Part shown: one piece after another, positions 1 through 64,000 of the stretch
Layout of the letters: every line of letters begins with the position of its first letter
How positions within the stretch are numbered: position 1 is the stretch's first letter
NCBI RefSeq assembly: GCF_000820505.1
Contig: NZ_JWJD01000007.1
Coordinates: forward strand, 4,051-68,050
Source of the DNA: Geoalkalibacter ferrihydriticus DSM 17813
Lineage (GTDB): Bacteria > Desulfobacterota > Desulfuromonadia > Desulfuromonadales > Geoalkalibacteraceae
Direction of reading: 5' to 3'
DNA: 64,000 nucleotides
Program-made: the position numbers and the translations under genes
The notes under the pieces: model-generated
Databases searched by the model: none
What the model saw: the letters and a program-made list of their open reading frames with translations, nothing else
Told to the model about the DNA's origin: nothing

Positions 1-3
1 CAA

Positions 4-34
4 CAAAAAAGCCATCCCCGAGAGCAGGGATGGC
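4..34 (-). terminator. Intrinsic terminator of the riboswitch expression platform
   Basis: On the minus strand an 8-bp perfect stem (27-34 with 11-18, GCCATCCC/GGGATGGC) with an 8-base loop is followed by a T run at 10-5. It begins 19 bases after the aptamer. GGGTGG, which overlaps the 3' strand of P1, can pair with CCATCC in the 5' arm of the terminator. That gives a plausible antiterminator that ligand binding would disrupt. The OFF-switch direction is inference. Confidence 0.85.
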
Positions 35-52
35 GTGAAAACTCGCATCCAC

Positions 53-127
53 CCTTGGCAACCCGGCCATCCCGAAGGATCCGTGGCTTTGCGTCCCTGA
101 ATTGCTTCAGGTTTGCTCTTTACAAGG
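53..127 (-). promoter_or_regulatory. GEMM-I cyclic di-GMP riboswitch aptamer
   Basis: Read on the minus strand, this stretch carries the GEMM-I core in order: CAAACC, a hairpin with stem CCTGAA/TTCAGG closed by a GCAA (GNRA) tetraloop, GGACGCAAAGCC, a second hairpin with a TTCG loop, and GGGTTGCC. The outer P1 helix pairs CCTTG (127-123) with CAAGG (57-53). The base just before CAAACC, equivalent to G20 of the Vibrio Vc2 aptamer, is G, and the C92 equivalent is C. This is the c-di-GMP type rather than the A20 variant that senses cGAMP. An intrinsic terminator follows at once, so the regulated gene must lie left of position 1 on the minus strand. The class call is from sequence pattern; ligand and target are inferred. 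Confidence 0.88.
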
Positions 128-447
128 CGCTGAAATTGTTTTCTCCGGCTATTTTTCGCCGAAAACTTCAACTTTTGCGATTGTCTTGCCGTGCCGGAGC
201 GTTAATCCGCCCCAGCGAATGAAATCAGCGAAAGTCAAATCTAAGGCAACTTTCATTGCATTTTGCAACGACTTTCGATAGGTTTAAAAAACTTAACATC
301 TGGAAATTTCATTGCTGTTTCACGTAGTATTATTTTATTTTAATTTAAAAGTTCGGTCTTCATGTCTGAAGATCCTCGACTTCAACCTATTGACGCCCGC
401 ACCGGCAGGCTCTAACCGATCTTGTCGTGTTGGATGCAGAGGTTAAC
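128..447. other. Intergenic region between riboswitch and response regulator
   Basis: About 320 bases without a credible gene. It must contain the minus-strand promoter of the riboswitch transcript and the plus-strand promoter of the two-component operon. An imperfect inverted repeat at about 137-167 (GTTTTC...GAAAAC with an inner CCGGC/GCCG) lies just upstream of the aptamer. Repeated GCGAA/CTTTC words at 215-280 could be protein binding sites. No promoter here was convincing enough to list. Confidence 0.4.
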
Positions 448-1140
448 ATGTCCGACACCCTGGCCCAATTGTCCCACCTGACGTTGCTGTATGCTGACGA
501 CGACACTGTGTTGATGGAGTCGATGGTGGAGATTTTTCGGGAGTACGTCTCCCATGTGATCACCGCGACCCATGGCGAAGCGGCCTGGTCCTTGTACCAG
601 GAGCATCGTCCCGATCTGGTCATTCTCGATCTGGCCATGCCGGGATGTGACGGCCTGGAGGTCGCTCGCCGCATCTGCCGCGAAGATCCCGATCTCCCCA
701 TTGCCCTGATGACGGGTCACGACAGCCGCGAAAATATGCTTGCGGCATTCCCCCTGCGGTTGTTGAGTTTTATGGTCAAACCGGTGGATCTTGAAACCCT
801 TGATCAGTTCTTCCGCCAGGGCGCCGACTTGTTGGCACGCCACGGCAGATACCGGATGATTTTTGAGAGCGGTGCCGTTTTTGATCCGATTCTGGGGGAG
901 GTCCACGATCCTGCCGGCGCCCGACATATTCTATCGCGCAATGAAAAAAAATTTCTTGAGCTGATGCTTGCGCGGCGTGGGCAACTCATCGACAGTGACC
1001 GTATCTGCAACGAAATCTCCCGTGACAATCCGGACATCATGAGCTGCCAGGGGTTGCGCAACCTGATCCACAGGTTACGTCGCAAACTGGGCAAGGATGT
1101 CATTGTCAGCCAAAAAGACCTCGGCTACCTGATCCCCTGA
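448..1140 (+). CDS. OmpR-type two-component response regulator
   Basis: A 230-residue protein with an N-terminal receiver domain and a C-terminal winged-helix DNA-binding domain. In the receiver, the acidic cluster is D17-D19, the phospho-acceptor is D61 (VILDLAMPG), and the conserved Thr and Lys are T89 (LMTGH) and K111 (VKPVD). The C-terminal half (about 155-230) has the trans_reg_C pattern, including NLIHRLRRKLG and a final beta-hairpin DLGYLIP. ATG 448 is preferred over an in-frame GTG at 427 because AGAGG sits 5 bases upstream of it. It is the first gene of a three-gene operon with the two membrane sensor proteins that follow, and is presumably phosphorylated by the kinase at 2409. The signal sensed is unknown. 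Confidence 0.9.
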   Translation: MSDTLAQLSHLTLLYADDDTVLMESMVEIFREYVSHVITATHGEAAWSLYQEHRPDLVILDLAMPGCDGLEVARRICREDPDLPIALMTGHDSRENMLAAFPLRLLSFMVKPVDLETLDQFFRQGADLLARHGRYRMIFESGAVFDPILGEVHDPAGARHILSRNEKKFLELMLARRGQLIDSDRICNEISRDNPDIMSCQGLRNLIHRLRRKLGKDVIVSQKDLGYLIP

Positions 1141-1144
1141 TTTT

Positions 1145-2416
1145 ATGTTCTCATCCGCGGTTTCATTCCAGCGCCTTCGCATCCCTCTCATCGTCGCCCT
1201 GCTGCTGCATTGGCTGTCAGTGCCGACACTGCTGGATGCCGCCTCGCCGCCACTTTTCGAGCCTTCACCGTTGACCGCTCACCCCGAAACCACGTACTCG
1301 GCCACGAGTGTTTCCGTTTCGGCCGAACCGGATGGTTTTGGACTCTCGGAGCGGCCACAGATTCCCTCGACACCCCTGGCGGAGGAGCACAAGCCATTTG
1401 CCGATCCCCTTAGTCCTGCACAGGCAAAGGGGTCGACCGACAATTTCGGCAACCAGTTGCGTCAAGCTTTTTCCGAACAACTTTTTTGGGGAATGTACGG
1501 CGGAATGATTTTGGTTTTGTTGGTGTACATCCTGACCCTGGGAGTTCTGACACAGCGGAAAATCCTGTTCTGCTACGGTTTAAAGGCGACAACTCTGTTC
1601 GTACTAATGTTCATTCACTTCGGCTACGGCTCGCTTCTTCCTTTTCCACCTCAGTTCATGACGCAGGTGGTGCTGGTACTTTTGCCCTTCTGGATCTTCT
1701 CTTCCATTCTTTTTTCCCAATTGTTTCTGGACACCGGCAATACCATGCCGGGGGCTCACAAGTGGTTGTGGATTCCTTTTTTCTCGTCCGTTGGCCTGGT
1801 GCTTTCGGCTCAGTCAGGGTGGGATGGCTATCCACAGGGTCCGATCGCGGTCTGGTGGAATCTGACCCTGGTGTTGCACATCGGTCTGCTTGTCGGAGCC
1901 GGGACCCTGGCGCTACGGCGCGGCGTCACTGACGCCGGTTTTTATCTGGCGGGCCATGGGCTCACACTCTTTGTAGCCGGACTGCTTCTGTTCGCGGGCG
2001 CGGACTGGGCCGACAAAGTCACCTCGACAGGCATACTTTTGCCGCTTGCCGTATTGCTTGAGGTGATTCTTCTGGCGACGTCGTTTGCCAGGCGGCTGGC
2101 ACGCACTCGCCGGGAACACCACGCGCGTGAAAACATGCTGCGGGATCAACGACGGTTTTCCGCATTTGGCAAAAACGTTAAAGCTTCCCAGGAACAATGG
2201 GACAGGCCCCTGATTCAGCTCAGAAAAATACTGGATGAGGCTGACGAAAGACTTTCCGGCTCATCACCGCCTAACCCTGGCAGCGATTTTGACTATCTGC
2301 GCCTCGCCCTGATACCACGACTGGAGAATAATCTGCGCGACATTCACCGGACCGTAAACGATGTCCGTGAATTGTTGGTTAATGCCTCCACCGAACAGCG
2401 TTCCGGCCATGATTAG
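1145..2416 (+). CDS. 7TM sensor protein, kinase-dead paralogue of the downstream histidine kinase
   Basis: A 423-residue membrane protein with an N-terminal hydrophobic segment (about 10-32), an exported low-complexity stretch, then a block of about seven hydrophobic segments (about 115-315) like 7TMR-DISM receptors. The cytoplasmic tail (about 316-423) aligns without gaps to the dimerization region of the next gene: FGKNVKASQEQWDRPL against FGKMVGMVIHQWRAPL. The phospho-acceptor histidine is replaced by E350, and the protein stops before any HATPase domain. It starts 4 bases after the response regulator stop and overlaps the kinase gene by 8 bases. It could act as a co-receptor or dominant regulator of the kinase. 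That is inference; the missing residues are directly visible. No clear Shine-Dalgarno precedes this start. Confidence 0.75.
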   Translation: MFSSAVSFQRLRIPLIVALLLHWLSVPTLLDAASPPLFEPSPLTAHPETTYSATSVSVSAEPDGFGLSERPQIPSTPLAEEHKPFADPLSPAQAKGSTDNFGNQLRQAFSEQLFWGMYGGMILVLLVYILTLGVLTQRKILFCYGLKATTLFVLMFIHFGYGSLLPFPPQFMTQVVLVLLPFWIFSSILFSQLFLDTGNTMPGAHKWLWIPFFSSVGLVLSAQSGWDGYPQGPIAVWWNLTLVLHIGLLVGAGTLALRRGVTDAGFYLAGHGLTLFVAGLLLFAGADWADKVTSTGILLPLAVLLEVILLATSFARRLARTRREHHARENMLRDQRRFSAFGKNVKASQEQWDRPLIQLRKILDEADERLSGSSPPNPGSDFDYLRLALIPRLENNLRDIHRTVNDVRELLVNASTEQRSGHD

Positions 2417-4343
2417 GTTGCTGTTGATCTTGATGTTGCTGCCGGCAGCCTTGCCCTGTGCCATGGCGGCTCAGTCCGTCATCTTAAATCCGGCCCCGAC
2501 AATCCTCGTCGCTGCTGATCTGCCCCAGGACTTGCATGGGCGGATGGACTATCTCCTCGATCCAGACGCGCGAATGACCCCGGAAGAAGCTCTTGAAAGT
2601 GCCGACTGGCAACCCCTGCAGCAGCTCAACTTCGGCTATCTCGGATATCCGGTCTGGACCCGCGTAACCCTGGCGGCAGAAGCGGAGCCGATGGACGTGC
2701 TGCTACAGCTCAAGCGCATGGCTCTGATCGATCTCTACCTGATCCATCCAGAGACGCAGGTCGTACATTATCAACTGGGGCACCGACAAGTCCTCGACCC
2801 CGCTGCAATCCGCTACCGCTTTCCGGTTCTCCCGCTTCACCTTGAATCCGGCCGGCCGGTCACCTTGCTGACTCGGATTTATTGCATTGGTCCGATTGAG
2901 GTCGGCTCACGCATCAGTAGTGCGGCGGACATCCTGCATCAGGATACTCGGGAACATCTGATCTGGGGCGCGATTTGCGGCATGATGATTGCCGTTGTGC
3001 TCAGCAGTCTGATTATCTGGCACGGTTTTCGTCAACGGCTGGTTCTTGCCTACGCCGCCATTGCCCTTACCTCCCTGTTGGCCATAGTGACGGTCAAAGG
3101 ACTGATTCCCCTGACACCCTATCCGGCCTTAAACAGCCTAGGAGTTTACAGCAGCTGGGTTTTCAGTAACCTGATGCCGGTGACGATGATCGTTTTTGCC
3201 ATGGTATTTTTTGCCACCAAGGAGACGCTGCCGCTGCTGCACCGGTGGCTGGCCTTGCTTCTGGGTGTGAATCTGGTATTGACGGCGGCGTGGCTGGCCG
3301 CGCCGTGGTATCCTCTACTTTATCGCTACACGGCTCTGTTGGGCGGGACAACCTTTCTGACGGGGATTGTATTGACGGGTGTCGGCCTAGTGGGTCTGCG
3401 GCGAGGGATAAGTGGCAGTGGTTACTACCTGCTGGGGCAGGGAAGTTTCTTCCTGAGCCTTCAGTTTCAGCTACTTGGTCAATTCGGCCTGCTGCAACGT
3501 CAGGAAATTCTTGATTTCGTCATTCCTGTCGGCGCCACGCTGGACATCGTTTTTCTGGCCCAGGCAATGAGCCTGAGGCTCAGCGCCATCAAAAAAGAAA
3601 TTCACCAACGTCGACGAGAATTTGAACAACGTTCCCGCGAAAGCTCCTTCGGCAAAATGGTCGGGATGGTCATCCATCAATGGCGAGCACCTCTGGCTCG
3701 TCAGGCTGCTATGGTGATGGAAACAAAACTGCGCCTGACGCGAAACAGCCAAGCGCGACAGGATCTTGAACGCTTTACCGCGGTGCTGCTGCCCAGGATG
3801 CGCGACAATGTCGAGCAGATGGAAAAAACCCGCCAGGAGTTTGAAGCCCTGTTCAGCGAAAATGACAAATTGCTGCGTTTCAACCCGGACTGTTCTGTGG
3901 CTCAGGCCTTGTCGGTGGTATCGGGAACAGAGCTTCCGGCACCCTTGCGGACCCTCCGACACCGTCCCGAAGATCTTAAGCCGATCCTCAATTACCCTTT
4001 CGCACTGACCCAAGTGATCCTCACCCTCATCGAAAATGCCTGCGACATTATGCGAGAGCGAAGAATCAGCAACCCCGAAATCAATATTTCACTATCTCAG
4101 GCGGCAGACATGTCGGTGACCATTACCGTGTGTGACAACGGCGGCGGAATCACTCTCTCCCCTGCGTCACGGTTATTTGACCCGTTTGTCAGCGGCAAGC
4201 GGCAGCCCGGAACGGGGATGGGGCTTTATATTGCCAAATTGATCGTTGAATCACGCCTGCGCGGCACCATTACGGCAGCAGCCACCCGTGACGGCGCCCG
4301 CTTTACCCTTACCATTCCCGACCGAATGTCAGTAAGTATTTAA
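2409..4343 (+). CDS. 7TMR-DISM sensor histidine kinase
   Basis: A 644-residue membrane kinase. The chosen ATG gives a clean signal peptide (MIRLLLILMLLPAALPCAMA); an in-frame ATG at 2361 would place 16 polar residues before it. Domains in order: periplasmic 7TMR-DISMED2-like domain (about 25-180), seven hydrophobic segments (about 190-385), dimerization/phosphotransfer helix with H423 (VIHQWRAPL), and HATPase_c with the N box (LIENACD), G1 box (CDNGGGI) and G2 box (GTGMGLYIAK). It is the catalytically complete partner of the degenerate paralogue it overlaps by 8 bases, and the likely donor for the response regulator at 448. The ligand of the periplasmic domain cannot be read from the sequence. 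Confidence 0.9.
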   Translation: MIRLLLILMLLPAALPCAMAAQSVILNPAPTILVAADLPQDLHGRMDYLLDPDARMTPEEALESADWQPLQQLNFGYLGYPVWTRVTLAAEAEPMDVLLQLKRMALIDLYLIHPETQVVHYQLGHRQVLDPAAIRYRFPVLPLHLESGRPVTLLTRIYCIGPIEVGSRISSAADILHQDTREHLIWGAICGMMIAVVLSSLIIWHGFRQRLVLAYAAIALTSLLAIVTVKGLIPLTPYPALNSLGVYSSWVFSNLMPVTMIVFAMVFFATKETLPLLHRWLALLLGVNLVLTAAWLAAPWYPLLYRYTALLGGTTFLTGIVLTGVGLVGLRRGISGSGYYLLGQGSFFLSLQFQLLGQFGLLQRQEILDFVIPVGATLDIVFLAQAMSLRLSAIKKEIHQRRREFEQRSRESSFGKMVGMVIHQWRAPLARQAAMVMETKLRLTRNSQARQDLERFTAVLLPRMRDNVEQMEKTRQEFEALFSENDKLLRFNPDCSVAQALSVVSGTELPAPLRTLRHRPEDLKPILNYPFALTQVILTLIENACDIMRERRISNPEINISLSQAADMSVTITVCDNGGGITLSPASRLFDPFVSGKRQPGTGMGLYIAKLIVESRLRGTITAAATRDGARFTLTIPDRMSVSI

Positions 4344-4350
4344 GTTCGCA

Positions 4351-4586
4351 GGGTCGGACCAAGCTAAGTAGCCGGAAATAAACGAAAAGGTTTTTGAAGT
4401 ACCCCATAAAATCAGGCCATGGGCCGATTTTTGAGGGTAAAATCAGCGCGGGAGGCGAGGGGGTGGATGGCAAGGGCAGAGCTATGGAGTCAATTTCACC
4501 CTAAAAAATCGGCCCATGGCGGTAGAAAATGCCCATTTTTTATATTATTGTATATAGATATCAGTGAGTTGACTTGGTCCGACCCC
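4351..4586. mobile_element. MITE-like nested inverted-repeat element
   Basis: A 236-bp non-coding element between the kinase gene and maf. It is bounded by a perfect 13-bp terminal inverted repeat, GGGTCGGACCAAG at 4351-4363 and its complement at 4573-4585. Inside are two longer arms, 4416-4438 and 4498-4520, complementary at 22 of 23 positions, around a purine-rich loop. Terminal words of the GGGTCGGACC type accompany REP-associated Y1 transposases in other genomes, so a non-autonomous element of that sort is a reasonable guess. No transposase gene and no clear target duplication were seen. The short open frame inside it (4419-4613) is not considered a gene. Confidence 0.6.
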
Positions 4587-4627
4587 GCGGGCCAAACTCT
4601 TATATTAATTTAGAGAAAAATAAAATC

Positions 4628-5236
4628 ATGCCGAAAGAAAAAAATTCCACACCCGCCCGCGACATCGTGCTCGCTTCAACCAGCCCATATCGGCTGCAGT
4701 TGCTGCGGCAGCTTGGTTTTCCCTTTCAGGTGGCTGCACCGCAGGTGACTGAAAGCATCGATCAGCAGGTGGCGCCGGAACTTCAGGTCAAGTATCTTGC
4801 CTCGCAAAAAGCGTTGAGTTTGGGCGCGAAATATCCCGACGCGCTGATCATAGGTGCCGATCAGGTGTTCATGGATGCCCGCGGGCGCATTCTCGGTAAG
4901 CCGGGCAATTTCGAGCAGGCCGAAGAGCAGTTGCGGCAGATGGCCGGCAGGTCTCATGTCTTTTATACCGGGGTCTGTGTTTATGACAGTGCCGGTGGCC
5001 AATCCCTGACCGATTACACCACTTATCGCGTGACCCTGCGCAGTCTGACCCGCGACCAGATTCATCGCTATGTGCGACGCGAAAATCCTGTCGATTGCGC
5101 AGGATCATTCAAAATCGAGGGTTTGGGGATTGCATTAATGGAAAAAATGCAAGGCGATGATTTCACCTCTCTCATCGGCTTGCCGTTAATTCGTGTGACC
5201 GAAATGCTGGAACATTTCGGGGTCGAGATTCTCTGA
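4628..5236 (+). CDS. maf: Maf/YceF family nucleotide pyrophosphatase
   Basis: A 202-residue Maf-family protein, a normal length. These enzymes hydrolyse non-canonical or methylated nucleoside triphosphates. The N-terminal signature IVLASTSPYRLQLLRQLG resembles the YceF branch (7-methyl-GTP pyrophosphatase) more than canonical Maf, whose motif is usually ASxSPRR. Other family motifs are ADQVF (around residue 77), GKPG, FYTGV, the CAGSFKIEGLG stretch and SLIGLPL near the end. ATG 4628 fits the family start; the open frame extends upstream into the inverted-repeat element. The gene stands alone between the sensor operon and dnaE. The specific substrate is inferred from similarity. Confidence 0.88.
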   Translation: MPKEKNSTPARDIVLASTSPYRLQLLRQLGFPFQVAAPQVTESIDQQVAPELQVKYLASQKALSLGAKYPDALIIGADQVFMDARGRILGKPGNFEQAEEQLRQMAGRSHVFYTGVCVYDSAGGQSLTDYTTYRVTLRSLTRDQIHRYVRRENPVDCAGSFKIEGLGIALMEKMQGDDFTSLIGLPLIRVTEMLEHFGVEIL

Positions 5237-5265
5237 GGATTCCTTTGATTCGTGCTGAAAGTTCG

Positions 5266-5295
5266 TTGACCCTCTGAAACCCCCTGTGCGATAAT
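5266..5295 (+). promoter_or_regulatory. Candidate sigma-70 promoter upstream of dnaE
   Basis: TTGACC (5266-5271) and GATAAT (5290-5295) separated by 18 bases, about 140 bases upstream of dnaE. The surrounding 200-base gap otherwise contains nothing recognisable. Confidence 0.4.
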
Positions 5296-5436
5296 AATCC
5301 CTTGGATTTTTAGCGAAACTGTTGACGGTTTTTCAAAAGGCTAAAGCCTAGAACCCTTCGACCGATCCGTTTAAGTGTCTACAAAATAACCGTTTTTCGT
5401 TAAATCGAAAGCCTGTCTTCAGCGGATTCCACAATC

Positions 5437-8400
5437 ATGAGCGACACCCCCTTCGTTCATTTGCATCTGCATTCCCAATACAGCTTGCTGGACGGCGCCA
5501 TCAAAATCGGCGACCTCGTCAAGCGCGCTAAGGAACAGCGGATGCCGGCACTGGCCATTACCGACCATGGCAACATGTTCGGTGCCGTTGAATTTTATCT
5601 TGCGGCCAAGGCGGCCGACGTTAAACCGATTTTTGGTTGCGAAGTATATGTCGCCACCGCTTCACGCTTTGCCAAAAGCAATGCCCGCACCTCCTCCGAC
5701 GCCTCGCACCATCTGGTGCTTCTGGCTGAAAATCTTGAAGGTTACCGCAATCTCTGTCGCCTGGTTTCAGCCGGGTATCGGGAAGGCTTTTATTACAAGC
5801 CGCGTGTCGACTGGACTCTGCTGCAGGAATGCAATCAGGGTCTGATTGCCCTCACCGCTTGTCTGGGCGGCGAAATCCCCACTCTGATCGAGCAGGGCAA
5901 GATGGACGACGCCCGCCGCCGCTGCGCCGAGATGTCTGAAATTTTTGACAACGAGCGGTTTTACCTGGAATTGCAGGAGAATCTCATCCCCGAACAGACG
6001 CGGGTCAATCGCGGCCTCAAGGAGATAGCGCGTGATCTCGGTCTGCCTCTGGTGGCCACCAACGATTGCCATTATCTCACGCGCGACCAGGCCCATGCCC
6101 ACGAAGTTCTGCTATGCATCCAGACCGGCAAGACCATGGATGATCCCACGCGCATGCGTTTTCCCAACGACGAATTTTACGTCAAGACGCCTCAGGAGAT
6201 GGCTGCGCTTTTTGAGGATGTGCCGGAAGCGATCAGCAACACCCTGCGTATTGCCGATCGCTGCGAGGTTGACCTCGACCTGAAGACCTATCATTTCCCC
6301 CAGTATGAAAAGCCCGCCGAAAAGTCCCTGGAGGATGTGCTGCGTGAAGATTCACGGCGCGGCCTGGATGAGCGGCTGGCCGAAATCCGCAAGGTCCGTC
6401 CGGTGAGCGCAGAAGATGAAAAAGTCTACCGTGAACGGCTTGAAACGGAACTCGACTGCATCAATTCCATGGGATTTCCCGGATATTTCCTGATCGTCGC
6501 CGATTTCATCAACTGGGCCAAGGATCAGAACATCCCCGTCGGACCTGGGCGCGGTTCGGCCGCAGGCTCCCTGGTGGCTTACGCGATTCGCATTACCGAT
6601 ATCGATCCCATCCCCTACAATCTGCTGTTTGAGCGCTTTCTCAATCCTGAGCGCGTGTCCATGCCCGATATCGACGTCGACTTCTGTATCAGGGGACGTG
6701 AAGACGTCATCGAGTATGTGCGACAGAAATACGGTGCGGCCAACGTGGCGCAGATCATCACCTTCGGTACCATGGCGGCTAAGGGTGTCATCCGCGACGT
6801 GGGGCGTGCCATGGGCCTGCCTTACGGTGAGGTGGACAAGATCGCCAAACTGGTTCCGGGAGTTCTCAACATTACCCTTGGAGAGGCCCTCAAGCAGGAG
6901 CCCAAGCTGCGCGACCTGGTCGATAAAGACGCCAAGGTCAAGCAGCTCTTCAACACTGCTCTGGCCTTGGAGGGTCTGACCCGCCACGCCTCGACCCATG
7001 CCGCGGGGGTGGTGGTGACGCCTAATGATCTCACCGAGTATCTGCCGCTTTACGTCGACCCCAAGGCGGGCGGCCAGGTGACGCAGTTTTCCATGAACTA
7101 TGTGGAAAAAATCGGTCTGGTCAAGTTCGATTTTCTGGGACTTAAAACCCTCACCGTCATCGACAATGCCGTGCGTCTGATTCGCGCGGGGAAAAATCCC
7201 GACTTCGATCTGAATCTCATCGGTGACGATGATGCCAAGACTTACGAGCTGCTGTCCCGCGGGGAAACAACCGGAGTTTTTCAGTTGGAATCCTCGGGCA
7301 TGAAGGAACTCTTGGTCAAACTCAAGCCCTCCTGCTTCGAGGACATCGTTGCGGTGTGCGCTCTTTATCGCCCCGGTCCGCTGGGATCAGGCATGGTCGA
7401 TGACTTCATTCAGCGCAAACACGGCAAGAAGAAGATCACCTACGATTTTCCCCAGCTCGAGCCGATTCTCAAGGATACCTACGGCGTTATCGTGTACCAG
7501 GAGCAGGTCATGCTCATCGCCCAGGTGCTGGCCAACTACAGCCTGGGAGGCGCGGATCTTCTGCGGCGCGCCATGGGTAAGAAAAAGGTCGAGGAGATGG
7601 CCAAGGAACGCGAAAAGTTCCTTGCGGGCGCCCGTGACAACAACCTCGATGCAAAAAAAGCCGGGGCGGTTTTCGATCTCATGGAAATGTTCGCCGCATA
7701 CGGTTTCAACAAATCGCACTCGGCGGCCTACGCGCTGGTGGCCTATCACACCGCCTATCTCAAGGCCCACTATCCCGTTGAATTTATGGCGGCCCTGCTC
7801 ACCGAGGACATGGAAAATACGGATAAGGTGGTGAAAAATATCGCTGAGGTCCGTTCCATGGGCATCGAAGTTCTGCCTCCCGATATCAATGCCTCGGAGC
7901 GCAGTTTCACCGTGCATGACAACGCCATCCGTTTCGGCCTCGGCGCGGTTAAGGGGGTCGGGGGCGCGGCCCTGGAGGTGATAACCGAGGTCCGCCGCGA
8001 AACACCGTTCAGCTCACTGCACGATTTCTGCGAGCGGGTTACTTTGCAGAAGGTGAATAAAAAGGTTATCGAGGCGCTGATCAAGTGCGGCGCGTTTGAC
8101 TCCCTGGGCGGGCGCCGCGCCCAGTTCATGGCGGCGCTGGAAGATGCCATGGAGGCCGGCCAGAGCTTGCAGCGCGAACGCGCTCTGGGGCAGGAATCCC
8201 TGTTTGGGATGGAAGAAATCGTCAGCGCCGGTGGCAATGGCCACGGCAAACTGCCTGATGTGGAGGAATGGCCGGAGAAGGTGCTGCTCAGTTTTGAGAA
8301 GGAGGCTCTGGGATTTTTCATCACCGGGCATCCTCTGGCGCGCTACCGCGACACCATCAAACGTTTTGCCACCTGTGACGCCGCCGCTTTAGGCGAGCGT

Positions 8401-8907
8401 TCCGACAAGGAAGAAGTCAAGGTGTGCGGTATTGTCTCGGCGGTGAAAGAACTGACCACCAAAAAAGGCGATCGCATGGCCTTTGCGACCCTCGAAGATC
8501 TCAGCGGGTTGGTCGAAATGGTACTCTTTCCCGAGGTTTACCAGGCCAGTTCCGATCTAATCAAGGGGGAAGAGCCGATTCTGGTCAGCGGATCCCTTGA
8601 CGTCGGCGAAGAAACCTGCAAACTGATGGTCGCAGAGGTGATTTCTCTGCGCGACGTGCAAGAGCGGCAAACAAAAAATGTGCATTTCCGCCTGAGTTCG
8701 CCCGGGTTGGACGAAGAACACCTGCGTGGGCTGAAGAACATTCTGAAACAGTTTCCCGGCCGTTGCGGATCATTTATTCATGTTGTCGTTCCCAACGAGT
8801 GCGAGGCTGTGGTCGGACTGCCCGATATTCTCAATGTCGCAGCCAGCGATGAATTGATGGAGGCCACGGAAAAGCTTTTCGGCTACCAGGTTGTCACGTT
8901 TGAATGA
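5437..8907 (+). CDS. dnaE: DNA polymerase III alpha subunit
   Basis: A 1156-residue replicative polymerase of the DnaE1 type. It begins with a PHP domain (HLHLHSQYSLLDG, TDHGNMFG, DCHYL) that keeps its histidine-rich metal motifs. The palm contains the catalytic aspartates D411 and D413 (MPDIDVDFC) and D565 (VKFDFLGLKTL), matching D401/D403/D555 of E. coli. Fingers with GPGRGSAAGS and the C-terminal OB fold (about 985-1065, VCGIVSAVKELTTKKGDRMAF) follow. It acts at the replication fork in the polymerase III core. accA follows 42 bases downstream, the same order as in related Desulfuromonadales and many proteobacteria. Confidence 0.98.
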   Translation: MSDTPFVHLHLHSQYSLLDGAIKIGDLVKRAKEQRMPALAITDHGNMFGAVEFYLAAKAADVKPIFGCEVYVATASRFAKSNARTSSDASHHLVLLAENLEGYRNLCRLVSAGYREGFYYKPRVDWTLLQECNQGLIALTACLGGEIPTLIEQGKMDDARRRCAEMSEIFDNERFYLELQENLIPEQTRVNRGLKEIARDLGLPLVATNDCHYLTRDQAHAHEVLLCIQTGKTMDDPTRMRFPNDEFYVKTPQEMAALFEDVPEAISNTLRIADRCEVDLDLKTYHFPQYEKPAEKSLEDVLREDSRRGLDERLAEIRKVRPVSAEDEKVYRERLETELDCINSMGFPGYFLIVADFINWAKDQNIPVGPGRGSAAGSLVAYAIRITDIDPIPYNLLFERFLNPERVSMPDIDVDFCIRGREDVIEYVRQKYGAANVAQIITFGTMAAKGVIRDVGRAMGLPYGEVDKIAKLVPGVLNITLGEALKQEPKLRDLVDKDAKVKQLFNTALALEGLTRHASTHAAGVVVTPNDLTEYLPLYVDPKAGGQVTQFSMNYVEKIGLVKFDFLGLKTLTVIDNAVRLIRAGKNPDFDLNLIGDDDAKTYELLSRGETTGVFQLESSGMKELLVKLKPSCFEDIVAVCALYRPGPLGSGMVDDFIQRKHGKKKITYDFPQLEPILKDTYGVIVYQEQVMLIAQVLANYSLGGADLLRRAMGKKKVEEMAKEREKFLAGARDNNLDAKKAGAVFDLMEMFAAYGFNKSHSAAYALVAYHTAYLKAHYPVEFMAALLTEDMENTDKVVKNIAEVRSMGIEVLPPDINASERSFTVHDNAIRFGLGAVKGVGGAALEVITEVRRETPFSSLHDFCERVTLQKVNKKVIEALIKCGAFDSLGGRRAQFMAALEDAMEAGQSLQRERALGQESLFGMEEIVSAGGNGHGKLPDVEEWPEKVLLSFEKEALGFFITGHPLARYRDTIKRFATCDAAALGERSDKEEVKVCGIVSAVKELTTKKGDRMAFATLEDLSGLVEMVLFPEVYQASSDLIKGEEPILVSGSLDVGEETCKLMVAEVISLRDVQERQTKNVHFRLSSPGLDEEHLRGLKNILKQFPGRCGSFIHVVVPNECEAVVGLPDILNVAASDELMEATEKLFGYQVVTFE

Positions 8908-8949
8908 TGCCGGTTACTGAAAGCTTTTCTCTTTAATGGAGACAAATCT

Positions 8950-9906
8950 ATGCAATTTTACCTCGATTTTGAAAAACCAATTGTTGAACTGGAGCGCAAG
9001 ATCAAAGAATTGCGCGAATTTTCTACCGAAAATGTCGATTTTTCAAGCGACATCAAGAAGCTTGAAAAAAAAGCCGCCAAGCTGCGCGACGATATTTTTT
9101 CCAACCTCAATCGCTGGCAGCGCACCCAGCTTGCCCGGCATACCAACCGTCCCTACACCCTGGACTATGTGAACAATATTTTCACGGACTGGTTCGAGGT
9201 GCATGGTGATCGCAACTTTCGAGACGATCCGGCCCTGATCTGCGGTTTCGCCCGACTCGACGGTGAGCCCTGCGCCGTAATCGGCCACCAGAAGGGCCGC
9301 GATACCAAGGAAAAAGTCTATCGCAATTTCGGCATGCCTAATCCCGAAGGTTATCGCAAGGCCCTGCGGGTGATGAAGATGGCGGAGCAGTTCGGTCTGC
9401 CGATTTTCTGTTTTGTCGACACGCCAGGCGCTTTTCCCGGCATCGGCGCCGAAGAGCGTGGCCAGGCCGAGGCCATTGCCCGTAACCTGCGGGAGATGGC
9501 GGCGCTGAGCGTGCCGGTCATTGTAACCGTAACCGGTGAAGGGGGCTCTGGGGGGGCGTTGGCTGTTGCCGTGGGCAATCGGGTTTTAATGATGGAGTAT
9601 TCGGTTTATGCCGTTATTTCCCCTGAAGGCTGTGCAGCCATTCTGTGGAACGACGGCACCAAGGGGCCCGTTGCCGCCGAGGCGCTCAAGCTGACGGCGA
9701 GCGATATCGCCTCGCTCGGGTGCGTCATCGATGAGGTGATTGCCGAGCCCGTCGGCGGGGCCCATACCGATCCCGTTGGTGCTGCGGTTCAGGTCAAGAA
9801 ATCACTCAAAAAACATCTGGCCGAATTACGAGAGCTTTCCGGGGAAGAACTGGTAGAGCAGCGCTATCAGAAGTTTCGCGCCATGACCCTGGTGGCTGAG
9901 GGGTAA
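8950..9906 (+). CDS. accA: Acetyl-CoA carboxylase carboxyltransferase subunit alpha
   Basis: A 318-residue AccA, the usual length. With AccD it transfers the carboxyl group from biotin-BCCP to acetyl-CoA, the first committed step of fatty acid synthesis. Recognisable features are the N-terminal [15 protein letters not shown] helix, [14 protein letters not shown], the crotonase-fold core ([29 protein letters not shown]) and the oxyanion-hole glycines [15 protein letters not shown] 8 bases upstream serves as ribosome binding site. The stop codon overlaps the next gene by one base, so the RlpA-like lipoprotein is probably co-translated. Confidence 0.98.
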
Positions 9907-10724
9907 TGATGGGCTCCGCATGGTATGCGTATTCGCGCCTGTTTCTTTGCGTGTTGTGTGTTGCGGTGGTGGCCGCCTGCGCGCCGCCGCGTTCACCGGC
10001 GCCGGCCGTCACTTCAGCCTCCCCCGAGGTTGCTTCGCCGCAGCGAGCGGGAGATGTCTCGCAGCCGCGTGAACTCAGGGGCTGGGAGCGGCCTTATGAG
10101 GTTTTTGGAGAGCGCTATCATCCTCTGCTCAGCCATGAGGGTTTTGTCGAGGAAGGTTTTGCCAGTTGGTACGGCCAGGATTTTCATGGCAAAAAGACCA
10201 GCAACGGAGAAATCTACGACATGTATGCCATGACGGCGGCGCACAAGACTCTGCCCCTGGGCATCCACGTCAAGGTAACCAACCTCGACAACGGCAGCGA
10301 AACCATTCTGCGGCTCAATGATCGCGGACCCTTTGTCAAGGGACGCATCATCGATCTGTCCTATACGGCAGCCAAGAAACTTGACGTGGTGAGGCCGGGT
10401 ACGGCCCCTGTGCGGGTTGAAGCTTTGGGTTACCGCCAGGTCGACTCATCCGGGCAGGTCAGCTATGCACAGCCTCAGAATTGGGAGGTGGGCAGCTATT
10501 CCGTGCAACTCGGCGCCTTTACCATTCGGGAGAATGCCCAGCGCCTTGCCGATCAGATGCAACGCCAGGAGGGCCATTCGAGCATTCACCAGGGGTATGT
10601 GGGGGGACAGCTTTTTTACCGTGTGCGGGCCGGAAAATATCCAACCCTGGCATCGGCCGATGCGGCGAAGCTGCGGTTTGAGTCCCAGGGGTATTCCGGC
10701 AGCTTCGTTATTGCGGCCGAGTAA
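9906..10724 (+). CDS. rlpA: RlpA-like septal lytic transglycosylase lipoprotein with SPOR domain
   Basis: A 272-residue outer-membrane lipoprotein. A signal peptide ends in a lipobox (VVAAC), with the lipidated cysteine near residue 25. The double-psi beta-barrel (about 75-175: [21 protein letters not shown], ... [16 protein letters not shown]) contains the conserved residues of RlpA lytic transglycosylases. The C-terminal SPOR domain (about 196-271, YSVQLGAF ... YRVRAGKY) binds denuded septal glycan. It begins at the accA stop; two consecutive ATGs (9906, 9909) are possible starts. Expected role is peptidoglycan processing at division or cell separation. Confidence 0.92.
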
Positions 10725-10761
10725 GGTTATTCGTAACTATTCAGCGGCAACGTCCGACAGT

Positions 10762-10858
10762 ACCGCAGGGTGCGGCGGTTGAGTGCTGCGTCAAATGTTT
10801 GAGCCGCAGGTGAGTTTTTGCCGCACGTGATGCCGCCGTATCCTGCGGTGCATGCTGA
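10762..10858 (-). repeat. Interspersed GC-rich palindromic repeat, copy A plus partial copy
   Basis: The minus-strand segment 10858-10791 matches the plus-strand segment 13516-13586 over about 68 bases with roughly nine single-base differences, several of them A/G transitions. Each unit contains CCGCAGG and CCTGCGG separated by about 30 bases, so it can form a stem-loop. A partial head (ACCGCAGGGTGCGGCGG, 10762-10778, plus orientation) precedes the full copy in the opposite orientation, as in BIME arrays. It lies between the convergent rlpA and tgt genes, directly after the tgt stop, and could act as an mRNA 3' stabiliser or terminator. Confidence 0.7.
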
Positions 10859-10862
10859 ACAG

Positions 10863-11987
10863 TTACGGTTGTTCATCCTTTCCCTGGCTCTGGTAGCGGC
10901 CCAGGAAATCCTGCTTGAACGCCTGGAATTCATCCTGCTCGATGGCCTTGCGGGCCTGGGTCGTGAGGTTCAGATAGAAGTGTACATTGTGTATGGCCGC
11001 CAGGGTTGCCGAGAGGATCTCGTTGGCGTTGTACAGGTGATGCAGGTAGGCGCGGGTGAAGTTGCGACAGCAGTAACACTCGCAGGCCGGATCAACGGGG
11101 AAGAAATCGCGCCGGTAGCGGCGATGGGTCAGGCGCAGCCGGCCGTGGCTGGTGAACAGGGTGGCACTACGGGCATAGCGGGTAGGTATGACACAGTCGA
11201 ACATGTCCATGCCGCGTTCGATGCTTTCCAGAATGTCCTCGGGAAGTCCCACGCCCATGAGGTAACGCGGCTTGTTTTCCGGCAGATAGGGAGCCGTATC
11301 GTCCACCACCTTCTTCAGCAGTTCCAGTCCCTCGCCGACACTGACTCCGCCTACCGCATAGCCCGGAAAATCAAGATCCACCAAGGCCTGGGCGCAGTCG
11401 CGTCGCAGATCCGCATAGACGCTGCCCTGCACAATGGCGAACAGTGCCTGGTCGGAACGGCTGTGCGACTTCAGGCACAGTTCGGCCCAGCGCAGGGTTT
11501 TCTTGATGGACTGAGCCGCGTAGGCATGGGTTGAAGGGTAGGGAATGCACTCGTCGAAAGCCATGATGATATCGGCTCCCAGAGCATTCTGAATGCGCGT
11601 TGCCTCCTGAGGGCCGAGGAAAATTTCATTGCCGCTGACCTCATGGCGAAAGAAAACACCGTCGTCAGTGATTTTTTTCTTCGGCAATGAAAAGACCTGA
11701 AAGCCGCCGCTGTCCGTGAGGATCGGTTTTGACCAATTCATGAAGCGATGCAGGCCGCCGGCTTTTTCCACAAGTCCCTCGCCGGGGCGCAAATGCAGAT
11801 GATAGGTATTGCTGAGAATGATCTGGGCGCCGGTCTCTTCCACCTGCGCGGTGGTCATGGCCTTGAGGGCGCCATGGGTGCCGACGGGCATGAAAATCGG
11901 TGTTTCGATCACCCCGTGGGGAGTGCTCAGGCGTCCGCGACGGGCGCGACTGGTGCGGTCGGTATGCAGCAATTCAAATTGAAACAT
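10863..11987 (-). CDS. tgt: tRNA-guanine (queuine) transglycosylase
   Basis: A 374-residue TGT that exchanges guanine 34 for the queuosine precursor preQ1 in GUN-anticodon tRNAs. Family motifs include FMPVGTHGALKAM, the substrate Asp loop LTDSGGFQVFSL, the MAFDECIPYPS segment, VGGVSVGEG, the nucleophile Asp region FDCVIPTR, and the zinc site CECYCCRNF followed by a downstream His. A GGAG lies about 13 bases upstream of the start, rather far for a ribosome binding site. It is convergent with rlpA and divergent from the Cas6-like gene. No queA or other queuosine gene is in the window. Confidence 0.97.
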   Translation of the reverse strand: MFQFELLHTDRTSRARRGRLSTPHGVIETPIFMPVGTHGALKAMTTAQVEETGAQIILSNTYHLHLRPGEGLVEKAGGLHRFMNWSKPILTDSGGFQVFSLPKKKITDDGVFFRHEVSGNEIFLGPQEATRIQNALGADIIMAFDECIPYPSTHAYAAQSIKKTLRWAELCLKSHSRSDQALFAIVQGSVYADLRRDCAQALVDLDFPGYAVGGVSVGEGLELLKKVVDDTAPYLPENKPRYLMGVGLPEDILESIERGMDMFDCVIPTRYARSATLFTSHGRLRLTHRRYRRDFFPVDPACECYCCRNFTRAYLHHLYNANEILSATLAAIHNVHFYLNLTTQARKAIEQDEFQAFKQDFLGRYQSQGKDEQP

Positions 11988-12110
11988 GGATGGAATTTAT
12001 CTCCGGGGATGGCAATAACGGCCCCATGTCAGCGGTGATCGCGACACGGTCGCTGATGTTCCTTGTCGGCCCGGTACCATAACAGAAAGGCCTGTTAAAG
12101 GCAATTTGAC

Positions 12111-13049
12111 TTGGCGATGCAGAATTCTGTTTCTGACATTTTTGACTCCCTTGATTTTGTCCGGGTCGTCTTCACCCTGGAGTTTCAGGAGCCTTTTGAT
12201 TTGGATGAGGGCCGCATGCTGCGTTTGCGACGCGATTTGCGCGCGGCCGCGCTTCTCACCCTGGGGGACGAGGAGGCCTACCGCACCCTGTTTGATCCGC
12301 CCCTGACGCAGGATCCGGTTGCCCTTAAGCGTTTTCAGCGACCCGGACCGTCCTTCGTGGTGCGTCCGGACCCTGAAAGATGCGGATATTACGACAGCGG
12401 TGATTGCTTTGATATGGATGTACTTTTCTGGGGCCGCGGTATTCAGGGTTTGACCGAATTCGCCCATACCCTGCAATCGCTCGGCGCCAATGGTCTTAAT
12501 CATGGTGAAGGGCGCTTTGATCTGCTGCAGGTGTCGGCCCGCAATCCCTCGGGGGCGCAGGTGCGCCTTTGGAGCGGGGGGCAATTGCCACAGCAACTTG
12601 CGCCACCCGTCGTTTCCGTGGCCTGGTGGCTCGACTCCCTGCCGCCTCTGGAGGATCGGGCGACCATGGATTTTGTGACGCCCGCCCGTCTGTTATCCCA
12701 GGGCCGCCCCCTGTTCAGACCCACCTTTGCGACTCTTTTTCCGTTCATTCTAAGACGCGTATCGTCCATGGTCCATGCGCACTGCGGGGGGATAGAACTC
12801 TTTGATGATCCAAAGCCTCTGCAACTTGCGGCACAAGGTGTCGAAACCCTTGTCAATGAGCTGTTTTGGAAAGACTGGCGAACCCTTGAAGGTGATGGCG
12901 GAGCACAGGATATCGGTGGCGTGAGTGGCAGGCTGATTCTTGCTGGTGAGGGATTGGCCGAAATCGGATGGCTGTTGCGGATCGGCTCTCTGTTGCAGTT
13001 GGGCAAGGGCGCGGCTTATGGGGCCGGCTGCTATCGGTTGGATTCTTGA
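12111..13049 (+). CDS. cas6: Orphan Cas6-family RAMP protein (CRISPR pre-crRNA endoribonuclease-like)
   Basis: A 312-residue protein with the layout of the CRISPR_Cas6 / DUF2276 family. It has an N-terminal ferredoxin-like half, a short glycine-containing segment (LNHGEGRFDLLQV), then the pattern FVTPARL...FRPTFATLFPFILRRVSSM, and a glycine-rich RAMP end, LLRIGSLLQLGKGAAYGAGCYRL. Cas6 enzymes cut repeat RNA to release crRNAs. No CRISPR array or other cas gene was seen in the window; neighbours are tgt and housekeeping genes. TTG 12111 is 8 bases after AAAGG; ATG 12117 is an alternative. It could process a distant array, act on another RNA, or be a relic. The family call is firm; the substrate is unknown. 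Confidence 0.82.
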   Translation: MAMQNSVSDIFDSLDFVRVVFTLEFQEPFDLDEGRMLRLRRDLRAAALLTLGDEEAYRTLFDPPLTQDPVALKRFQRPGPSFVVRPDPERCGYYDSGDCFDMDVLFWGRGIQGLTEFAHTLQSLGANGLNHGEGRFDLLQVSARNPSGAQVRLWSGGQLPQQLAPPVVSVAWWLDSLPPLEDRATMDFVTPARLLSQGRPLFRPTFATLFPFILRRVSSMVHAHCGGIELFDDPKPLQLAAQGVETLVNELFWKDWRTLEGDGGAQDIGGVSGRLILAGEGLAEIGWLLRIGSLLQLGKGAAYGAGCYRLDS

Positions 13050-13053
13050 CAGC

Positions 13054-13081
13054 TTGCCTATTCAATAGAGCCCAGTATAAT
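13054..13081 (+). promoter_or_regulatory. Candidate promoter for the zinc-ribbon gene
   Basis: TTGCCT (13054-13059) and a consensus TATAAT (13076-13081) with 16-base spacing, 35 bases before the start of the zinc-ribbon gene. Confidence 0.5.
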
Positions 13082-13116
13082 GATATAAAGATTAGTAAAT
13101 TCAAGGGGGTGAATTC

Positions 13117-13428
13117 ATGACCGATCTCTGGGAGGAAAGAAAAAAAGCTCTCGAAAACCAGTATTTTCGCAAGCTGGAAGAGGAGAAGGTTTCCGGTTTA
13201 CGGGAAGCGTCGAAAGAGCGGTTGGTGCGCGAATGTTGCTATAATCGCTGTCCCAAATGCGGCGAAGCCTTGCAGAAGATGGTTTTCCGCGAGGTTCCTC
13301 TCGATAAATGTCCCGGCTGCGGGGGCGTATGGCTCGGACCCAAGGATTTGCAGATTCTCGCTGAAAAGGATCACCGAACCTGGTTTCAGCGCTGGTTCCA
13401 GGCCGAGGAAGACAGCAAAACCGGCTGA
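13117..13428 (+). CDS. Small zf-TFIIB-type zinc-ribbon protein
   Basis: A 103-residue soluble protein with a charged helical N-terminus (1-35) and a zinc ribbon (about 44-70) formed by CPKCG and CPGCGGVWL, the signature of the zf-TFIIB family. The exact function of these small bacterial proteins is not established. An AAGGGGG ribosome binding site precedes ATG 13117, and the gene has its own candidate promoter and a terminator, so it is probably monocistronic. Its position upstream of ftsH does not reveal a role. Confidence 0.8.
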   Translation: MTDLWEERKKALENQYFRKLEEEKVSGLREASKERLVRECCYNRCPKCGEALQKMVFREVPLDKCPGCGGVWLGPKDLQILAEKDHRTWFQRWFQAEEDSKTG

Positions 13429-13458
13429 GGTTCTTCATCGATGTGAGCGTATCTTGCG

Positions 13459-13503
13459 CCCCTGCCGAGGTTTGCTAGGCCTCGGTGGGGGTTTGTCGTT
13501 TTA
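13459..13503 (+). terminator. Intrinsic terminator after the zinc-ribbon gene
   Basis: A strong GC stem (CCCCTGCCGAGG paired with CCTCGGTGGGG, about 13459-13491) with a 9-base loop, followed by TTTGTCGTTTT. It lies 30 bases after the zinc-ribbon stop. Confidence 0.75.
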
Positions 13504-13515
13504 AAAAGAAGGTAC

Positions 13516-13586
13516 CTGCTCAGCATGCACCGCAGGGTGCGGCGGCATCGCATACGGCAAAAACGCGCCTGCGGATCAAACATTTT
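13516..13586 (+). repeat. Interspersed GC-rich palindromic repeat, copy B
   Basis: The plus-orientation copy of the repeat found inverted at 10858-10791. It starts in CTCAGCATGCACCGCAGG, passes through GGCGGCATC and CGGCAAAAAC, and ends in TCAAACATTT. The inner CCGCAGG/CCTGCGG arms can pair. It ends 24 bases before the ftsH start codon, so it lies in or near the ftsH 5' leader. Confidence 0.7.
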
Positions 13587-13610
13587 TTGTTGTCCCCATA
13601 GGAATATGCA

Positions 13611-15485
13611 ATGAATAAAGGCCTCTGGAAACAACTCCTCGTCCTTTTGCTTCTTCTGGTGGCGTTCAATATCTTTTACGTCGCGTCTGTTCCCCCACCC
13701 GTCGGGCCTCTCGAAATCAGTTACAGCCGCTTCAAGCAGGGATTGAAGGAGGGCAATGTCGTCGAGGTCACCGTGCAGGGCGACTCGGTGACGGGGCGCT
13801 TTCGTGATCCGGTTTCAGATCAGGATCTGCTCTCGGCTGAAGGTGAGCCGATATGGCATGAGGAGTTCCACACGACCCTGCCTCCTTTCCAGGATCCGCG
13901 CCTGATGGATGATCTCGAAGAGGCCGGGGTGCAGGTCCATGTCAAACCCGAAGAGGAACCTTCGCCGTGGGCGACGGCTTGGATTTATCTCTTGCCCTGG
14001 ATCCTGATTTTGGGAGTCTGGTGGTTTGTTTTTCGCAGCATGCGCGGCAAGGGCGGGCCAAGCGGATTCATGAGCAATTTTTCCAAATCCGGCGCCAAGC
14101 TCTACACGCAAGAAACCTCTAAAATTAGTTTTGACGATGTCGCAGGTTTACTCGAAGCGAAGCAGGAACTCAGAGAAATTGTTGATTTTCTGCGCGAGCC
14201 TGGAAAGTTTAAGCGCATCGGCGGAAAAGTACCGCGTGGGGTTCTGTTGGTGGGTCCGCCGGGCACGGGAAAAACCCTGATGGCACGGGCCGTGGCGGGG
14301 GAGGCTGGAGTGCCGTTTTTCTCTATCTCGGCCTCTCAATTCATCGAAATGTTCGTCGGGGTCGGCGCCAGCCGTGTGCGCGATCTGTTCACCAATGCTA
14401 AGAAAAACGCACCAAGCATCATCTTTATCGACGAGCTCGACGCGGTGGGCCGCTCCCGCGGTACGGGCATGGGCGGCGGCAGCGACGAGCGCGAACAAAC
14501 CCTTAATCAGTTGCTCTCTGAACTCGATGGTTTTGAGCCCCATTCCGAAGTGGTGGTCATGGCCGCCACCAACCGCCCCGATGTCATTGATTCAGCTCTG
14601 CTACGTCCCGGGCGCTTTGACCGCCAGGTGGTGGTGGATCGACCCGATTGGCGGGCGCGCGAAGAGATTCTCAAGGTTCATAGTCGCCATGTTCCCCTGG
14701 CCAAGGATGTGGATCTTCTGGTCATCGCTCGCGGTACCCCCGGTATGTGCGGTGCCGATCTGGAAAGCCTGATCAACGAGGCTGCACTCATCGCCGCCCG
14801 TGAAAACGCCACCGAAGTGGCCATGATCCACCTGGAACGGGCCAAGGACCGTATTCTCATGGGCGCCGAGCGCAAGCTCATCCTCACCGAAAGGGAAAAA
14901 TGCATCACGGCCTATCATGAGGCGGGTCACGCTTTGGTGGCCAGGTTCACCCCTGGGGCCGATCCGTTGCACAAGGTTTCCATTATCCCGCGCGGACAGG
15001 CGCTGGGCGTGACTCAACAACTTCCCCAGGATGATCGCTATCATTATCCGCGTTCCTATCTCGATGCCCGTATCGCCGTCAGCCTGGGTGGGCGCGCGGC
15101 GGAAAGAGCCCAGTTCGGCGAGGTCTCAACCGGGGCCCAAAACGATCTCAAGCAGGCGACGGAGTTGGCCGAGAAGATGGTCTGCCAGTGGGGTATGAGC
15201 GAGCGCATCGGCCCCATGGTCTTCAGTCGCGGCGAGGAGCACCCCTTCCTCGGTCGAAAACTTGCCAGCGACAAGACCTTCAGCGAGCAGATGGCGTGGC
15301 TCATCGACCAGGAAATCGAAAATATACTTAAGGCCGGAGAAACTGCTGCCGACCGTATCGTCGAAGAGCGGAGGCCGTTATTGGATAAATTGGCGGAAAC
15401 TTTGATGGAGGAAGAATCCCTTGATCGAAAGCGTGTCGATGAAATTCTCGGTCTCAGTGCGGGTGATGAGGGTGACATGGGTTGA
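13611..15485 (+). CDS. ftsH: ATP-dependent zinc metalloprotease FtsH
   Basis: A 624-residue inner-membrane protease of normal length. Two membrane segments (about 5-25 and 120-140) flank the periplasmic domain. The AAA+ module has Walker A GPPGTGKT (around 217), Walker [12 protein letters not shown], the [13 protein letters not shown] pore loop and the second region of homology ending in RPGRFDRQ. The zinc site HEAGH is at 436-440. It degrades unassembled membrane proteins and, in other Gram-negatives, LpxC. A TAGGA motif 8 bases upstream serves the start. It sits between a copy of the palindromic repeat and a small membrane peptide gene. Confidence 0.97.
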
Positions 15486-15568
15486 GGTCGGCGCGACTCC
15501 GATGGGCGGGTAAAATGGAGAACAGTGTTTTTTTTATTTAAGAAATCGAAAATATATAGACGCAGGCC

Positions 15569-15597
15569 TTGACAGGAAAAGCTGATACAAGTATAAC
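15569..15597 (+). promoter_or_regulatory. Strong sigma-70 promoter for the 33-residue peptide gene
   Basis: Perfect TTGACA (15569-15574) and TATAAC (15592-15597) with 17-base spacing, 26 bases upstream of the small open frame. It is the best promoter match noticed in the window. Confidence 0.75.
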
Positions 15598-15623
15598 AAC
15601 GTTATATACAAGGAGGTAGGGCT

Positions 15624-15725
15624 ATGGAGAATCAAAAAAAGACGAGTTATTTCGCTGTACAGATTGTCTTGATCGCCGCAAGTTGTGCCGCCTTTGGTGC
15701 CGCAATCATTCACTTCATAGGGTGA
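15624..15725 (+). CDS. Small single-pass membrane protein, 33 residues
   Basis: A short open frame beginning MENQKKTSYF and ending AAIIHFIG. The first seven residues are polar and basic; residues 9-33 form one hydrophobic helix. It has an almost ideal Shine-Dalgarno (AAGGAGGT, about 8 bases before ATG), a near-consensus promoter at 15569 and an intrinsic terminator at 15776, so the unit looks like a complete and strongly expressed single-gene transcript. It follows ftsH, which is suggestive because FtsH is often modulated by small membrane proteins, but no functional link is shown. I do not recognise a family. Confidence 0.65.
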   Translation: MENQKKTSYFAVQIVLIAASCAAFGAAIIHFIG

Positions 15726-15775
15726 ATCCGCGGTTCCCGCAAACCAGAACAGCAATCTTTTCTCCCCTGGCGTTT

Positions 15776-15803
15776 GGCCTGCCTTTTGGCAGGCCTTTTT
15801 TTT
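15776..15803 (+). terminator. Intrinsic terminator of the small peptide gene
   Basis: Perfect 8-bp stem GGCCTGCC/GGCAGGCC with a TTTT loop, followed by eight T residues (15796-15803). Confidence 0.9.
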
Positions 15804-15819
15804 GTGTCAGGGGTCGGAT

Positions 15820-16215
15820 TTAGTTCTGCGTCTCGCGCAGAGAATAGTCTTGTAGAATGCCGTTTTGGTCAAAGAAGATCCGCAGAGTGGTGTGACGGTG
15901 AACGATGGGGCGTGGGTCGAGGGCCTTGGCATGAGCGATGCTGCGACCGCTGTACGTCCAGACTTCCGCGTCGGGAAACAAGGGGTGGCGCCCGGCGTCA
16001 GGCCTCAAAAAAGGGCGAGAACTGTCGCCGGGGTGGATGATCGACTGGGGTGGGCCGAGATGATTGTAAACGTCCTGGCGGCTGGTTTGACCATGCACCA
16101 GGCTGTTGCCGAGGTTTGCGGCGTTTAGCTGACGCGCGCCCGATTCGAGGGACGGACTGCAGGCCGGTAGCAGAGCGAGAAGCGCACAGAAGAACAACCA
16201 ACGACGAAGAAACAT
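15820..16215 (-). CDS. SmpA/BamE-like lipoprotein
   Basis: A 131-residue lipoprotein. The signal peptide ends in LLPAC, and the following domain (about 35-131) has the SmpA/OmlA (BamE) arrangement: a helical start with GQTSRQDVYNHLGPP, a central EVWTYSG strand, and LRIFFDQNGILQDYSL. ATG 16215 is chosen because CAGGAG lies 6 bases upstream; an in-frame ATG five codons earlier has none. BamE-type proteins accompany the BAM complex, but many lipoproteins share this fold, so function is uncertain. It lies 69 bases after fabH on the same strand and may be its co-transcribed neighbour. Confidence 0.7.
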   Translation of the reverse strand: MFLRRWLFFCALLALLPACSPSLESGARQLNAANLGNSLVHGQTSRQDVYNHLGPPQSIIHPGDSSRPFLRPDAGRHPLFPDAEVWTYSGRSIAHAKALDPRPIVHRHTTLRIFFDQNGILQDYSLRETQN

Positions 16216-16284
16216 TGAAAACTCCTGCAAGGGGGTGAATGCATTTCTGCTTATCGGTCATGACCCCTGAGGACTTTAGCCGGT

Positions 16285-17268
16285 TCAGAAACGTATCAGG
16301 CCTGCCGCCCAGGTAAAGCCGGCGCCGAAGGTCACGGCTGCCACCAGCTGGCCCGGTGCGATGCGCCCGTTGCGGCGCGCTTCGTCGATGGCGATGGGGA
16401 TGGACGCCGCTGAGGTGTTACCGAAGCGATCCACATTGACATAAACTTTTTCTTCAGCGATTCCCACCTTTTTCCCCACTGCCTGGATGATGCGCAGATT
16501 GGCCTGGTGGGGGATGAGCAGATCGATATCCGCCAGTTGCATTGCGGATTTCTCAAGAACTTTCCCCAAACCCTCACTCATGGCGGCCACCGCATGGCGA
16601 AACACCTCGCGTCCTTCCATGCGGATACTGTGCAGGTGCAGATTGTCAGGGCGAGGCGGATTGGCGCTGCCGCAGCCGGGATTGATGAGCAGCGAGGAAT
16701 GGCGCCCATCGCTGGCCAGATGCATGGCGAGAATGCCGCGCGCGTCCTGGCTCGGACCGATGACGGCGGCGCCCGCGCCGTCGCCGAACAGGGTACAGGT
16801 GTTGCGGTCACTCCAATCGACCATTGAAGTCAACACCTCGCCGCCGATGACCAAGGCATGACGAAAGTCTCCGGTGCGGATAAGGCTTTCGGCCAGCCGC
16901 AGGCTGTAAAGAAAGCCCGAGCAGGCGGCCGATACGTCAAAAGCCGCGGCGTTTTCGATACCGAGTTGCTCTTGCACCAGACAGGCGGTGGCGGGAAATT
17001 TGTAATCGCCGCTGACGGTGCCGACGATGATCAGGTCGATCCGGCCGGGCTCGAGACCGGCATCGGCAAGGGCGCGTCGCGCCGCCGCCGTGGCGAGTTG
17101 TGCGACGCCGCTGCCGGGTTCGGCGATGTGGCGGGTACGGATGCCGGTGCGTTCAACGATCCATTGGTCGGAGGTATCGACCATTTTTTCCAGGTCGGCA
17201 TTGGTCAGGATTTTTTCGGGAACGGCATGACCGGTGCCGAGGATTCTTACATGGGGCGTGACTGGCAT
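16285..17268 (-). CDS. fabH: Beta-ketoacyl-ACP synthase III
   Basis: A 327-residue KAS III that condenses acetyl-CoA (or another acyl-CoA) with malonyl-ACP to start fatty acid synthesis. The catalytic triad is visible: Cys in DVSAACSGF, His in IPHQANLRI and Asn in FGNTSAAS. It begins with ILGTGHAVPEK and ends in GAGFTWAAGLIRF. It stands outside any fab cluster, 82 bases downstream of citG in the citrate lyase gene run, so it may be a second, specialised FabH. A GGGAG lies 10 bases before the start. Its acyl-CoA specificity cannot be read here. Confidence 0.92.
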   Translation of the reverse strand: MPVTPHVRILGTGHAVPEKILTNADLEKMVDTSDQWIVERTGIRTRHIAEPGSGVAQLATAAARRALADAGLEPGRIDLIIVGTVSGDYKFPATACLVQEQLGIENAAAFDVSAACSGFLYSLRLAESLIRTGDFRHALVIGGEVLTSMVDWSDRNTCTLFGDGAGAAVIGPSQDARGILAMHLASDGRHSSLLINPGCGSANPPRPDNLHLHSIRMEGREVFRHAVAAMSEGLGKVLEKSAMQLADIDLLIPHQANLRIIQAVGKKVGIAEEKVYVNVDRFGNTSAASIPIAIDEARRNGRIAPGQLVAAVTFGAGFTWAAGLIRF

Positions 17269-17350
17269 GGCTTGTTGACTCCCAAAACAAAGATTCGGAC
17301 AAGTATCCTTGAAAAAATAGCACAGGGGTCAGGTATGGCCAAAAAGAAAA

Positions 17351-18199
17351 TCAGGCCGCAGTGACCTCAGCGGTTGAGGCATGGCAGGACCGGCGGTGGT
17401 GAAAGGCACTCAGGCCGAAAGCCATGGCCAGCAGGTCGGCGACTCCCCCCATGGTCAGACGCAGACGCATGTAATCGCGGTTGGCGGCAAGAAGGAATGG
17501 CGCGGGATCGACTTTCTGGAGCAAAAAAACCTCGAGACGTGCGCCGTCGCTGCGCAGGCGCTCCAGACCGGACGGTCCGCAGCGGTGCAGAGCGGTCGTG
17601 TCCTCGACTTTCTGCATTAGCCGCGCCATGGCGGCCAGTCCCGCCTGGGAATGGTCCCAGCCGCCAGCGCGCGCGGCCGCGAGGGCCGGCAAGGCGTCCT
17701 CGAACAGGGCGGGCAGGCCGCGGCGGGCTTCACCGAGGATTCCCGTGGCGGCCTTTTGGTTGCGAAGCGCGGCACCATGAGTCGCGCCGGTGTGGTGTTG
17801 CGGCAGAATCTGAGCGGCCACAGCGCTGACAGCCTTTTGTAAATGGTGGCTCCGGCCGCCGTTGTGGGCCAGGGCACAGAGCAACAGCCCGCCGAGAAAA
17901 ATAGCGCCTTTGTGGGTGTTGGTGCCAAAGGTGCTGAGTAAACGGTTTTCGAGCGCGCGTCCCACAGGTACCAGATCCGCGGCGCAACAACCCCTGACCA
18001 GTGCTGCGGCAAAGGTTCGGTAGCCTTGCGCAACGAACTCGATGGACTCCAGCATGAGGGAGAGAGACAGATCGGGGTGCGAGCCGGCATCGAGCAGATC
18101 CACCAGCCCTGGTTTGGGGGTGAGAAACAACTCCCGGCGCAGCCCTTCAGTCAGACAGTCGGCCAGGCGATGAATTTCGAAAGCAAGCGATGAGTGCAT
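17351..18199 (-). CDS. citG: Triphosphoribosyl-dephospho-CoA synthase
   Basis: A 282-residue CitG/MdcB-type enzyme that makes the precursor of the citrate lyase prosthetic group from dephospho-CoA and ATP. Family motifs are LTPKPGLVD with DAGSHPDLSL, the FGTNTHKGAIFLGGLL block (normally G-T-N-x-x-K-G), and AATGILGEARRGLP. The start at 18199 (MHSSLAFEIHRLAD) fits the family; an upstream in-frame ATG at 18289 would lie deep in citX. As chosen it overlaps citX by 53 bases. It is the last of the cit genes and acts with CitX. Confidence 0.9.
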   Translation of the reverse strand: MHSSLAFEIHRLADCLTEGLRRELFLTPKPGLVDLLDAGSHPDLSLSLMLESIEFVAQGYRTFAAALVRGCCAADLVPVGRALENRLLSTFGTNTHKGAIFLGGLLLCALAHNGGRSHHLQKAVSAVAAQILPQHHTGATHGAALRNQKAATGILGEARRGLPALFEDALPALAAARAGGWDHSQAGLAAMARLMQKVEDTTALHRCGPSGLERLRSDGARLEVFLLQKVDPAPFLLAANRDYMRLRLTMGGVADLLAMAFGLSAFHHRRSCHASTAEVTAA

Positions 18200-18674
18200 G
18201 GGCGGCACGAACGACCTCTTCAGGGTGATGGCGCTTAAGCCGGATGCAGTTGCGCGCTGCTCTTCGGCACAGCAGGCAGGGTCTTTCATCCATGCCCAGG
18301 GACGCGCGACTCAGAGGGCCGCTGCGGGGCAGATAAATGTCGAAATCAAATAACCGCGCGGCGGGATGGCGGTTTTCCAGGGCGATGCCAATGCGCTTGG
18401 CGCTCAAGGCATCGGTTTTTGCGCTGACCAACAGCCAGGAGCCGAGGGGATCGATCTGTTCTTGTAATGGCTCAAACCCGGGCATTGCCACCTCAAGCAG
18501 GTGTCTCCCCCAGGCGAACAGGTCGAGGGCACCCGGTGGAGTTTTTTCCTCACCGGGCAACGCCAGACACAAGCTTCCCACCCAGGGCCGTCCCACCGCG
18601 AGAGCCCCATCGATTTGCGTCTGGCGCAGGTCGCGCGCCGCCAGCAGATCAGTCTGAAACGCGTCGCACAACAT
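18147..18674 (-). CDS. citX: Apo-citrate lyase phosphoribosyl-dephospho-CoA transferase
   Basis: A 175-residue CitX that attaches the phosphoribosyl-dephospho-CoA group to the acyl carrier CitD. Matching features are LAARDLRQTQ near the start, WLLVSAKTDALSAKRIGIALE, RLFDFDIYLPRSGPLSRASLG and the cysteine motif CLLCRRAARNC followed by RRHHPEE-like basic residues. The start MLCDAF at 18674 has GGAAG 8 bases upstream; 18689 (MEASLM) is an alternative. It overlaps the end of citF, indicating translational coupling. CitX and CitG are separate proteins here rather than the CitXG fusion seen in some bacteria. Confidence 0.88.
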   Translation of the reverse strand: MLCDAFQTDLLAARDLRQTQIDGALAVGRPWVGSLCLALPGEEKTPPGALDLFAWGRHLLEVAMPGFEPLQEQIDPLGSWLLVSAKTDALSAKRIGIALENRHPAARLFDFDIYLPRSGPLSRASLGMDERPCLLCRRAARNCIRLKRHHPEEVVRAAHALIACFRNSSPGRLSD

Positions 18675-20181
18675 CAATGATGCTTCCATCGCGGTATTCG
18701 ATAAGGGCCACGACCTCATCAGAAAATTCCAGCGGCTTGGGTCGCCCGGTGATCTGGGTGATTTCTTCCTGGATCTGCCCGATGTCCTTGACCGGCAGGT
18801 TGCAACGCAGCAGTTCGCGCTTGAGGTCGGTGTGCCGTTCATTGACGGCGATGCCGCGCTCGGTGACGATTACGTCGACTGTTTCGCCCGGCGTGGTGAT
18901 GGTTGTCAGTTCATCGCGGATGATGGGCAGCCGGCCGCGCATGGACGGCGCGACGATGATCGACAGTTTGGCGCCGGCGGCGGTGTCGCTGTGCCCGCCG
19001 GTGTTGTGCAGCAGGTAGCCGTTGGACTCGGTGTTGACGTTGAAGCGGGTATCGATTTCCGTGGCACCGAGGATCACCGCGTCGAGACGGTTGACGACGG
19101 CACCGGCGTTGAAAGGGTTGGCGTACATGTCGGCGCTGATTTCGACGTGATGCAGGTTGCGACCGATGGATTCAACAGCCTTTAGGTCAAAGCATTGCAC
19201 GTCGAACAGGGTTTGGAACAGTCCCTCTTCGAGCATGTCGACGAAATAGCCGGTGATGCCGCCGCAGCCGAAGCTGCCCTTGATCTGGTTGTGGCGCATC
19301 AGGGTGCGCACATGATTGGCCACCGCCAGGGAAATGCCGCCCGAGCCGGTCTGAAAGGAGAAGCCGTCGCGAAGCAGTCCCGACACTTCGATGACGCGCG
19401 CCGCGTACTGGGCGATCTGCAAGCCGACGGGATCGGTGGTGATGCGGGTGGTGGTGGAGACGATTTTCTTTGGGTCGCCCAGGGTCGGTACGCACACCAC
19501 ATAATCCACCAAAGTTTGCGGGATGGACACCGGCGCCACGGGATAAGGCTGCAGGTTGTCGGTGACCGCCACCACGGTCCGCGCGTGCTCTGCATCCACC
19601 TGCGCATAACCGAGACTGCCGCAGGCCGCGGGGCCGCTGCTGCCGCTCAGGTTGCCGTACTCATCGCAGGCCGGAGCGGCGATAAAGGCCACATCAACCG
19701 AAACCTGACCTGCCACCAGGGCGCGGGCACGACCGCCGTGGGTGCGTACCACCACCGGGCATTTGAGCTGCCCGCGCGAGATCTGCTCGCCGATGGGACC
19801 GTTGACGCCGCACTCAAAGGCGACGATCACCCCTTTTTCAATGTAAGGGATGAGTTCGGCATGCACCGGGTGGATGGAGCTTGAGGCGATGGTGATGCCG
19901 CGGATGCCCAGGGCATCGATCTCGCGCACCAGTTGCCCAAGGAGCACATCGCCGTTGCGCAGGCTGTGATGGGTTGAGATGCACATGCCGTCGCGTAATC
20001 CAGAGGCTTCAATGGCCTCGCGCAGACTGCCGAGAACCTTGGAGTTGCCGGGATTAACCCGCGTCAGAGGGCGGCTGGCGCGCAGGCCCTGCGGTTGCAG
20101 GGCAAAAGGATCGCTGTAGGGAGTAAGTTTTTTACCGTTGAAGGTCTCCGGCAACCAGCGGCCGAGGCTATTCCTGACCAT
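18649..20181 (-). CDS. citF: Citrate lyase alpha subunit (citrate:acetyl-ACP transferase)
   Basis: A 510-residue CitF, full length. It swaps the acetyl group on CitD for citrate, giving citryl-ACP. Recognisable stretches are NSLGRWLPETFNGKKLTPY, THHSLRNGD, GITIASSSIHPVHAELIPYI, FECGVNGPIGEQIS, and GGITGYFVDMLEEG; the C-terminus carries VIVTERGIAVN. It overlaps citE by 14 bases and is overlapped by citX, so the genes are tightly coupled. Citrate lyase cleaves citrate to acetate and oxaloacetate during anaerobic citrate use. Confidence 0.96.
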   Translation of the reverse strand: MVRNSLGRWLPETFNGKKLTPYSDPFALQPQGLRASRPLTRVNPGNSKVLGSLREAIEASGLRDGMCISTHHSLRNGDVLLGQLVREIDALGIRGITIASSSIHPVHAELIPYIEKGVIVAFECGVNGPIGEQISRGQLKCPVVVRTHGGRARALVAGQVSVDVAFIAAPACDEYGNLSGSSGPAACGSLGYAQVDAEHARTVVAVTDNLQPYPVAPVSIPQTLVDYVVCVPTLGDPKKIVSTTTRITTDPVGLQIAQYAARVIEVSGLLRDGFSFQTGSGGISLAVANHVRTLMRHNQIKGSFGCGGITGYFVDMLEEGLFQTLFDVQCFDLKAVESIGRNLHHVEISADMYANPFNAGAVVNRLDAVILGATEIDTRFNVNTESNGYLLHNTGGHSDTAAGAKLSIIVAPSMRGRLPIIRDELTTITTPGETVDVIVTERGIAVNERHTDLKRELLRCNLPVKDIGQIQEEITQITGRPKPLEFSDEVVALIEYRDGSIIDVVRRVSD

Positions 20182-21088
20182 AAATCACCTCATCATCGAT
20201 CTCCATATCGATCAGATTGTGGGCGCGGGCGGTTTTGAGCACCCGCAGGGCGCGCTTGACCACCGGCGCATCGACCATCTTGCCGCCCAGGGAAATAACC
20301 CCGGTGCCCATTTCGCGGGCCTTTTGAATGGCCTCAACCACCTGCAGGGCGTAGTCGATCTCCTCGCGCTTGGGCGCGAAAACCTCGTGCACCACCTCGA
20401 TCTGGCGCGGATTGACCAGGGATTTTCCGGTAAAGCCGAGACGCTTGATCAACTCGGTCTCGCGGCGCAGGCCCTCCATGTCGCCGACATCGGCAAATAT
20501 GCTGTCGATGGCCTGGATGCCGGCGGCGCGCGCCGCCCAGATGACGCGGGTGCGGGCGTGAAAGAGTTCCTCGCCGGTTTTGGTTCGCTCGATCTCCAGG
20601 CTCGCCGTGTAATCTTCGGCGCCAAAGGCCAGAGCGAAGACCCGTTGTGAACAGCGCGCAATTTTGATCGAATTGATGACCCCGGCCGCGCTTTCGATAG
20701 AAGGCAGAATCTTGAAGCGACCGATCTCGATGCCCAGCTCTTCCTCAAACTCGGTGAGCAGGGTATCCAGCCGTTCAACGATCTCCGGCGTGTCGGCCTT
20801 GGGCAGGCGGATGCCGTCGGGCAAGGCGGGCAAGACCGCGCGCAGATCCTCGATGCCCCATTTGCTGTCGAGAGGGTTGATGCGTATGAGGATTTCCTTG
20901 TTGCGCTGCGGGTAGGTATCGAGAAATCGCCGCACCAGAATGCGCGCCGCATCTTTTTCAGAGAGGGGCACGGCATCTTCCAGATCAATGATTACCCCGT
21001 CGCACTGAAAGATGGGAATATTCTGCAGCATGGACGGCATGTTGCCGGGCACGTAGAGCAGGGTGCGACGCAGTTGCAGATCGCTCAT
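20168..21088 (-). CDS. citE: Citrate lyase beta subunit (citryl-ACP lyase)
   Basis: A 306-residue CitE that splits citryl-ACP into oxaloacetate and acetyl-ACP. The TIM-barrel motifs are present: RRTLLYVPGNMPSML at the N-terminus, VIIDLEDAVPLSEKDAAR with the metal-binding acidic residues, IRINPLDS, ILPSIESAAG, and LAFGAEDYTASL. The start overlaps the stop of the PPC-domain gene by 4 bases and its end overlaps citF. The operon order places the PPC-domain gene between citD and citE. Confidence 0.96.
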   Translation of the reverse strand: MSDLQLRRTLLYVPGNMPSMLQNIPIFQCDGVIIDLEDAVPLSEKDAARILVRRFLDTYPQRNKEILIRINPLDSKWGIEDLRAVLPALPDGIRLPKADTPEIVERLDTLLTEFEEELGIEIGRFKILPSIESAAGVINSIKIARCSQRVFALAFGAEDYTASLEIERTKTGEELFHARTRVIWAARAAGIQAIDSIFADVGDMEGLRRETELIKRLGFTGKSLVNPRQIEVVHEVFAPKREEIDYALQVVEAIQKAREMGTGVISLGGKMVDAPVVKRALRVLKTARAHNLIDMEIDDEVIYGQE

Positions 21089-21567
21089 GGCTGACTCTCC
21101 TCATCCTGAATAAAGATTGTCGGCACTCCGCCGCTCTTCGAGGCTTGGCGCTCGATGCCGTCGACCAGCGCTTCGCTCAGCAGAATTTCGCAACTGGCGA
21201 AAACTTCAGCGTCGAAGAGGTGGCCGCCGAGGACTTCGCCCGAGGACTTGGCCACCAGAATGTGCAGATGGCAGTCGATGTGTCCGCTTTCGTCAGGCAC
21301 CAGGTTGCCTTCGAGGCCGACGAGTTCCAGCGGCCCGTCGATCAGGTGCTGGTTCATGCGCGCTTCGGTGATGGGCAGGCGTGCGCCGGCCTTGATGCCG
21401 CGCAAATGAACCTGGGTGACCGATCCGACCGCCGAGGTGATGACCGCATACTTGATGCCGCGGTCCGCGACGAATTGCGAAAGACATTGCTTGAGGCGCT
21501 GCCCCGGCTTGATCTTGAGGATGAAGCGCCGCCCTTCCTGCCATTCTTTGTACCAGAAGCCTTTCAT
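21085..21567 (-). CDS. PPC/DUF296-domain protein within the citrate lyase operon
   Basis: A 160-residue protein that is essentially a single PPC (DUF296) domain. The domain runs about 15-135, with IKPGQRLKQCL, ITSAVGSVTQVHLR, the histidine-containing HIDCHLHILVA and the GGHLFDAEVFASCEILL signature strand. In bacteria this domain forms trimers and is usually of unknown function; in plants it is linked to AT-hook proteins. It overlaps citE by 4 bases and starts directly after citD, so it belongs to the operon. A role in regulating or chaperoning citrate lyase is guesswork. The family call is from motif pattern. Confidence 0.8.
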   Translation of the reverse strand: MKGFWYKEWQEGRRFILKIKPGQRLKQCLSQFVADRGIKYAVITSAVGSVTQVHLRGIKAGARLPITEARMNQHLIDGPLELVGLEGNLVPDESGHIDCHLHILVAKSSGEVLGGHLFDAEVFASCEILLSEALVDGIERQASKSGGVPTIFIQDEESQP

Positions 21568-21834
21568 CTAGCCCTCCATGGCCGCCCGTCGCAGGGCCGC
21601 TTCCAGGCGTGCCTCGATGGCATAATCAAGGGCGCCGCGATCGCTCAAACGAATAAGGCCACGGCTCACCTGCAAACGCTCGAGAACCGCGTCGATGCGT
21701 GCCCGGATCAGATGTTCGAATTGTTTTTTTACCGTCGATTGGATCTCAATGCTCAGGGTGTCCGCCGGTTCCACGAACACCATCAGATCGCTTGACTGCA
21801 GGGTGCCGGCTTGAACTTTCTTGCGTATCTCCAT
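21568..21834 (-). CDS. citD: Citrate lyase acyl carrier protein (gamma subunit)
   Basis: An 88-residue CitD, the usual size. The prosthetic group is carried on a serine in the conserved N-terminal AGTLQSSDLMV segment (about S14). The C-terminal LSDRGALDYAIEARLEAAL helix is also typical. It overlaps the citC stop by one base and is followed immediately by the PPC-domain gene. It is modified by CitX, acetylated by CitC, and shuttles the acyl group between CitF and CitE. Confidence 0.95.
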   Translation of the reverse strand: MEIRKKVQAGTLQSSDLMVFVEPADTLSIEIQSTVKKQFEHLIRARIDAVLERLQVSRGLIRLSDRGALDYAIEARLEAALRRAAMEG

Positions 21835-22859
21835 CAGTGCCTCCTCTGATAGTTCTTGAGTTTGTCGCGCAGGAACTGAGCCTCGTCGGACATCAGGTAT
21901 CTGAACGTCGTAGCGGGCACCATCTGGCGCACTGTTTCATAGGCCTCGTTGCGCAGCGCCTCGCGCACCCGGTAGGCACTGACCGCGTCCTCGGAGATCA
22001 TAACCCGTTCGATCTCCACCACCGCGATGCCTTGCGTGGGCAGCAATCGTTTGAGACTCTCATTATAGCAGCGGGTTGTTCGACAATAGGGCTCACTGCC
22101 GACAAAACGCTTGCGGATATGAAAAAACGGAGCAAGACTCCGGGCAAATAGAAGTGCATCGACTTCCATCTGCACGTGACCGGCTTCCTCGGCATCCTTG
22201 AGAAAGTAGGCGGGAAAAGTCAGGCTGCTCACCGCATAGCACGAACTGTCGAGCACCCGCACGTTGCGCAGATGCGCCGTCCCTTCTTCGACCAAACGTT
22301 TGCGAACCGCAAAGGGAAACGCCGAGCGATCCTCTCGCACCACAAAAATATACAGGGTATCGACCTGTCGCGCCGCATGCTCGATGACATAACGATGCCC
22401 GCGGGTGAAGGGATTGCAGTTCATGACCAGGGCGCCATTCTCACCCGGGGCGACCAGGGCGGCGTGCCCGTTCAGGTAGTGGCGCAGGCCGTCGCCGAAT
22501 TCAAGCAGGGTGGTTTGCGGGTGCTGCACCAACGGCGTGAAGTTAAGTGCTTGAAAGGAGGTGGCGTACTGCGGGCGAGTGAAAATAAAGAAGGCGTCGT
22601 GACCGGCATGGCCGGCGGCGCGCATGAGTTCGGTGATCAGTGCGCCCAGGGTCGGGCCATCCTGAAAATCCGGAGCCACAACCAGCATCTTGAACACATT
22701 GCCGCAACGGGCGCCGACCCCGGCCAGTTCGCGCCCCTCGAACACCCCCATGAGGTTGTCGAAGTCGTCCTCGAAGCGCAGCCCTGCGGCTTCGATGAGT
22801 TGCCGCGCCCGCTGCCGGTCTGATGCACTGAGCAGTTCTGTGACCATGGGGAAAACCAT
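21834..22859 (-). CDS. citC: [Citrate (pro-3S)-lyase] ligase
   Basis: A 341-residue CitC that acetylates the CitD prosthetic group with acetate and ATP, activating citrate lyase. It has a GNAT-like N-terminal half (about 1-130) and a nucleotidyltransferase half with the HxGH-type motif NPFTRGHRYVIEHAA (around 145), VVREDRSAFPF and VGSEPYCRTT. ATG 22847 is an alternative start; neither has a clear ribosome binding site. It is first in the citC-D-PPC-E-F-X-G operon and is separated from enolase by a hairpin. No citrate transporter or CitAB sensor is nearby. Confidence 0.94.
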   Translation of the reverse strand: MVFPMVTELLSASDRQRARQLIEAAGLRFEDDFDNLMGVFEGRELAGVGARCGNVFKMLVVAPDFQDGPTLGALITELMRAAGHAGHDAFFIFTRPQYATSFQALNFTPLVQHPQTTLLEFGDGLRHYLNGHAALVAPGENGALVMNCNPFTRGHRYVIEHAARQVDTLYIFVVREDRSAFPFAVRKRLVEEGTAHLRNVRVLDSSCYAVSSLTFPAYFLKDAEEAGHVQMEVDALLFARSLAPFFHIRKRFVGSEPYCRTTRCYNESLKRLLPTQGIAVVEIERVMISEDAVSAYRVREALRNEAYETVRQMVPATTFRYLMSDEAQFLRDKLKNYQRRH

Positions 22860-22933
22860 AGCATGGACAAAATGTATACCCTAGGGGATTTATGAGGCGC
22901 GTGAAACTCCGGGATTTGGCAAGAGCATAAAGA

Positions 22934-22978
22934 CCAAGGCCCGGGGAATCTTGGGATTCCAGCCGGGCCTTGGCATGT
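22934..22978 (-). terminator. Hairpin terminator between eno and citC
   Basis: A long GC-rich stem, CCAAGGCCCGG paired with CCGGGCCTTGG, with an inner GGAATC...GATTCC stem. On the minus strand it is followed by TCTTTATGCTCTT. It lies 20-60 bases after the eno stop. The T tract is interrupted, so termination may be partial and some read-through into the cit genes is possible. Confidence 0.6.
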
Positions 22979-22999
22979 TCAGATGGGATTTGAGAAGAA

Positions 23000-24316
<1,317 letters not shown>

Positions 24317-24403
24317 TCAGCGTTGCTCCATCGTGGAGCGCATCGGGTGGCTGAAGGTGTGTGGCCAGTGTATTTAAGTTTGTCTTTTACGGGCGCTTGG
24401 CCA

Positions 24404-24431
24404 TTTATAGCATTATCCCCCGGCATTGCAA
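24404..24431 (-). promoter_or_regulatory. Candidate eno promoter
   Basis: On the minus strand, TTGCAA (24431-24426) and TATAAA (24409-24404) are separated by 16 bases, about 115 bases upstream of the eno start. The 256-base gap to the divergent phoH gene contains nothing else recognisable. Confidence 0.6.
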
Positions 24432-24545
24432 GACCTACTTTGCTGCGCCGTCGGCCATGGCGGAAAGGCATTGGGCATTGATTTTTTTGCTTGGCCGGTG
24501 TTAGTGTCCGAATTTGGACTTAAAAAATATTGACGAGGGATGTTC

Positions 24546-25523
24546 TTGGAAGAAAGCGATACACGCGGTCGGTTCCGGATTGACGACCAGGGCCTGGCTG
24601 CTTTGCTGTTCGGTCAGCAAAACAGAAACCTCAAGCAGCTTGAGAGGGTTTTGAGGGTCCGCGTCGGCTCTCGCGGAAGCGATCTTTACATCGAAGGCGA
24701 CCCTCTGCGGGTGGATCTTGCGCGGCGGCTTCTGCAGCAGTTGCTTGAGCTTTTGCAGGAAGGCTATCCGCTGTATCCTGCCGACATCGACTATGCCGTG
24801 CGCATTCTCAGCGCGGATTCGCGGGCACGACTCAAGGATGTTTTTCTCGACACCATCTTTGTCTCCTTCCGCAAAAAAATCATTTCGCCTAAAAGCTTGT
24901 CGCAGAAAGCCTACATCGATGCCATTCGTGGCAACGACGTGGTGTTCGGCATAGGTCCGGCCGGGACCGGGAAAACCTACCTGGCCATGGCCATGGCGGT
25001 GTCCTTTCTGATGCAAAAGGAGGTCAGTCGTATCGTGCTGGTCCGCCCGGCCGTTGAGGCAGGGGAAAAACTCGGATTCTTGCCTGGTGATCTGGTTGAG
25101 AAGGTCAACCCTTATTTGCGCCCCCTGTATGATGCGCTCTACGATATGCTGGGGTTCGAGAAAGGCCAGGGACTTATCGAGAAGGGCGTGGTGGAAGTCG
25201 CCCCCCTGGCTTTCATGCGCGGACGCACTCTCAACGATGCCTTTGTGATTCTTGATGAAGCCCAGAATACCACTCCGGAGCAGATGAAAATGTTTTTGAC
25301 GCGTCTCGGTTTCGGCAGTCGGGCCGTGGTGACCGGAGACGTCACCCAGACCGACCTGCCGGTGGGCAAGGTTTCCGGTCTGATTGAAGCGGTGCGGGTA
25401 CTCAAGGGAGTCGAGCGGATTACTTTTAACTATTTCACCGATGCCGATGTGGTGCGTCATCCCATCGTGCAGGCGATCGTTCAGGCCTATGAGCGTGCGA
25501 GCCTGAATTCAAAGGAGAATTGA
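24546..25523 (+). CDS. ybeZ: PhoH-like ATPase (YbeZ)
   Basis: A protein of about 325 residues of the PhoH/YbeZ family, a predicted ATPase linked to YbeY in ribosome and RNA maturation. The N-terminal KH-like part (about 25-75) precedes the P-loop GPAGTGKTYLAM, LVRPAVEAGEKLGFLPGDL, and Walker B FVILDEAQNTT with the sensor motif VVTGDVTQTDLP. TTG 24546 has GAGGG 7 bases upstream, whereas ATG 24540 directly abuts that motif, so TTG is preferred. It heads the classic ybeZ-pgpH-ybeY-dgkA-corC-lnt operon. Confidence 0.93.
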   Translation: MEESDTRGRFRIDDQGLAALLFGQQNRNLKQLERVLRVRVGSRGSDLYIEGDPLRVDLARRLLQQLLELLQEGYPLYPADIDYAVRILSADSRARLKDVFLDTIFVSFRKKIISPKSLSQKAYIDAIRGNDVVFGIGPAGTGKTYLAMAMAVSFLMQKEVSRIVLVRPAVEAGEKLGFLPGDLVEKVNPYLRPLYDALYDMLGFEKGQGLIEKGVVEVAPLAFMRGRTLNDAFVILDEAQNTTPEQMKMFLTRLGFGSRAVVTGDVTQTDLPVGKVSGLIEAVRVLKGVERITFNYFTDADVVRHPIVQAIVQAYERASLNSKEN

Positions 25524-25551
25524 GCGCCCTGTTCACCCGGGTGCTCCGGCT

Positions 25552-27933
25552 ATGACCAGAAACGGACGCAAACAGGATTCAAGCCGTTCGGGCAAGGGTT
25601 TTTGGGGCCGATTACGCCCGCCGACAGTGTTGAACGAGGTTCAGCAGAACTGCATTCTACTGCTTTTTCTGTGTTTGGCTCTGACGGTGGTCATCGTTCC
25701 CAAGGGTGGCATTGTCGCTGATGTTTTCAGCCCCGGCGATATTGCCACGCGCGACATCAAAGCGCCGCGCGACATGCTGGTCGAAGATCGCGCCCTGACG
25801 GAAAAACGCCGCGCGGAAGCTGAAGAGGCCGCGCGCCCCGTTTTCGATTTTGACGCGCGCGTGGGTCTGGAAATCGGCGGCCATTTCGCGAAAGGATTGA
25901 GGATTCTTGCGCCCTTGGGAGGGGAAGAGGAGAACCTTGATCCGGCGGTGAAAAAGTCCGTTGAGCAGGCCTTCGATATCAGCTTAAGCGACGAGCAGTT
26001 TGCTGCTTTGACGCAGGTTGAGCTGGACGAACCCCTGGTGGACGCTCTGCGCGCCATGCTGGTGGGTACCCTTGAGCGCATGGTGGTTGCCAATCTCAGG
26101 CTCTTCGAGACCGAGGCGGACAGGGGCGTTGTCATTCGCGACCTCGCGAAACAGCAGGAGACGGCCGTTCCCAAAATTGAGAATGTTCTCGGCATGGGCG
26201 AGGCGCAAGAACTCCTGCGCGCCAGGCTGAAGAATATCCCAGAACTGAACGCGGCTCAGCAGAACCTGCTGTTTGATGTCGCCCAGCGCATGTTGCGGCC
26301 CAGTCTCACCTTCAATAAAAGTGAAACCGAGGCGCGCCGTAAAGATGCCGCCGAAGCGGTGAAGCCGGTCTTTTTCCAGATCAAGAAGGGAGAAATGATC
26401 GTCCGCGAAGGCGAACGGATTTCCGAGGAGCAGATCAAGAAATTGCGGGCTCTGCGCGACCTGGGCGGTGATTTCAACCTGCTGGGCATGGCGGCTGGGT
26501 TGTTCATGTTCTGTGTTCTGCTGGTTTTTACCGGCCATCGTTTCGCGTTGCGCAACATTCGCAAGTATCGACCCGATGTCCGCGACCTTTTGTTCATGGC
26601 TCTGGTTTTCATCGGACTGTTCGTGCTGATGAAACTGGGGATCTTCGTTTCGACGGCCCTGGAAAGCGCTTTTCCCTACATCGGATCGACCAGTTATTAT
26701 TACGCCTTTCCCTTTGCGGTCGGGGCGATGTTGATTCGCCTGGTTCTCAATTCGGAGGTGGCGCTGGTTTTTGCGGCGATCAGCGCGATTTTGATCGGGG
26801 TTCTGTTCGGCAACAGTCTTGCCATTGCCGCCTTTGCCTTCGTCAGCAGTGTCGCCGGCGCTCATTGGGTGCGTCAATGTAAAACCCGCGCAACTCTCTA
26901 TCGGGCCGGCCTGTGGGTTTCACTCGCCAATGTGGGCCTGGTGTTCGCTCTGCATTTTCTCGCCGGTCGCGCCTTTGAATTGCAATTGCTGCACAAACTC
27001 GCCTTTGCTTTTGCTGGAGGAATTCTCTGCGCGGTCATCGTCACGGGAACCATTCCCCTCGTCGAGTCTCTGTTCAAATACACAACCGACATCAAGCTTC
27101 TGGAACTGGCCAACATGAATGCGCCGGTATTGCGCGAGTTGATGGTGCAGGCGCCGGGAACCTATCATCATTCCATCATCGTCGGCAATCTGGTCGAAGC
27201 CGCCGCCGAGGAAATTAACGCCAACCCGCTGCTGGCGCGGGTGGCTGCCTATTACCACGATATCGGTAAAATCAAAAAGCCGCTCTATTTCATCGAAAAT
27301 ACCGGCAACGCCGCCAACCGCCACGATAAGCTCGCACCCTCCATGAGCGCGCTGATTCTCATGGCGCACGTCAAGGATGGCGTGGAGGTGGCGCGTGAAA
27401 GCAAGCTCGGCCAACCGCTGGTCGATATCATCCGGCAACATCACGGCACCGCCCTTATTAAATTTTTCTACGACAAGGCCAAAAGCAAGGAAGATCCAGG
27501 CGTACAACAGGTCGACGAGCGCGATTACCGCTATCCCGGCCCGCGTCCTCAGACCCGCGAAGCCGCGCTTATCATGCTCGCCGATGCCGTCGAGGCCGCC
27601 AGCCGCACCCTCACCGAGCCGACTCCGGCGCGCATCCAGGGGATGGTGCAGAAAATCATCAACAACATTTTCATCGACGGACAACTTGACGAATGCGAGT
27701 TGACGTTGAAAGACATGCACAATATTGCCAAGAGTTTCAATCGCATTCTGGCCGGCATTTTTCATCACCGGGTCGATTATCCGGAGCCGGCATACAAAGA
27801 ACGTGACCGCGATGGAGGAAAGAAAAAAAGCAGTGAGGATTCAAATCGAGAACCGACAAAAGAAGCAAAAGATCGCGAAGCGTCCCCTGCGAAAGGTAGC
27901 ACAGAGGATCTTAAACGCCTTGGAATGTCCTGA
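25552..27933 (+). CDS. pgpH: 7TM-HD membrane phosphohydrolase, PgpH-type c-di-AMP phosphodiesterase
   Basis: A 793-residue membrane protein with the 7TMR-HDED / 7TM_7TMR_HD / HD layout. One N-terminal membrane segment (about 37-55) is followed by a large extracytoplasmic domain (to about 310), seven hydrophobic segments (about 315-500) and a cytoplasmic HD domain. Metal ligands are visible in APGTYHHSIIVGNL, H569-D570 (AAYYHDIGKIKKP) and IRQHHGT. Family members hydrolyse c-di-AMP. The tail is lysine- and serine-rich. Its last 122 bases overlap the start assigned to ybeY. Confidence 0.9.
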   Translation: MTRNGRKQDSSRSGKGFWGRLRPPTVLNEVQQNCILLLFLCLALTVVIVPKGGIVADVFSPGDIATRDIKAPRDMLVEDRALTEKRRAEAEEAARPVFDFDARVGLEIGGHFAKGLRILAPLGGEEENLDPAVKKSVEQAFDISLSDEQFAALTQVELDEPLVDALRAMLVGTLERMVVANLRLFETEADRGVVIRDLAKQQETAVPKIENVLGMGEAQELLRARLKNIPELNAAQQNLLFDVAQRMLRPSLTFNKSETEARRKDAAEAVKPVFFQIKKGEMIVREGERISEEQIKKLRALRDLGGDFNLLGMAAGLFMFCVLLVFTGHRFALRNIRKYRPDVRDLLFMALVFIGLFVLMKLGIFVSTALESAFPYIGSTSYYYAFPFAVGAMLIRLVLNSEVALVFAAISAILIGVLFGNSLAIAAFAFVSSVAGAHWVRQCKTRATLYRAGLWVSLANVGLVFALHFLAGRAFELQLLHKLAFAFAGGILCAVIVTGTIPLVESLFKYTTDIKLLELANMNAPVLRELMVQAPGTYHHSIIVGNLVEAAAEEINANPLLARVAAYYHDIGKIKKPLYFIENTGNAANRHDKLAPSMSALILMAHVKDGVEVARESKLGQPLVDIIRQHHGTALIKFFYDKAKSKEDPGVQQVDERDYRYPGPRPQTREAALIMLADAVEAASRTLTEPTPARIQGMVQKIINNIFIDGQLDECELTLKDMHNIAKSFNRILAGIFHHRVDYPEPAYKERDRDGGKKKSSEDSNREPTKEAKDREASPAKGSTEDLKRLGMS

Positions 27934-28285
27934 CGGCGAATTGTCGGTGCTCATCGTCGACGATGAGCAGATCCGCGAATTCAATCGGGACTACCTCGGT
28001 AAGGATCGCCCCACCAACGTCATTTCTTTCGCCATGCAGGAAGGCGAGGGCGCCGGAGTTGCGCCGCAGTTGTTGGGCGATGTCTTGATTTCGGCTGAAA
28101 CGGCGGCACGCGATGCCGCTGAGGCGGATCAACCTTTTGAGAGCGAACTTTATTTTCTTCTGCTTCACGGCATGCTGCACCTGCGTGGCTATGACCATGA
28201 GCGCGGCACGGCTGACCAGGCGCGTGAGATGGAATGCCGCGAACAGGAGATCTTTTCCGTGGTGCGCCGTGAATTCCTCACCTGA
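27812..28285 (+). CDS. ybeY: Endoribonuclease YbeY
   Basis: A 157-residue YbeY, which acts in 16S rRNA 3' maturation and 70S quality control. The zinc-binding signature HGMLHLRGYDHE is intact, preceded by LGDVLISAETA and RPTNVISFAM. The start is uncertain. ATG 27812 gives an unusually basic N-terminal extension encoded inside pgpH; GTG 27833, directly before RIQIENRQKKQ, is nearer the family start. Either way it overlaps pgpH by about 100-120 bases, suggesting translational coupling. Confidence 0.92.
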   Translation: MEERKKAVRIQIENRQKKQKIAKRPLRKVAQRILNALECPDGELSVLIVDDEQIREFNRDYLGKDRPTNVISFAMQEGEGAGVAPQLLGDVLISAETAARDAAEADQPFESELYFLLLHGMLHLRGYDHERGTADQAREMECREQEIFSVVRREFLT

Positions 28286-28994
28286 ACAACCCAAGCAGCT
28301 CAAGCCCGGCAACTGGTATCAGAGTGTCAATTGCGCCATTGAGGGCATCATCTGGGCTGCGCGTACCCAACGGCACATGCGTATCCATCTCATGGCGGCG
28401 GTGGGGGTGCTGCTGGCGGCGGTGATCCTGCGTGTCAGCGCCCTGGAGTTCATCCTCTTGACCCTGGCAGTGATTCTGGTGCTGTTCGCCGAGTTGTTCA
28501 ACACCGCCATAGAGGTGGTCGTCGACCTGGTCTCACCCGAATACCATCCCCTTGCAAAGATTATCAAGGATCTGGCGGCCGGTGCCGTACTCATGGCGTG
28601 TATCGGCGCGGTGGTTCTCGGCTATCTGGCCTTGTCCAGCCATTTTTTCGGCACCCTCGGTCGCGGATTGGGATTGCTGGAGCCTCCCAAGGGAGAGGTG
28701 GCGGTGGTGTCGATTCTGATTGTCGTAATTCTGGTTGTGCTGTTCAAGGCTCTAAGCGGGCGCGGGCGTCCGCTGTACGGCGGCATGCCCAGTGGGCACA
28801 GTGCCGTGGCATTTTCCATCGCCACGGCCGTGGCGCTCAGTGGTGTCGCGCCGGCCGTCATATTGCTCACACTGATGCTGGCCGTCATGGTCAGCCACAG
28901 CCGCCTGCTGATGGAAATCCATTCATTGGTCGAGGTTCTGGCCGGTGCTTTGCTGGGAATCTCGGTGACCCTGAGTATCTATTTTTTGCTTTGA
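28269..28994 (+). CDS. Fusion of undecaprenol/diacylglycerol kinase (DgkA) and PAP2 phosphatase
   Basis: A 241-residue membrane protein with two enzyme domains. Residues about 10-125 are a DgkA-type lipid kinase: AIEGIIWAARTQRHMRIHL, the helix with ELFNTAIEVVVD, and KIIKDLAAGAVL. Residues about 145-240 are a PAP2 phosphatase: KALSGRGRP, the PSGHS motif with its catalytic His, and SHSRLLMEIHSLVEVLAG, which matches SR-x5-H-x3-(D/E)V. GTG 28269 starts inside the end of ybeY. A kinase and a phosphatase for lipid carriers in one chain suggests recycling of undecaprenyl phosphate or phosphatidic acid. Upstream in-frame codons belong to the ybeY overlap. Confidence 0.88.
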   Translation: MNSSPEQPKQLKPGNWYQSVNCAIEGIIWAARTQRHMRIHLMAAVGVLLAAVILRVSALEFILLTLAVILVLFAELFNTAIEVVVDLVSPEYHPLAKIIKDLAAGAVLMACIGAVVLGYLALSSHFFGTLGRGLGLLEPPKGEVAVVSILIVVILVVLFKALSGRGRPLYGGMPSGHSAVAFSIATAVALSGVAPAVILLTLMLAVMVSHSRLLMEIHSLVEVLAGALLGISVTLSIYFLL

Positions 28995-29023
28995 AAAATA
29001 TCGGACATAAGGAGATTTTTGTT

Positions 29024-29917
29024 TTGGAAGACGATGGTTCTGGCGGACGGCCTAACGGCCGAGCGAATGTTAAAGATTCCTGGCGAGAAGCACTGCAGAA
29101 ACTGTTTTTCGGCAAGCGCCGCGCTCTGACCGAGGAAGAGTTGCAGGAGATCATCGACGAATCGGAGGAAGAGGGGATCATCAATGAGGGAGAGGGCGAG
29201 ATGCTCCACTCCATCTTCGAGTTCGGCGACACCATCGTGCGCGAGATCATGGTGCCCCGCACCGACATGATCTGTTGCTCGACAACCGCAAGTTTTCGCG
29301 AGGTGCTCGACGCGATCCTCTCCAGCGGTCATTCGCGCATTCCCATTTACGAAGGCTCTGCCGACCGCATCGTCGGTGTCGTCTATGCCAAGGATCTGCT
29401 GCGCTATTGGGGACGTCCGGAAAAGGACATCACCATCGCGCGGGTCATGCGCACGCCGTTTTTCGTACCCGAAACCAAAAACGTGCAGGAGCTGTTGCAG
29501 GACTTTCGTTCGCGGCGCGTGCATCTGGCGATCGCTGTCGACGAATACGGCGGTACCTCGGGGCTGATTACCATCGAAGATCTGATCGAGGAGATCGTCG
29601 GCGACATCCAGGACGAATATGATCTTGAAGAGGAATGGCTGCAGCCTCAGGAGGATGGGTCGGTGCTGGTGGATTGCCGCCTCAACATCGAGGATTTTGA
29701 AGAACATTTTTCTACCGTCGTCGAGCGGGAGAAGTTCGACACCGTGGCAGGGTACGTCTTCAACCTGCTTGGACGGGTGCCCAAGGAGGGTGAGGAAATT
29801 CGCGATCATGATCTGCTGCTGACTGTCACGGAATGCGACCATCAGAAAATTCGCCAGATCAAGGTGCGGCGTGCGCCCCTCGCCGGTGAGAGTTTCCTTT
29901 CTCCCGAGATTTCATGA
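29024..29917 (+). CDS. corC: CorC/HlyC-type CBS-domain protein
   Basis: A 297-residue cytoplasmic protein with tandem CBS domains (about 65-190, VREIMVPRTDMICC and ITIARVMRTPFFVPE) and a C-terminal CorC_HlyC domain (about 205-290, EDGSVLVDCRLNIEDFEEHF). It lacks the membrane DUF21 domain, as in E. coli CorC/YbeX. TTG 29024 is chosen because AAGGAG lies 11 bases upstream; the open frame runs far upstream inside the fusion gene, but that part is an out-of-frame shadow. It ends with an ATGA overlap with lnt. CorC is linked to magnesium and cobalt efflux and to envelope function. Confidence 0.9.
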   Translation: MEDDGSGGRPNGRANVKDSWREALQKLFFGKRRALTEEELQEIIDESEEEGIINEGEGEMLHSIFEFGDTIVREIMVPRTDMICCSTTASFREVLDAILSSGHSRIPIYEGSADRIVGVVYAKDLLRYWGRPEKDITIARVMRTPFFVPETKNVQELLQDFRSRRVHLAIAVDEYGGTSGLITIEDLIEEIVGDIQDEYDLEEEWLQPQEDGSVLVDCRLNIEDFEEHFSTVVEREKFDTVAGYVFNLLGRVPKEGEEIRDHDLLLTVTECDHQKIRQIKVRRAPLAGESFLSPEIS

Positions 29918-31440
29918 TCTCACTTCGCGTCGATAGAACCACTGCTTTCGCAGTGCTTTCAGGGCTTCTTCTGGCCCTGGCATTTCCGCGCCCCGACCTG
30001 GCCGAGTTGGCCTGGGTAGCCTTGGTGCCATTGCTGCTGGTCATGGAAAAGCGCCCTTTCCGCAGCGGCTTCACCGCCGGGGTGGCTTTTTTTGCCACCG
30101 TTCTTTACTGGCTCAATATTGTCATGACCACCTATGGCGGCTTGCATCCTGTGTTGTCGATGGTCGCCTACCTGCTGCTGGTGCTCTACCTGGCCCTGTT
30201 TTTCGGAGCCGCGACCTGGGCAGCCAGTCGTCTGCACGAAAAACTCGGTTATCCGCTGGTGCTGACTATGCCGGTGCTCTGGGTGGCTTTGGAATTTCTG
30301 CGCTCCTTTCTCTTTACCGGCTTTCCCTGGGCATCGCTGGGCTATGCCCTGCAAAGCCGCCTGGTACTCATCCAATCCGCTGATCTGTTCGGTGTCTATG
30401 GCCTGAGTTTTCTGCTGATTTTGAGCAATGTGGTGCTTGCCGAAGGAATACGCTGGTTGCGCCGTTCCCGAGGGGTTCCCGGTGTGGCGGCACTGGTTTT
30501 CGCGCTGCTCTTTGGCGGCAACATCGTCTATGGACTCTGGCGGCTTGACCCGGCCCAGGACGAGCGGGAGCGTCGGATGCAGGTGAGCTTGATCCAGGGC
30601 AATATCGATCAGGGGGTCAAGTGGGATCCCGCGTATCAGGAAGAAACGGTGCGAATTTACCGCGACCTTTCCCTGCATGCGCACCAGGGAGAAAATCCCG
30701 ATCTTATCATCTGGCCCGAAGCAGCGACCCCTTTTTACTTTCAGGATCCCAACCCCCTGTCGCAGCAGGTCCGCCAGGTAGCGCAGGAAACAAACACCTA
30801 TTTGTTGTTCGGCAGTCCGGCCTATGAAGTGGTCAACCGCCAATATCAGTACTTGAACAGCGCGTTTTTATTGTCGCCCGCCGGTGAAGTTCTCGGGCGC
30901 AGCGATAAGGTCCATCTGGTGCCGTTCGGCGAATACGTTCCCCTGAAAAGATTTCTGCCCTTTGTCGATAAGCTGGTGGTGGGAATCGGGGATTTTTCTC
31001 CGGGAACCGTCAGTCCACTTCCTCTGGATGGCGCCAATCTTGGCATCCTGGTTTGTTATGAGGCGATATTCCCAGGATTGGCACGCGATTTTGTGCGGCA
31101 GGGCAGCGACCTTCTGATCAATATTACCAACGATGCCTGGTTCGGCCGCTCTTCGGCCCCTTATCAGCATCTGGCCATGAGTCGGTTTCGCGCCGTGGAA
31201 AATCGTATCTGGTTGGCGCGCGCCGCCAATACCGGGATATCCGCCTATGTCACGCCCACCGGCCGTGTGCTCGAGGCCACACCCCTTTTTGAATCGGCCG
31301 CGGTAACCGCTCAGGTCGGCCTCGGTGCCGCAGAAAGCCTCTATCGTCGCATCGGTGATACGGTGCCGACGATTTTCCTTGGAATTTCAGTCTTCTGGCT
31401 GGCGCGAACAGGTCGGCGCATGGGGGCGGGTGAGGCTTGA
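29914..31440 (+). CDS. lnt: Apolipoprotein N-acyltransferase
   Basis: A 508-residue inner-membrane enzyme that N-acylates the lipid-modified cysteine of lipoproteins. Six or more hydrophobic segments fill residues 1-210, followed by the nitrilase domain. The catalytic triad is visible as E269 (WPEAATP), K332 (DKVHLVPFGEY) and C381 (LVCYEAIFP), equivalent to E267/K335/C387 of E. coli. It shares a 4-base overlap with corC and ends the operon. The window encodes several lipoproteins it would process (RlpA, the BamE-like and the PrcB-like proteins). Confidence 0.97.
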   Translation: MISLRVDRTTAFAVLSGLLLALAFPRPDLAELAWVALVPLLLVMEKRPFRSGFTAGVAFFATVLYWLNIVMTTYGGLHPVLSMVAYLLLVLYLALFFGAATWAASRLHEKLGYPLVLTMPVLWVALEFLRSFLFTGFPWASLGYALQSRLVLIQSADLFGVYGLSFLLILSNVVLAEGIRWLRRSRGVPGVAALVFALLFGGNIVYGLWRLDPAQDERERRMQVSLIQGNIDQGVKWDPAYQEETVRIYRDLSLHAHQGENPDLIIWPEAATPFYFQDPNPLSQQVRQVAQETNTYLLFGSPAYEVVNRQYQYLNSAFLLSPAGEVLGRSDKVHLVPFGEYVPLKRFLPFVDKLVVGIGDFSPGTVSPLPLDGANLGILVCYEAIFPGLARDFVRQGSDLLINITNDAWFGRSSAPYQHLAMSRFRAVENRIWLARAANTGISAYVTPTGRVLEATPLFESAAVTAQVGLGAAESLYRRIGDTVPTIFLGISVFWLARTGRRMGAGEA

Positions 31441-31475
31441 GTGCGACACATGTATCGCCCCTGGATAGATTCTCT

Positions 31476-31979
31476 TTATGGCAGTGAGACTTCCAGGCGG
31501 CGCAGAGCCTTGCCTGAAGAATCAACGAACTCTATTGCCTGCAGGCGCTCCGGACGCTCGATGAGGGCAAGGACATAGGGTTGCGTCATGACCGTGAGTT
31601 GCAGGCTGCCGGCGGGAGGTTCGTCAACCTCGACAAAGGCCTGCAGTCTTGTGCCCCGGCGTTCGATCCGGTTGATATTCACCCGGTATCCGGCACTGGG
31701 CTTCCAACCCGAGGCGACCAATACGACCAGGTTTTTTTCCCAGTCGATCATCGGTGGCTGCGGCGCAGGCAGGCGATGCGCGTGAATCTGTGCGTAGAGT
31801 TGCTCCCATTTGCGTTGCTCCAGGGCGGCGGCAAAGGTGAAATCTTCGGTGGTCATGGCGGCGCTGCCCTGTTCGAGTACGCTGAAAGGTTGCGGACTCG
31901 CGGCGGCGCACCCGGAAATCAAAGTCATGGTGAGCACCAGTGTTGTGAGAGTTCGTACCAGGTTGAGGTTGGCCGGCAT
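31476..31979 (-). CDS. PrcB-like lipoprotein
   Basis: A 167-residue exported lipoprotein with a signal peptide and a lipobox (LISGC). The C-terminal part (about 80-150: WEKNLVVLVASGWKPSAGYRV, RRGTRLQAFVEVDEPPAG, TQPYVLALIERP) resembles the PrcB_C domain first described in a Treponema protease complex. Function here is unknown. ATG 31979 is preferred because AAAGG lies 8 bases upstream; 15 extra codons upstream have no support. It is a single gene convergent with lnt and divergent from prfB. Confidence 0.75.
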   Translation of the reverse strand: MPANLNLVRTLTTLVLTMTLISGCAAASPQPFSVLEQGSAAMTTEDFTFAAALEQRKWEQLYAQIHAHRLPAPQPPMIDWEKNLVVLVASGWKPSAGYRVNINRIERRGTRLQAFVEVDEPPAGSLQLTVMTQPYVLALIERPERLQAIEFVDSSGKALRRLEVSLP

Positions 31980-32186
31980 GGCGTTTTCCTTTAACAAAAG
32001 AGGTGTTTGGAACAACAGTACCACGAAAGGTGCGGCAGTAAAAAGGGTCTCTTGCAGGGCTGATCCGAAACAGATATAATCGGTCCTCTTTTGTTTGGTC
32101 TGGTTTGTCTTTTTCTGAATTCTTTATAAATTTCAGTCTGATAGATGGATTTTTCCGGGACTGTCCGGTTATTGAAAGGAATCCCC

Positions 32187-33282
32187 ATGTTTCGAGAAGA
32201 ACTAGACGCGTTGGTAGACCTCGAAGAAAAAGCCCGTGAACTTTGGAGGTATCTTTGACGTTGTAAGCAAAAAGGAGCGCATTGCCGAGTTGGAGGCTGA
32301 GATTGCCCGCCCCGATTTCTGGGATGAGGCCGAAAAAGCTCAGGATCGGTTGCGTGAACGTACAGGTTTACAGAAAACAGTTGATTCCCTCGAAGGCATC
32401 CTGCAGCGCATCGAAGATCTGAAGGTTCTGGTGGAACTCGGCGAAGAGTCTCAGGACGAAGACGCGCTGGAGGAGGTGCGTCAGGCATTGCCGACTCTGG
32501 AAGCAGACCTGCGTAAGATGGAGCTGGCCCGCATGCTGTCAGGGCCGCACGATGCCAATAACGCTATTTTCAGTATCAATGCCGGTGCAGGCGGTACCGA
32601 AGCCCAGGATTGGGCCGAGATGTTGCTGCGCATGTATTTGCGCTACTGTGAGCGCAGAGGCTGGCGTACCGAAATTACCGATTATCAACCGGGCGAGGAA
32701 GCCGGTATTAAGGGGGCCACCTTCACCGTGGAAGGTGAGTATGCCTACGGCTATCTACACGCCGAAATGGGTATCCATCGTCTGGTGCGTATATCCCCTT
32801 ATGATTCGAGCGCCCGCCGCCACACGTCCTTCTCATCGATTTTCGTCTTTCCCGAGTTGGAAGACGACATTGAAATTGAAATCGACGAAAAAGATCTCAA
32901 GGTCGATACCTTTCGTTCCAGCGGCGCCGGCGGTCAGCATGTCAACAAGACCGACTCGGCAATCCGTATCACCCATATCCCTTCGGGTATTGTCGTCGCC
33001 TGTCAGAACGAGAGATCCCAACACAAAAACCGCGCCACTGCTCTCAAGCAGTTGAGAGCGCGACTCTACGAGCAGGAAGTGCGTAAGAAAGAAGAAGAGG
33101 CCGCGGCCATTTCCGGAGAGAAAAAGGAGATTGGGTGGGGCAGTCAGATCCGCTCTTATGTGCTGCATCCTTACCGCATGGTCAAGGACCATCGCACTGG
33201 ATACGAAGTCGGCAATACCGACGCGGTGCTCGGGGGAGATATTGAAGCTTTTATCGAGGCGTTTCTGCTCGCCAGCAGCTAG
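32187..33282 (+). CDS. prfB: Peptide chain release factor 2, with programmed +1 frameshift
   Basis: RF2 of 364 residues, read as 32187-32255 joined to 32257-33282. The first 23 codons end in TAT CTT TGA C, where CTT TGA is the classic RF2 slippery/stop site. A GGAGG three bases before TAT is the stimulatory internal Shine-Dalgarno. RF2 itself recognises UGA, so the site autoregulates. The C-terminal part has GAGGQHVNKTDSAIRITHIP with the GGQ catalytic loop. The stop-recognition tripeptide reads SPY in RISPYDSS, where SPF is usual. AAAGGA lies 6 bases before the ATG. lysS follows, a common pairing. Confidence 0.97.
32253..32259 (+). promoter_or_regulatory. RF2 programmed +1 frameshift site
   Basis: CTTTGAC: the ribosome slips from CTT onto TTT, reading GAC next instead of TGA at 32256-32258. 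The upstream GGAGG (32245-32249) has the spacing used to promote slippage in other prfB genes. Confidence 0.95.
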
Positions 33283-33312
33283 TCTGCACAGGCTCTCCGG
33301 CCCCCTTTTCCC

Positions 33313-33341
33313 TTGACTTGAGAAGGGTCGGGGGGTAAGGT
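33313..33341 (+). promoter_or_regulatory. Candidate promoter upstream of lysS
   Basis: TTGACT (33313-33318) and TAAGGT (33336-33341) with 17-base spacing in the 96-base gap between prfB and lysS. The -10 element is poor. lysS may equally be read from the prfB transcript. Confidence 0.3.
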
Positions 33342-33378
33342 ACCTGCCTTGGAAAATGGCTGAAAGGTGTTGGAATTA

Positions 33379-34860
33379 ATGGAAGAACTTAACGACATTC
33401 TGTTGCAGCGCCGGGATAAGCTCAAAGCCTTGCAGGACGAGGGGGTCAACCCCTTTGCCAACGATTTTACCGTGCGTCACAGCACCGCCGATATCGTTGC
33501 CGCCCACGGCGAGCAGGATGCCGCAACCCTGGGCGAGAATCCAATTGAATACGCCATTGCCGGGCGCATCATGGCGCGCCGCGACTTCGGCAAGGCGGCA
33601 TTTGTGCAGTTGCAGGACCGCGCCGGGCGCTTGCAGATTTACATTGCCCGCGACCAGGTGGGGGAAAAAGATTTTGAGATCTTCCGCAAGCTCGATCTCG
33701 GTGACCTGATCGGCATCACCGGCACGCCCTTTCGCACCAAGACCGATGAGCTGAGTCTGCGCGCTTCAGGTCTGCGCCTGCTCACCAAGTCCTTGCGTCC
33801 GCTGCCGGAGAAATGGCACGGCCTCACCGATGTGGAAACCCGCTATCGGCAGCGCTACCTTGATCTGATGGTCAATCCGCAAGTACGCGACGTTTTTCTG
33901 CAACGCAGCCGCATCATCAGTCTGATCCGCGAATTCATGCAGAAGCGCGACTTTCTTGAGGTGGAAACGCCGATGATGCAGCCCATCGCCGGCGGCGCGA
34001 CGGCACGGCCCTTCAAGACCTACCACAACACCCTCAAGATGGACCTGTTTCTGCGCATTGCTCCCGAACTCTATCTCAAGCGCCTGGTGGTCGGGGGACT
34101 GGAGCGGGTCTTTGAAATCAACCGCAATTTCCGCAACGAGGGTATTTCCATCCAACATAATCCCGAGTTCACCATGATGGAATTCTATCAGGCTTACGCG
34201 ACCTATGAAGACCTGATGGATTTCACCGAGGAACTCATCTGCCATGTGACCGACGAAGTTTGCGGCAGCCTTAAGATCAGCTACGGCGGACGCGAAGTCG
34301 ATATGTCTCCGCCCTGGAAGCGGCTGAGCTTTAAAGAGGCCATTGTCCAGTACGGCAAGGTCGGCGTCGAGATTCTGGATGATCCGGCCAAAGCTTTTGA
34401 TTATGCGCGCAGTCTGGGTCTTGATCTCGAGCGCGGTTTGCCCCTGGGTAAAATTCTCGCCGAGATTTTCGATGAGGTTGTTGAACCCCATCTGTGGGAA
34501 CCGACTTTCATTACCCAATATCCGACCGATATCTCCCCGCTATCGCGCAGAAATGATCAACAGCCTGAGGTGGTCGATCGTTTTGAACTCTTCATTGTCG
34601 GACGCGAGTTGGCCAACGCATTTTCCGAGTTAAACGATCCGATTGACCAAAAGGAGCGTTTCCTTCAACAATTGGATGAAAAAGAAGCGGGTGATGAAGA
34701 AGCTCACGCCATGGACGAAGATTACATCCGCGCCCTTGAATACGGCCTGCCACCGACCGCGGGAGAAGGAATCGGCATAGATCGTCTGGTGATGCTGCTC
34801 ACCGATTCTTCTTCAATCCGCGACGTGATTCTTTTCCCCCAACTAAGGCCTGAAAAGTAG
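33379..34860 (+). CDS. lysS: Lysyl-tRNA synthetase, class II
   Basis: A 493-residue LysRS. An OB-fold anticodon-binding domain (about 55-150, IAGRIMARRDFGKAAFVQLQD) is followed by the class II core: motif 1 around FLEVETPMMQPIAGGATARPF, motif 2 FRNEGISIQHNPEFTMMEFYQAY, and motif 3 GEGIGIDRLVMLLTD. ATG 33379 (MEELNDILLQRRDKL) fits the family start; a GTG four codons earlier is an alternative. It charges tRNA-Lys. It follows prfB and precedes the lol/bam/lpx operon. Confidence 0.98.
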   Translation: MEELNDILLQRRDKLKALQDEGVNPFANDFTVRHSTADIVAAHGEQDAATLGENPIEYAIAGRIMARRDFGKAAFVQLQDRAGRLQIYIARDQVGEKDFEIFRKLDLGDLIGITGTPFRTKTDELSLRASGLRLLTKSLRPLPEKWHGLTDVETRYRQRYLDLMVNPQVRDVFLQRSRIISLIREFMQKRDFLEVETPMMQPIAGGATARPFKTYHNTLKMDLFLRIAPELYLKRLVVGGLERVFEINRNFRNEGISIQHNPEFTMMEFYQAYATYEDLMDFTEELICHVTDEVCGSLKISYGGREVDMSPPWKRLSFKEAIVQYGKVGVEILDDPAKAFDYARSLGLDLERGLPLGKILAEIFDEVVEPHLWEPTFITQYPTDISPLSRRNDQQPEVVDRFELFIVGRELANAFSELNDPIDQKERFLQQLDEKEAGDEEAHAMDEDYIRALEYGLPPTAGEGIGIDRLVMLLTDSSSIRDVILFPQLRPEK

Positions 34861-34894
34861 CGTTCCGGTCGCCGGTACCGCTGCGATCTAATCT

Positions 34895-36145
34895 ATGAAT
34901 TATGAACTTTTCGTCAGCCTGCGCTACCTGCGGGCCAAGCGTAAGCAAACTTTTATTTCCGTTATTTCCTTCATCTCCATCGGTGGGGTGACGCTCGGCG
35001 TCGCCGCGCTCATCGTGGTGCTGGCGGTCATGACCGGATTTCACGACGGGGTGCGCCAACAGATCCTCGGCAATCTTCCCAATATTCTGATTCAGAAATA
35101 CGGCGATTCCATTTCCGATTACGACGAGGTGGTCGCCAGGGCGCGCCAGGTGCCGCGTATCGGCGATGTCACTCCCTTTATTTCGCGAGAAGCCATGCTC
35201 TTGGCTCAAGGCAACGTAGCGGCCGTTCAGGTTCGCGGGGTGGAGCGCGGACACAAAGCTTTTGAGCAAGAAATGATCACCCTTGGCGGGGATGATCTTG
35301 AAGATCTTCTCTTTGACGGCCGCGGTCCGCGTCCCGGCATTCTGATCAGCATCGATTCGGCGACAACCCTGGGGGTGGCGGTGGGCGACACCATCAATGT
35401 CATACCGCCTATGTTTACCATCACCCCTTTCGGCATGATCCCAAAAATGAAACCGTTTCAGGTGGTGGGCATCATGCGCGAGAAGGGCAGCCTGCTCGAC
35501 ACCTATAATGCCTACATTCAGCTTCCCGTCGCGCAGAATTTTTTTGACCTTGAGGGGCAGGTGACCGGCATCGAAGTCGATGTGCTCAGTTTTGACGATA
35601 CCTCCCGCGTGGTCTCTGATCTGCGGGACACGTTCGAATTCCCCTTTCTGGTGCGTTCCTGGGAGGACATGTTCGGCTCCTTCCTCTCCGCCCTGAAACT
35701 GGAAAAACTCGGCTTGTTCATCGTCTTGGGGATCATTGTACTGGTGGCGGCGTTCAATATCGCCACCACCCTGATCATGGTCGTTATGGAAAAGCATAAG
35801 GATATTGCAATTCTTCGCTCAATGGGCGCGACTTCGCGCAGCATTATGAAAATTTTCGTGTTCGAGGGAGCGATTATCGGCACTCTTGGAACCAGTCTCG
35901 GCACGGCTCTGGGCCTGCTCATCGCAAAAAATGCCGATCCTATCATCAAGTATTTTGAGAATCTTCTGCAGGTGCAGATTTTCGACCAGAGTGTCTACGG
36001 CATGGACCATTTTCCGTCCGTCGTCAACACGGGCGACGTGGTTGCCGTCGTGGTCGTAGCCATGAGCATTTCCTTGCTCGCAACCATCTATCCGGCCTGG
36101 CATGCCTCGCGCATGGATCCGGCCGAGGCTCTGCGTTATGAATAG
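34895..36145 (+). CDS. lolC: Lipoprotein-releasing ABC transporter permease LolC/LolE family
   Basis: A 416-residue inner-membrane protein with four predicted membrane segments: one near the N-terminus (about 22-48) and three in the C-terminal FtsX domain (about 270-410). Between them is a large periplasmic domain. The start MNYELFVSLRYLRAKRKQTFISVISFISIGGV is typical of LolC/E. Only one permease gene is present, so it may act as a homodimer (LolF-like arrangement). lolD follows after 15 bases. The complex extracts outer-membrane lipoproteins from the inner membrane and hands them to LolA. Confidence 0.93.
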   Translation: MNYELFVSLRYLRAKRKQTFISVISFISIGGVTLGVAALIVVLAVMTGFHDGVRQQILGNLPNILIQKYGDSISDYDEVVARARQVPRIGDVTPFISREAMLLAQGNVAAVQVRGVERGHKAFEQEMITLGGDDLEDLLFDGRGPRPGILISIDSATTLGVAVGDTINVIPPMFTITPFGMIPKMKPFQVVGIMREKGSLLDTYNAYIQLPVAQNFFDLEGQVTGIEVDVLSFDDTSRVVSDLRDTFEFPFLVRSWEDMFGSFLSALKLEKLGLFIVLGIIVLVAAFNIATTLIMVVMEKHKDIAILRSMGATSRSIMKIFVFEGAIIGTLGTSLGTALGLLIAKNADPIIKYFENLLQVQIFDQSVYGMDHFPSVVNTGDVVAVVVVAMSISLLATIYPAWHASRMDPAEALRYE

Positions 36146-36160
36146 GAAGGCGGGGCGGCA

Positions 36161-36829
36161 ATGATCGAAGTGCAGGGGGTTAAAAAGCGTTTTTCCACTC
36201 CTCATGGCGTAGTGGAAGTGCTCCGGGGGATCGACTTGACGATAAAAACCGGGGAAAGGGTCGCCATTCTGGGCTCATCCGGTGCCGGAAAAACCACACT
36301 GATGCACATTCTGGGTGCCTTGGATCGCCCCAACGAAGGATCCGTCCAGTTTGAAGGCGAGGATATTTTTGCCCTGCGTGGTGGCGCCCTCGACGAATTT
36401 CGTAATCAACGGGTCGGCTTTGTCTTTCAGTTTCATCAATTGTTGCCCGAGTTCAACGCTCTGGAGAACGTCATGATGCCGGCTTTGGTAGCTCGGCGTA
36501 GCCGCAAGGAAGCCACGGATTGTGCCCAGGAACTGCTTGAGGAAGTTGGTTTGGGGCATCGTCTGTTGCATAAGCCGGGAGAGCTTTCCGGCGGTGAACA
36601 ACAGCGGGTGGCCATTGCCCGAGCCCTGGTGCGGATGCCGCGATTGCTGCTCGCCGATGAGCCGACGGGCAACCTCGACAGCGGTACCACCGCAGAGATT
36701 TATCGCCTGCTTGAACGCCTGCATCAGGAACGGGGGCTGACCATGGTGGTCGTAACCCACAGCCTGCCCCTTGCCCAGCGTATGGATCGTATGATTCATA
36801 TGGATGACGGGTTGCTGGTGCCGGTTTGA
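36161..36829 (+). CDS. lolD: Lipoprotein-releasing ABC transporter ATP-binding protein LolD
   Basis: A 222-residue ABC ATPase of the MacB/LolD group. Walker [11 protein letters not shown] loop [10 protein letters not shown], signature [15 protein letters not shown], Walker [15 protein letters not shown] and the H loop VVTHS are all present. It energises the LolC-type permease encoded 15 bases upstream. bamA follows after a 126-base gap that holds a promoter-like sequence. Confidence 0.95.
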
Positions 36830-36886
36830 GTTTTTAACGGAAAACATTTTCGTCCAGGTGTCCCCTAAGGTTGTCCCAAAATTGAG

Positions 36887-36915
36887 TTTACTCCCCCAGG
36901 TGCTTTCCCTATAAT
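36887..36915 (+). promoter_or_regulatory. Candidate promoter for the bamA-lpx operon
   Basis: TTTACT (36887-36892) and consensus TATAAT (36910-36915), 17 bases apart. The -10 element overlaps an in-frame ATG at 36914. A transcript from here would begin near 36922, so translation would have to start at ATG 36956. Confidence 0.5.
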
Positions 36916-36955
36916 GAAACGCTTTAGCGATAACCAGTTCGGCGAGTGGAGGCGT

Positions 36956-39196
36956 ATGGTCAAGAAGGCCATATTTTTTCAGTTTATTCTGTTTTTCCTG
37001 TTGGCTTCCGGGGTCCTTGCTCAGCCCATGACTTTTCAGGAAGTCAGGATTCAGGGCAATGAGCGGGTCGAGCGCAGTGCCATCGAGGCCGTTATTCAGG
37101 TTCGCGCGGGACGCCCCGTAACCATCGAAGAAATCGACCAGGATATACGCAACATATATCAATTGGGCCGTTTTCAGGATGTGGTGGCACTTGAGGATGT
37201 GGTGGACGGCACCCGAACGCTCGTTTTTCAGGTCAGCGAGCGTCCTCTGCTGCGCGAGGTTCGTTTTGAAGGCCAGCGCAAGCTCAAGACGGATAAACTG
37301 AGCGAGCTGGTCGGTATTCGCGTCCCCGAGCTTTACGATCCGAAAAATGTGGAGAGGGCCATCACCGCTCTGCGCAGGGCTTATCGCGACGAAGGTTATC
37401 ATGGCGCGCAGATTGAGCCGGACATCGAAATCAACCCGCACAATGAAGCGACCCTGACCTTCGTTATTGATGAAGGCAAGAAGGTTCGCGTCGATGAAAT
37501 TCGTTTTTCCGGCAATTCCGCTCTTTCCGACAAGGAACTCAGGAAGGCCATTGAGACTCGCGAACGTTGGGTTTTTTCTTGGTTGACCGGGCGCGGGACG
37601 TTTAACGAAGACATGCTGCGCAATGATGTCGAGTTAATCGCCGATGAGTATTTCAATCGCGGCTATGTTCAGGTGCGGGTCAAGGATCCGGACATCGTTT
37701 TCAGTGACGATATGCGCACCCTGAACATCCTGTTTGAGATTGAAGAAGGTGAGCAGTACCGCATCGGTGATATCGATATCCAAGGGGACTTGCTCAAGGA
37801 AAAAGAGCAACTTCTGGAACTCGTCAAGCTCCAAACCGGTGACGTTTTCAGCCGCGCCCGTTTGCGCGAGGATGTTTTTCGCCTCAACGACCTCTACGCC
37901 GACAGCGGCTATGCTTATGTCAACGTTTCGCCGCTGACGCGCCTGGACAATCAGGAGCGCCTCGTCCACCTCATGTTCGATGTCGAGCAGGGCGTGCAGG
38001 TTTATATCGATCGGATTCATGTAACCGGCAACACCAAGACCCGTGACAAGGTCATCCGCCGGGAAATGCGGTTGACCGAAGGCGAACTCTACAGCGCCAG
38101 CCGGCTTAAGGAAAGTCGCCGCCGCATCAACAACCTCGGCTTTTTTGATGAAGTCAACGTGGCGACGGGGCGGGGCGACGAAGAGGAGCTGATGGTCGTC
38201 GAAGTCGACGTGGCTGAACGTCCCACCGGCCAGTTCAGCATCGGTGCGGGTTATTCTTCCGTCGACGGCGTTCTGGCCCAAGGGGCTCTGCAACAGGACA
38301 ATTTTCTCGGCCGTGGTTTGCGGCTCGACCTTTCCGCTGCGTTGGGCGGAAAATCGACAACCTATCGCTTCGGTGTGACCGATCCATATTTCCTCGACAA
38401 GGATCTGACCCTGGGCTTTGATCTGTATCGTACGGACCGTGAATGGCCGAGTTTCAGCGAGAAACGCACGGGGGGTAATCTCAAGCTTGGAGTGCCCTTG
38501 AGTGATAACCTGCGCGCTTTTTTCCTGTATCGCTATGAAAATAAGGATATTTACGATATCGCGCCCACTGCCTCGCGTTTCGTACTTGAGCAGGCGGGGA
38601 CTTCGACTCTTTCGTCAATAACGTCAATGCTGCGGCGTGACACCACGGACTATCGCCTGGATCCGACCCGCGGCTCCATGTCTGAGGCGTCGGTGGAGTT
38701 TGCCGGCATCGGAGGCGATCAACAATTTGTCAAATACATTGCTGACCACCGCCATTTCTTTCCGTTCAAATGGGACACCTATTTTTCCGTTCATGGCCAA
38801 ATCGGCTTCGTTGAGGGCTGGGGTGGCAAGGACGTGCCCATCGAGGAACGCTTCTTTCTCGGTGGCATCAACAGCCTGCGCGGCTTCAAGTCGCGCCGCG
38901 TTGGTCCCCGCGACGGCGATGATTACATCGGGGGAGAAAAGTCGGCTTACACCAACCTGGAATATATCTTTCCGCTGATCAGGGACGTCGGCCTCAAGGG
39001 GGTCGTATTTTTCGACGCAGGCAACGTCTGGCACAGCAACGAAAACTATTTTTCCGATATTCGCTATAATACCGGTGCCGGTATTCGCTGGTTCAGCCCT
39101 CTGGGTCCGTTGCGCCTGGAATGGGGCTACAATCTCAACCCCCGCGGGGATGAAGAAAGAACGGAGTGGCAGTTTTCCATCGGCCGTTTCTTTTAA
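36956..39196 (+). CDS. bamA: Outer membrane protein assembly factor BamA
   Basis: A 746-residue BamA. Start 36956 gives a proper signal peptide (MVKKAIFFQFILFFLLASGVLA); an ATG at 36914 would add 14 polar residues and coincide with a TATAAT box. Five POTRA domains fill about 25-400 (TFQEVRIQGNERV, LREVRFEGQRKL, KVRVDEIRFSGNSAL, YRIGDIDIQGD, VYIDRIHVTGNTKT). The C-terminal barrel contains the INSLRGF motif of loop 6 and ends in aromatic FSIGRFF, as outer-membrane proteins do. It inserts beta-barrel proteins, including the lipopolysaccharide export machinery. A GGAGG precedes the start but with only 3 bases of spacing. Confidence 0.97.
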   Translation: MVKKAIFFQFILFFLLASGVLAQPMTFQEVRIQGNERVERSAIEAVIQVRAGRPVTIEEIDQDIRNIYQLGRFQDVVALEDVVDGTRTLVFQVSERPLLREVRFEGQRKLKTDKLSELVGIRVPELYDPKNVERAITALRRAYRDEGYHGAQIEPDIEINPHNEATLTFVIDEGKKVRVDEIRFSGNSALSDKELRKAIETRERWVFSWLTGRGTFNEDMLRNDVELIADEYFNRGYVQVRVKDPDIVFSDDMRTLNILFEIEEGEQYRIGDIDIQGDLLKEKEQLLELVKLQTGDVFSRARLREDVFRLNDLYADSGYAYVNVSPLTRLDNQERLVHLMFDVEQGVQVYIDRIHVTGNTKTRDKVIRREMRLTEGELYSASRLKESRRRINNLGFFDEVNVATGRGDEEELMVVEVDVAERPTGQFSIGAGYSSVDGVLAQGALQQDNFLGRGLRLDLSAALGGKSTTYRFGVTDPYFLDKDLTLGFDLYRTDREWPSFSEKRTGGNLKLGVPLSDNLRAFFLYRYENKDIYDIAPTASRFVLEQAGTSTLSSITSMLRRDTTDYRLDPTRGSMSEASVEFAGIGGDQQFVKYIADHRHFFPFKWDTYFSVHGQIGFVEGWGGKDVPIEERFFLGGINSLRGFKSRRVGPRDGDDYIGGEKSAYTNLEYIFPLIRDVGLKGVVFFDAGNVWHSNENYFSDIRYNTGAGIRWFSPLGPLRLEWGYNLNPRGDEERTEWQFSIGRFF

Positions 39197-39226
39197 CAAC
39201 AAAATCTCTTTAGAGGAGTCCACACT

Positions 39227-39748
39227 ATGAAGCGTATTACCTTACTGATGATGGCTTGCTTGCTCGCCCTGGCGACTCCCGCTCTGGCGCAGAATGTGAA
39301 AATCGGCTATGTCGATCTGCAGCGCGCGCTTAACCTCTCCTCCGCCGGCGTCGGTGCCAAGGAAGAGATTGCCAAAAAAGTCCGGGAGTATGAGGGACAG
39401 GTCAGTCAGCGCCAGGACGAACTGCGTAAGCTAAAGGAGGAACTTGAGCGCCAGGCGGTGCTGCTCTCCGAGGATGCACGTTCACGCAAAGAACGTGAGT
39501 ATCAGCAAAAACTCAGGGACTTTCAGCGCTTCACCAAAGATATCCAAGATGAGCTGCAGCAAAAAGATGCCGAATTAACGCGGCGCATTCTTGAAGATAT
39601 TTTTCAGGTCATCGGTGAATACGGCGCGCGGGAAGCTTATACGGTCATCCTTGAAAAAACCGAAAGCTCTCTGTTGTATGCCGCGGACCATATCGATCTG
39701 ACCGATCGGATCATCGAGGCTTTTAACGCGCGGGCGCGCAAAAACTGA
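39227..39748 (+). CDS. skp: Skp/OmpH-family periplasmic chaperone
   Basis: A 173-residue periplasmic protein: signal peptide (1-21, ...ATPALAQ), a short beta segment [14 protein letters not shown], a long charged coiled coil (about 50-125) and a C-terminal strand region. This is the Skp/OmpH arrangement, a trimeric jellyfish chaperone that holds unfolded outer-membrane proteins for BamA. It lies 30 bases after bamA with a good AGAGGAG ribosome binding site, and lpxD follows, the conserved bamA-skp-lpxD-fabZ-lpxA order. Confidence 0.93.
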
Positions 39749-39764
39749 TTCGAATTCAGGTGAC

Positions 39765-40796
39765 ATGGTGAAACTCAAGGAACTGGCGGAGTTGGTCGGT
39801 GCTCAACTCGTTGGAGATGAGACCCTGGAAATCTCGCGCGTTGCGCCTATTGAGCAAGCCGGACCCGGCGAGCTTTGCTTTCTTGCGAACCCCCGCTATG
39901 CAGCAAAGCTTGCCGATTGCCGGGCGTCTGCCGTGATTGTCGCGCCGGGGGTGGAAAGCCCCGGGCACAGCCTGCTGATCAGTGCCAATCCCTATCTGGC
40001 ATTTGCCCGTATTCTTGCTCACCTGCAACCACCGCCGCAGGTTGAGCGCCGAGTGATGGAGGGTGCTTGGGTGGATCCCTCCGCACAGGTGGGTGGGGCG
40101 GTGTCGATCCATCCTGGTTGTTATGTCGGACGCAATGTCCGCATCGGCCGCGGCAGTGTTCTTTACCCCGGCGTGGTCCTCTATGAGGGCGTGCAGGTGG
40201 GGGAGGACTGTGTCCTTCATGCCAATGTGGTCGTTCGCGAAGAGTGCCGTATCGGTGACCGAGTCATTCTTCAGCCTGGGGCTGTCATTGGGTCGGATGG
40301 TTTCGGCTATGCTCCTGACGGGCGCCGCTATGTCAAGATTCCTCAGGTCGGCATCGTTGAGATCGAAGATGACGTGGAAATAGGTGCGGCAAGCTGCATC
40401 GACCGCGCAACTCTCTCGGTGACACGCATCGCTCGCGGCACCAAGATCGATAATCTGGTACAGATTGCTCATAACGTACGGGTCGGCGAAGATACCATCA
40501 TCGTTTCGCAGGTCGGCGTGTCCGGCAGCACGCACATCGGTGATCATTGCACTTTCGGCGGGCAGGCAGGACTGGCCGGCCATATTCGTATCGGTGATGA
40601 TGTGACCATCGCTGCTCGCGGCGGCGTGCATGGCGATATTCCGGCCGGGCAGGTGATGTCGGGAACGCCTGTCATGCAGCACCGGGACTGGCTCAAGGCA
40701 TCCATGACTTTTCCCAAGCTCCCCGAAATACGTCGGGACGTCCAGAGCCTCAAGAAAAAACTTGCGGAACTTGAAAATCTCATCAAGGAGAAGTGA
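39765..40796 (+). CDS. lpxD: UDP-3-O-(3-hydroxyacyl)glucosamine N-acyltransferase
   Basis: A 343-residue left-handed beta-helix acyltransferase. An N-terminal uridine-binding domain (1-100, [12 protein letters not shown]) precedes hexapeptide repeats (about 105-300) with the catalytic histidine in [25 protein letters not shown], and a C-terminal helix closes the protein. It adds the second hydroxyacyl chain in lipid A synthesis from hydroxyacyl-ACP. Because gnnAB are present, its substrate probably carries an amide-linked acyl group at position 3. It ends immediately before fabZ. Confidence 0.96.
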
Positions 40797-40802
40797 TTGG
40801 TC

Positions 40803-41246
40803 ATGGTTCTCGACATCAATGAAATCATGAAACTACTTCCCCACCGCTATCCCTTTCTTCTGGTGGATCGCATCGATCTTCTGGAGCCGGGTGTGCGAAT
40901 TGTGGGCACCAAGAACGTCACGGTCAACGAGCCTTTCTTTCAGGGGCATTTTCCGGGGCATCCCATTATGCCGGGCGTCTTGATTATCGAGGCTATGGCA
41001 CAAGTGGGGGGAGTTTTCGCTATTATCAGCGACAAAATCGGGCCGGACAAGGTGACCTATTTCGTCGGTATCGACAACGCTCGGTTCCGTAAACCCGTTC
41101 TGCCGGGTGACGTACTGCGTATGGAGTTGGAAATCATTAATTGCAGGCGCGGTTTGTATTGTTTCAAAGGCCGCGCCTTTGTCGGCGAAACCCTGGTCAC
41201 CGAAGCCGATCTCAAGGCGACCTTCGCTGATCGCAATGACAGTTGA
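40803..41246 (+). CDS. fabZ: 3-hydroxyacyl-ACP dehydratase FabZ
   Basis: A 147-residue hotdog-fold dehydratase. The active-site motif GHFPGHPIMPGVLIIEAMAQ contains the catalytic His and, downstream, the Glu. It draws on the same 3-hydroxyacyl-ACP pool as LpxA and LpxD. ATG 40803 (MVLDINEIMKLLPHRYPF) resembles family starts, but AAGGAG (40785-40790) is better spaced for TTG at 40797. Overlap with lpxA depends on the lpxA start. Confidence 0.97.
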   Translation: MVLDINEIMKLLPHRYPFLLVDRIDLLEPGVRIVGTKNVTVNEPFFQGHFPGHPIMPGVLIIEAMAQVGGVFAIISDKIGPDKVTYFVGIDNARFRKPVLPGDVLRMELEIINCRRGLYCFKGRAFVGETLVTEADLKATFADRNDS

Positions 41247-41250
41247 TTCC

Positions 41251-42021
41251 ATGATTCATGCAACAGCCATCATTCACCCGAAGGCGCGCATCGGCGATCA
41301 GGTCCGGATCGGCCCATTTGCGGTAATCGGCGAGCATGTGGTTATTGGTGACCGGACGATAGTCGGGCCTCATGCAGTGCTTGAGGGGCGAACCCAAATC
41401 GGCTGTGACAACCACATTTTTCAGTTCGCTTCCGTCGGCGCCATTCCGCAGGATTTGAAATATCGTGGTGAAGAGACTTCTCTGCAGATCGGCAATCGCA
41501 ATATTATTCGCGAATTCGTGACGATCCACCTTGGTACCGATAGCGGCGGTGGAAAAACGCTGATCGGTGAGGGCAATCTATTTATGGCCTATTGCCATGT
41601 GGCGCATGACTGTCATGTCGGCAACGGAGTGATCATGGCAAATGGCTCGACGCTGGCGGGGCATGTCGAGGTGCAGGATCATGCGATTCTCGGCGGGCTG
41701 TCGGCAATTCATCAGTTCGCCCGGGTCGGCGCCCATGTTATGGTGAGTGGTGGCGCCATGGTCAATCAGGATATTCCGCCTTATACCATCGCGCAGGGTG
41801 ATCGCGCGCGCACCGTCGGCCTGAACCTTGTGGGTCTCAAGCGTCGCGGTTTTGGATCCGAGACCATCTCCGCCATCAAGTTTGCTTATCGGCTGGTGTT
41901 CCGCTCCGGATTGCGCCTGGAAGATGCCCTGGCCCGGGTGGAGAAAGAGGTCGGTACGATACCTGAAGTCATTTCATTTGTTGAGTTTATTCGCAAGAGT
42001 CAGCGCGGCGTGGCCCGCTGA
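41251..42021 (+). CDS. lpxA: UDP-GlcNAc (or UDP-GlcNAc3N) acyltransferase LpxA
   Basis: A 256-residue hexapeptide-repeat acyltransferase starting MIHATAIIHPKARIGDQVRIG. The catalytic His is in CHVAHDCHVGNGV; the C-terminal helical bundle includes LVGLKRRGF and ISAIKFAYRLVFRSG. It catalyses the first step of lipid A synthesis. ATG 41236 is an alternative start. The neighbouring gnnA and gnnB suggest that this LpxA acylates the 3-amino sugar UDP-GlcNAc3N, giving an amide link. That specificity is inferred from context, not from residues I can assign. Confidence 0.95.
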   Translation: MIHATAIIHPKARIGDQVRIGPFAVIGEHVVIGDRTIVGPHAVLEGRTQIGCDNHIFQFASVGAIPQDLKYRGEETSLQIGNRNIIREFVTIHLGTDSGGGKTLIGEGNLFMAYCHVAHDCHVGNGVIMANGSTLAGHVEVQDHAILGGLSAIHQFARVGAHVMVSGGAMVNQDIPPYTIAQGDRARTVGLNLVGLKRRGFGSETISAIKFAYRLVFRSGLRLEDALARVEKEVGTIPEVISFVEFIRKSQRGVAR

Positions 42022-42038
42022 GGAAGAGAGGACCTAAG

Positions 42039-42989
42039 ATGAGCAATCTGCGTGCTGCAGTGATTGGAGTCGGCTATCTCGGCAGGTTTCATGCGCAGAA
42101 ATATGCCGCCCTTGAAGGGGTGGATCTGGTGGGTGTGGTGGATGTCGACCTTGCCCGAGCTCAGGAAGTGGCTCAGGAGGTTGGTTGTACGGCCTATACC
42201 GACTATCGTCCGCTTCTCGACAAGGTTGACCTGGTTTCCATCGTCGTGCCGACCCAATATCATTACCAAGTTGCGCGCGCCTGTTTGGAGGCTGATATCC
42301 ATATCCTGCTGGAAAAGCCGGTGACCCAGACGGTGGCCGAGGCCGAGGATTTGATTCGTCTTGCGGCCGAGCGCAATCGCGTTTTTCAGGTCGGCCATCT
42401 GGAGCGCTTCAATCCAGCGGTCGTGGCTCTGGCCGGGGTGCTTAAAAATCCCATGTTCATTGAATCGCACCGCATGGCGCCCTATAAGCCGCGCGGTACC
42501 GACGTCAACGTTGTACTCGATTTGATGATCCACGATATCGACATTATACTGACACTGGCAAAGTCAGATCTCAAGCTGGTTAATTCTGTCGGAGTCCCGG
42601 TTATCTCCGATGAAGTGGACATCGCCAATGCCCGCCTGCAATTTGAGAGCGGCTGCGTGGCCAACGTCACTGCCAGCCGTGTGAGCGTCGATGCCATGCG
42701 CAAGGTTCGCATTTTTCAGCCGGATGCCTATATCACCATTGATTATCAGGCGCGCAAAATTGGTATATTCCGCAAGGGCGGCGAAGGCATGCCTTTGCCC
42801 ATGATACCCAATGTCACCCTTGAGGAGCGGCGTTTTGAGCAAGGCGATTCGCTCATGGACGAGATCAAGTCTTTTGTTCGCTCCATCCGCGAGGGTCTGC
42901 CACCGGTGGTTTCAGGGGAAGACGGCAAGCGCGCATTGGCGGTCGCCCTTGAAATCAACGCCAAACTGGCACCCCAGGGACCGATGTAG
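42039..42989 (+). CDS. gnnA: Gfo/Idh/MocA oxidoreductase, GnnA-like (UDP-GlcNAc 3-dehydrogenase)
   Basis: A 316-residue NAD-dependent sugar oxidoreductase. The N-terminal Rossmann motif is GVGYLGRFHA, and the family signature EKP lies in ILLEKPVTQT. The C-terminal domain includes PRGTDVNVVLDLMIHDIDIIL with the conserved D/H pair. Its place directly between lpxA and an aminotransferase and lpxB matches gnnA of Acidithiobacillus ferrooxidans, whose product oxidises C3 of UDP-GlcNAc before transamination by GnnB. The GnnA assignment rests on family plus context. Confidence 0.85.
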   Translation: MSNLRAAVIGVGYLGRFHAQKYAALEGVDLVGVVDVDLARAQEVAQEVGCTAYTDYRPLLDKVDLVSIVVPTQYHYQVARACLEADIHILLEKPVTQTVAEAEDLIRLAAERNRVFQVGHLERFNPAVVALAGVLKNPMFIESHRMAPYKPRGTDVNVVLDLMIHDIDIILTLAKSDLKLVNSVGVPVISDEVDIANARLQFESGCVANVTASRVSVDAMRKVRIFQPDAYITIDYQARKIGIFRKGGEGMPLPMIPNVTLEERRFEQGDSLMDEIKSFVRSIREGLPPVVSGEDGKRALAVALEINAKLAPQGPM

Positions 42990-43019
42990 CCGCCGGCTGA
43001 AATCGGCCCAAAAGGCGTG

Positions 43020-43051
43020 AAGGCGAGGGTCTGCAAAGACGGCCTCGCCTT
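43020..43051 (+). other. Hairpin in the gnnA-gnnB gap
   Basis: A 9-bp perfect inverted repeat (AAGGCGAGG at 43020-43028, CCTCGCCTT at 43043-43051) with a 14-base loop, followed by TCTCGTT. It is too poor in T for a strong terminator; it may attenuate or stabilise the operon transcript. Confidence 0.4.
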
Positions 43052-43115
43052 TCTCGTTAAAACGCCAAGGAAATTGGTTTTTTTATCTCACCCACAAAGA
43101 GGATTTTTTTCTGCA

Positions 43116-44210
43116 ATGAATATCCCCATGGTCGATCTCAAGCAACAGTATCTTGCTCTCAAGCAGGATATTGACGAAGCATTGCAAGGCGTTCTGGACT
43201 CAACTCATTTTATTCTCGGTCCCAACGTGCAGGCCTTTGAACAAGAGGCTGCCTCCTATCTGGGGGTCAAACATGCTGTCGGCTGCGCTTCGGGCACCGA
43301 CGCCCTGCATCTGGCGCTGCGGGCGGCGGGTATCGGCGAAGGCGATGAGGTGATTACCCCGGCCTTCACCTTTATCGCCACGGCTGAAGCCATTTCCTAT
43401 GTGGGGGCCAAGCCGGTGTTTGTTGACATCGATGCGCGCACCTTCAATCTTGATCCTGCCCGGGTCGAAGAGGCCATCACTCCGCAGACCCGTGCCATCC
43501 TGCCTGTGCATCTTTTTGGGCAGCCGGCTGATCTCGTCGCTTTGCGCGATCTCTGCAAGACGCATAAGCTGCTTCTGATCGAAGACTGCGCGCAGTCCTT
43601 TGGTGCCGGATATGCAGAACAGATGACCGGCAGTTTCGGTAACGCTGGCTGCTTCTCTTTCTTTCCGAGCAAAAATCTCGGCTGCTTCGGTGATGGCGGA
43701 CTGATTACCACCAACGATGACGATCTGGCCCGTGAGCTGCTGGTGTTGCGCAACCACGGCAGCCGCCAGCGCTACCATCACTCCATCATCGGCTACAACA
43801 GCCGGCTGGATGAGATGCAGGCGGCCATTCTGCGGATCAAACTCAAGCACATCGATGAATACAATCGCCTGCGGCGGCGCAACGCGCATCTTTACAACGA
43901 AGCACTTAAGGGGCTTGGGCTCACGACGCCTCATGAAGACGGCAAGGGCGTGCATGTTTTCCATCAGTACACCCTGCTTCTCGACGGCCGTGACCGCGTG
44001 CAGAAGGCTCTGAGCGAAGCCGGCATCGCCTCGGCTGTTTACTATCCCATTCCCCTGCACCGCCAGGAAGTTTACCGTGACCTGATGACCGGCGTTTCCT
44101 TGCCGGTGACCGAAAAGGCCGCGGAGCAGGTTTTGTCGTTGCCCATGTACCCTGAGCTTACATCGGATCAGATCAGCAACATCTGCCAGGTGATTTCCGG
44201 AGCCCTCTGA
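43116..44210 (+). CDS. gnnB: DegT/DnrJ/EryC1 aminotransferase, GnnB-like
   Basis: A 364-residue PLP-dependent sugar aminotransferase of the DegT family. The N-terminus MNIPMVDLKQQY, GCASGTDALHLALRA, and the PLP lysine K186 in FFPSKNLGCFGDGG are diagnostic. ATG 43116 fits homologues; 33 codons upstream in frame lie within the intergenic hairpin. With GnnA it would convert UDP-GlcNAc to UDP-GlcNAc3N. It is related to the WbpE-like enzyme at 53063, so function is assigned by position between lpxA and lpxB. Confidence 0.85.
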   Translation: MNIPMVDLKQQYLALKQDIDEALQGVLDSTHFILGPNVQAFEQEAASYLGVKHAVGCASGTDALHLALRAAGIGEGDEVITPAFTFIATAEAISYVGAKPVFVDIDARTFNLDPARVEEAITPQTRAILPVHLFGQPADLVALRDLCKTHKLLLIEDCAQSFGAGYAEQMTGSFGNAGCFSFFPSKNLGCFGDGGLITTNDDDLARELLVLRNHGSRQRYHHSIIGYNSRLDEMQAAILRIKLKHIDEYNRLRRRNAHLYNEALKGLGLTTPHEDGKGVHVFHQYTLLLDGRDRVQKALSEAGIASAVYYPIPLHRQEVYRDLMTGVSLPVTEKAAEQVLSLPMYPELTSDQISNICQVISGAL

Positions 44211-44214
44211 GCGC

Positions 44215-45399
44215 ATGTCCATCGCCCCAAATTCAGAAAAACGCCGTGCTCTGATCGTCACCGGCGAGGCCAGTGGCGACCTGCATGGTGCCAATCTCAT
44301 TCGCGCGGCGCGTGATATCGATCCCGACCTCGAATTCTTCGGCATCGGCGGGCGGCGCATGGAAGCGCAGGGCTGTGAAATTCTTTTTCGTGGCGAAGAG
44401 TTGGCGGTTGTCGGTCTGGTCGAGGTGGCGGCGCATTTTCCCGCTATTTATCGCGCGTTCAAAAAGCTTGAGGTCATTCTCAACAGTGATCGGCGACCCG
44501 ATGTGCTGATCCTCATCGACTTTCCCGAGTTCAACTTGCGTCTGGCCGCCAAGGCCAAGGCCGCAGGTGTGCCGGTGCTCTATTACGTCAGTCCGCAGGT
44601 TTGGGCCTGGCGGCGTGGGCGGGTGAAGAAAATAGCCCGGCGCGTTGATCGCTTGGCAGCAATTTTCCCTTTTGAACCCCAGTTGTACGAGGGCCTGGAT
44701 ATTGATGTGGAATACGTCGGCCATCCCCTGGTCGCCGATTTGAAGCTTACCGCCGAGCGCGACGCATACCTGGCTCGTCACGGTCTCGATCCGCAGCGGC
44801 CGGTAGTCGGTTTATTCCCCGGAAGTCGCCGCAGTGAACTTAAATACATTTTCGATACCATTGCTGATACTGCGCGAATGCTGCATCGCCAGCGCCCGCA
44901 ACTTCAATTTTTGCTGCCCGTAGCACCGTCTCTCAAGCACAAAAGTTTTCATGAACGTCTCCTGGGCAGCGGGCTTGAGATCAAAATGGTGCAGGACAAT
45001 ATCTACGATACCGCGCGTGCCTGCGACGCCGCGATCAGCGTTTCCGGCACCGTGACCTTGCAGATCGCTCTCGTGGAAACACCCCTGGCGATTATCTACC
45101 AGATGAATTCCTTGACCTATGCCATCGGCAAACGGTTGGTCAAATTGCCGCATATCGGCTTGGTCAACATTGTGGCCGAAAAACCAGTGGTACGCGAGTT
45201 CATCCAAGATATGGCCACGGCGGAGAACATCGGTGCGGAAGTTTTACGGATGCTCGACGATCAAAATTACCGCGATCGAATCAAGGAGGACCTGCGGGAA
45301 GTGCGCCGTCTGTTGGGCGAGGGCGGCTGCTCGGAGAAGGTGGCACGCATGGCTTCGGAGATGAGCCGCGGCCAGGTGCGACGAGGCGAGGCGGCATGA
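44215..45399 (+). CDS. lpxB: Lipid-A-disaccharide synthase
   Basis: A 394-residue GT19 glycosyltransferase that joins UDP-diacyl-glucosamine and lipid X. Motifs: IVTGEASGDLHGANLI, FFGIGGRRMEAQGCE, ELAVVGLVEV, ILIDFPEFNLRLA, YYVSPQVWAWRRGRVKKI, EYVGHPLVAD and FPGSRRSELK. It starts 5 bases after gnnB and overlaps msbA by 4 bases. Peripheral membrane enzyme on the cytoplasmic face. Confidence 0.97.
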   Translation: MSIAPNSEKRRALIVTGEASGDLHGANLIRAARDIDPDLEFFGIGGRRMEAQGCEILFRGEELAVVGLVEVAAHFPAIYRAFKKLEVILNSDRRPDVLILIDFPEFNLRLAAKAKAAGVPVLYYVSPQVWAWRRGRVKKIARRVDRLAAIFPFEPQLYEGLDIDVEYVGHPLVADLKLTAERDAYLARHGLDPQRPVVGLFPGSRRSELKYIFDTIADTARMLHRQRPQLQFLLPVAPSLKHKSFHERLLGSGLEIKMVQDNIYDTARACDAAISVSGTVTLQIALVETPLAIIYQMNSLTYAIGKRLVKLPHIGLVNIVAEKPVVREFIQDMATAENIGAEVLRMLDDQNYRDRIKEDLREVRRLLGEGGCSEKVARMASEMSRGQVRRGEAA

Positions 45400-47135
45400 A
45401 AAATCGCGGGACGGAAATTTATCGGCGTCTATTCACCTACGCTTTGCCTTATCGACGGCGCATTGCCTTGGCGATGGTTGCCTCGCTGGGCATCGCCGCA
45501 TCCGATGCGCTTCTCGCCAAACAGGTGCAGCCATTCATGGACCGGGTCATTGTCGCCGGGGATTGGGACATGGCGCGGTTGGTGCCGCTGTTCATCATCG
45601 GCATCTTTACCTTTAAGGGTGCCTCGCGCTATATCCAGGAGTATTTCATCCAGACCTCAGGTCAGTTGGTCATGCAGGATCTGCGTAACGACCTGTACGG
45701 ACATTCGGTCTCCTTGTCCATGGGTTATTTTTCGCGCACCCAAGCCGGCACCCTGATGTCAAGAGTACTCAATGACGTGGGGGTCATGCAGGGCGCGGTC
45801 GCCGATGTGCTGGTTATTATTTTACGGGAAAGCGTGACCCTGGTGGCCTTGACCGGCGTGGCGTTCTACATGGATTGGAAATTGGCGGCCCTGGCTTTTG
45901 TGGTGATTCCCACATCGATCCTGCCGGTGGTGCTTATCGGGCGCAAAATCAAGGCTTATTCGCGCCGCGGACAAGGGGCCATCGGCGCGGTGACCACCCG
46001 CCTCGAGCAGACCTTCTCGGGCATCAAGGTGATCAAGGGATTCGGCACCGAAGCGCGCGAAAAAGAGAAATTTCGTCAGGAAAATCTCAACTATTATCGT
46101 TTTATTCGCAAGATTTACAAATACGGCGCCAGCGCCTCGCCACTGTTGGAAATCATCACTGCCATCGGCCTGGCGGCTGTCTTGTGGTTTGGCTTGAGTC
46201 GCATCGAGGCCGGCACAATGACCCAGGGTGAACTCTTTGCCGTGATCGCCGCCATCATGCTTATGTACACGCCGGTCAAGCGTCTGACCCGTGTTCATCA
46301 CCAGATGCAGCAAGCATTAGGTGCTGCCGAGCGGGTGTTTGAGGTACTGGAAACACCGCGTGACGTGCAGGATCAGCCTGGAGCTCGACACCTGGGACGA
46401 GTGCGCGGACAGGTGGTGTTTGACCATGTGCGCTTTGCCTACGAGGACATTCCGGTGGTGGATGATTTGAGCTTTGTCGCCGAACCGGGCGAGGTGGTGG
46501 CTCTGGTGGGTCCCAGCGGTGCGGGCAAATCGACGGCGGTGGGGTTGGTGGCGCGCTTTTATGATGTCACGGGAGGCGCGGTCAAAATTGATGGCCAGGA
46601 TGTGCGTGAGGTGACCCTCGACAGTCTGCGCGCCAACCTGGCGCTGGTCGATCAGGAAACCTTTCTCTTTCACGAAACCATCGCCGATAACATTCGCTAC
46701 GGACGCCCGCAGGCCTCGGATTCCGAAGTGGAAGATGCCGCACGCCAGGCCTTCGCCGATGAGTTCATCACCCAGATGCCCGACGGCTACCAGACTGTCA
46801 TTGGTGATCGCGGCGTACGCTTGTCCGGTGGTCAGCGCCAACGTCTGTGTATCGCACGTGCCCTGTTGCGCAATGCGCCTATCCTGATCCTTGACGAAGC
46901 GACCAGCGCGCTGGATACGGAAAGTGAAGCCATGGTGCAAAAGGCCCTGACCAATCTGATGCAGGGTCGCACAACACTGGTGATCGCACACCGTCTCAGC
47001 ACCATCATGCATGCCGACAAGATCGTCGTTCTGGAAGATGGTCGCATGGTGGCTATGGGTTCCCACAAGCAACTGCTTGAGCAGGACGGACTGTACCGGA
47101 AGCTTTACGACATGCAGTTTCAGGAGAAAGGATGA
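45396..47135 (+). CDS. msbA: Lipid A export ABC transporter MsbA
   Basis: A 579-residue half-transporter: six-helix membrane domain (about 15-310) fused to a nucleotide-binding domain. The NBD shows Walker A GPSGAGKST, Q loop VDQETFLFHETI, signature RLSGGQRQRLCIARAL, Walker B ILILDEATSALD and H loop IAHRLST. Fusion type and placement after lpxB support flipping of lipid A-core across the inner membrane. It overlaps both neighbours by 4 bases. Confidence 0.95.
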   Translation: MKNRGTEIYRRLFTYALPYRRRIALAMVASLGIAASDALLAKQVQPFMDRVIVAGDWDMARLVPLFIIGIFTFKGASRYIQEYFIQTSGQLVMQDLRNDLYGHSVSLSMGYFSRTQAGTLMSRVLNDVGVMQGAVADVLVIILRESVTLVALTGVAFYMDWKLAALAFVVIPTSILPVVLIGRKIKAYSRRGQGAIGAVTTRLEQTFSGIKVIKGFGTEAREKEKFRQENLNYYRFIRKIYKYGASASPLLEIITAIGLAAVLWFGLSRIEAGTMTQGELFAVIAAIMLMYTPVKRLTRVHHQMQQALGAAERVFEVLETPRDVQDQPGARHLGRVRGQVVFDHVRFAYEDIPVVDDLSFVAEPGEVVALVGPSGAGKSTAVGLVARFYDVTGGAVKIDGQDVREVTLDSLRANLALVDQETFLFHETIADNIRYGRPQASDSEVEDAARQAFADEFITQMPDGYQTVIGDRGVRLSGGQRQRLCIARALLRNAPILILDEATSALDTESEAMVQKALTNLMQGRTTLVIAHRLSTIMHADKIVVLEDGRMVAMGSHKQLLEQDGLYRKLYDMQFQEKG

Positions 47136-47815
47136 GCCAGAGGCGTTTTCAGCGGATTTCTGATCGTCTGCTCGTTGCGGTGGTGCCTTGGGTAGCCTCG
47201 CTTGTCATTCGGGTGCTGCACCGATCAATGTCCATTGAAATTCTTGGCGAGGAACGCGTTAAAGCGATCTGGCAAAAGGGCGAGCACTTCATCTTTCCTT
47301 TTTGGCACGAACAATTGCTGCTCATGATCAAGTGCTATCGCGGACCTGGGGCCAAGATCCTCATCAGCGCATCAAAAGATGGGGAGCTTATTGCCCGCAC
47401 CATGGAGCTGTTTGGTCAGGGCACCGTGCGCGGATCTTCCAGCCGTGGTGGTGCGGCAGCCTTGCGTTCCTTGGTACAGGCCGGAAAGGAACCCTTCGAC
47501 CTCGGTATTACGCCGGATGGGCCACGTGGGCCGCGTCGCCAAATTAAAGAAGGTGTCGTCCATCTCGCCCGCCTGACCGGGCGTGGTGTCGTACCGCTTG
47601 CTTTTGTCTGCAGTCGCGGTCATCGCTTTTCATCCTGGGATCGCTTTCTACTGCCTTATCCGTTTTCGCGTGGGGTTTATTCTTTTGGGGAGCCCATACA
47701 ATACCAGCGCGGGGAAGATCCGGAAGATTTTCGCAAACGCCTGCAACAGGCCATGGACGATAATGAGCGCGAGGCGATAGCGCGTTTGGAGGAACACGGT
47801 GTTTCTGCTGTATGA
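47132..47815 (+). CDS. DUF374 lysophospholipid acyltransferase-like protein
   Basis: A 227-residue membrane-associated protein of the DUF374 / LPLAT-like family, with FPFWHEQLLLMI, SASKDGELIARTMELFGQGTV, RGSSSRGGAAALR and ITPDGPRGPRRQIKEGVV. The FWH and PDGPRGP motifs take the place of the HX4D and later acyltransferase motifs. The gene commonly sits next to msbA and waaA, so a role in acylating lipid A or a Kdo-lipid is likely, but the substrate is not established. The waaA start overlaps its end by 17 bases. Confidence 0.85.
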   Translation: MSQRRFQRISDRLLVAVVPWVASLVIRVLHRSMSIEILGEERVKAIWQKGEHFIFPFWHEQLLLMIKCYRGPGAKILISASKDGELIARTMELFGQGTVRGSSSRGGAAALRSLVQAGKEPFDLGITPDGPRGPRRQIKEGVVHLARLTGRGVVPLAFVCSRGHRFSSWDRFLLPYPFSRGVYSFGEPIQYQRGEDPEDFRKRLQQAMDDNEREAIARLEEHGVSAV

Positions 47816-49106
47816 TTTGGTGCTGCTGGCCTCGTCGCTGGTGCTGATTCCCTGGTACCTGCTGCGCAAAGCCCGCTATGGCACGGCGCGACGCGGGCTG
47901 CGCGAACGCGTGGGCCTTTTTGCGCCCGGCAAGCTGGCTGCAACGCAAAAACGCCCCGTAATTTGGGTCCATGCCGTATCGGTTGGCGAGACCCGTGCCG
48001 CCATTCCCTTGCTCAAGGCGTTGCGCCAAGCATACCCTGATGCCTGTCTGCTGGTCAGCAACACCACGGAAACCGGCAATTCCGTAGCACGTTCCCTTGC
48101 TGAAGTGGATTTGTGCCTGTTCTTTCCTTTTGATCTGTCTATTGTGGTGCGTCGGGTTCTGAAACAGATTAACCCCTCCCTGGTGGTTTTCGTCGACACG
48201 GAACTCTGGCCGAATTTTGCGCGGCTTGCCGGACAACGCGGTATTCCTCTGGTGCTGGCCAATGGACGCATCTCCGATCGCTCTTTCCCACGCTATCGGG
48301 CCATTCGGCTCGTCTTGCGTCCGGTGCTGGCGAACTTCAGCGCGTTCTGTATGCAGAGCGAACAGGATGCCGAACGCATCAAGGTTATGGGCGCGCCTTC
48401 TGAACGTGTGCAGGTCGCCGGGAACCTCAAATTCGATTTGCAGGCGCACCTGCCCAATGCCGGCGAAGTGAAGTCACTTAAGGAGCGTTTTCACCTTTCC
48501 CCGGAGGCGCTGGTCTGGGTCGCCGGGAGTACCCACGCCGGCGAAGAAGAACAGGTGCTGGATGCTTACCAACGCCTGGTTGCGGAGGGACGCAACCTCT
48601 TGTTGCTTCTGGTGCCGCGTCATCCGGAACGTTGTCGTCAGGTCAGTGAGCTTCTGTCTCAGCGGAAACTTCCCTTTGCTCTGCGCAGCCATGTCGATGA
48701 GCGCCAGGCGCCTTTGCAAGCCGGTGAGGTTTTGCTGGTCGACAGCATCGGCGAAATGCTCAAATTCTACGCCATGGCCGATCTGGTATTCGTCGGCGGC
48801 AGCCTGGTGCCGGTGGGCGGCCACAATGTCCTTGAAGGGGTGCTGCTGAAAAAACCGGTTCTCTATGGTCCGCACATGCATAATTTTCGCGACATCGCCA
48901 AACTGCTGGGGAAAGCTGGAGCCGCTCTGGAAGTCGCTGACGGCAAGGCTCTTCAGCAGGCCATCGCGCAGTTGATCGACAACCCCGAGCAGCGCCATAG
49001 CCTGGGGAAAGCAGGCTACCAACTCATCGCCGGAAACGTAGGAGCGACCGCCAAGACCCTGAGTGTCATCGAATCTTTGCTGGCAGAGAGAGTCGCTAAG
49101 GGGTGA
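47799..49106 (+). CDS. waaA: Kdo transferase WaaA
   Basis: A 435-residue GT30 enzyme that adds Kdo to lipid IVA. GTG 47799 is chosen because GGAGG lies 6 bases upstream and it gives the N-terminal membrane anchor FLLYDLVLLASSLVLIPWYLL. Typical motifs are WVHAVSVGETRAAIPLLKAL, VSNTTETGN, FVDTELWPNF and the C-terminal FVGGSLVPVGGHNVLEG. It overlaps lpxK by 4 bases. No Kdo-synthesis genes (kdsA, kdsB) are in the window. Confidence 0.96.
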   Translation: MFLLYDLVLLASSLVLIPWYLLRKARYGTARRGLRERVGLFAPGKLAATQKRPVIWVHAVSVGETRAAIPLLKALRQAYPDACLLVSNTTETGNSVARSLAEVDLCLFFPFDLSIVVRRVLKQINPSLVVFVDTELWPNFARLAGQRGIPLVLANGRISDRSFPRYRAIRLVLRPVLANFSAFCMQSEQDAERIKVMGAPSERVQVAGNLKFDLQAHLPNAGEVKSLKERFHLSPEALVWVAGSTHAGEEEQVLDAYQRLVAEGRNLLLLLVPRHPERCRQVSELLSQRKLPFALRSHVDERQAPLQAGEVLLVDSIGEMLKFYAMADLVFVGGSLVPVGGHNVLEGVLLKKPVLYGPHMHNFRDIAKLLGKAGAALEVADGKALQQAIAQLIDNPEQRHSLGKAGYQLIAGNVGATAKTLSVIESLLAERVAKG

Positions 49107-50176
49107 ACTCTCCGGCTGCATTTCACCGTCGTCTGTGTCTGGAAGGGCCACGTAATGTCCCCGAGCGACTGTTGCTGGCCCTGTTGTGGCCGGCGGGTTG
49201 GCTCTATGGCATGATTGGGCTGATTCGTGCTAGGCTGTACGCTAAGGGGCTTCTGGCTACCTATCGCGCGCCTGTTCCCGTGATCGCCGTCGGCAATCTT
49301 GCCGCCGGGGGGACGGGCAAAACACCCGTGGTTGACTATCTTGTGAGGCGCCTGCTCGGACAGGGTCTGCGCGTAGCCGTCATCAGTCGCGGATATGGGG
49401 GGCGCGGCATCAAGGATGCGGTGGTGGTCAGTCGCGGATCCGGGCCACTGGTTGATCCCGCTCTTTGCGGGGATGAGCCTTTTCTGCTGGCGCGGCGCAA
49501 CCCGGAAGCGTTGGTGGTGGTCGCACCGAAACGCAGCCTGGGGGCGCGGCTTGCCGTTGAAAAACTCGGCGCTCAGATTTTGGTGCTCGATGATGCTTTC
49601 CAGCATCTGGCGATAGCGCGCGACCTCAACATTGTGCTGCTCGATGCCGCCAAGCCGCTCGGCAATGGCCTGCCTCTCCCGGCGGGTTTGCTGCGTGAAT
49701 TTCCCTCGGCTTTGAGTCGTGGGGATCTGTTTATCCTGACCCGCTGGCAGGATGGCTGTCCACCGCCTCCGCGCCTGCCGGGAGCCGTATTGCGCAGTCG
49801 CCATGTCCTCGGCAGCGAGGCGCTTGATCTTGACGGCAACCGGGAGCCTTTGGAGAATCTGCACGGGAAAAAAGTGGTGGCTTTTGCCGGGATCGCCCAT
49901 CCCGAAGGTTTTTTCGGGGATTTGCGACGCCGCGGTCTCGATCTGATTCAGACTCTGCCTCTGGCCGATCATGCCGTTTATGATGACATTGCCTTGCAGC
50001 GATTGCGCGAGGTTGCCGGCAACGCTGATGTTTTCGTAACCACCGAGAAGGATGCCGTCAAGCTCAAAGCCGCGCAACTTGTGCTGCCCTGCAGGCAGGT
50101 TCCCCTGACCTTGGAAGTTTTCGAGACTGCGGCCTTAGACGAATCGCTGGCGCAATTGACGGCACGTATTCACTAA
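49103..50176 (+). CDS. lpxK: Tetraacyldisaccharide 4'-kinase
   Basis: A 357-residue inner-membrane kinase that phosphorylates the 4' position of the lipid A disaccharide. The P-loop is AVGNLAAGGTGKTPVVDYL, with SRGYGG, GDEPFLLARR and LVLDDAFQHLAIARDLNIVLLDA following. GTG 49103 lies inside the waaA stop. An N-terminal hydrophobic segment (about 18-40) anchors it. It completes the lipid A set apart from LpxC, LpxH/I and late acyltransferases, which are elsewhere. Confidence 0.96.
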   Translation: MNSPAAFHRRLCLEGPRNVPERLLLALLWPAGWLYGMIGLIRARLYAKGLLATYRAPVPVIAVGNLAAGGTGKTPVVDYLVRRLLGQGLRVAVISRGYGGRGIKDAVVVSRGSGPLVDPALCGDEPFLLARRNPEALVVVAPKRSLGARLAVEKLGAQILVLDDAFQHLAIARDLNIVLLDAAKPLGNGLPLPAGLLREFPSALSRGDLFILTRWQDGCPPPPRLPGAVLRSRHVLGSEALDLDGNREPLENLHGKKVVAFAGIAHPEGFFGDLRRRGLDLIQTLPLADHAVYDDIALQRLREVAGNADVFVTTEKDAVKLKAAQLVLPCRQVPLTLEVFETAALDESLAQLTARIH

Positions 50177-50210
50177 TCAGCTCTACTCTGCGTCCAACGA
50201 GGAGGCTTCT

Positions 50211-50378
50211 ATGCCCATCCGTCCCGAACTGCTCGAAATCCTTGCCTGCCCTCAATGCAAAGGGCCCGTTCACCCCGTCGAGGAAGACGAAACCCTGCGT
50301 TGCGAGGCCTGTCGCCTGGCCTATCCTGTCCGCGACGATATCCCTGTGATGCTCATCGACGAGGCTCAATCCTTTTAA
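50211..50378 (+). CDS. Trm112/YcaR-family small zinc-ribbon protein
   Basis: A 55-residue protein with two CxxC pairs (CPQCK and CEAC) and the PVRDDIPVMLIDEA ending typical of the Trm112/YcaR family. An excellent GAGGAGG lies 5-6 bases before ATG. Such genes frequently follow lpxK in Gram-negative genomes. In eukaryotes Trm112 activates methyltransferases; the bacterial role is unclear. Confidence 0.88.
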   Translation: MPIRPELLEILACPQCKGPVHPVEEDETLRCEACRLAYPVRDDIPVMLIDEAQSF

Positions 50379-50388
50379 GGGGACGCCG

Positions 50389-51330
50389 GTGGCGGTGAGA
50401 AAAGAAGGCGCAGCGACCGAGAAGGTCCTGATTCTCAGCGACGGCAAACCTGGGCATGTCAACCAGTCCTTGGCCTATGCACGGCTGCTCGGAAAACCCT
50501 ATGAGGTTCGGCGCGTTTCCTTTCGCGGACGTTGGGGCAAAGCCCTGTCCTATCCCTTGGACCGATTGGGTTTTCTGACGGACAAACTGTTTTTTGTCGA
50601 AGACGAGCTTCCATTCTGCTCACAGGTGGTGTCTGCCGGATCAAGTACCTATTACGCGAATCGTGTCATTGGTACAAAACTGGGAATCCCCTCGGTTGCC
50701 ATCATGTTGCCGCGAAGCTACAGGCGGAATTTCGCTCTGATTATCGCCCAGGAGCATGATCGGCCGCCAGCTGCGGCAAATATCCTGTCTCTGCCGGTGA
50801 ACCTCTCCTGTCCGCAGCCGCAGGGACTAGTGCAGCGAACCGGCAGGAACCCCTGTGTCGCTCTTGTAATAGGTGGTCCCAGCCGACATTTCCGCATGAA
50901 TGAAGAGCGCCTCAAGGTGCAGATAGAGCAGGTGTTTCGCCTGTTTCCCGAGGGCGACTTCCTGGTAACGACCTCGCCGCGCACCCCTCCTGAGATCGAC
51001 AAACTGATCGAAACTCTGGCGTTTCGCTATCGCGTCATTTATTCGCGAGAGCCGGTCAATCCCATTGCCGATTTTCTCGCCATCGGCGATTACGTTTTCG
51101 TGACCCAAGACTCCACTTCCATGATCAGCGAAGCCGTGACTTTCGGTCGCGCCTGCGTGGAGGTGCTTCCCTTGGAAAGCACGGGGGAAAAGAACAAAGT
51201 CGGGCGCATGCTCAGCCCTTTGGCCGATCAGGGCTGTCTCCACGTGTTCGATGGAACTTTGGGTGGAAAAAATCACAAAATCGCGCTAAAAGGTGTTCTT
51301 GAGCAGGCGTTGCGCAGGTTAGGGTATTGA
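50389..51330 (+). CDS. ELM1/GtrOC1-family protein (DUF1022)
   Basis: A 313-residue protein similar to the mitochondrial fission ELM1 family. Motifs include ILSDGKPGHVNQSLAYA, an AGSSTYYANRVIG segment, ALVIGGPSRHF and TSMISEAVTFGRACVEV, reminiscent of GT-B glycosyltransferases. GTG 50389 has AAGGGGA 6 bases upstream. It links the lipid A operon to the polysaccharide genes. A glycosyltransferase-like role in the envelope is inferred from fold and context. Confidence 0.8.
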   Translation: MAVRKEGAATEKVLILSDGKPGHVNQSLAYARLLGKPYEVRRVSFRGRWGKALSYPLDRLGFLTDKLFFVEDELPFCSQVVSAGSSTYYANRVIGTKLGIPSVAIMLPRSYRRNFALIIAQEHDRPPAAANILSLPVNLSCPQPQGLVQRTGRNPCVALVIGGPSRHFRMNEERLKVQIEQVFRLFPEGDFLVTTSPRTPPEIDKLIETLAFRYRVIYSREPVNPIADFLAIGDYVFVTQDSTSMISEAVTFGRACVEVLPLESTGEKNKVGRMLSPLADQGCLHVFDGTLGGKNHKIALKGVLEQALRRLGY

Positions 51331-51373
51331 TTGGTGCCTGCTTTTTTCCTTGTGACCCTATAAAGGTTTGTCC

Positions 51374-52372
51374 ATGTCCGCAAACAAAGAAACGTCACCA
51401 TCGTCCGAGCCGAAAAATTTTGCTCTCATCGGTGCCGCAGGATACATCGCGCCGCGTCACATGCGGGCCATCGTCGATACCGGCAATCGCTTGGTTGCTG
51501 CGCTCGACAAAAATGATTCTGTCGGCATTCTCGACAGTTATTCCTACGACATTTCCTTTTTTACCGAGTTCGAACGCTTTGACCGACACGCGGAAAAACT
51601 GCGGCGCCAGGGTGACGACAAGCGCTTTCATTATGTCAGTATCTGCTCACCCAATTATCTGCATGATGCGCACATCCGTTTTGCCCTGCGCATCGGCGCC
51701 GATGCCATTTGTGAAAAACCATTAGTGCTCAACCCCTGGAATCTTGAGGCTCTGGCCGAGCTGGAAGCCGAAAGCGGACGGCGCATTTACAACATTCTGC
51801 AGTTGCGCGTGCATCCGGCACTGCTGCAACTCAAAAAAGCAACCGAGGAAGACGGCAGCGGCAAAAGACATCAGGTCGATCTGAGCTACATCACTTCGCG
51901 TGGCAACTGGTATTTTCATTCCTGGAAGGGCGACGCGCACAAATCCGGCGGCGTGGTCACAAATATCGGCATTCACTTTTTCGACATGCTCATGTGGATA
52001 TTCGGCGGTGTGGAATCCTGTCAGGTTCATTTGAGCGACGAGCGCCGCATGGCCGGTTTTCTCGCCCTGAAAAACGCCGATGTGCGCTGGTTTCTCTCCG
52101 TCGACCACGAGGACCTTCCGGTGGCTGCCAGAACCTCGAACAAGACCACTTTTCGCTCGGTGCGGGTCGATGATCAGGAAATTGAATTCTCTGCGGGGTT
52201 TGTCGACCTGCATACGGTGGTCTATCAGGAAATTCTTGCCGGTCGCGGGTTCGGCATCGAAGACGCTCGACCCTCCATCGATCTGGTGCATAGTTTGCGA
52301 AATGCCGAAGTCCTCGGCGTGCATGCCGACACCGTGCATCCCCTGGCATTGGCCGTGGCTGAAAAACGCTGA
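51374..52372 (+). CDS. wbpB: WbpB/WlbA-type UDP-GlcNAcA 3-dehydrogenase
   Basis: A 332-residue Gfo/Idh/MocA enzyme. It matches Pseudomonas WbpB closely along its length: NFALIGAAGYIAPRHMRAI, YVSICSPNYLHDAHI, ICEKPLV, LSYITSRGNWYFHSWKGD, TNIGIHFFDMLMWIFGG and EILAGRGFGIEDAR. ATG 51374 lies 7 bases after AAAGG; a TTG two codons earlier is too close. It oxidises C3 of UDP-N-acetylglucosaminuronic acid, the step before WbpE. The UDP-GlcNAc 6-dehydrogenase (WbpA) that should precede it is not in the window. Confidence 0.93.
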   Translation: MSANKETSPSSEPKNFALIGAAGYIAPRHMRAIVDTGNRLVAALDKNDSVGILDSYSYDISFFTEFERFDRHAEKLRRQGDDKRFHYVSICSPNYLHDAHIRFALRIGADAICEKPLVLNPWNLEALAELEAESGRRIYNILQLRVHPALLQLKKATEEDGSGKRHQVDLSYITSRGNWYFHSWKGDAHKSGGVVTNIGIHFFDMLMWIFGGVESCQVHLSDERRMAGFLALKNADVRWFLSVDHEDLPVAARTSNKTTFRSVRVDDQEIEFSAGFVDLHTVVYQEILAGRGFGIEDARPSIDLVHSLRNAEVLGVHADTVHPLALAVAEKR

Positions 52373-52387
52373 ATTGCGGAGGCTTTA

Positions 52388-53035
52388 ATGGATTACTTTG
52401 TACACCCATCCTCCTTTGTCGATGAAGGGGCCGAGATCGGCGCCGGCACCAAAATCTGGCACTTCAGCCATGTCCTCTCTGGGGCCAGGATCGGCAACCG
52501 GTGCAGTTTTGGTCAGAACTGCTGTGTGTCCGGGGGAACGGTCATCGGCAACAACGTCAAGGTGCAGAACAACGTCTCCATCTATGAGGGAACCATCATC
52601 GAGGACGATGTCTTTCTCGGCCCCTCCTGCGTGCTGACCAACGTGACCAATCCGCGCTCCCAGGTGGTGCGTCGGGAGTTGTATGAAAAGACTCTTTTGC
52701 GGCGTGGTTGTTCCATCGGCGCCAACGCCACCATCGTTTGCGGCATAACTATTGGGCGCTATGCCTTTATCGGTGCGGGTGCGGTGGTGGCGAAGAATGT
52801 GCCCGATTACGCCCTTATGGTCGGCGTGCCCGCCAAGCAGGTAGGTTGGATGAGTCGCCACGGCCATGTCCTCAAGGATCCCGATACTCAGGGGATTCTG
52901 GTCTGCCCGGAAAGCCGTCTGCGCTATCAGCTCAACAACGAGGGGGCCTTGCGTTGTCTGGATCTGGATGAGGATGCACCGCTGCCGCCTGAGTTGGCCG
53001 TGGGCAAAACCTTTTATGACGAACTGAAGAAATAA
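52388..53035 (+). CDS. wbpD: WbpD/WlbB-type N-acetyltransferase
   Basis: A 215-residue left-handed beta-helix acetyltransferase that acetylates the 3-amino group in UDP-GlcNAc3NA synthesis. Hexapeptide repeats cover about 10-150, with [43 protein letters not shown] and [30 protein letters not shown]-terminal extension (about 165-215) has [12 protein letters not shown] and CLDLDED, a degenerate zinc-ribbon-like tail. GGAGG lies 5 bases before ATG. Sits between wbpB and wbpE. Confidence 0.92.
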
Positions 53036-53062
53036 ATATTCGAAAATACATTGGGAGCATTC

Positions 53063-54157
53063 ATGCAATTCATCGACCTTAAGACCCAGCAGACTCCAAT
53101 ACGCGAAGACATTGAGCAACGCATCAAGGCGGTTCTCGATCACGGGCAATACATTATGGGGCCGGAGGTGACGGAACTGGAGCAGCGCCTTGCGCAGTAT
53201 GTAGGCGCTCGCCATTGCCTCGGCGTTTCAAGTGGCACCGATGCCCTGCTCATCGCCATGATGGCGCTGGGAATCGGCCCGGGAGATGAGGTGGTGACCT
53301 CGCCCTTTACCTTCATCTCGACGGTCGAAACCATCGCTTTGCTCGGCGCCCGGCCGGTGTTCGTCGACATTGAACCACGCACTTATAATCTTGATCCAAC
53401 GCTGCTGGAGGCGGCGCTCACCGACAAAACCAGGGCGATTATGCCGGTGAGCCTCTATGGTCAGTGCGCCGATTTCCTAGCCATCAACGCCATCGCCGCG
53501 CAGCGCGGCATCCCGGTTATCGAAGACGGGGCGCAAAGTTTCGGTGCCACCCAGCGGGGCGAGAGATCCTGTCATCTTTCCACCATCGGCTGCACCAGCT
53601 TCTTTCCCTCCAAGCCTTTAGGTGGTTATGGTGATGGTGGCGCCTGCTTTACCGATGACGATGAACTGGCCAAGCGCATGCAACAGATTCGCGTGCACGG
53701 CCAGGATCGGCGCTACAATCACCCGCTGATCGGCGTCAATGGGCGTCTCGATACCTTGCAGGCGGCCATCCTTCTCGCCAAGCTCGATATCTTCCCCGAT
53801 GAGGTTGAGCGCCGCGCCGCCGTTGCAGAGCGCTATCGGAAACTGCTCGGCGATATGGTCGTTGTCCCGTTCGTCGAAGATTACAACACCAGCGTCTATG
53901 CCCAGTACACCATCCGTGTCGAGCAACGCGACGAAATGTTGGCCGCTCTTGCCGCGCAAGGCGTCCCGACAGCGGTGCATTACCCTGTCCCCCTGCACCG
54001 GCAACCCGCCTTTGCCTCCCTCGGTTATCCGCATGCGAGCTTCCCTCATGCAGAAGAAGCTGCGCGGCAGGTCATGAGCCTGCCCATGCATCCCTACCTC
54101 AAGGAAGCCGATCAGGTGCAGATCGCCGAGGCGGTTAAGGTTGCCGTCAACGGATGA
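53063..54157 (+). CDS. wbpE: WbpE/WlbC-type aminotransferase
   Basis: A 364-residue DegT-family aminotransferase that forms the 3-amino group of UDP-GlcNAc3NA. Motifs are MQFIDLKTQQ, VSSGTDALLIAMMALGIGPGD, DGAQSFGA and K184 in FFPSKPLGGYGDGG. ATG 53063 has GGGAG 5 bases upstream and is preferred over TTG 53051. With WbpB and WbpD it makes UDP-GlcNAc(3NAc)A, a precursor of diacetamido mannuronic or glucuronic acid in B-band-type O antigens. Confidence 0.93.
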   Translation: MQFIDLKTQQTPIREDIEQRIKAVLDHGQYIMGPEVTELEQRLAQYVGARHCLGVSSGTDALLIAMMALGIGPGDEVVTSPFTFISTVETIALLGARPVFVDIEPRTYNLDPTLLEAALTDKTRAIMPVSLYGQCADFLAINAIAAQRGIPVIEDGAQSFGATQRGERSCHLSTIGCTSFFPSKPLGGYGDGGACFTDDDELAKRMQQIRVHGQDRRYNHPLIGVNGRLDTLQAAILLAKLDIFPDEVERRAAVAERYRKLLGDMVVVPFVEDYNTSVYAQYTIRVEQRDEMLAALAAQGVPTAVHYPVPLHRQPAFASLGYPHASFPHAEEAARQVMSLPMHPYLKEADQVQIAEAVKVAVNG

Positions 54158-54190
54158 AATCTCGGGATTAGAACAAGGAACAACTTACCC

Positions 54191-55285
54191 ATGAAGGTTG
54201 TGCAGTTTTTGCCGGAACTCAATGAAGGCGGCGTCGAGCGCGGCACCGTAGAACTCAATCGCGAGTTCATCAGGCGCGGCCTGGAGAGCGTCGTCATCAG
54301 TAGTGGCGGAAAGCTGGTCGCGCAGATTGAGCGCGACGGCGGCACCCACATCGCCTTTGATGTATGCAGCAAGAATCCACTGACCGCCCCGTGGCGCATC
54401 CTCAAGTTGCGCGCCCTGTTGCGGAGCCTTCAACCCGACATCCTGCATGCCCGCAGTCGGGTGCCGGCCTGGCTGGTGTGGCTGGCCAATCGCAGGCTGG
54501 GTTACCCCTTCGTCACCACGGTCCACGGCCTCAACCGCCCCAACAAATACAGTGAGATCATGACTCGCGGAGACCGCGTGATTACCGTGGGCGATCCGGT
54601 GCGTGACCATATCCTCAAACACTACCGGGTCGATCCGGAAAAGATACGGGTCATTCAGCGCGGCGTCGACATGGACCAGTTCGACCCGGCCAAGGTGGAT
54701 CGCGCCTTTATCGACGAATTCCGCAAGAAGTATCAACTTGAAGGCAAATACGTTGTCGCCAGCGTCGGACGCATCACCTGGTTGAAGGACTATGAAACCT
54801 TTATTGCGGCCATTTCCGAGGTACGCGTGGAAATTCCTGAAGTCGTCGGACTCATTGTCGGCGGCGCTCACGAGAGCAAGCAGAATTATCTCGGTGATCT
54901 ACAGAAACTGGCGAAACAACTCGGCGTCGCCGACCAGATTGTTTTTAGCGGTAGCCAGGCCAAAATTGCCGAAATTTACGCTCTCAGCGATGTCTTGGTT
55001 AATGCCTCCCTGAAGATGGGCAATATCGGGCGTACCATTGTCGAAGCCTTTGCCCTGGATACGCCTGTAATCGCCACGACTTACGAGGGTTTGGACAATC
55101 TGGTCGATAATGGCGTCAACGGCTACCTCATCAAAACCCGCGATCCGCAGGATTTGGCCGAGAAGATTCGCCTGGTGCATCAGGGGGCGTTCAAGGATAT
55201 CAGGAAGCACCTCAATCCGGAATATACCTTGGCCACGATGGTGGAGAGGACTCTGGGGGTTTATAGGGAGTTGTGTAAAACATGA
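54191..55285 (+). CDS. GT4 glycosyltransferase
   Basis: A 364-residue GT-B glycosyltransferase. The N-terminal LNEGGVERGTVEL and TTVHGLNRPNKYSEI and the C-terminal donor-binding motif TIVEAFALDTPVIATTYEGL with the E-x7-E spacing of GT4 identify it. It is a soluble or peripheral enzyme acting on lipid-linked sugar in the cytoplasm. Donor and acceptor sugars are unknown. Its stop overlaps the next gene by 4 bases. Confidence 0.9.
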   Translation: MKVVQFLPELNEGGVERGTVELNREFIRRGLESVVISSGGKLVAQIERDGGTHIAFDVCSKNPLTAPWRILKLRALLRSLQPDILHARSRVPAWLVWLANRRLGYPFVTTVHGLNRPNKYSEIMTRGDRVITVGDPVRDHILKHYRVDPEKIRVIQRGVDMDQFDPAKVDRAFIDEFRKKYQLEGKYVVASVGRITWLKDYETFIAAISEVRVEIPEVVGLIVGGAHESKQNYLGDLQKLAKQLGVADQIVFSGSQAKIAEIYALSDVLVNASLKMGNIGRTIVEAFALDTPVIATTYEGLDNLVDNGVNGYLIKTRDPQDLAEKIRLVHQGAFKDIRKHLNPEYTLATMVERTLGVYRELCKT

Positions 55286-56289
55286 GAGTTTTTATTGACG
55301 GCCCGCGATGGGCGGGTATGTGGACGGAAATATCCGCGGATGAGTTTAAGAATTTAGGCTGGGAAACGCAGATTTTCTATAATAACAAGAAGAAAGCGAA
55401 GGCGCGATTTTTCTCCAAGCTGAACAAGTTTCTTCCGGCGACAAAAGCATTTCTGGATTGGGAAAAATTCCAGCAGGAGGATTTGCTTGCTGAATTTGGA
55501 AAGAGTCAGTTCGACCTGTATTTCAGTATTCAGGGAAAGATTGACTCAGCTTTTCTAAAAAAGATCAAGGGGCAAAACCCGCAGATTAAGACCGCCTACT
55601 GGCTGGGTGACGTGCTCGTCGATGCAGCTAAAAGACGTTTTGACAGCCTGAAAGAGGCAAGTTCCTCCGGTGCCTTGGACGCCCTTCTTGTCTCCTATAA
55701 GGGAACCTATCAAGAGCTTATCAATCAAGGGTTTAAGAATGTTCACTACTTTCCCTTCGGTTATTCGAAGACCTTTCATCAGGTCGGGGAAATTACCACC
55801 GAGGAGAGAAGGAGATACACCTGCCAGGTGTCTTTTGTCGGCACCCATTATCCGGAGCGTGCCGAAATTATCCATTACCTCAATCAACATCTTAGTGAAC
55901 CCGTGCAGGTCTGGGGCCGTGGTTGGCAGGGTTCGGGCATTAAATCAAAGGGTCGACTGAGTCTGCAGGAAAGCCTAAAAGTTTATGCCTGCTCCAAGAT
56001 TTCCCTGAATATCCACCATCACCTGACCGACAATGGCTTCAATATGAAGTTTTATGAAATCCCTGCTGCGGGAGGCTTTCAGATCTGCGACTGGCAGGAA
56101 GAACTGGCAAGAACGCCCCTTGCGATGACACCCAATTACGAATCCACAGAGAATCTTTTTGAAATTGTTCAAATGTACCTTGGCTCAGATAAAAAGAGGA
56201 GTGATTTGAAAAATCTGTTGCGAAAAAATGTAATTGAAAAGTGCCCTTACGCCAAACAGTATCAACATATGATTAAAGCAATTGTGTGA
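55282..56289 (+). CDS. CgeB-like glycosyltransferase
   Basis: A 335-residue protein resembling the CgeB / Glyco_trans_1_2 group. Features are a DLYFSIQGKIDSAFL strand, AYWLGDV, LLVSYKGTYQELINQG, HYFPFG, VSFVGTHYPERAEIIHYL, VWGRGW and the C-terminal NIHHHLTDNGFNMKFYEIPAAGGFQIC. It begins inside the preceding GT4 stop. Codon use is more AT-rich than upstream genes, a step toward the AT-rich island that follows. Sugar specificity unknown. Confidence 0.8.
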   Translation: MRVFIDGPRWAGMWTEISADEFKNLGWETQIFYNNKKKAKARFFSKLNKFLPATKAFLDWEKFQQEDLLAEFGKSQFDLYFSIQGKIDSAFLKKIKGQNPQIKTAYWLGDVLVDAAKRRFDSLKEASSSGALDALLVSYKGTYQELINQGFKNVHYFPFGYSKTFHQVGEITTEERRRYTCQVSFVGTHYPERAEIIHYLNQHLSEPVQVWGRGWQGSGIKSKGRLSLQESLKVYACSKISLNIHHHLTDNGFNMKFYEIPAAGGFQICDWQEELARTPLAMTPNYESTENLFEIVQMYLGSDKKRSDLKNLLRKNVIEKCPYAKQYQHMIKAIV

Positions 56290-56301
56290 GCGGTAAAATA
56301 T

Positions 56302-57246
56302 ATGAAAACTCTTTTTCTGGCAAAAATTGACTACTCAGGCTTGACGGAGGGAATGTCTCGAGCTTTTAAGCAGAAAAACTTTTCAACGCAAATATTTGAT
56401 ACGAAAAAATATAGAAAAATCGACAAATATTTTAAAAGAGATTTTTCTATTCAAAAATTTGGAAAAAAATTAAAAGAATTTTCCCCTGACATTGTCTTTT
56501 TAATAGCGCCGATGTTTTTGAAAAGAGAATACTTTGAAATTATCGACAATTTTAAAGAGAGAAACAAACTTAAAGTTGTTGGATGGGTTGGGGACTCATT
56601 TAAAAAAGAAAAAGAAAATATAGATAAAATAAGTTTGATTGACTTGTTATATTATACAGATACTGGTTATTTTGACATTTACAGTGCAGATAATGTTGAA
56701 TATCTGCCACTTGCAACAGATCCAAAAATTTTTATTGATAAAGGTTTTTTATATAAAAATAAATATAATTGTTCTTTCGTAGCATCAAGGACCCCAGGGA
56801 GAGCCGGTTTTTTGAAAGACTTAAAATGCTGCGTTGATGTTTTTGGACCAGGATGGAACAACAATGATATTCAAGGAATAACGCACAATGTTAAAAAATG
56901 TAAACTCGATATTTGTCAAGTTTCAAATGTATACGCACGATCAAGAATGGTTTTGAATTTAAAAAATGAAAATAATGTTATTAATGGATTGAACCAAAGG
57001 AGTTTTGATCCGTGTGCAGCCGGATCACTTCTTCTGCATGACTATGTAGCAGATATTGACTTAAACTACGAGGTCGGGAACGAAATTTTAGTTTTTCGTT
57101 CCAAGGAGGAGTTCTCTGAGCTTTATCAAAAATGTATGATTGATGCTGAGTTTAGAAAAAAAATATCTGAAAATGGGAGAAAACGAGTTACTTCTTGCCA
57201 TACATTTACTAATAGAGTGGAAAAAATTTTAATGAAATTGAGATAA
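56302..57246 (+). CDS. CgeB-like glycosyltransferase, AT-rich
   Basis: A 314-residue protein with the same general plan as its upstream neighbour: VGWVGDSF, YLPLATDPKIF, CSFVASRTPGRAGFL, VFGPGW, RMVLNLKNEN and FDPCAAGSLLLHDYV. This corresponds to the CgeB / Glyco_trans_1_2 C-terminal domain. The DNA is strikingly AT-rich (56401-56460 has only 10 G/C in 60), with lysine- and asparagine-rich protein. It looks like a recent import from a low-GC donor. The acceptor is unknown; it is probably part of O-antigen or capsule assembly. Confidence 0.75.
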   Translation: MKTLFLAKIDYSGLTEGMSRAFKQKNFSTQIFDTKKYRKIDKYFKRDFSIQKFGKKLKEFSPDIVFLIAPMFLKREYFEIIDNFKERNKLKVVGWVGDSFKKEKENIDKISLIDLLYYTDTGYFDIYSADNVEYLPLATDPKIFIDKGFLYKNKYNCSFVASRTPGRAGFLKDLKCCVDVFGPGWNNNDIQGITHNVKKCKLDICQVSNVYARSRMVLNLKNENNVINGLNQRSFDPCAAGSLLLHDYVADIDLNYEVGNEILVFRSKEEFSELYQKCMIDAEFRKKISENGRKRVTSCHTFTNRVEKILMKLR

Positions 57247-57264
57247 GCATAGGAGTTCTTTATT

Positions 57265-57900
57265 TTGATAAATAAAAATGAAAAATATTATTCTTTTGAA
57301 AGAAAAGATCTTGTCGCCATTGTTCCTTTAATCGAAGGTGCTGTCCTTGATGTAGGTTGCGGTGATGGTGCAACCATGGCGTACCTTTTAGGAAGTGGAA
57401 TTAATGATGTTACTGGAATAGAGTGTGATTATAACGCTTATATAAGAGCCAAGAATAAAGGTTTTAATGTCATAAACGCGGATATTGAAAAAGATTCTAT
57501 TGATCTTGAGGAAAAAAAATACGATTTTATATTATTTGGGGATGTTTTGGAACATTTATATGACCCATGGAATACGCTAGATAAGTTTAAAAAATTTTTA
57601 AAAAAAGATGGAACGTTTTTGATTAGCATCCCAAATATTAAACACTATAGAATTTTGCGAAAGTTTTTGTTTTCTGATGAATGGCGATACACAGAAGCAG
57701 GGATTTTAGATATTACACATATTCGTTTTTTTACACGAAAAGAGGCTTTGCGAATGATTGAAGAGAGCGGGTTGCAGGTCTCTGTATTAAAATATAAAAC
57801 AAATAAAAATATTTTGTTTAGAGTTGTTAGTCTTTTCGCTAAGAATTGGGTAATGACTATATGGCCAGAGCAGTTTCTAATAGCTGCAAAGGTGAAATAA
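57265..57900 (+). CDS. SAM-dependent methyltransferase, AT-rich
   Basis: A 211-residue class I methyltransferase. Motif I is VLDVGCGDGATMAYLL (about 28-43), followed by GIECDYNAY and motif II-III DFILFGDVLEHLYDPWNTL with LKKDGTFLISIPN. These are typical of Methyltransf_23 / UbiG-like enzymes in polysaccharide clusters. TTG 57265 is used with AGGAG 9 bases upstream. Like its upstream neighbour it is very AT-rich. A sugar O-methyltransferase is likely but unproven. Confidence 0.82.
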   Translation: MINKNEKYYSFERKDLVAIVPLIEGAVLDVGCGDGATMAYLLGSGINDVTGIECDYNAYIRAKNKGFNVINADIEKDSIDLEEKKYDFILFGDVLEHLYDPWNTLDKFKKFLKKDGTFLISIPNIKHYRILRKFLFSDEWRYTEAGILDITHIRFFTRKEALRMIEESGLQVSVLKYKTNKNILFRVVSLFAKNWVMTIWPEQFLIAAKVK

Positions 57901-57920
57901 TTTTTTTGGTATTTTAGAAA

Positions 57921-58940
57921 ATGCAAATTAAATTTATCGGCACCTACGGAGACCAACGTTGGCTGCGCCAATTCCCTGGAAATAAACCTGTTTGGGGCAA
58001 TTGCGAGTTCGTCCTTGATCCCGCTGTGCAAAACTATGACTGGCTGGTTGTTTATAATGACTTACCCGCCGGCATCAGTGATGTCATGCTTCCCTGTCCC
58101 CAGGAAAATACCCTCCTGATCACTACCGAACCCTCAACCATCAAAGCCTACGGCAACGCTTTCACCCATCAATTCGGCCATGTGCTGACCAGTCAACCGG
58201 AATGGGCCTTGCCGCATCGCAGCCGTATTTATGCCCAACCGGCCCTGCAATGGTTTTACGGCATGGGTTCCGAGCGCCTGATTACTTATGACGAAATGGT
58301 CGCTCATCCGCCCTCGGAAAAAACGCGGCTCATCGCCACGGTCTGCTCCACCAAACAGCAGACCCACACCCTGCATCAAAAACGCTACCAATTCACCCAG
58401 GAGCTTAAAAAACGCATCCCCGAGCTCGACATCTTCGGTCACGGCGTACGTCCCATGGCGGATAAGGCCGAAAGCCTCGATCCCTACCGCTACCATGTCG
58501 CCATTGAAAACTTTATCGGCTTGCATCACTGGACGGAAAAGCTCTCTGACCCGTTTCTTGGCGTGACGCTGCCATTTTATTGCGGCTGCCCCAATGCGAG
58601 CGATTACTTTCCCGAAGAGAGCTTCATCCCCATCGACATCAACGATGTGGACGGGGCGAGTGAGATCATTCGCAAGGCCATGCGCGATGGGGAATACGAA
58701 AAAAGGCTTCCGCATATTCTGGAAGCCCGGCGCCGGGTGCTTGAGGAATATAATATTTTTGCGGTTCTTTCCCGGTTGATTGAAGAGCGCGAGACGGATA
58801 TGACATCCACATCTTCGGGCGGGGTCATTCTTTCGCGGCGCGAGCTGCGCAAGCGTCATCCGCTGGTTTCGGTCCAGCATTTTTACGAGAAATGCCGATT
58901 GCGGATTCTGCATGCCTTGAAAGATACCCAAGGCGGTTGA
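57921..58940 (+). CDS. GT10 (fucosyltransferase-like) glycosyltransferase
   Basis: A 339-residue protein whose C-terminal half carries the GT10 donor-site pattern: YRYHVAIENFIGLHHWTEKLSDPFLGVTLPFYCG, corresponding to the FENS...YVTEKL..P-Y/GA motif of alpha-1,3-fucosyltransferases. The N-terminal half has IYAQPALQWFYGMG and LIATVCSTKQQTH. GC content returns to the genomic level here. GDP-fucose genes gmd and fcl lie 1.3 kb downstream, so fucose is the likely donor sugar; this link is inference. Confidence 0.82.
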   Translation: MQIKFIGTYGDQRWLRQFPGNKPVWGNCEFVLDPAVQNYDWLVVYNDLPAGISDVMLPCPQENTLLITTEPSTIKAYGNAFTHQFGHVLTSQPEWALPHRSRIYAQPALQWFYGMGSERLITYDEMVAHPPSEKTRLIATVCSTKQQTHTLHQKRYQFTQELKKRIPELDIFGHGVRPMADKAESLDPYRYHVAIENFIGLHHWTEKLSDPFLGVTLPFYCGCPNASDYFPEESFIPIDINDVDGASEIIRKAMRDGEYEKRLPHILEARRRVLEEYNIFAVLSRLIEERETDMTSTSSGGVILSRRELRKRHPLVSVQHFYEKCRLRILHALKDTQGG

Positions 58941-59017
58941 ACAGGGATGGACAGAATGGGCAGGATAAGACAACCTCATTTTGAGTTTTTTATCCTGTCC
59001 ATTCTGTCTATCCCTGT
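58941..59017. terminator. Long inverted repeat between convergent genes
   Basis: Arms 58941-58968 and 58990-59017 pair at 26 of 28 positions around a 21-base loop. Each arm is built from repeated ACAGGGAT/GACAGAAT/GACAGGAT-like units. It starts directly at the stop of the GT10 gene and ends 6 bases before the stop of the minus-strand GT9 gene, so it probably serves as a terminator for both. Similar ACAGGATA-type repeats are known in many bacterial genomes. Confidence 0.7.
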
Positions 59018-59022
59018 CATCT

Positions 59023-60105
59023 TTACTGATGCTTTCGGCTGTCCCCTCGATTGTTTTCCAGCTCGGATTTAACCATCTCAAACACCATCTCTGGCGAAAT
59101 GGCCTTCATGCATGAGTGGTGATCGCATTCCTTCTGATAGCAGTTGATGCAGGGTAGGTCCGCCTGAATGGCGCGCACGTTGTCGCCCGCCGGTTTGACC
59201 CGGCGTGGGTCGGTGGGGCCGCAGATAACGACGATGGGGCGCTCGGTGCAGGAGGCAAGGTGGGTGGGGCCGGTGTCGTTACCAACGATGAATCGGGCCT
59301 GCTCAAATATCGGCACCAAGTCGAAGATTTCTGTTTTTGCGCACAGATTCACCACCCACTCACCGCAGGCGGCGGCGATATCCTCGCAGTCCTTTATTTC
59401 GTCTTTGCCCCCCACCAGCAAAATCTTCTCCAAGCCCGCTTCATGCAACTGGCGGGCGAGGGCCACATAGTTGTCCGTGCCCCAGCGCTTGAGATGCCCC
59501 GCGGCCTGGCAACCGGGGATAAAGGCGGCGAAGCGGTTGTGAATCAGCCCCCGATCTTTGAGCAGTTGCGCGGCACGCTTGCGGTTGTCTTCAGGGATTT
59601 GTAGGACCGGGCGGGGGGTGCTGGTTTGAATGCCTCCCGCGGCAAGGGTCTGGCGGAACTGATCGAGAGCGGCGACCTCGATGGGCTTGCTGGTCCAAGG
59701 TGGGCTCAGATGGTAGGGAAAGCAGCGCCGGTTGCCCATGAGAATGGGGCGCACGGGGCTCAGCAGACGCAAAGCGCTGATCAGAAAGCGACTGCGATCG
59801 TTGGTCTGCAGGTCGATAACCAGATCATATTTGGCCTTGCGCACGGTCTGCAGCCACTTCCAGATGCCCTTCCAGCCCTTGTCCTTGCCGCGCAGATCGA
59901 TATCGAGAAGATTGTTTACCCGCGTGTCCTGGCGAAAAAGGCGATCCCAGGGCGGCAGGATGTTTAAGTCGATAATGGCGTCGGGAAAGGCCTGGTGCAG
60001 ATCTTCGAGAATTGCCGTGGAGATAATGACATCACCCAGCGCGCTCCACTTGATGAGCAGAATGCGCCGGATGTCTGCGCGGCCGTGAAGGTGGACATTA
60101 TGCAT
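59023..60105 (-). CDS. GT9 heptosyltransferase
   Basis: A 360-residue GT-B enzyme of the ADP-heptose:LPS heptosyltransferase family. The N-terminus RRILLIKWSALGDVIISTAIL is characteristic, as are DLQTNDRSRFL, PGCQAAGHLKRWG and the C-terminal FIVGNDTGPTHLASC and GPTDPRRVKP. ATG 60105 fits the family; the open frame extends 48 codons upstream without support. It is the only minus-strand gene of the polysaccharide region and faces gmd. It would extend the LPS core with heptose supplied by the gmhA/hldE pathway at the right edge. Confidence 0.9.
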   Translation of the reverse strand: MHNVHLHGRADIRRILLIKWSALGDVIISTAILEDLHQAFPDAIIDLNILPPWDRLFRQDTRVNNLLDIDLRGKDKGWKGIWKWLQTVRKAKYDLVIDLQTNDRSRFLISALRLLSPVRPILMGNRRCFPYHLSPPWTSKPIEVAALDQFRQTLAAGGIQTSTPRPVLQIPEDNRKRAAQLLKDRGLIHNRFAAFIPGCQAAGHLKRWGTDNYVALARQLHEAGLEKILLVGGKDEIKDCEDIAAACGEWVVNLCAKTEIFDLVPIFEQARFIVGNDTGPTHLASCTERPIVVICGPTDPRRVKPAGDNVRAIQADLPCINCYQKECDHHSCMKAISPEMVFEMVKSELENNRGDSRKHQ

Positions 60106-60247
60106 GGGTTGCTTTTCCTGCGGTAATCGGCTAGAAATAGCCGTTTGGTTACAACGTGCTGATTCATTTGAAAAATTGAACGGTATCATAGAATAATAGG
60201 AATCCTCGGTCAAATTTTCCAGGCAAAGAAATTTATCAGGAGCAATC

Positions 60248-61369
60248 ATGTCACAAAAAACTGCACTTATTACCGGTATTACCGGCCAGGACGGCGCCTA
60301 TCTCGCCGAGTTTCTGCTTAAAAAAGGCTACATTGTGCATGGCCTCAAGCGTCGCGCCTCGCTGTTCAACACCGATCGCATCGATCATATCTACCAGGAC
60401 CCCCATGTGGAGAACCGCAACTTCATCCTCCACTACGGTGACTTGACCGACTCGACCAATCTCATCCGCATCATCCAGCAGGTGCAACCGGACGAAATCT
60501 ACAATCTGGCGGCTCAGTCCCATGTGGCGGTGTCCTTTGAGACCCCGGAATATACCGCCAATGCCGATGGTGTCGGCACCTTGCGCGTTCTCGAGGCGAT
60601 CCGCATCCTTGGCCTTGAGAAGAAAACCCGCTTCTATCAAGCTTCGACCAGCGAACTCTATGGGCTGGTTCAGGAAGTGCCGCAGAAAGAAACCACGCCT
60701 TTTTATCCGCGCTCGCCCTATGCTGTGGCCAAACTCTATGCTTACTGGATTACGGTCAATTACCGGGAAGCCTACGGCATGTTCGCCTGCAACGGGATTC
60801 TGTTCAACCACGAGTCTCCCGTTCGCGGTGAAACCTTTGTCACACGCAAGATCACCCGCGCCATGGCGCGCATCGCTCTGGGATTACAGGATTGCCTCTA
60901 CCTCGGAAACATGAACGCTCTGCGCGACTGGGGTCATGCCCGCGACTACGTCGAGGCACAATGGCTGATGCTGCAACAGGAGCAGCCGGAGGATTTTGTG
61001 ATCGCGACAGGCGTCCAGGTATCGGTGCGAGATTTCGTTGATGCGGCTGCTGCCGAACTCGGTATCAAGCTGCGCTGGGAAGGAGAGGGCGTCAACGAAA
61101 TTGGTATCGTCGAATCCGTACAGAATGCGACAAAAGTCCAGACCTCGCCGGGAGCTGTGATTGTTCGTGTCGATCCGCGCTATTTCCGGCCGACGGAAGT
61201 CGAAACCCTGCTGGGCGATCCGAGCAAGGCCAGGGAAAAACTGGGCTGGACGGCCACAACCAGTTTGCAGGAACTGGTGAGCGAGATGGTGCGCAGCGAT
61301 CTGGAAGATGCGCAGCGTGACGAGCTGTGCCGCAGGGAGGGGTTTCAGACCTTCAACTTTCATGAATAA
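60248..61369 (+). CDS. gmd: GDP-mannose 4,6-dehydratase
   Basis: A 373-residue SDR enzyme converting GDP-mannose to GDP-4-keto-6-deoxymannose. NADP-binding [22 protein letters not shown], the STSELYG catalytic Thr/Ser segment, the YxxxK motif in [12 protein letters not shown] and the [14 protein letters not shown] segment are all present. A TCAGGAG lies 5 bases before ATG. It overlaps fcl by 8 bases; the two together make GDP-L-fucose. Confidence 0.97.
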
Positions 61370-62309
61370 GCATGCAAAAATTTTTGTCGCCGGACACAAA
61401 GGGTTGGTCGGCTCTGCGATCGTCCGTCGCTTGCAGTCCACGGGTTACGACAATCTTCTGTTGCGCTCGCGTACGGAACTGGATCTTTGCGAGCAGGCGG
61501 CGGTACGCGACTTTTTCGCACAGGAAAAGCCCGCGTATGTGTTTCTCGCAGCGGCCAAAGTGGGCGGGATCGTCGCCAACAATACCTGGCCGGCGGAATT
61601 CATTTATGAAAACCTGGCGATCCAGACCAACGTCATACATGCCGCTTGGCAGTCTGGTGTCAAGCGCCTGCTGTTCCTCGGTTCTTCCTGCATTTATCCC
61701 AAGTTCGCGCCCCAGCCCATGCGCGAAGAGCATCTGCTCACCGGTGAGTTGGAGCCAACCAATGAGCCCTATGCCGTCGCCAAAATCGCTGGAATTAAGA
61801 TGTGCCAGTCCTATAATCGACAATACGGCACCCACTTTCTTTCGGTTATGCCGACCAATCTTTATGGTCCCAATGATAATTTCGATCTGACCAGTTCCCA
61901 TGTCATCCCTGCATTGCTGCGCAAGATTCACGAGGCAAAAATCAACGCTGCACCGTCCGTGGAGATATGGGGAACGGGTCAGCCCCGGCGTGAGTTTCTG
62001 CATGTCGATGATATGGCCGATGCTTGTCTTTTCGTCATGCAGGCATCGCAGGAGCGGCTGGATGCTGAAGCCGCCCCGTTCTTTAACGTCGGCACGGGCA
62101 GCGATGTGACCATCGCCGAGTTGGCCCGAACCATCTGCGAAGTTGTTGATTTCAACGGCGCGTTGATTTTCAATACGGACAAGCCTGACGGTGCGCCACG
62201 CAAACTGCTGGATGTCGAACGCTTGCGTACGCTGGGTTGGAGGGCCAAAGTCGATTTGCGTCAAGGTCTTGACGATACCTATAGGTGGTTTTTGCAGCAT
62301 CGGCAGTGA
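61362..62309 (+). CDS. fcl: GDP-L-fucose synthase
   Basis: A 315-residue SDR enzyme that epimerises and reduces GDP-4-keto-6-deoxymannose to GDP-L-fucose. Motifs: [68 protein letters not shown] with the YxxxK pair, and [14 protein letters not shown] 61362 overlaps the gmd stop. It pairs with the GT10 gene at 57921 as a likely fucose user. Confidence 0.96.
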
Positions 62310-62322
62310 GGAGGCAGAGAAA

Positions 62323-62904
62323 ATGGAAGAGCTCATCAAGGCGCATTTTACGAGGCACGCTGATGCCTTGGAGAAGACCCGGGTCGCGCTGACGCCGGCA
62401 ATCGTCCAGTGCGTTGAGCTTATTGCATCTGCATTGCGCGCCGGCAACAAGGTGCTGATTATGGGCAATGGCGGCTCCGCGGCCGATGCTCAGCATTTTG
62501 CCGCCGAACTGGTGGGGCGTTTTCTGCGTGAAAGGCGTGCGCTGCCGGCCATTGCCTTGACTACGGATACTTCGCTGCTGACTGCGGTCGCCAATGATTT
62601 CGGTTTTGATCAGGTCTTCAAGCGCCAGGTTGAAGCTTTGGCGCGGCCGGGCGATGTGGTGATCGGTCTTTCCACCAGTGGCAATTCAGAGAATGTGGCA
62701 TCGGCTCTGCGCGAGGCGCGGGTCAAAGGCTGCGCAACTTTGGGATTACTCGGCCGCGATGGCGGCTGTATTGCGCCCCTGGTCGACCTGAATCTTACCG
62801 TGCCGGTGCAAGCTACTCCGCATATCCAGGAAGCTCATATCACCATCATTCATCTGCTGTGCGACCTGGTGGAGCGGCAGATATGCCAAGAGGGCGAAGG
62901 ATGA
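62323..62904 (+). CDS. gmhA: Sedoheptulose-7-phosphate isomerase
   Basis: A 193-residue SIS-domain isomerase that makes D-glycero-D-manno-heptose 7-phosphate, first step of ADP-heptose synthesis. It contains LIMGNGGSAADAQHFAAELVGRF, ALTTDTSLLTAVANDFG, GLSTSGNSENV and the C-terminal HIQEAHITIIHLLCDLVE with the active-site His and Glu. GAGGAGG upstream marks the start. It shares a 4-base ATGA overlap with the next, unassigned gene. Confidence 0.95.
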   Translation: MEELIKAHFTRHADALEKTRVALTPAIVQCVELIASALRAGNKVLIMGNGGSAADAQHFAAELVGRFLRERRALPAIALTTDTSLLTAVANDFGFDQVFKRQVEALARPGDVVIGLSTSGNSENVASALREARVKGCATLGLLGRDGGCIAPLVDLNLTVPVQATPHIQEAHITIIHLLCDLVERQICQEGEG

Positions 62905-63854
62905 GCAAAAAATACCGTCCCATTGACCTCTCAGGGGTCAAAACCTATTCCATCAAAACGCGCAACAATAAGGTGAATGTGCGCGAGCATTTTTCCGCGG
63001 CGCCGCGTGCCGGCATGTCTTTCGGCGAATTCTTCGACAGCATGCCCCGTCTGTTGGGTGCCGACAGTCTGCGTGGTGTTGTCGATGCAGTCGTGCAGGC
63101 GCGCGCCAAGGATCGCCCCGTTGTGCTTGCCATAGGCGGTCATGTTATCAAGTGTGGCCTTCAGCCGGTTCTGAAGAGCCTGATCGATGCGGATATGGTG
63201 ACGGCTGTAGTCATGAATGGCTCCGCAGCCATTCATGACTTTGAAGTTTCGTTGGTCGGCGCCACCTCCGAAGATGTGGGCGCGGTCCTGCATTCGGGCG
63301 ATTTCGGTTTCTCCGAAGAGACCGGCGGCGGTATGAACCGTGCGCTGAAGCAAGGGTTTGAATGCGATATGGGCTATGGCGAAGCCATCGGTCGTTGCAT
63401 AATAGACAATCAGCATCCTTTCCGCGATTCCAGTCTGCTTGCCGTCTGTGCCGAAAAGGATATTCCCGTGACGGTCCACGTTGCGCTCGGAACCGACATC
63501 ATCCATCAGCATCCGCAGGCCGATGGCGCCATCACCGGCGAAATGACTTTCCGCGACTTTCGGCTGCTGACCTCTATCGTTACGGATCTCAGTGGTGGTG
63601 TTTGGCTCAATGTCGGATCCGCTGTGCTGCTCCCCGAAGTGTTTCTCAAGGCATTGTCCATCGCCCAGAACCTCGGGCATCATGTCGACGGGTTCACAAC
63701 CGCAAATTTTGACATGATTCAGCATTACCGGCCACTGACCAATGTTGTGAAGCGCCCGACCTCGGGTCAGGGCCGCGGTTATACCATCACCGGGCACCAC
63801 GAAATCAACATTCCGCTTTTAGCGGCGGCGATTCTCGATAAAATCAGAGGTTGA
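62901..63854 (+). CDS. Deoxyhypusine-synthase-like protein of unknown function
   Basis: A 317-residue protein I cannot assign to a pathway step. The central part, [21 protein letters not shown] followed by [17 protein letters not shown], resembles the NAD-binding fold of deoxyhypusine synthase (TGAN-x-HD pattern). The catalytic EAVSWGK-like segment of that enzyme is not evident. Later motifs are [38 protein letters not shown] and [20 protein letters not shown]. It is translationally coupled to gmhA and followed within 7 bases by hldE, so a role in heptose or LPS-core synthesis is suggested by context only. Confidence 0.65.
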
Positions 63855-63861
63855 TGGGTTT

Positions 63862-64000
63862 ATGGATCGGATGGAAATAGAAAGCTTTCTTGCGCGCCTT
63901 AAAGGTCTCAAAGCCCTGGTCATCGGCGATCTGATGCTTGATGAGTACGTATGGGGCCGCACCGATCGGATTTCCCCCGAGGCCCCCGTGCAGGTGGTCG
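63862..64000 (+). CDS. hldE: D-glycero-beta-D-manno-heptose-7-phosphate kinase (partial)
   Basis: The first 46 codons of an RfaE/HldE-type kinase, cut by the window edge. The PfkB-family N-terminus [29 protein letters not shown] is diagnostic of the RfaE domain I kinase. ATG 63871 is an alternative start. It follows the unassigned gene by 7 bases and gmhA, completing a heptose operon. Whether the second (adenylyltransferase) domain is fused cannot be seen. Confidence 0.9.

Follow-up and report, generated by a model that had tools for sequence, protein, structure and literature searches.

A Cas6-like protein encoded outside cas loci is core to its lineage and may have been recruited to a CRISPR-independent cellular role

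Two kinds of Cas6 relatives were already described in 2013, namely PF10040 proteins located in cas loci, treated in passages of PMC3936711, and an inactive archaeal Cas6, treated in passages of a review (PMC3727216). Specifically, in those passages the former (DUF2276/PF10040) carry a Cas6-like Gly-rich motif in a context unlike that of Cas6, and 8 out of 19 are found next to csx16 (PMC3936711); the latter, PhCas6nc of Pyrococcus horikoshii, is an inactive homologue which binds unstructured RNA (PMC3727216). The same passages of the review indicate that the catalytic residues of Cas6 differ among subfamilies, that two S. solfataricus Cas6 enzymes are able to cut with neither a general acid nor a general base, and that in type I-C systems Cas5 (Cas5c) is the pre-crRNA nuclease, carrying out the cutting performed elsewhere by Cas6 (PMC3727216). 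In a search of open-licence PMC texts, in which long lists were judged by titles and by the beginnings of abstracts, we found no report of a CRISPR-independent core Cas6 in the lineage considered here, and the passage on stand-alone Cas6 in PMC8866350 concerns ordinary crRNA processing.

The window analysed in this work, a stretch of 64,000 nucleotides from Geoalkalibacter ferrihydriticus, contains at positions 12111 to 13049 of the plus strand an open reading frame of 312 codons, with a TTG start, an alternative in-frame ATG at position 12117 and no internal stops. A preliminary description, made from the sequence alone, had assigned its product to the Cas6 family, and the profile searches keep the 312 aa protein inside Cas6. 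Specifically, two curated Cas6 profiles match it: PF10040 aligns to residues 186 to 308 (E 3e-9, 37.9 bits against a curated cut-off of 25), and the PADLOC Cas6 profile PDLC01477 covers residues 13 to 311 (E 4.8e-53). PADLOC at E<=10 returned four Cas6 profiles only; Cas5c profiles and NCBIfam profiles gave no match to the protein, and phmmer against the PDB sequences gave only chance matches to nanobodies. The F-x-P-T...LRR-x-S pattern and the RAMP C-terminus pointed out in the preliminary description are both present, the former as LFRPTFATLFPFILRRVSS at about residues 201–219 and the latter as the C-terminal loop GKGAAYGAG (Gly-rich loop, residues 298–306) within a C-terminal RAMP domain spanning approximately residues 183–312. 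The source genome, an assembly of 3.84 Mb in 23 contigs, contains one PF10040 match, and the closest named homologue, from a Geoalkalibacter MAG, is 62% identical (L184).

The predicted structure leads to the same family. The AlphaFold2 model, built on an alignment of 46 rows in which the window protein is joined by fetched orthologues, reaches a mean pLDDT of 94.3 and a pTM of 0.91, and its best Foldseek matches are Cas6 structures, with 6dd5_B at E 7.4e-13 and a TM-score of 0.55 by query length; the rows inspected in this fold search, which hold Cas6 and other RAMP chains only, do not speak against other folds. A second structure aligner gave a Z of 20.5 with 6dd5_B (rmsd 3.7, 257 aligned residues, 18% identity) and of 18.3 with 6fjw (rmsd 3.2, 229 aligned residues, 16% identity). 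The model aligns to 6dd5_B over residues 1–312 and to 6fjw over residues 16–312, so that two sequential RAMP domains are present. The Cas6 homology of the protein is firm. These two best structural matches, the Cas6 domain of the Cas6-RT-Cas1 fusion of Marinomonas MMB-1 (6dd5) and Cas6 of S. thermophilus (6fjw), are CRISPR-linked enzymes, while the window protein is encoded outside any cas operon. Likewise, it has its Pfam family in common with the DUF2276 proteins, but these were collected inside cas loci, according to the passages concerned (PMC3936711), and the orphan genes lie outside them, in a conserved chromosomal place. As to PhCas6nc, it is archaeal, and its likeness to the window protein is drawn from its description in those review passages (PMC3727216).

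The gene stands alone among genes that, from their sequences, look like housekeeping ones, as had been proposed. A divergent gene at positions 10863 to 11987 of the minus strand, which we take by the look of its sequence to be tgt (queuine tRNA-ribosyltransferase), precedes it. On the plus strand it is followed by the gene of a small Zn-ribbon protein (TFIIB-type, PF13453, E 4.9e-14) at positions 13117–13428, by a terminator-like hairpin of 16 pairs at positions 13458–13492, contained in a segment (13429–13500) with a fold z of -3.02, and by a gene at positions 13611–15485 that, again by its look, is presumably ftsH. A promoter-like site at positions 13054–13081, between the Cas6-like and the Zn-ribbon genes, makes their co-transcription not certain. 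An Rfam search at E<=1 over positions 10500–14000 returned one match, far below its gathering score.

The preliminary description had reported neither a CRISPR array nor a cas operon. This holds for the locus: a simple scan requiring exact 20-base repeats detected no array in the window, in the loci L035–L132 or in 46 loci of a second order of the same class (see below), and the flanks of the orphan gene hold tgt, frdCAB, the Zn-ribbon gene and ftsH, with no cas genes or arrays beside it. It does not hold for the genome as a whole, since another contig (C4) carries type I-C cas3, cas5c, cas8c, cas7, cas4 and cas1 (L033:5537-18700) together with an array of 68 copies of a 32-base repeat. Such an array could be taken to favour a service in trans, in which the orphan protein would process the crRNA of remote arrays. 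However, the system has its own Cas5c (L033:7799-8488), also a RAMP protein but of another family, which makes a Cas6 unnecessary for type I-C; the orphan gene is therefore not the missing part of that system, and the presence of CRISPR in the genome does not account for it. The candidate explanation that this CRISPR system lacks a processing nuclease was rejected for the same reason.

The palindromic repeats near the gene, also put forward, speculatively, as a Cas6 substrate, fared no better. They belong to a dispersed 74-bp repeat, outside the system proposed here, one copy of which lies at positions 13512–13585 (plus strand) and an inverted second copy, 86% complementary, at positions 10793–10866 (minus strand). 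The repeat has 58 matches in the source genome, in several places as close pairs, and 7 matches in a congener (G042); a further 15 genomes were searched and have none. As RNA, the two copies of the window fold no better than shuffled sequences (z of 0.04 and -0.92), and in the consensus fold of 30 fetched copies the covariation term is near zero (-0.045). A repeat restricted to two congeneric genomes among those searched and devoid of a fold signal is a poor candidate substrate for a protein of two orders, and we rejected it as a general one; at most, it may be a private target within this genus.

To define the spread of the gene, we searched genomes of increasing distance from the source, up to the phylum level at the widest. 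In the window's own order (hereafter, the first order), tblastn matched 113 of the 136 genomes, among them 74 of the 84 better ones. All the 115 places were scored with three HMMs, which assigned 113 to the orphan type and two to the CRISPR type (L129 in G043 and L131 in G097, both adjoining Csx1/CARF genes); the orphan carriers are thus 112 of the 136 genomes, one of which (G025) has two orphan-type places. The assembly of this last genome (copies at L071 and L091) is 73% complete and perhaps a mixed MAG. In the second order (centre G385), 134 of 141 genomes gave a match; three of them (G537, G573 and G598) hold only a CRISPR-type Cas6, which leaves 131 orphan carriers. Here, HMM typing covered 46 neighbourhood loci, 30 search loci and 20 doubtful places, the rest being assigned by E-value, and all of the neighbourhood loci (46/46) and search loci (30/30) proved to be of the orphan type, with HMMs that contain many of the rows they score.

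A sample of the whole phylum gave matches to the orphan profile in 159 of its 394 genomes; a gap separates the weakest of the ten members of the order that it contains (E 3.9e-88) from the best outsider (E 3.1e-55). Twelve outside places were fetched with their flanks (L224–L235), and all twelve are closer to CRISPR-type Cas6 than to the window protein; some adjoin cas1, csx1 or arrays. Two named matches of the second-order type come from Geobacteraceae MAGs (L181 and L183). The gene can be lost, as no genome of one family (f17, from G109 onwards) is among its matches in the first order. The same family is also absent among the matches of the Zn-ribbon gene, a joint loss. In conclusion, the orphan Cas6-like gene is core to its lineage, usually in single copy and in a conserved place.

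We then compared this distribution with that of CRISPR systems. Cas1, sought with one Pfam model, which systems without Cas1 would escape, occurs in 37 of the 136 first-order genomes; among the orphan carriers, 33 have it and 79 do not. The corresponding figures for the second order are 62 and 69, so that, over both orders, 95 of the 243 carriers have Cas1 and 148 do not: the occurrence of the orphan gene does not follow that of CRISPR systems, as marked by Cas1, across genomes. In the first order, presence of the orphan is not associated with Cas1 (33 + 80 against 4 + 19 genomes, with G097 counted as a carrier; Fisher p 0.31). With additional models, applied to this order only, the RAMP family PF03787 was found in 6 of 136 genomes and Cas3_HD PF18019 in 49 at E<=1e-3 (37 over the cut-off), and in 58 of the 112 carriers neither Cas1 nor PF03787 nor PF18019 gives a match at E<=1e-3. 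In addition, ten genomes of the two orders (G043, G482, G521, G576, G595, G608, G621, G623, G640 and G641) retain the orphan while also having a CRISPR-type Cas6, the orphan copy being assigned by HMM in G043, G482 and G640 and by E-value in the other seven. A service in trans can still point to the carriers that do have Cas1, but it is hard to reconcile with the carriers that lack it, with the missing association and with the genomes keeping both forms, and we regard it as highly unlikely.

Defence genes are usually patchy in their distribution. The near-universal occurrence of the orphan gene, usually as a single copy and in a recurring chromosomal place whose neighbours are annotated in part, thus argues against a defence or counter-defence factor, such as a decoy RAMP protein. 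This possibility, which has on its side the homology to Cas proteins and nothing else, appears to us very unlikely.

The gene order around the orphan is summarised as follows. In the first order, 96 of the 113 orphan-type loci have a Zn-ribbon gene (PF13453) no more than 400 bp downstream and in the same orientation, which makes it the usual next gene. Of the 105 loci with at least 1400 bp of upstream sequence, 78 have a divergent tgt at a distance of up to 700 bp. On the pieces fetched, tgt is present in 91 of 115 first-order and 30 of 46 second-order loci; of these 46 pieces, 16 hold ftsH and not one holds the Zn-ribbon gene. In the second order, the operon of fumarate reductase/succinate dehydrogenase (frdCAB, by Pfam) sits between tgt and the Cas6-like gene. 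The frdB gene is the immediate upstream neighbour, in the same orientation, in 19 of 112 first-order loci and in 33 of the 46 second-order ones, where two are distant frdB-like matches (26–27%) and two others are more than 1 kb away. The two orphan groups are only about 26% identical to each other, and the same gene order despite this divergence is good evidence of orthology. As for the idea that a tgt-cas6-ftsH neighbourhood might be conserved in genomes without CRISPR, the adjacency to tgt does recur in genomes lacking Cas1, but ftsH belongs to the arrangement only in part of the genomes. Inheritance since the recruitment of the Cas6 homologue would have been mainly vertical, and the recruitment itself would most likely predate the split of the two orders. 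The locus of one genome (G267) also has nearby a caspase-domain gene (Peptidase_C14, E 1.5e-17; L222:3802-4986).

The sequence motifs separate the orphan proteins from their CRISPR-linked relatives. The CRISPR-type PF10040 proteins (L129, L131 and 21 other sequences of the phylum) have the Pfam and PADLOC families, the Gly-rich loop and the Arg-Arg pair in common with the window protein, which unlike L129 and L131 is not beside cas genes. Beyond these, they share KGSTFRGxFG, PHP, RYSxRQ, HxGK and a set of four Cys, with little or no variation: in the 23 rows, the R, S, R and Q of RYSxRQ, the His of HxGK and the four Cys are at 100% and the His of PHP at 96%, with similar conservation in a 14-row alignment. 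None of these features (the Cys set, the PHP His, RYSxRQ and the HxGK His) is present in the window protein, which hence falls outside this subfamily. Specifically, RYSxRQ maps to the long β-hairpin of the C-terminal domain (residues 245–278 of the model), and its columns are unconserved in the first order and gaps in 93–100% of second-order rows. At the PHP His position, Pro prevails in the first order and Leu in the second. At that of the HxGK His, 65% of first-order rows have Asn and 59% of second-order rows still have His. The first order has lost the four Cys, which persist in 57–91% of second-order rows, depending on the column. A tree of 70 of the 115 rows, obtained with a quick method, gives each of the two orphan groups a clade of its own and the CRISPR-type proteins a third, with SH-aLRT values of 100, 99 and 98.

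What is retained is also well defined. R215, R216, G298, G304 and G306 are at 100% in all three groups and K299 at 96–100%. In the 46-row first-order alignment, the Gly-rich loop with its basic residue is maintained (G298, G304 and G306 invariant, K299 at 96%), and R193, R215, R216, W253 and D255 are invariant; the last two residues, W253 and D255, are not invariant in the second order.

The loss of the Cys set in the order in which a Zn-ribbon protein is encoded next door invites the guess that the separate gene replaces the lost cysteines (domain replacement). Against it, the 46 first-order rows include several genomes without a Zn-ribbon gene, and yet two of the four Cys columns contain C in only 0% and 4% of these rows. 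Genome-wide, over 136 genomes, the two genes occur together in 100, the Cas6-like gene only in 13, the Zn-ribbon gene only in 2 and neither in 21, a table in which G097 is counted as a carrier though its only match is of the CRISPR type, and G038 as lacking the Zn-ribbon gene though a local search found one. This co-occurrence may reflect the joint loss of one locus, and a partnership between the two proteins is conceivable. We give about even chances to a history in which a Cas6, placed in ancient times between the operon for fumarate reductase/succinate dehydrogenase and ftsH, was adopted for good as a housekeeping factor that binds or processes RNA, and in which one order lost the Cys set and encodes the Zn-ribbon protein next door.

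The loss of motifs might by itself suggest a decaying relic of a lost CRISPR system. However, no stops were found inside the matches of both orders, some of which are short or cut at contig ends, and several residues are invariant over both orders. Furthermore, the dN/dS ratio (Nei-Gojobori) is well under 1, ranging from 0.055 to 0.27 for the pairs with finite dS, within a set limited to pairs that share more than 40 five-residue words and in which dS is saturated for some; it stays low where both genomes lack Cas1 (L099–L105, 0.249; L062–L074, 0.181). The orphan gene is under purifying selection, and a relic is extremely improbable.

Purifying selection also counts in favour of a working enzyme, and the serious rival is an endoribonuclease with a rebuilt active site, which would mature or cut ordinary cellular RNA. 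Known Cas6 active sites vary, to the point of working without a general acid and base in the examples given in the review passages cited above (PMC3727216); this variability means that the loss of motifs is no proof of lost cutting, and sequence alone cannot settle a metal-independent endoribonuclease activity yielding a 2',3'-cyclic phosphate. The invariant first-order residues, with the nearly invariant K299, are compatible with such an enzyme. In addition, residue 224 is His in 91% of the CRISPR-type and 63% of the first-order rows and Tyr in 46/46 of the second order, and thus His or Tyr in most rows; its side chain is a possible catalytic one. This residue, the His of HxGK in 59% of second-order rows and their partly kept Cys all count against a non-cutting protein. 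Conversely, the orphan proteins lack RYSxRQ, a motif of the long β-hairpin that is invariant among the CRISPR-type rows, and none of the His and Tyr residues exceeds 90% conservation in the first order. A PDB profile search based on the CRISPR-type alignment gave only weak Cas6 matches (best E 0.0032), and thus offered no close solved relative from which to map the catalytic residues. Because of residue 224, we raised our estimate for the enzyme slightly, leaving it unlikely though well worth considering, and lowered by as little that for the explanation we favour.

This favoured explanation, to which we give a little better than an even chance, is that a Cas6 homologue was recruited to a CRISPR-independent cellular role, in which it would bind a particular RNA, without cutting of the CRISPR type, as a chaperone or regulator. 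That the gene is near-universal and keeps to a conserved place suggests a cellular role. The protein retains the loop and the basic helix, and its Cas6 fold is intact, which suggests that it binds RNA, whereas the lost motifs suggest that CRISPR-type cutting is gone. Most likely, a particular cellular RNA would be bound through the C-terminal RAMP domain, that is, by the Gly-rich loop, the Arg-Arg helix and the long β-hairpin, and would be left uncut, at least not cut in the manner of the CRISPR-linked relatives. The orphan protein would then act as an RNA chaperone or a post-transcriptional regulator. The Cas6 label of the preliminary description thus stands for homology and fold, but probably not for the RNA cutting it implies, since the protein has lost motifs shared by the CRISPR-linked relatives.

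Cas6 is treated as a CRISPR marker, and yet the orphan type is near-universal in two orders regardless of Cas1, so that profile-based annotation will mislabel this gene. Geobacter is genetically tractable, according to the part of PMC2923632 considered here, and with the Geobacteraceae matches mentioned above this makes the RNA target and the effect of the protein directly testable. The orphan would exemplify how an RNA-binding module of Cas origin can be put to use in ordinary cell biology and, if the favoured explanation is true, how a former Cas protein can run a cellular pathway that is free of CRISPR.
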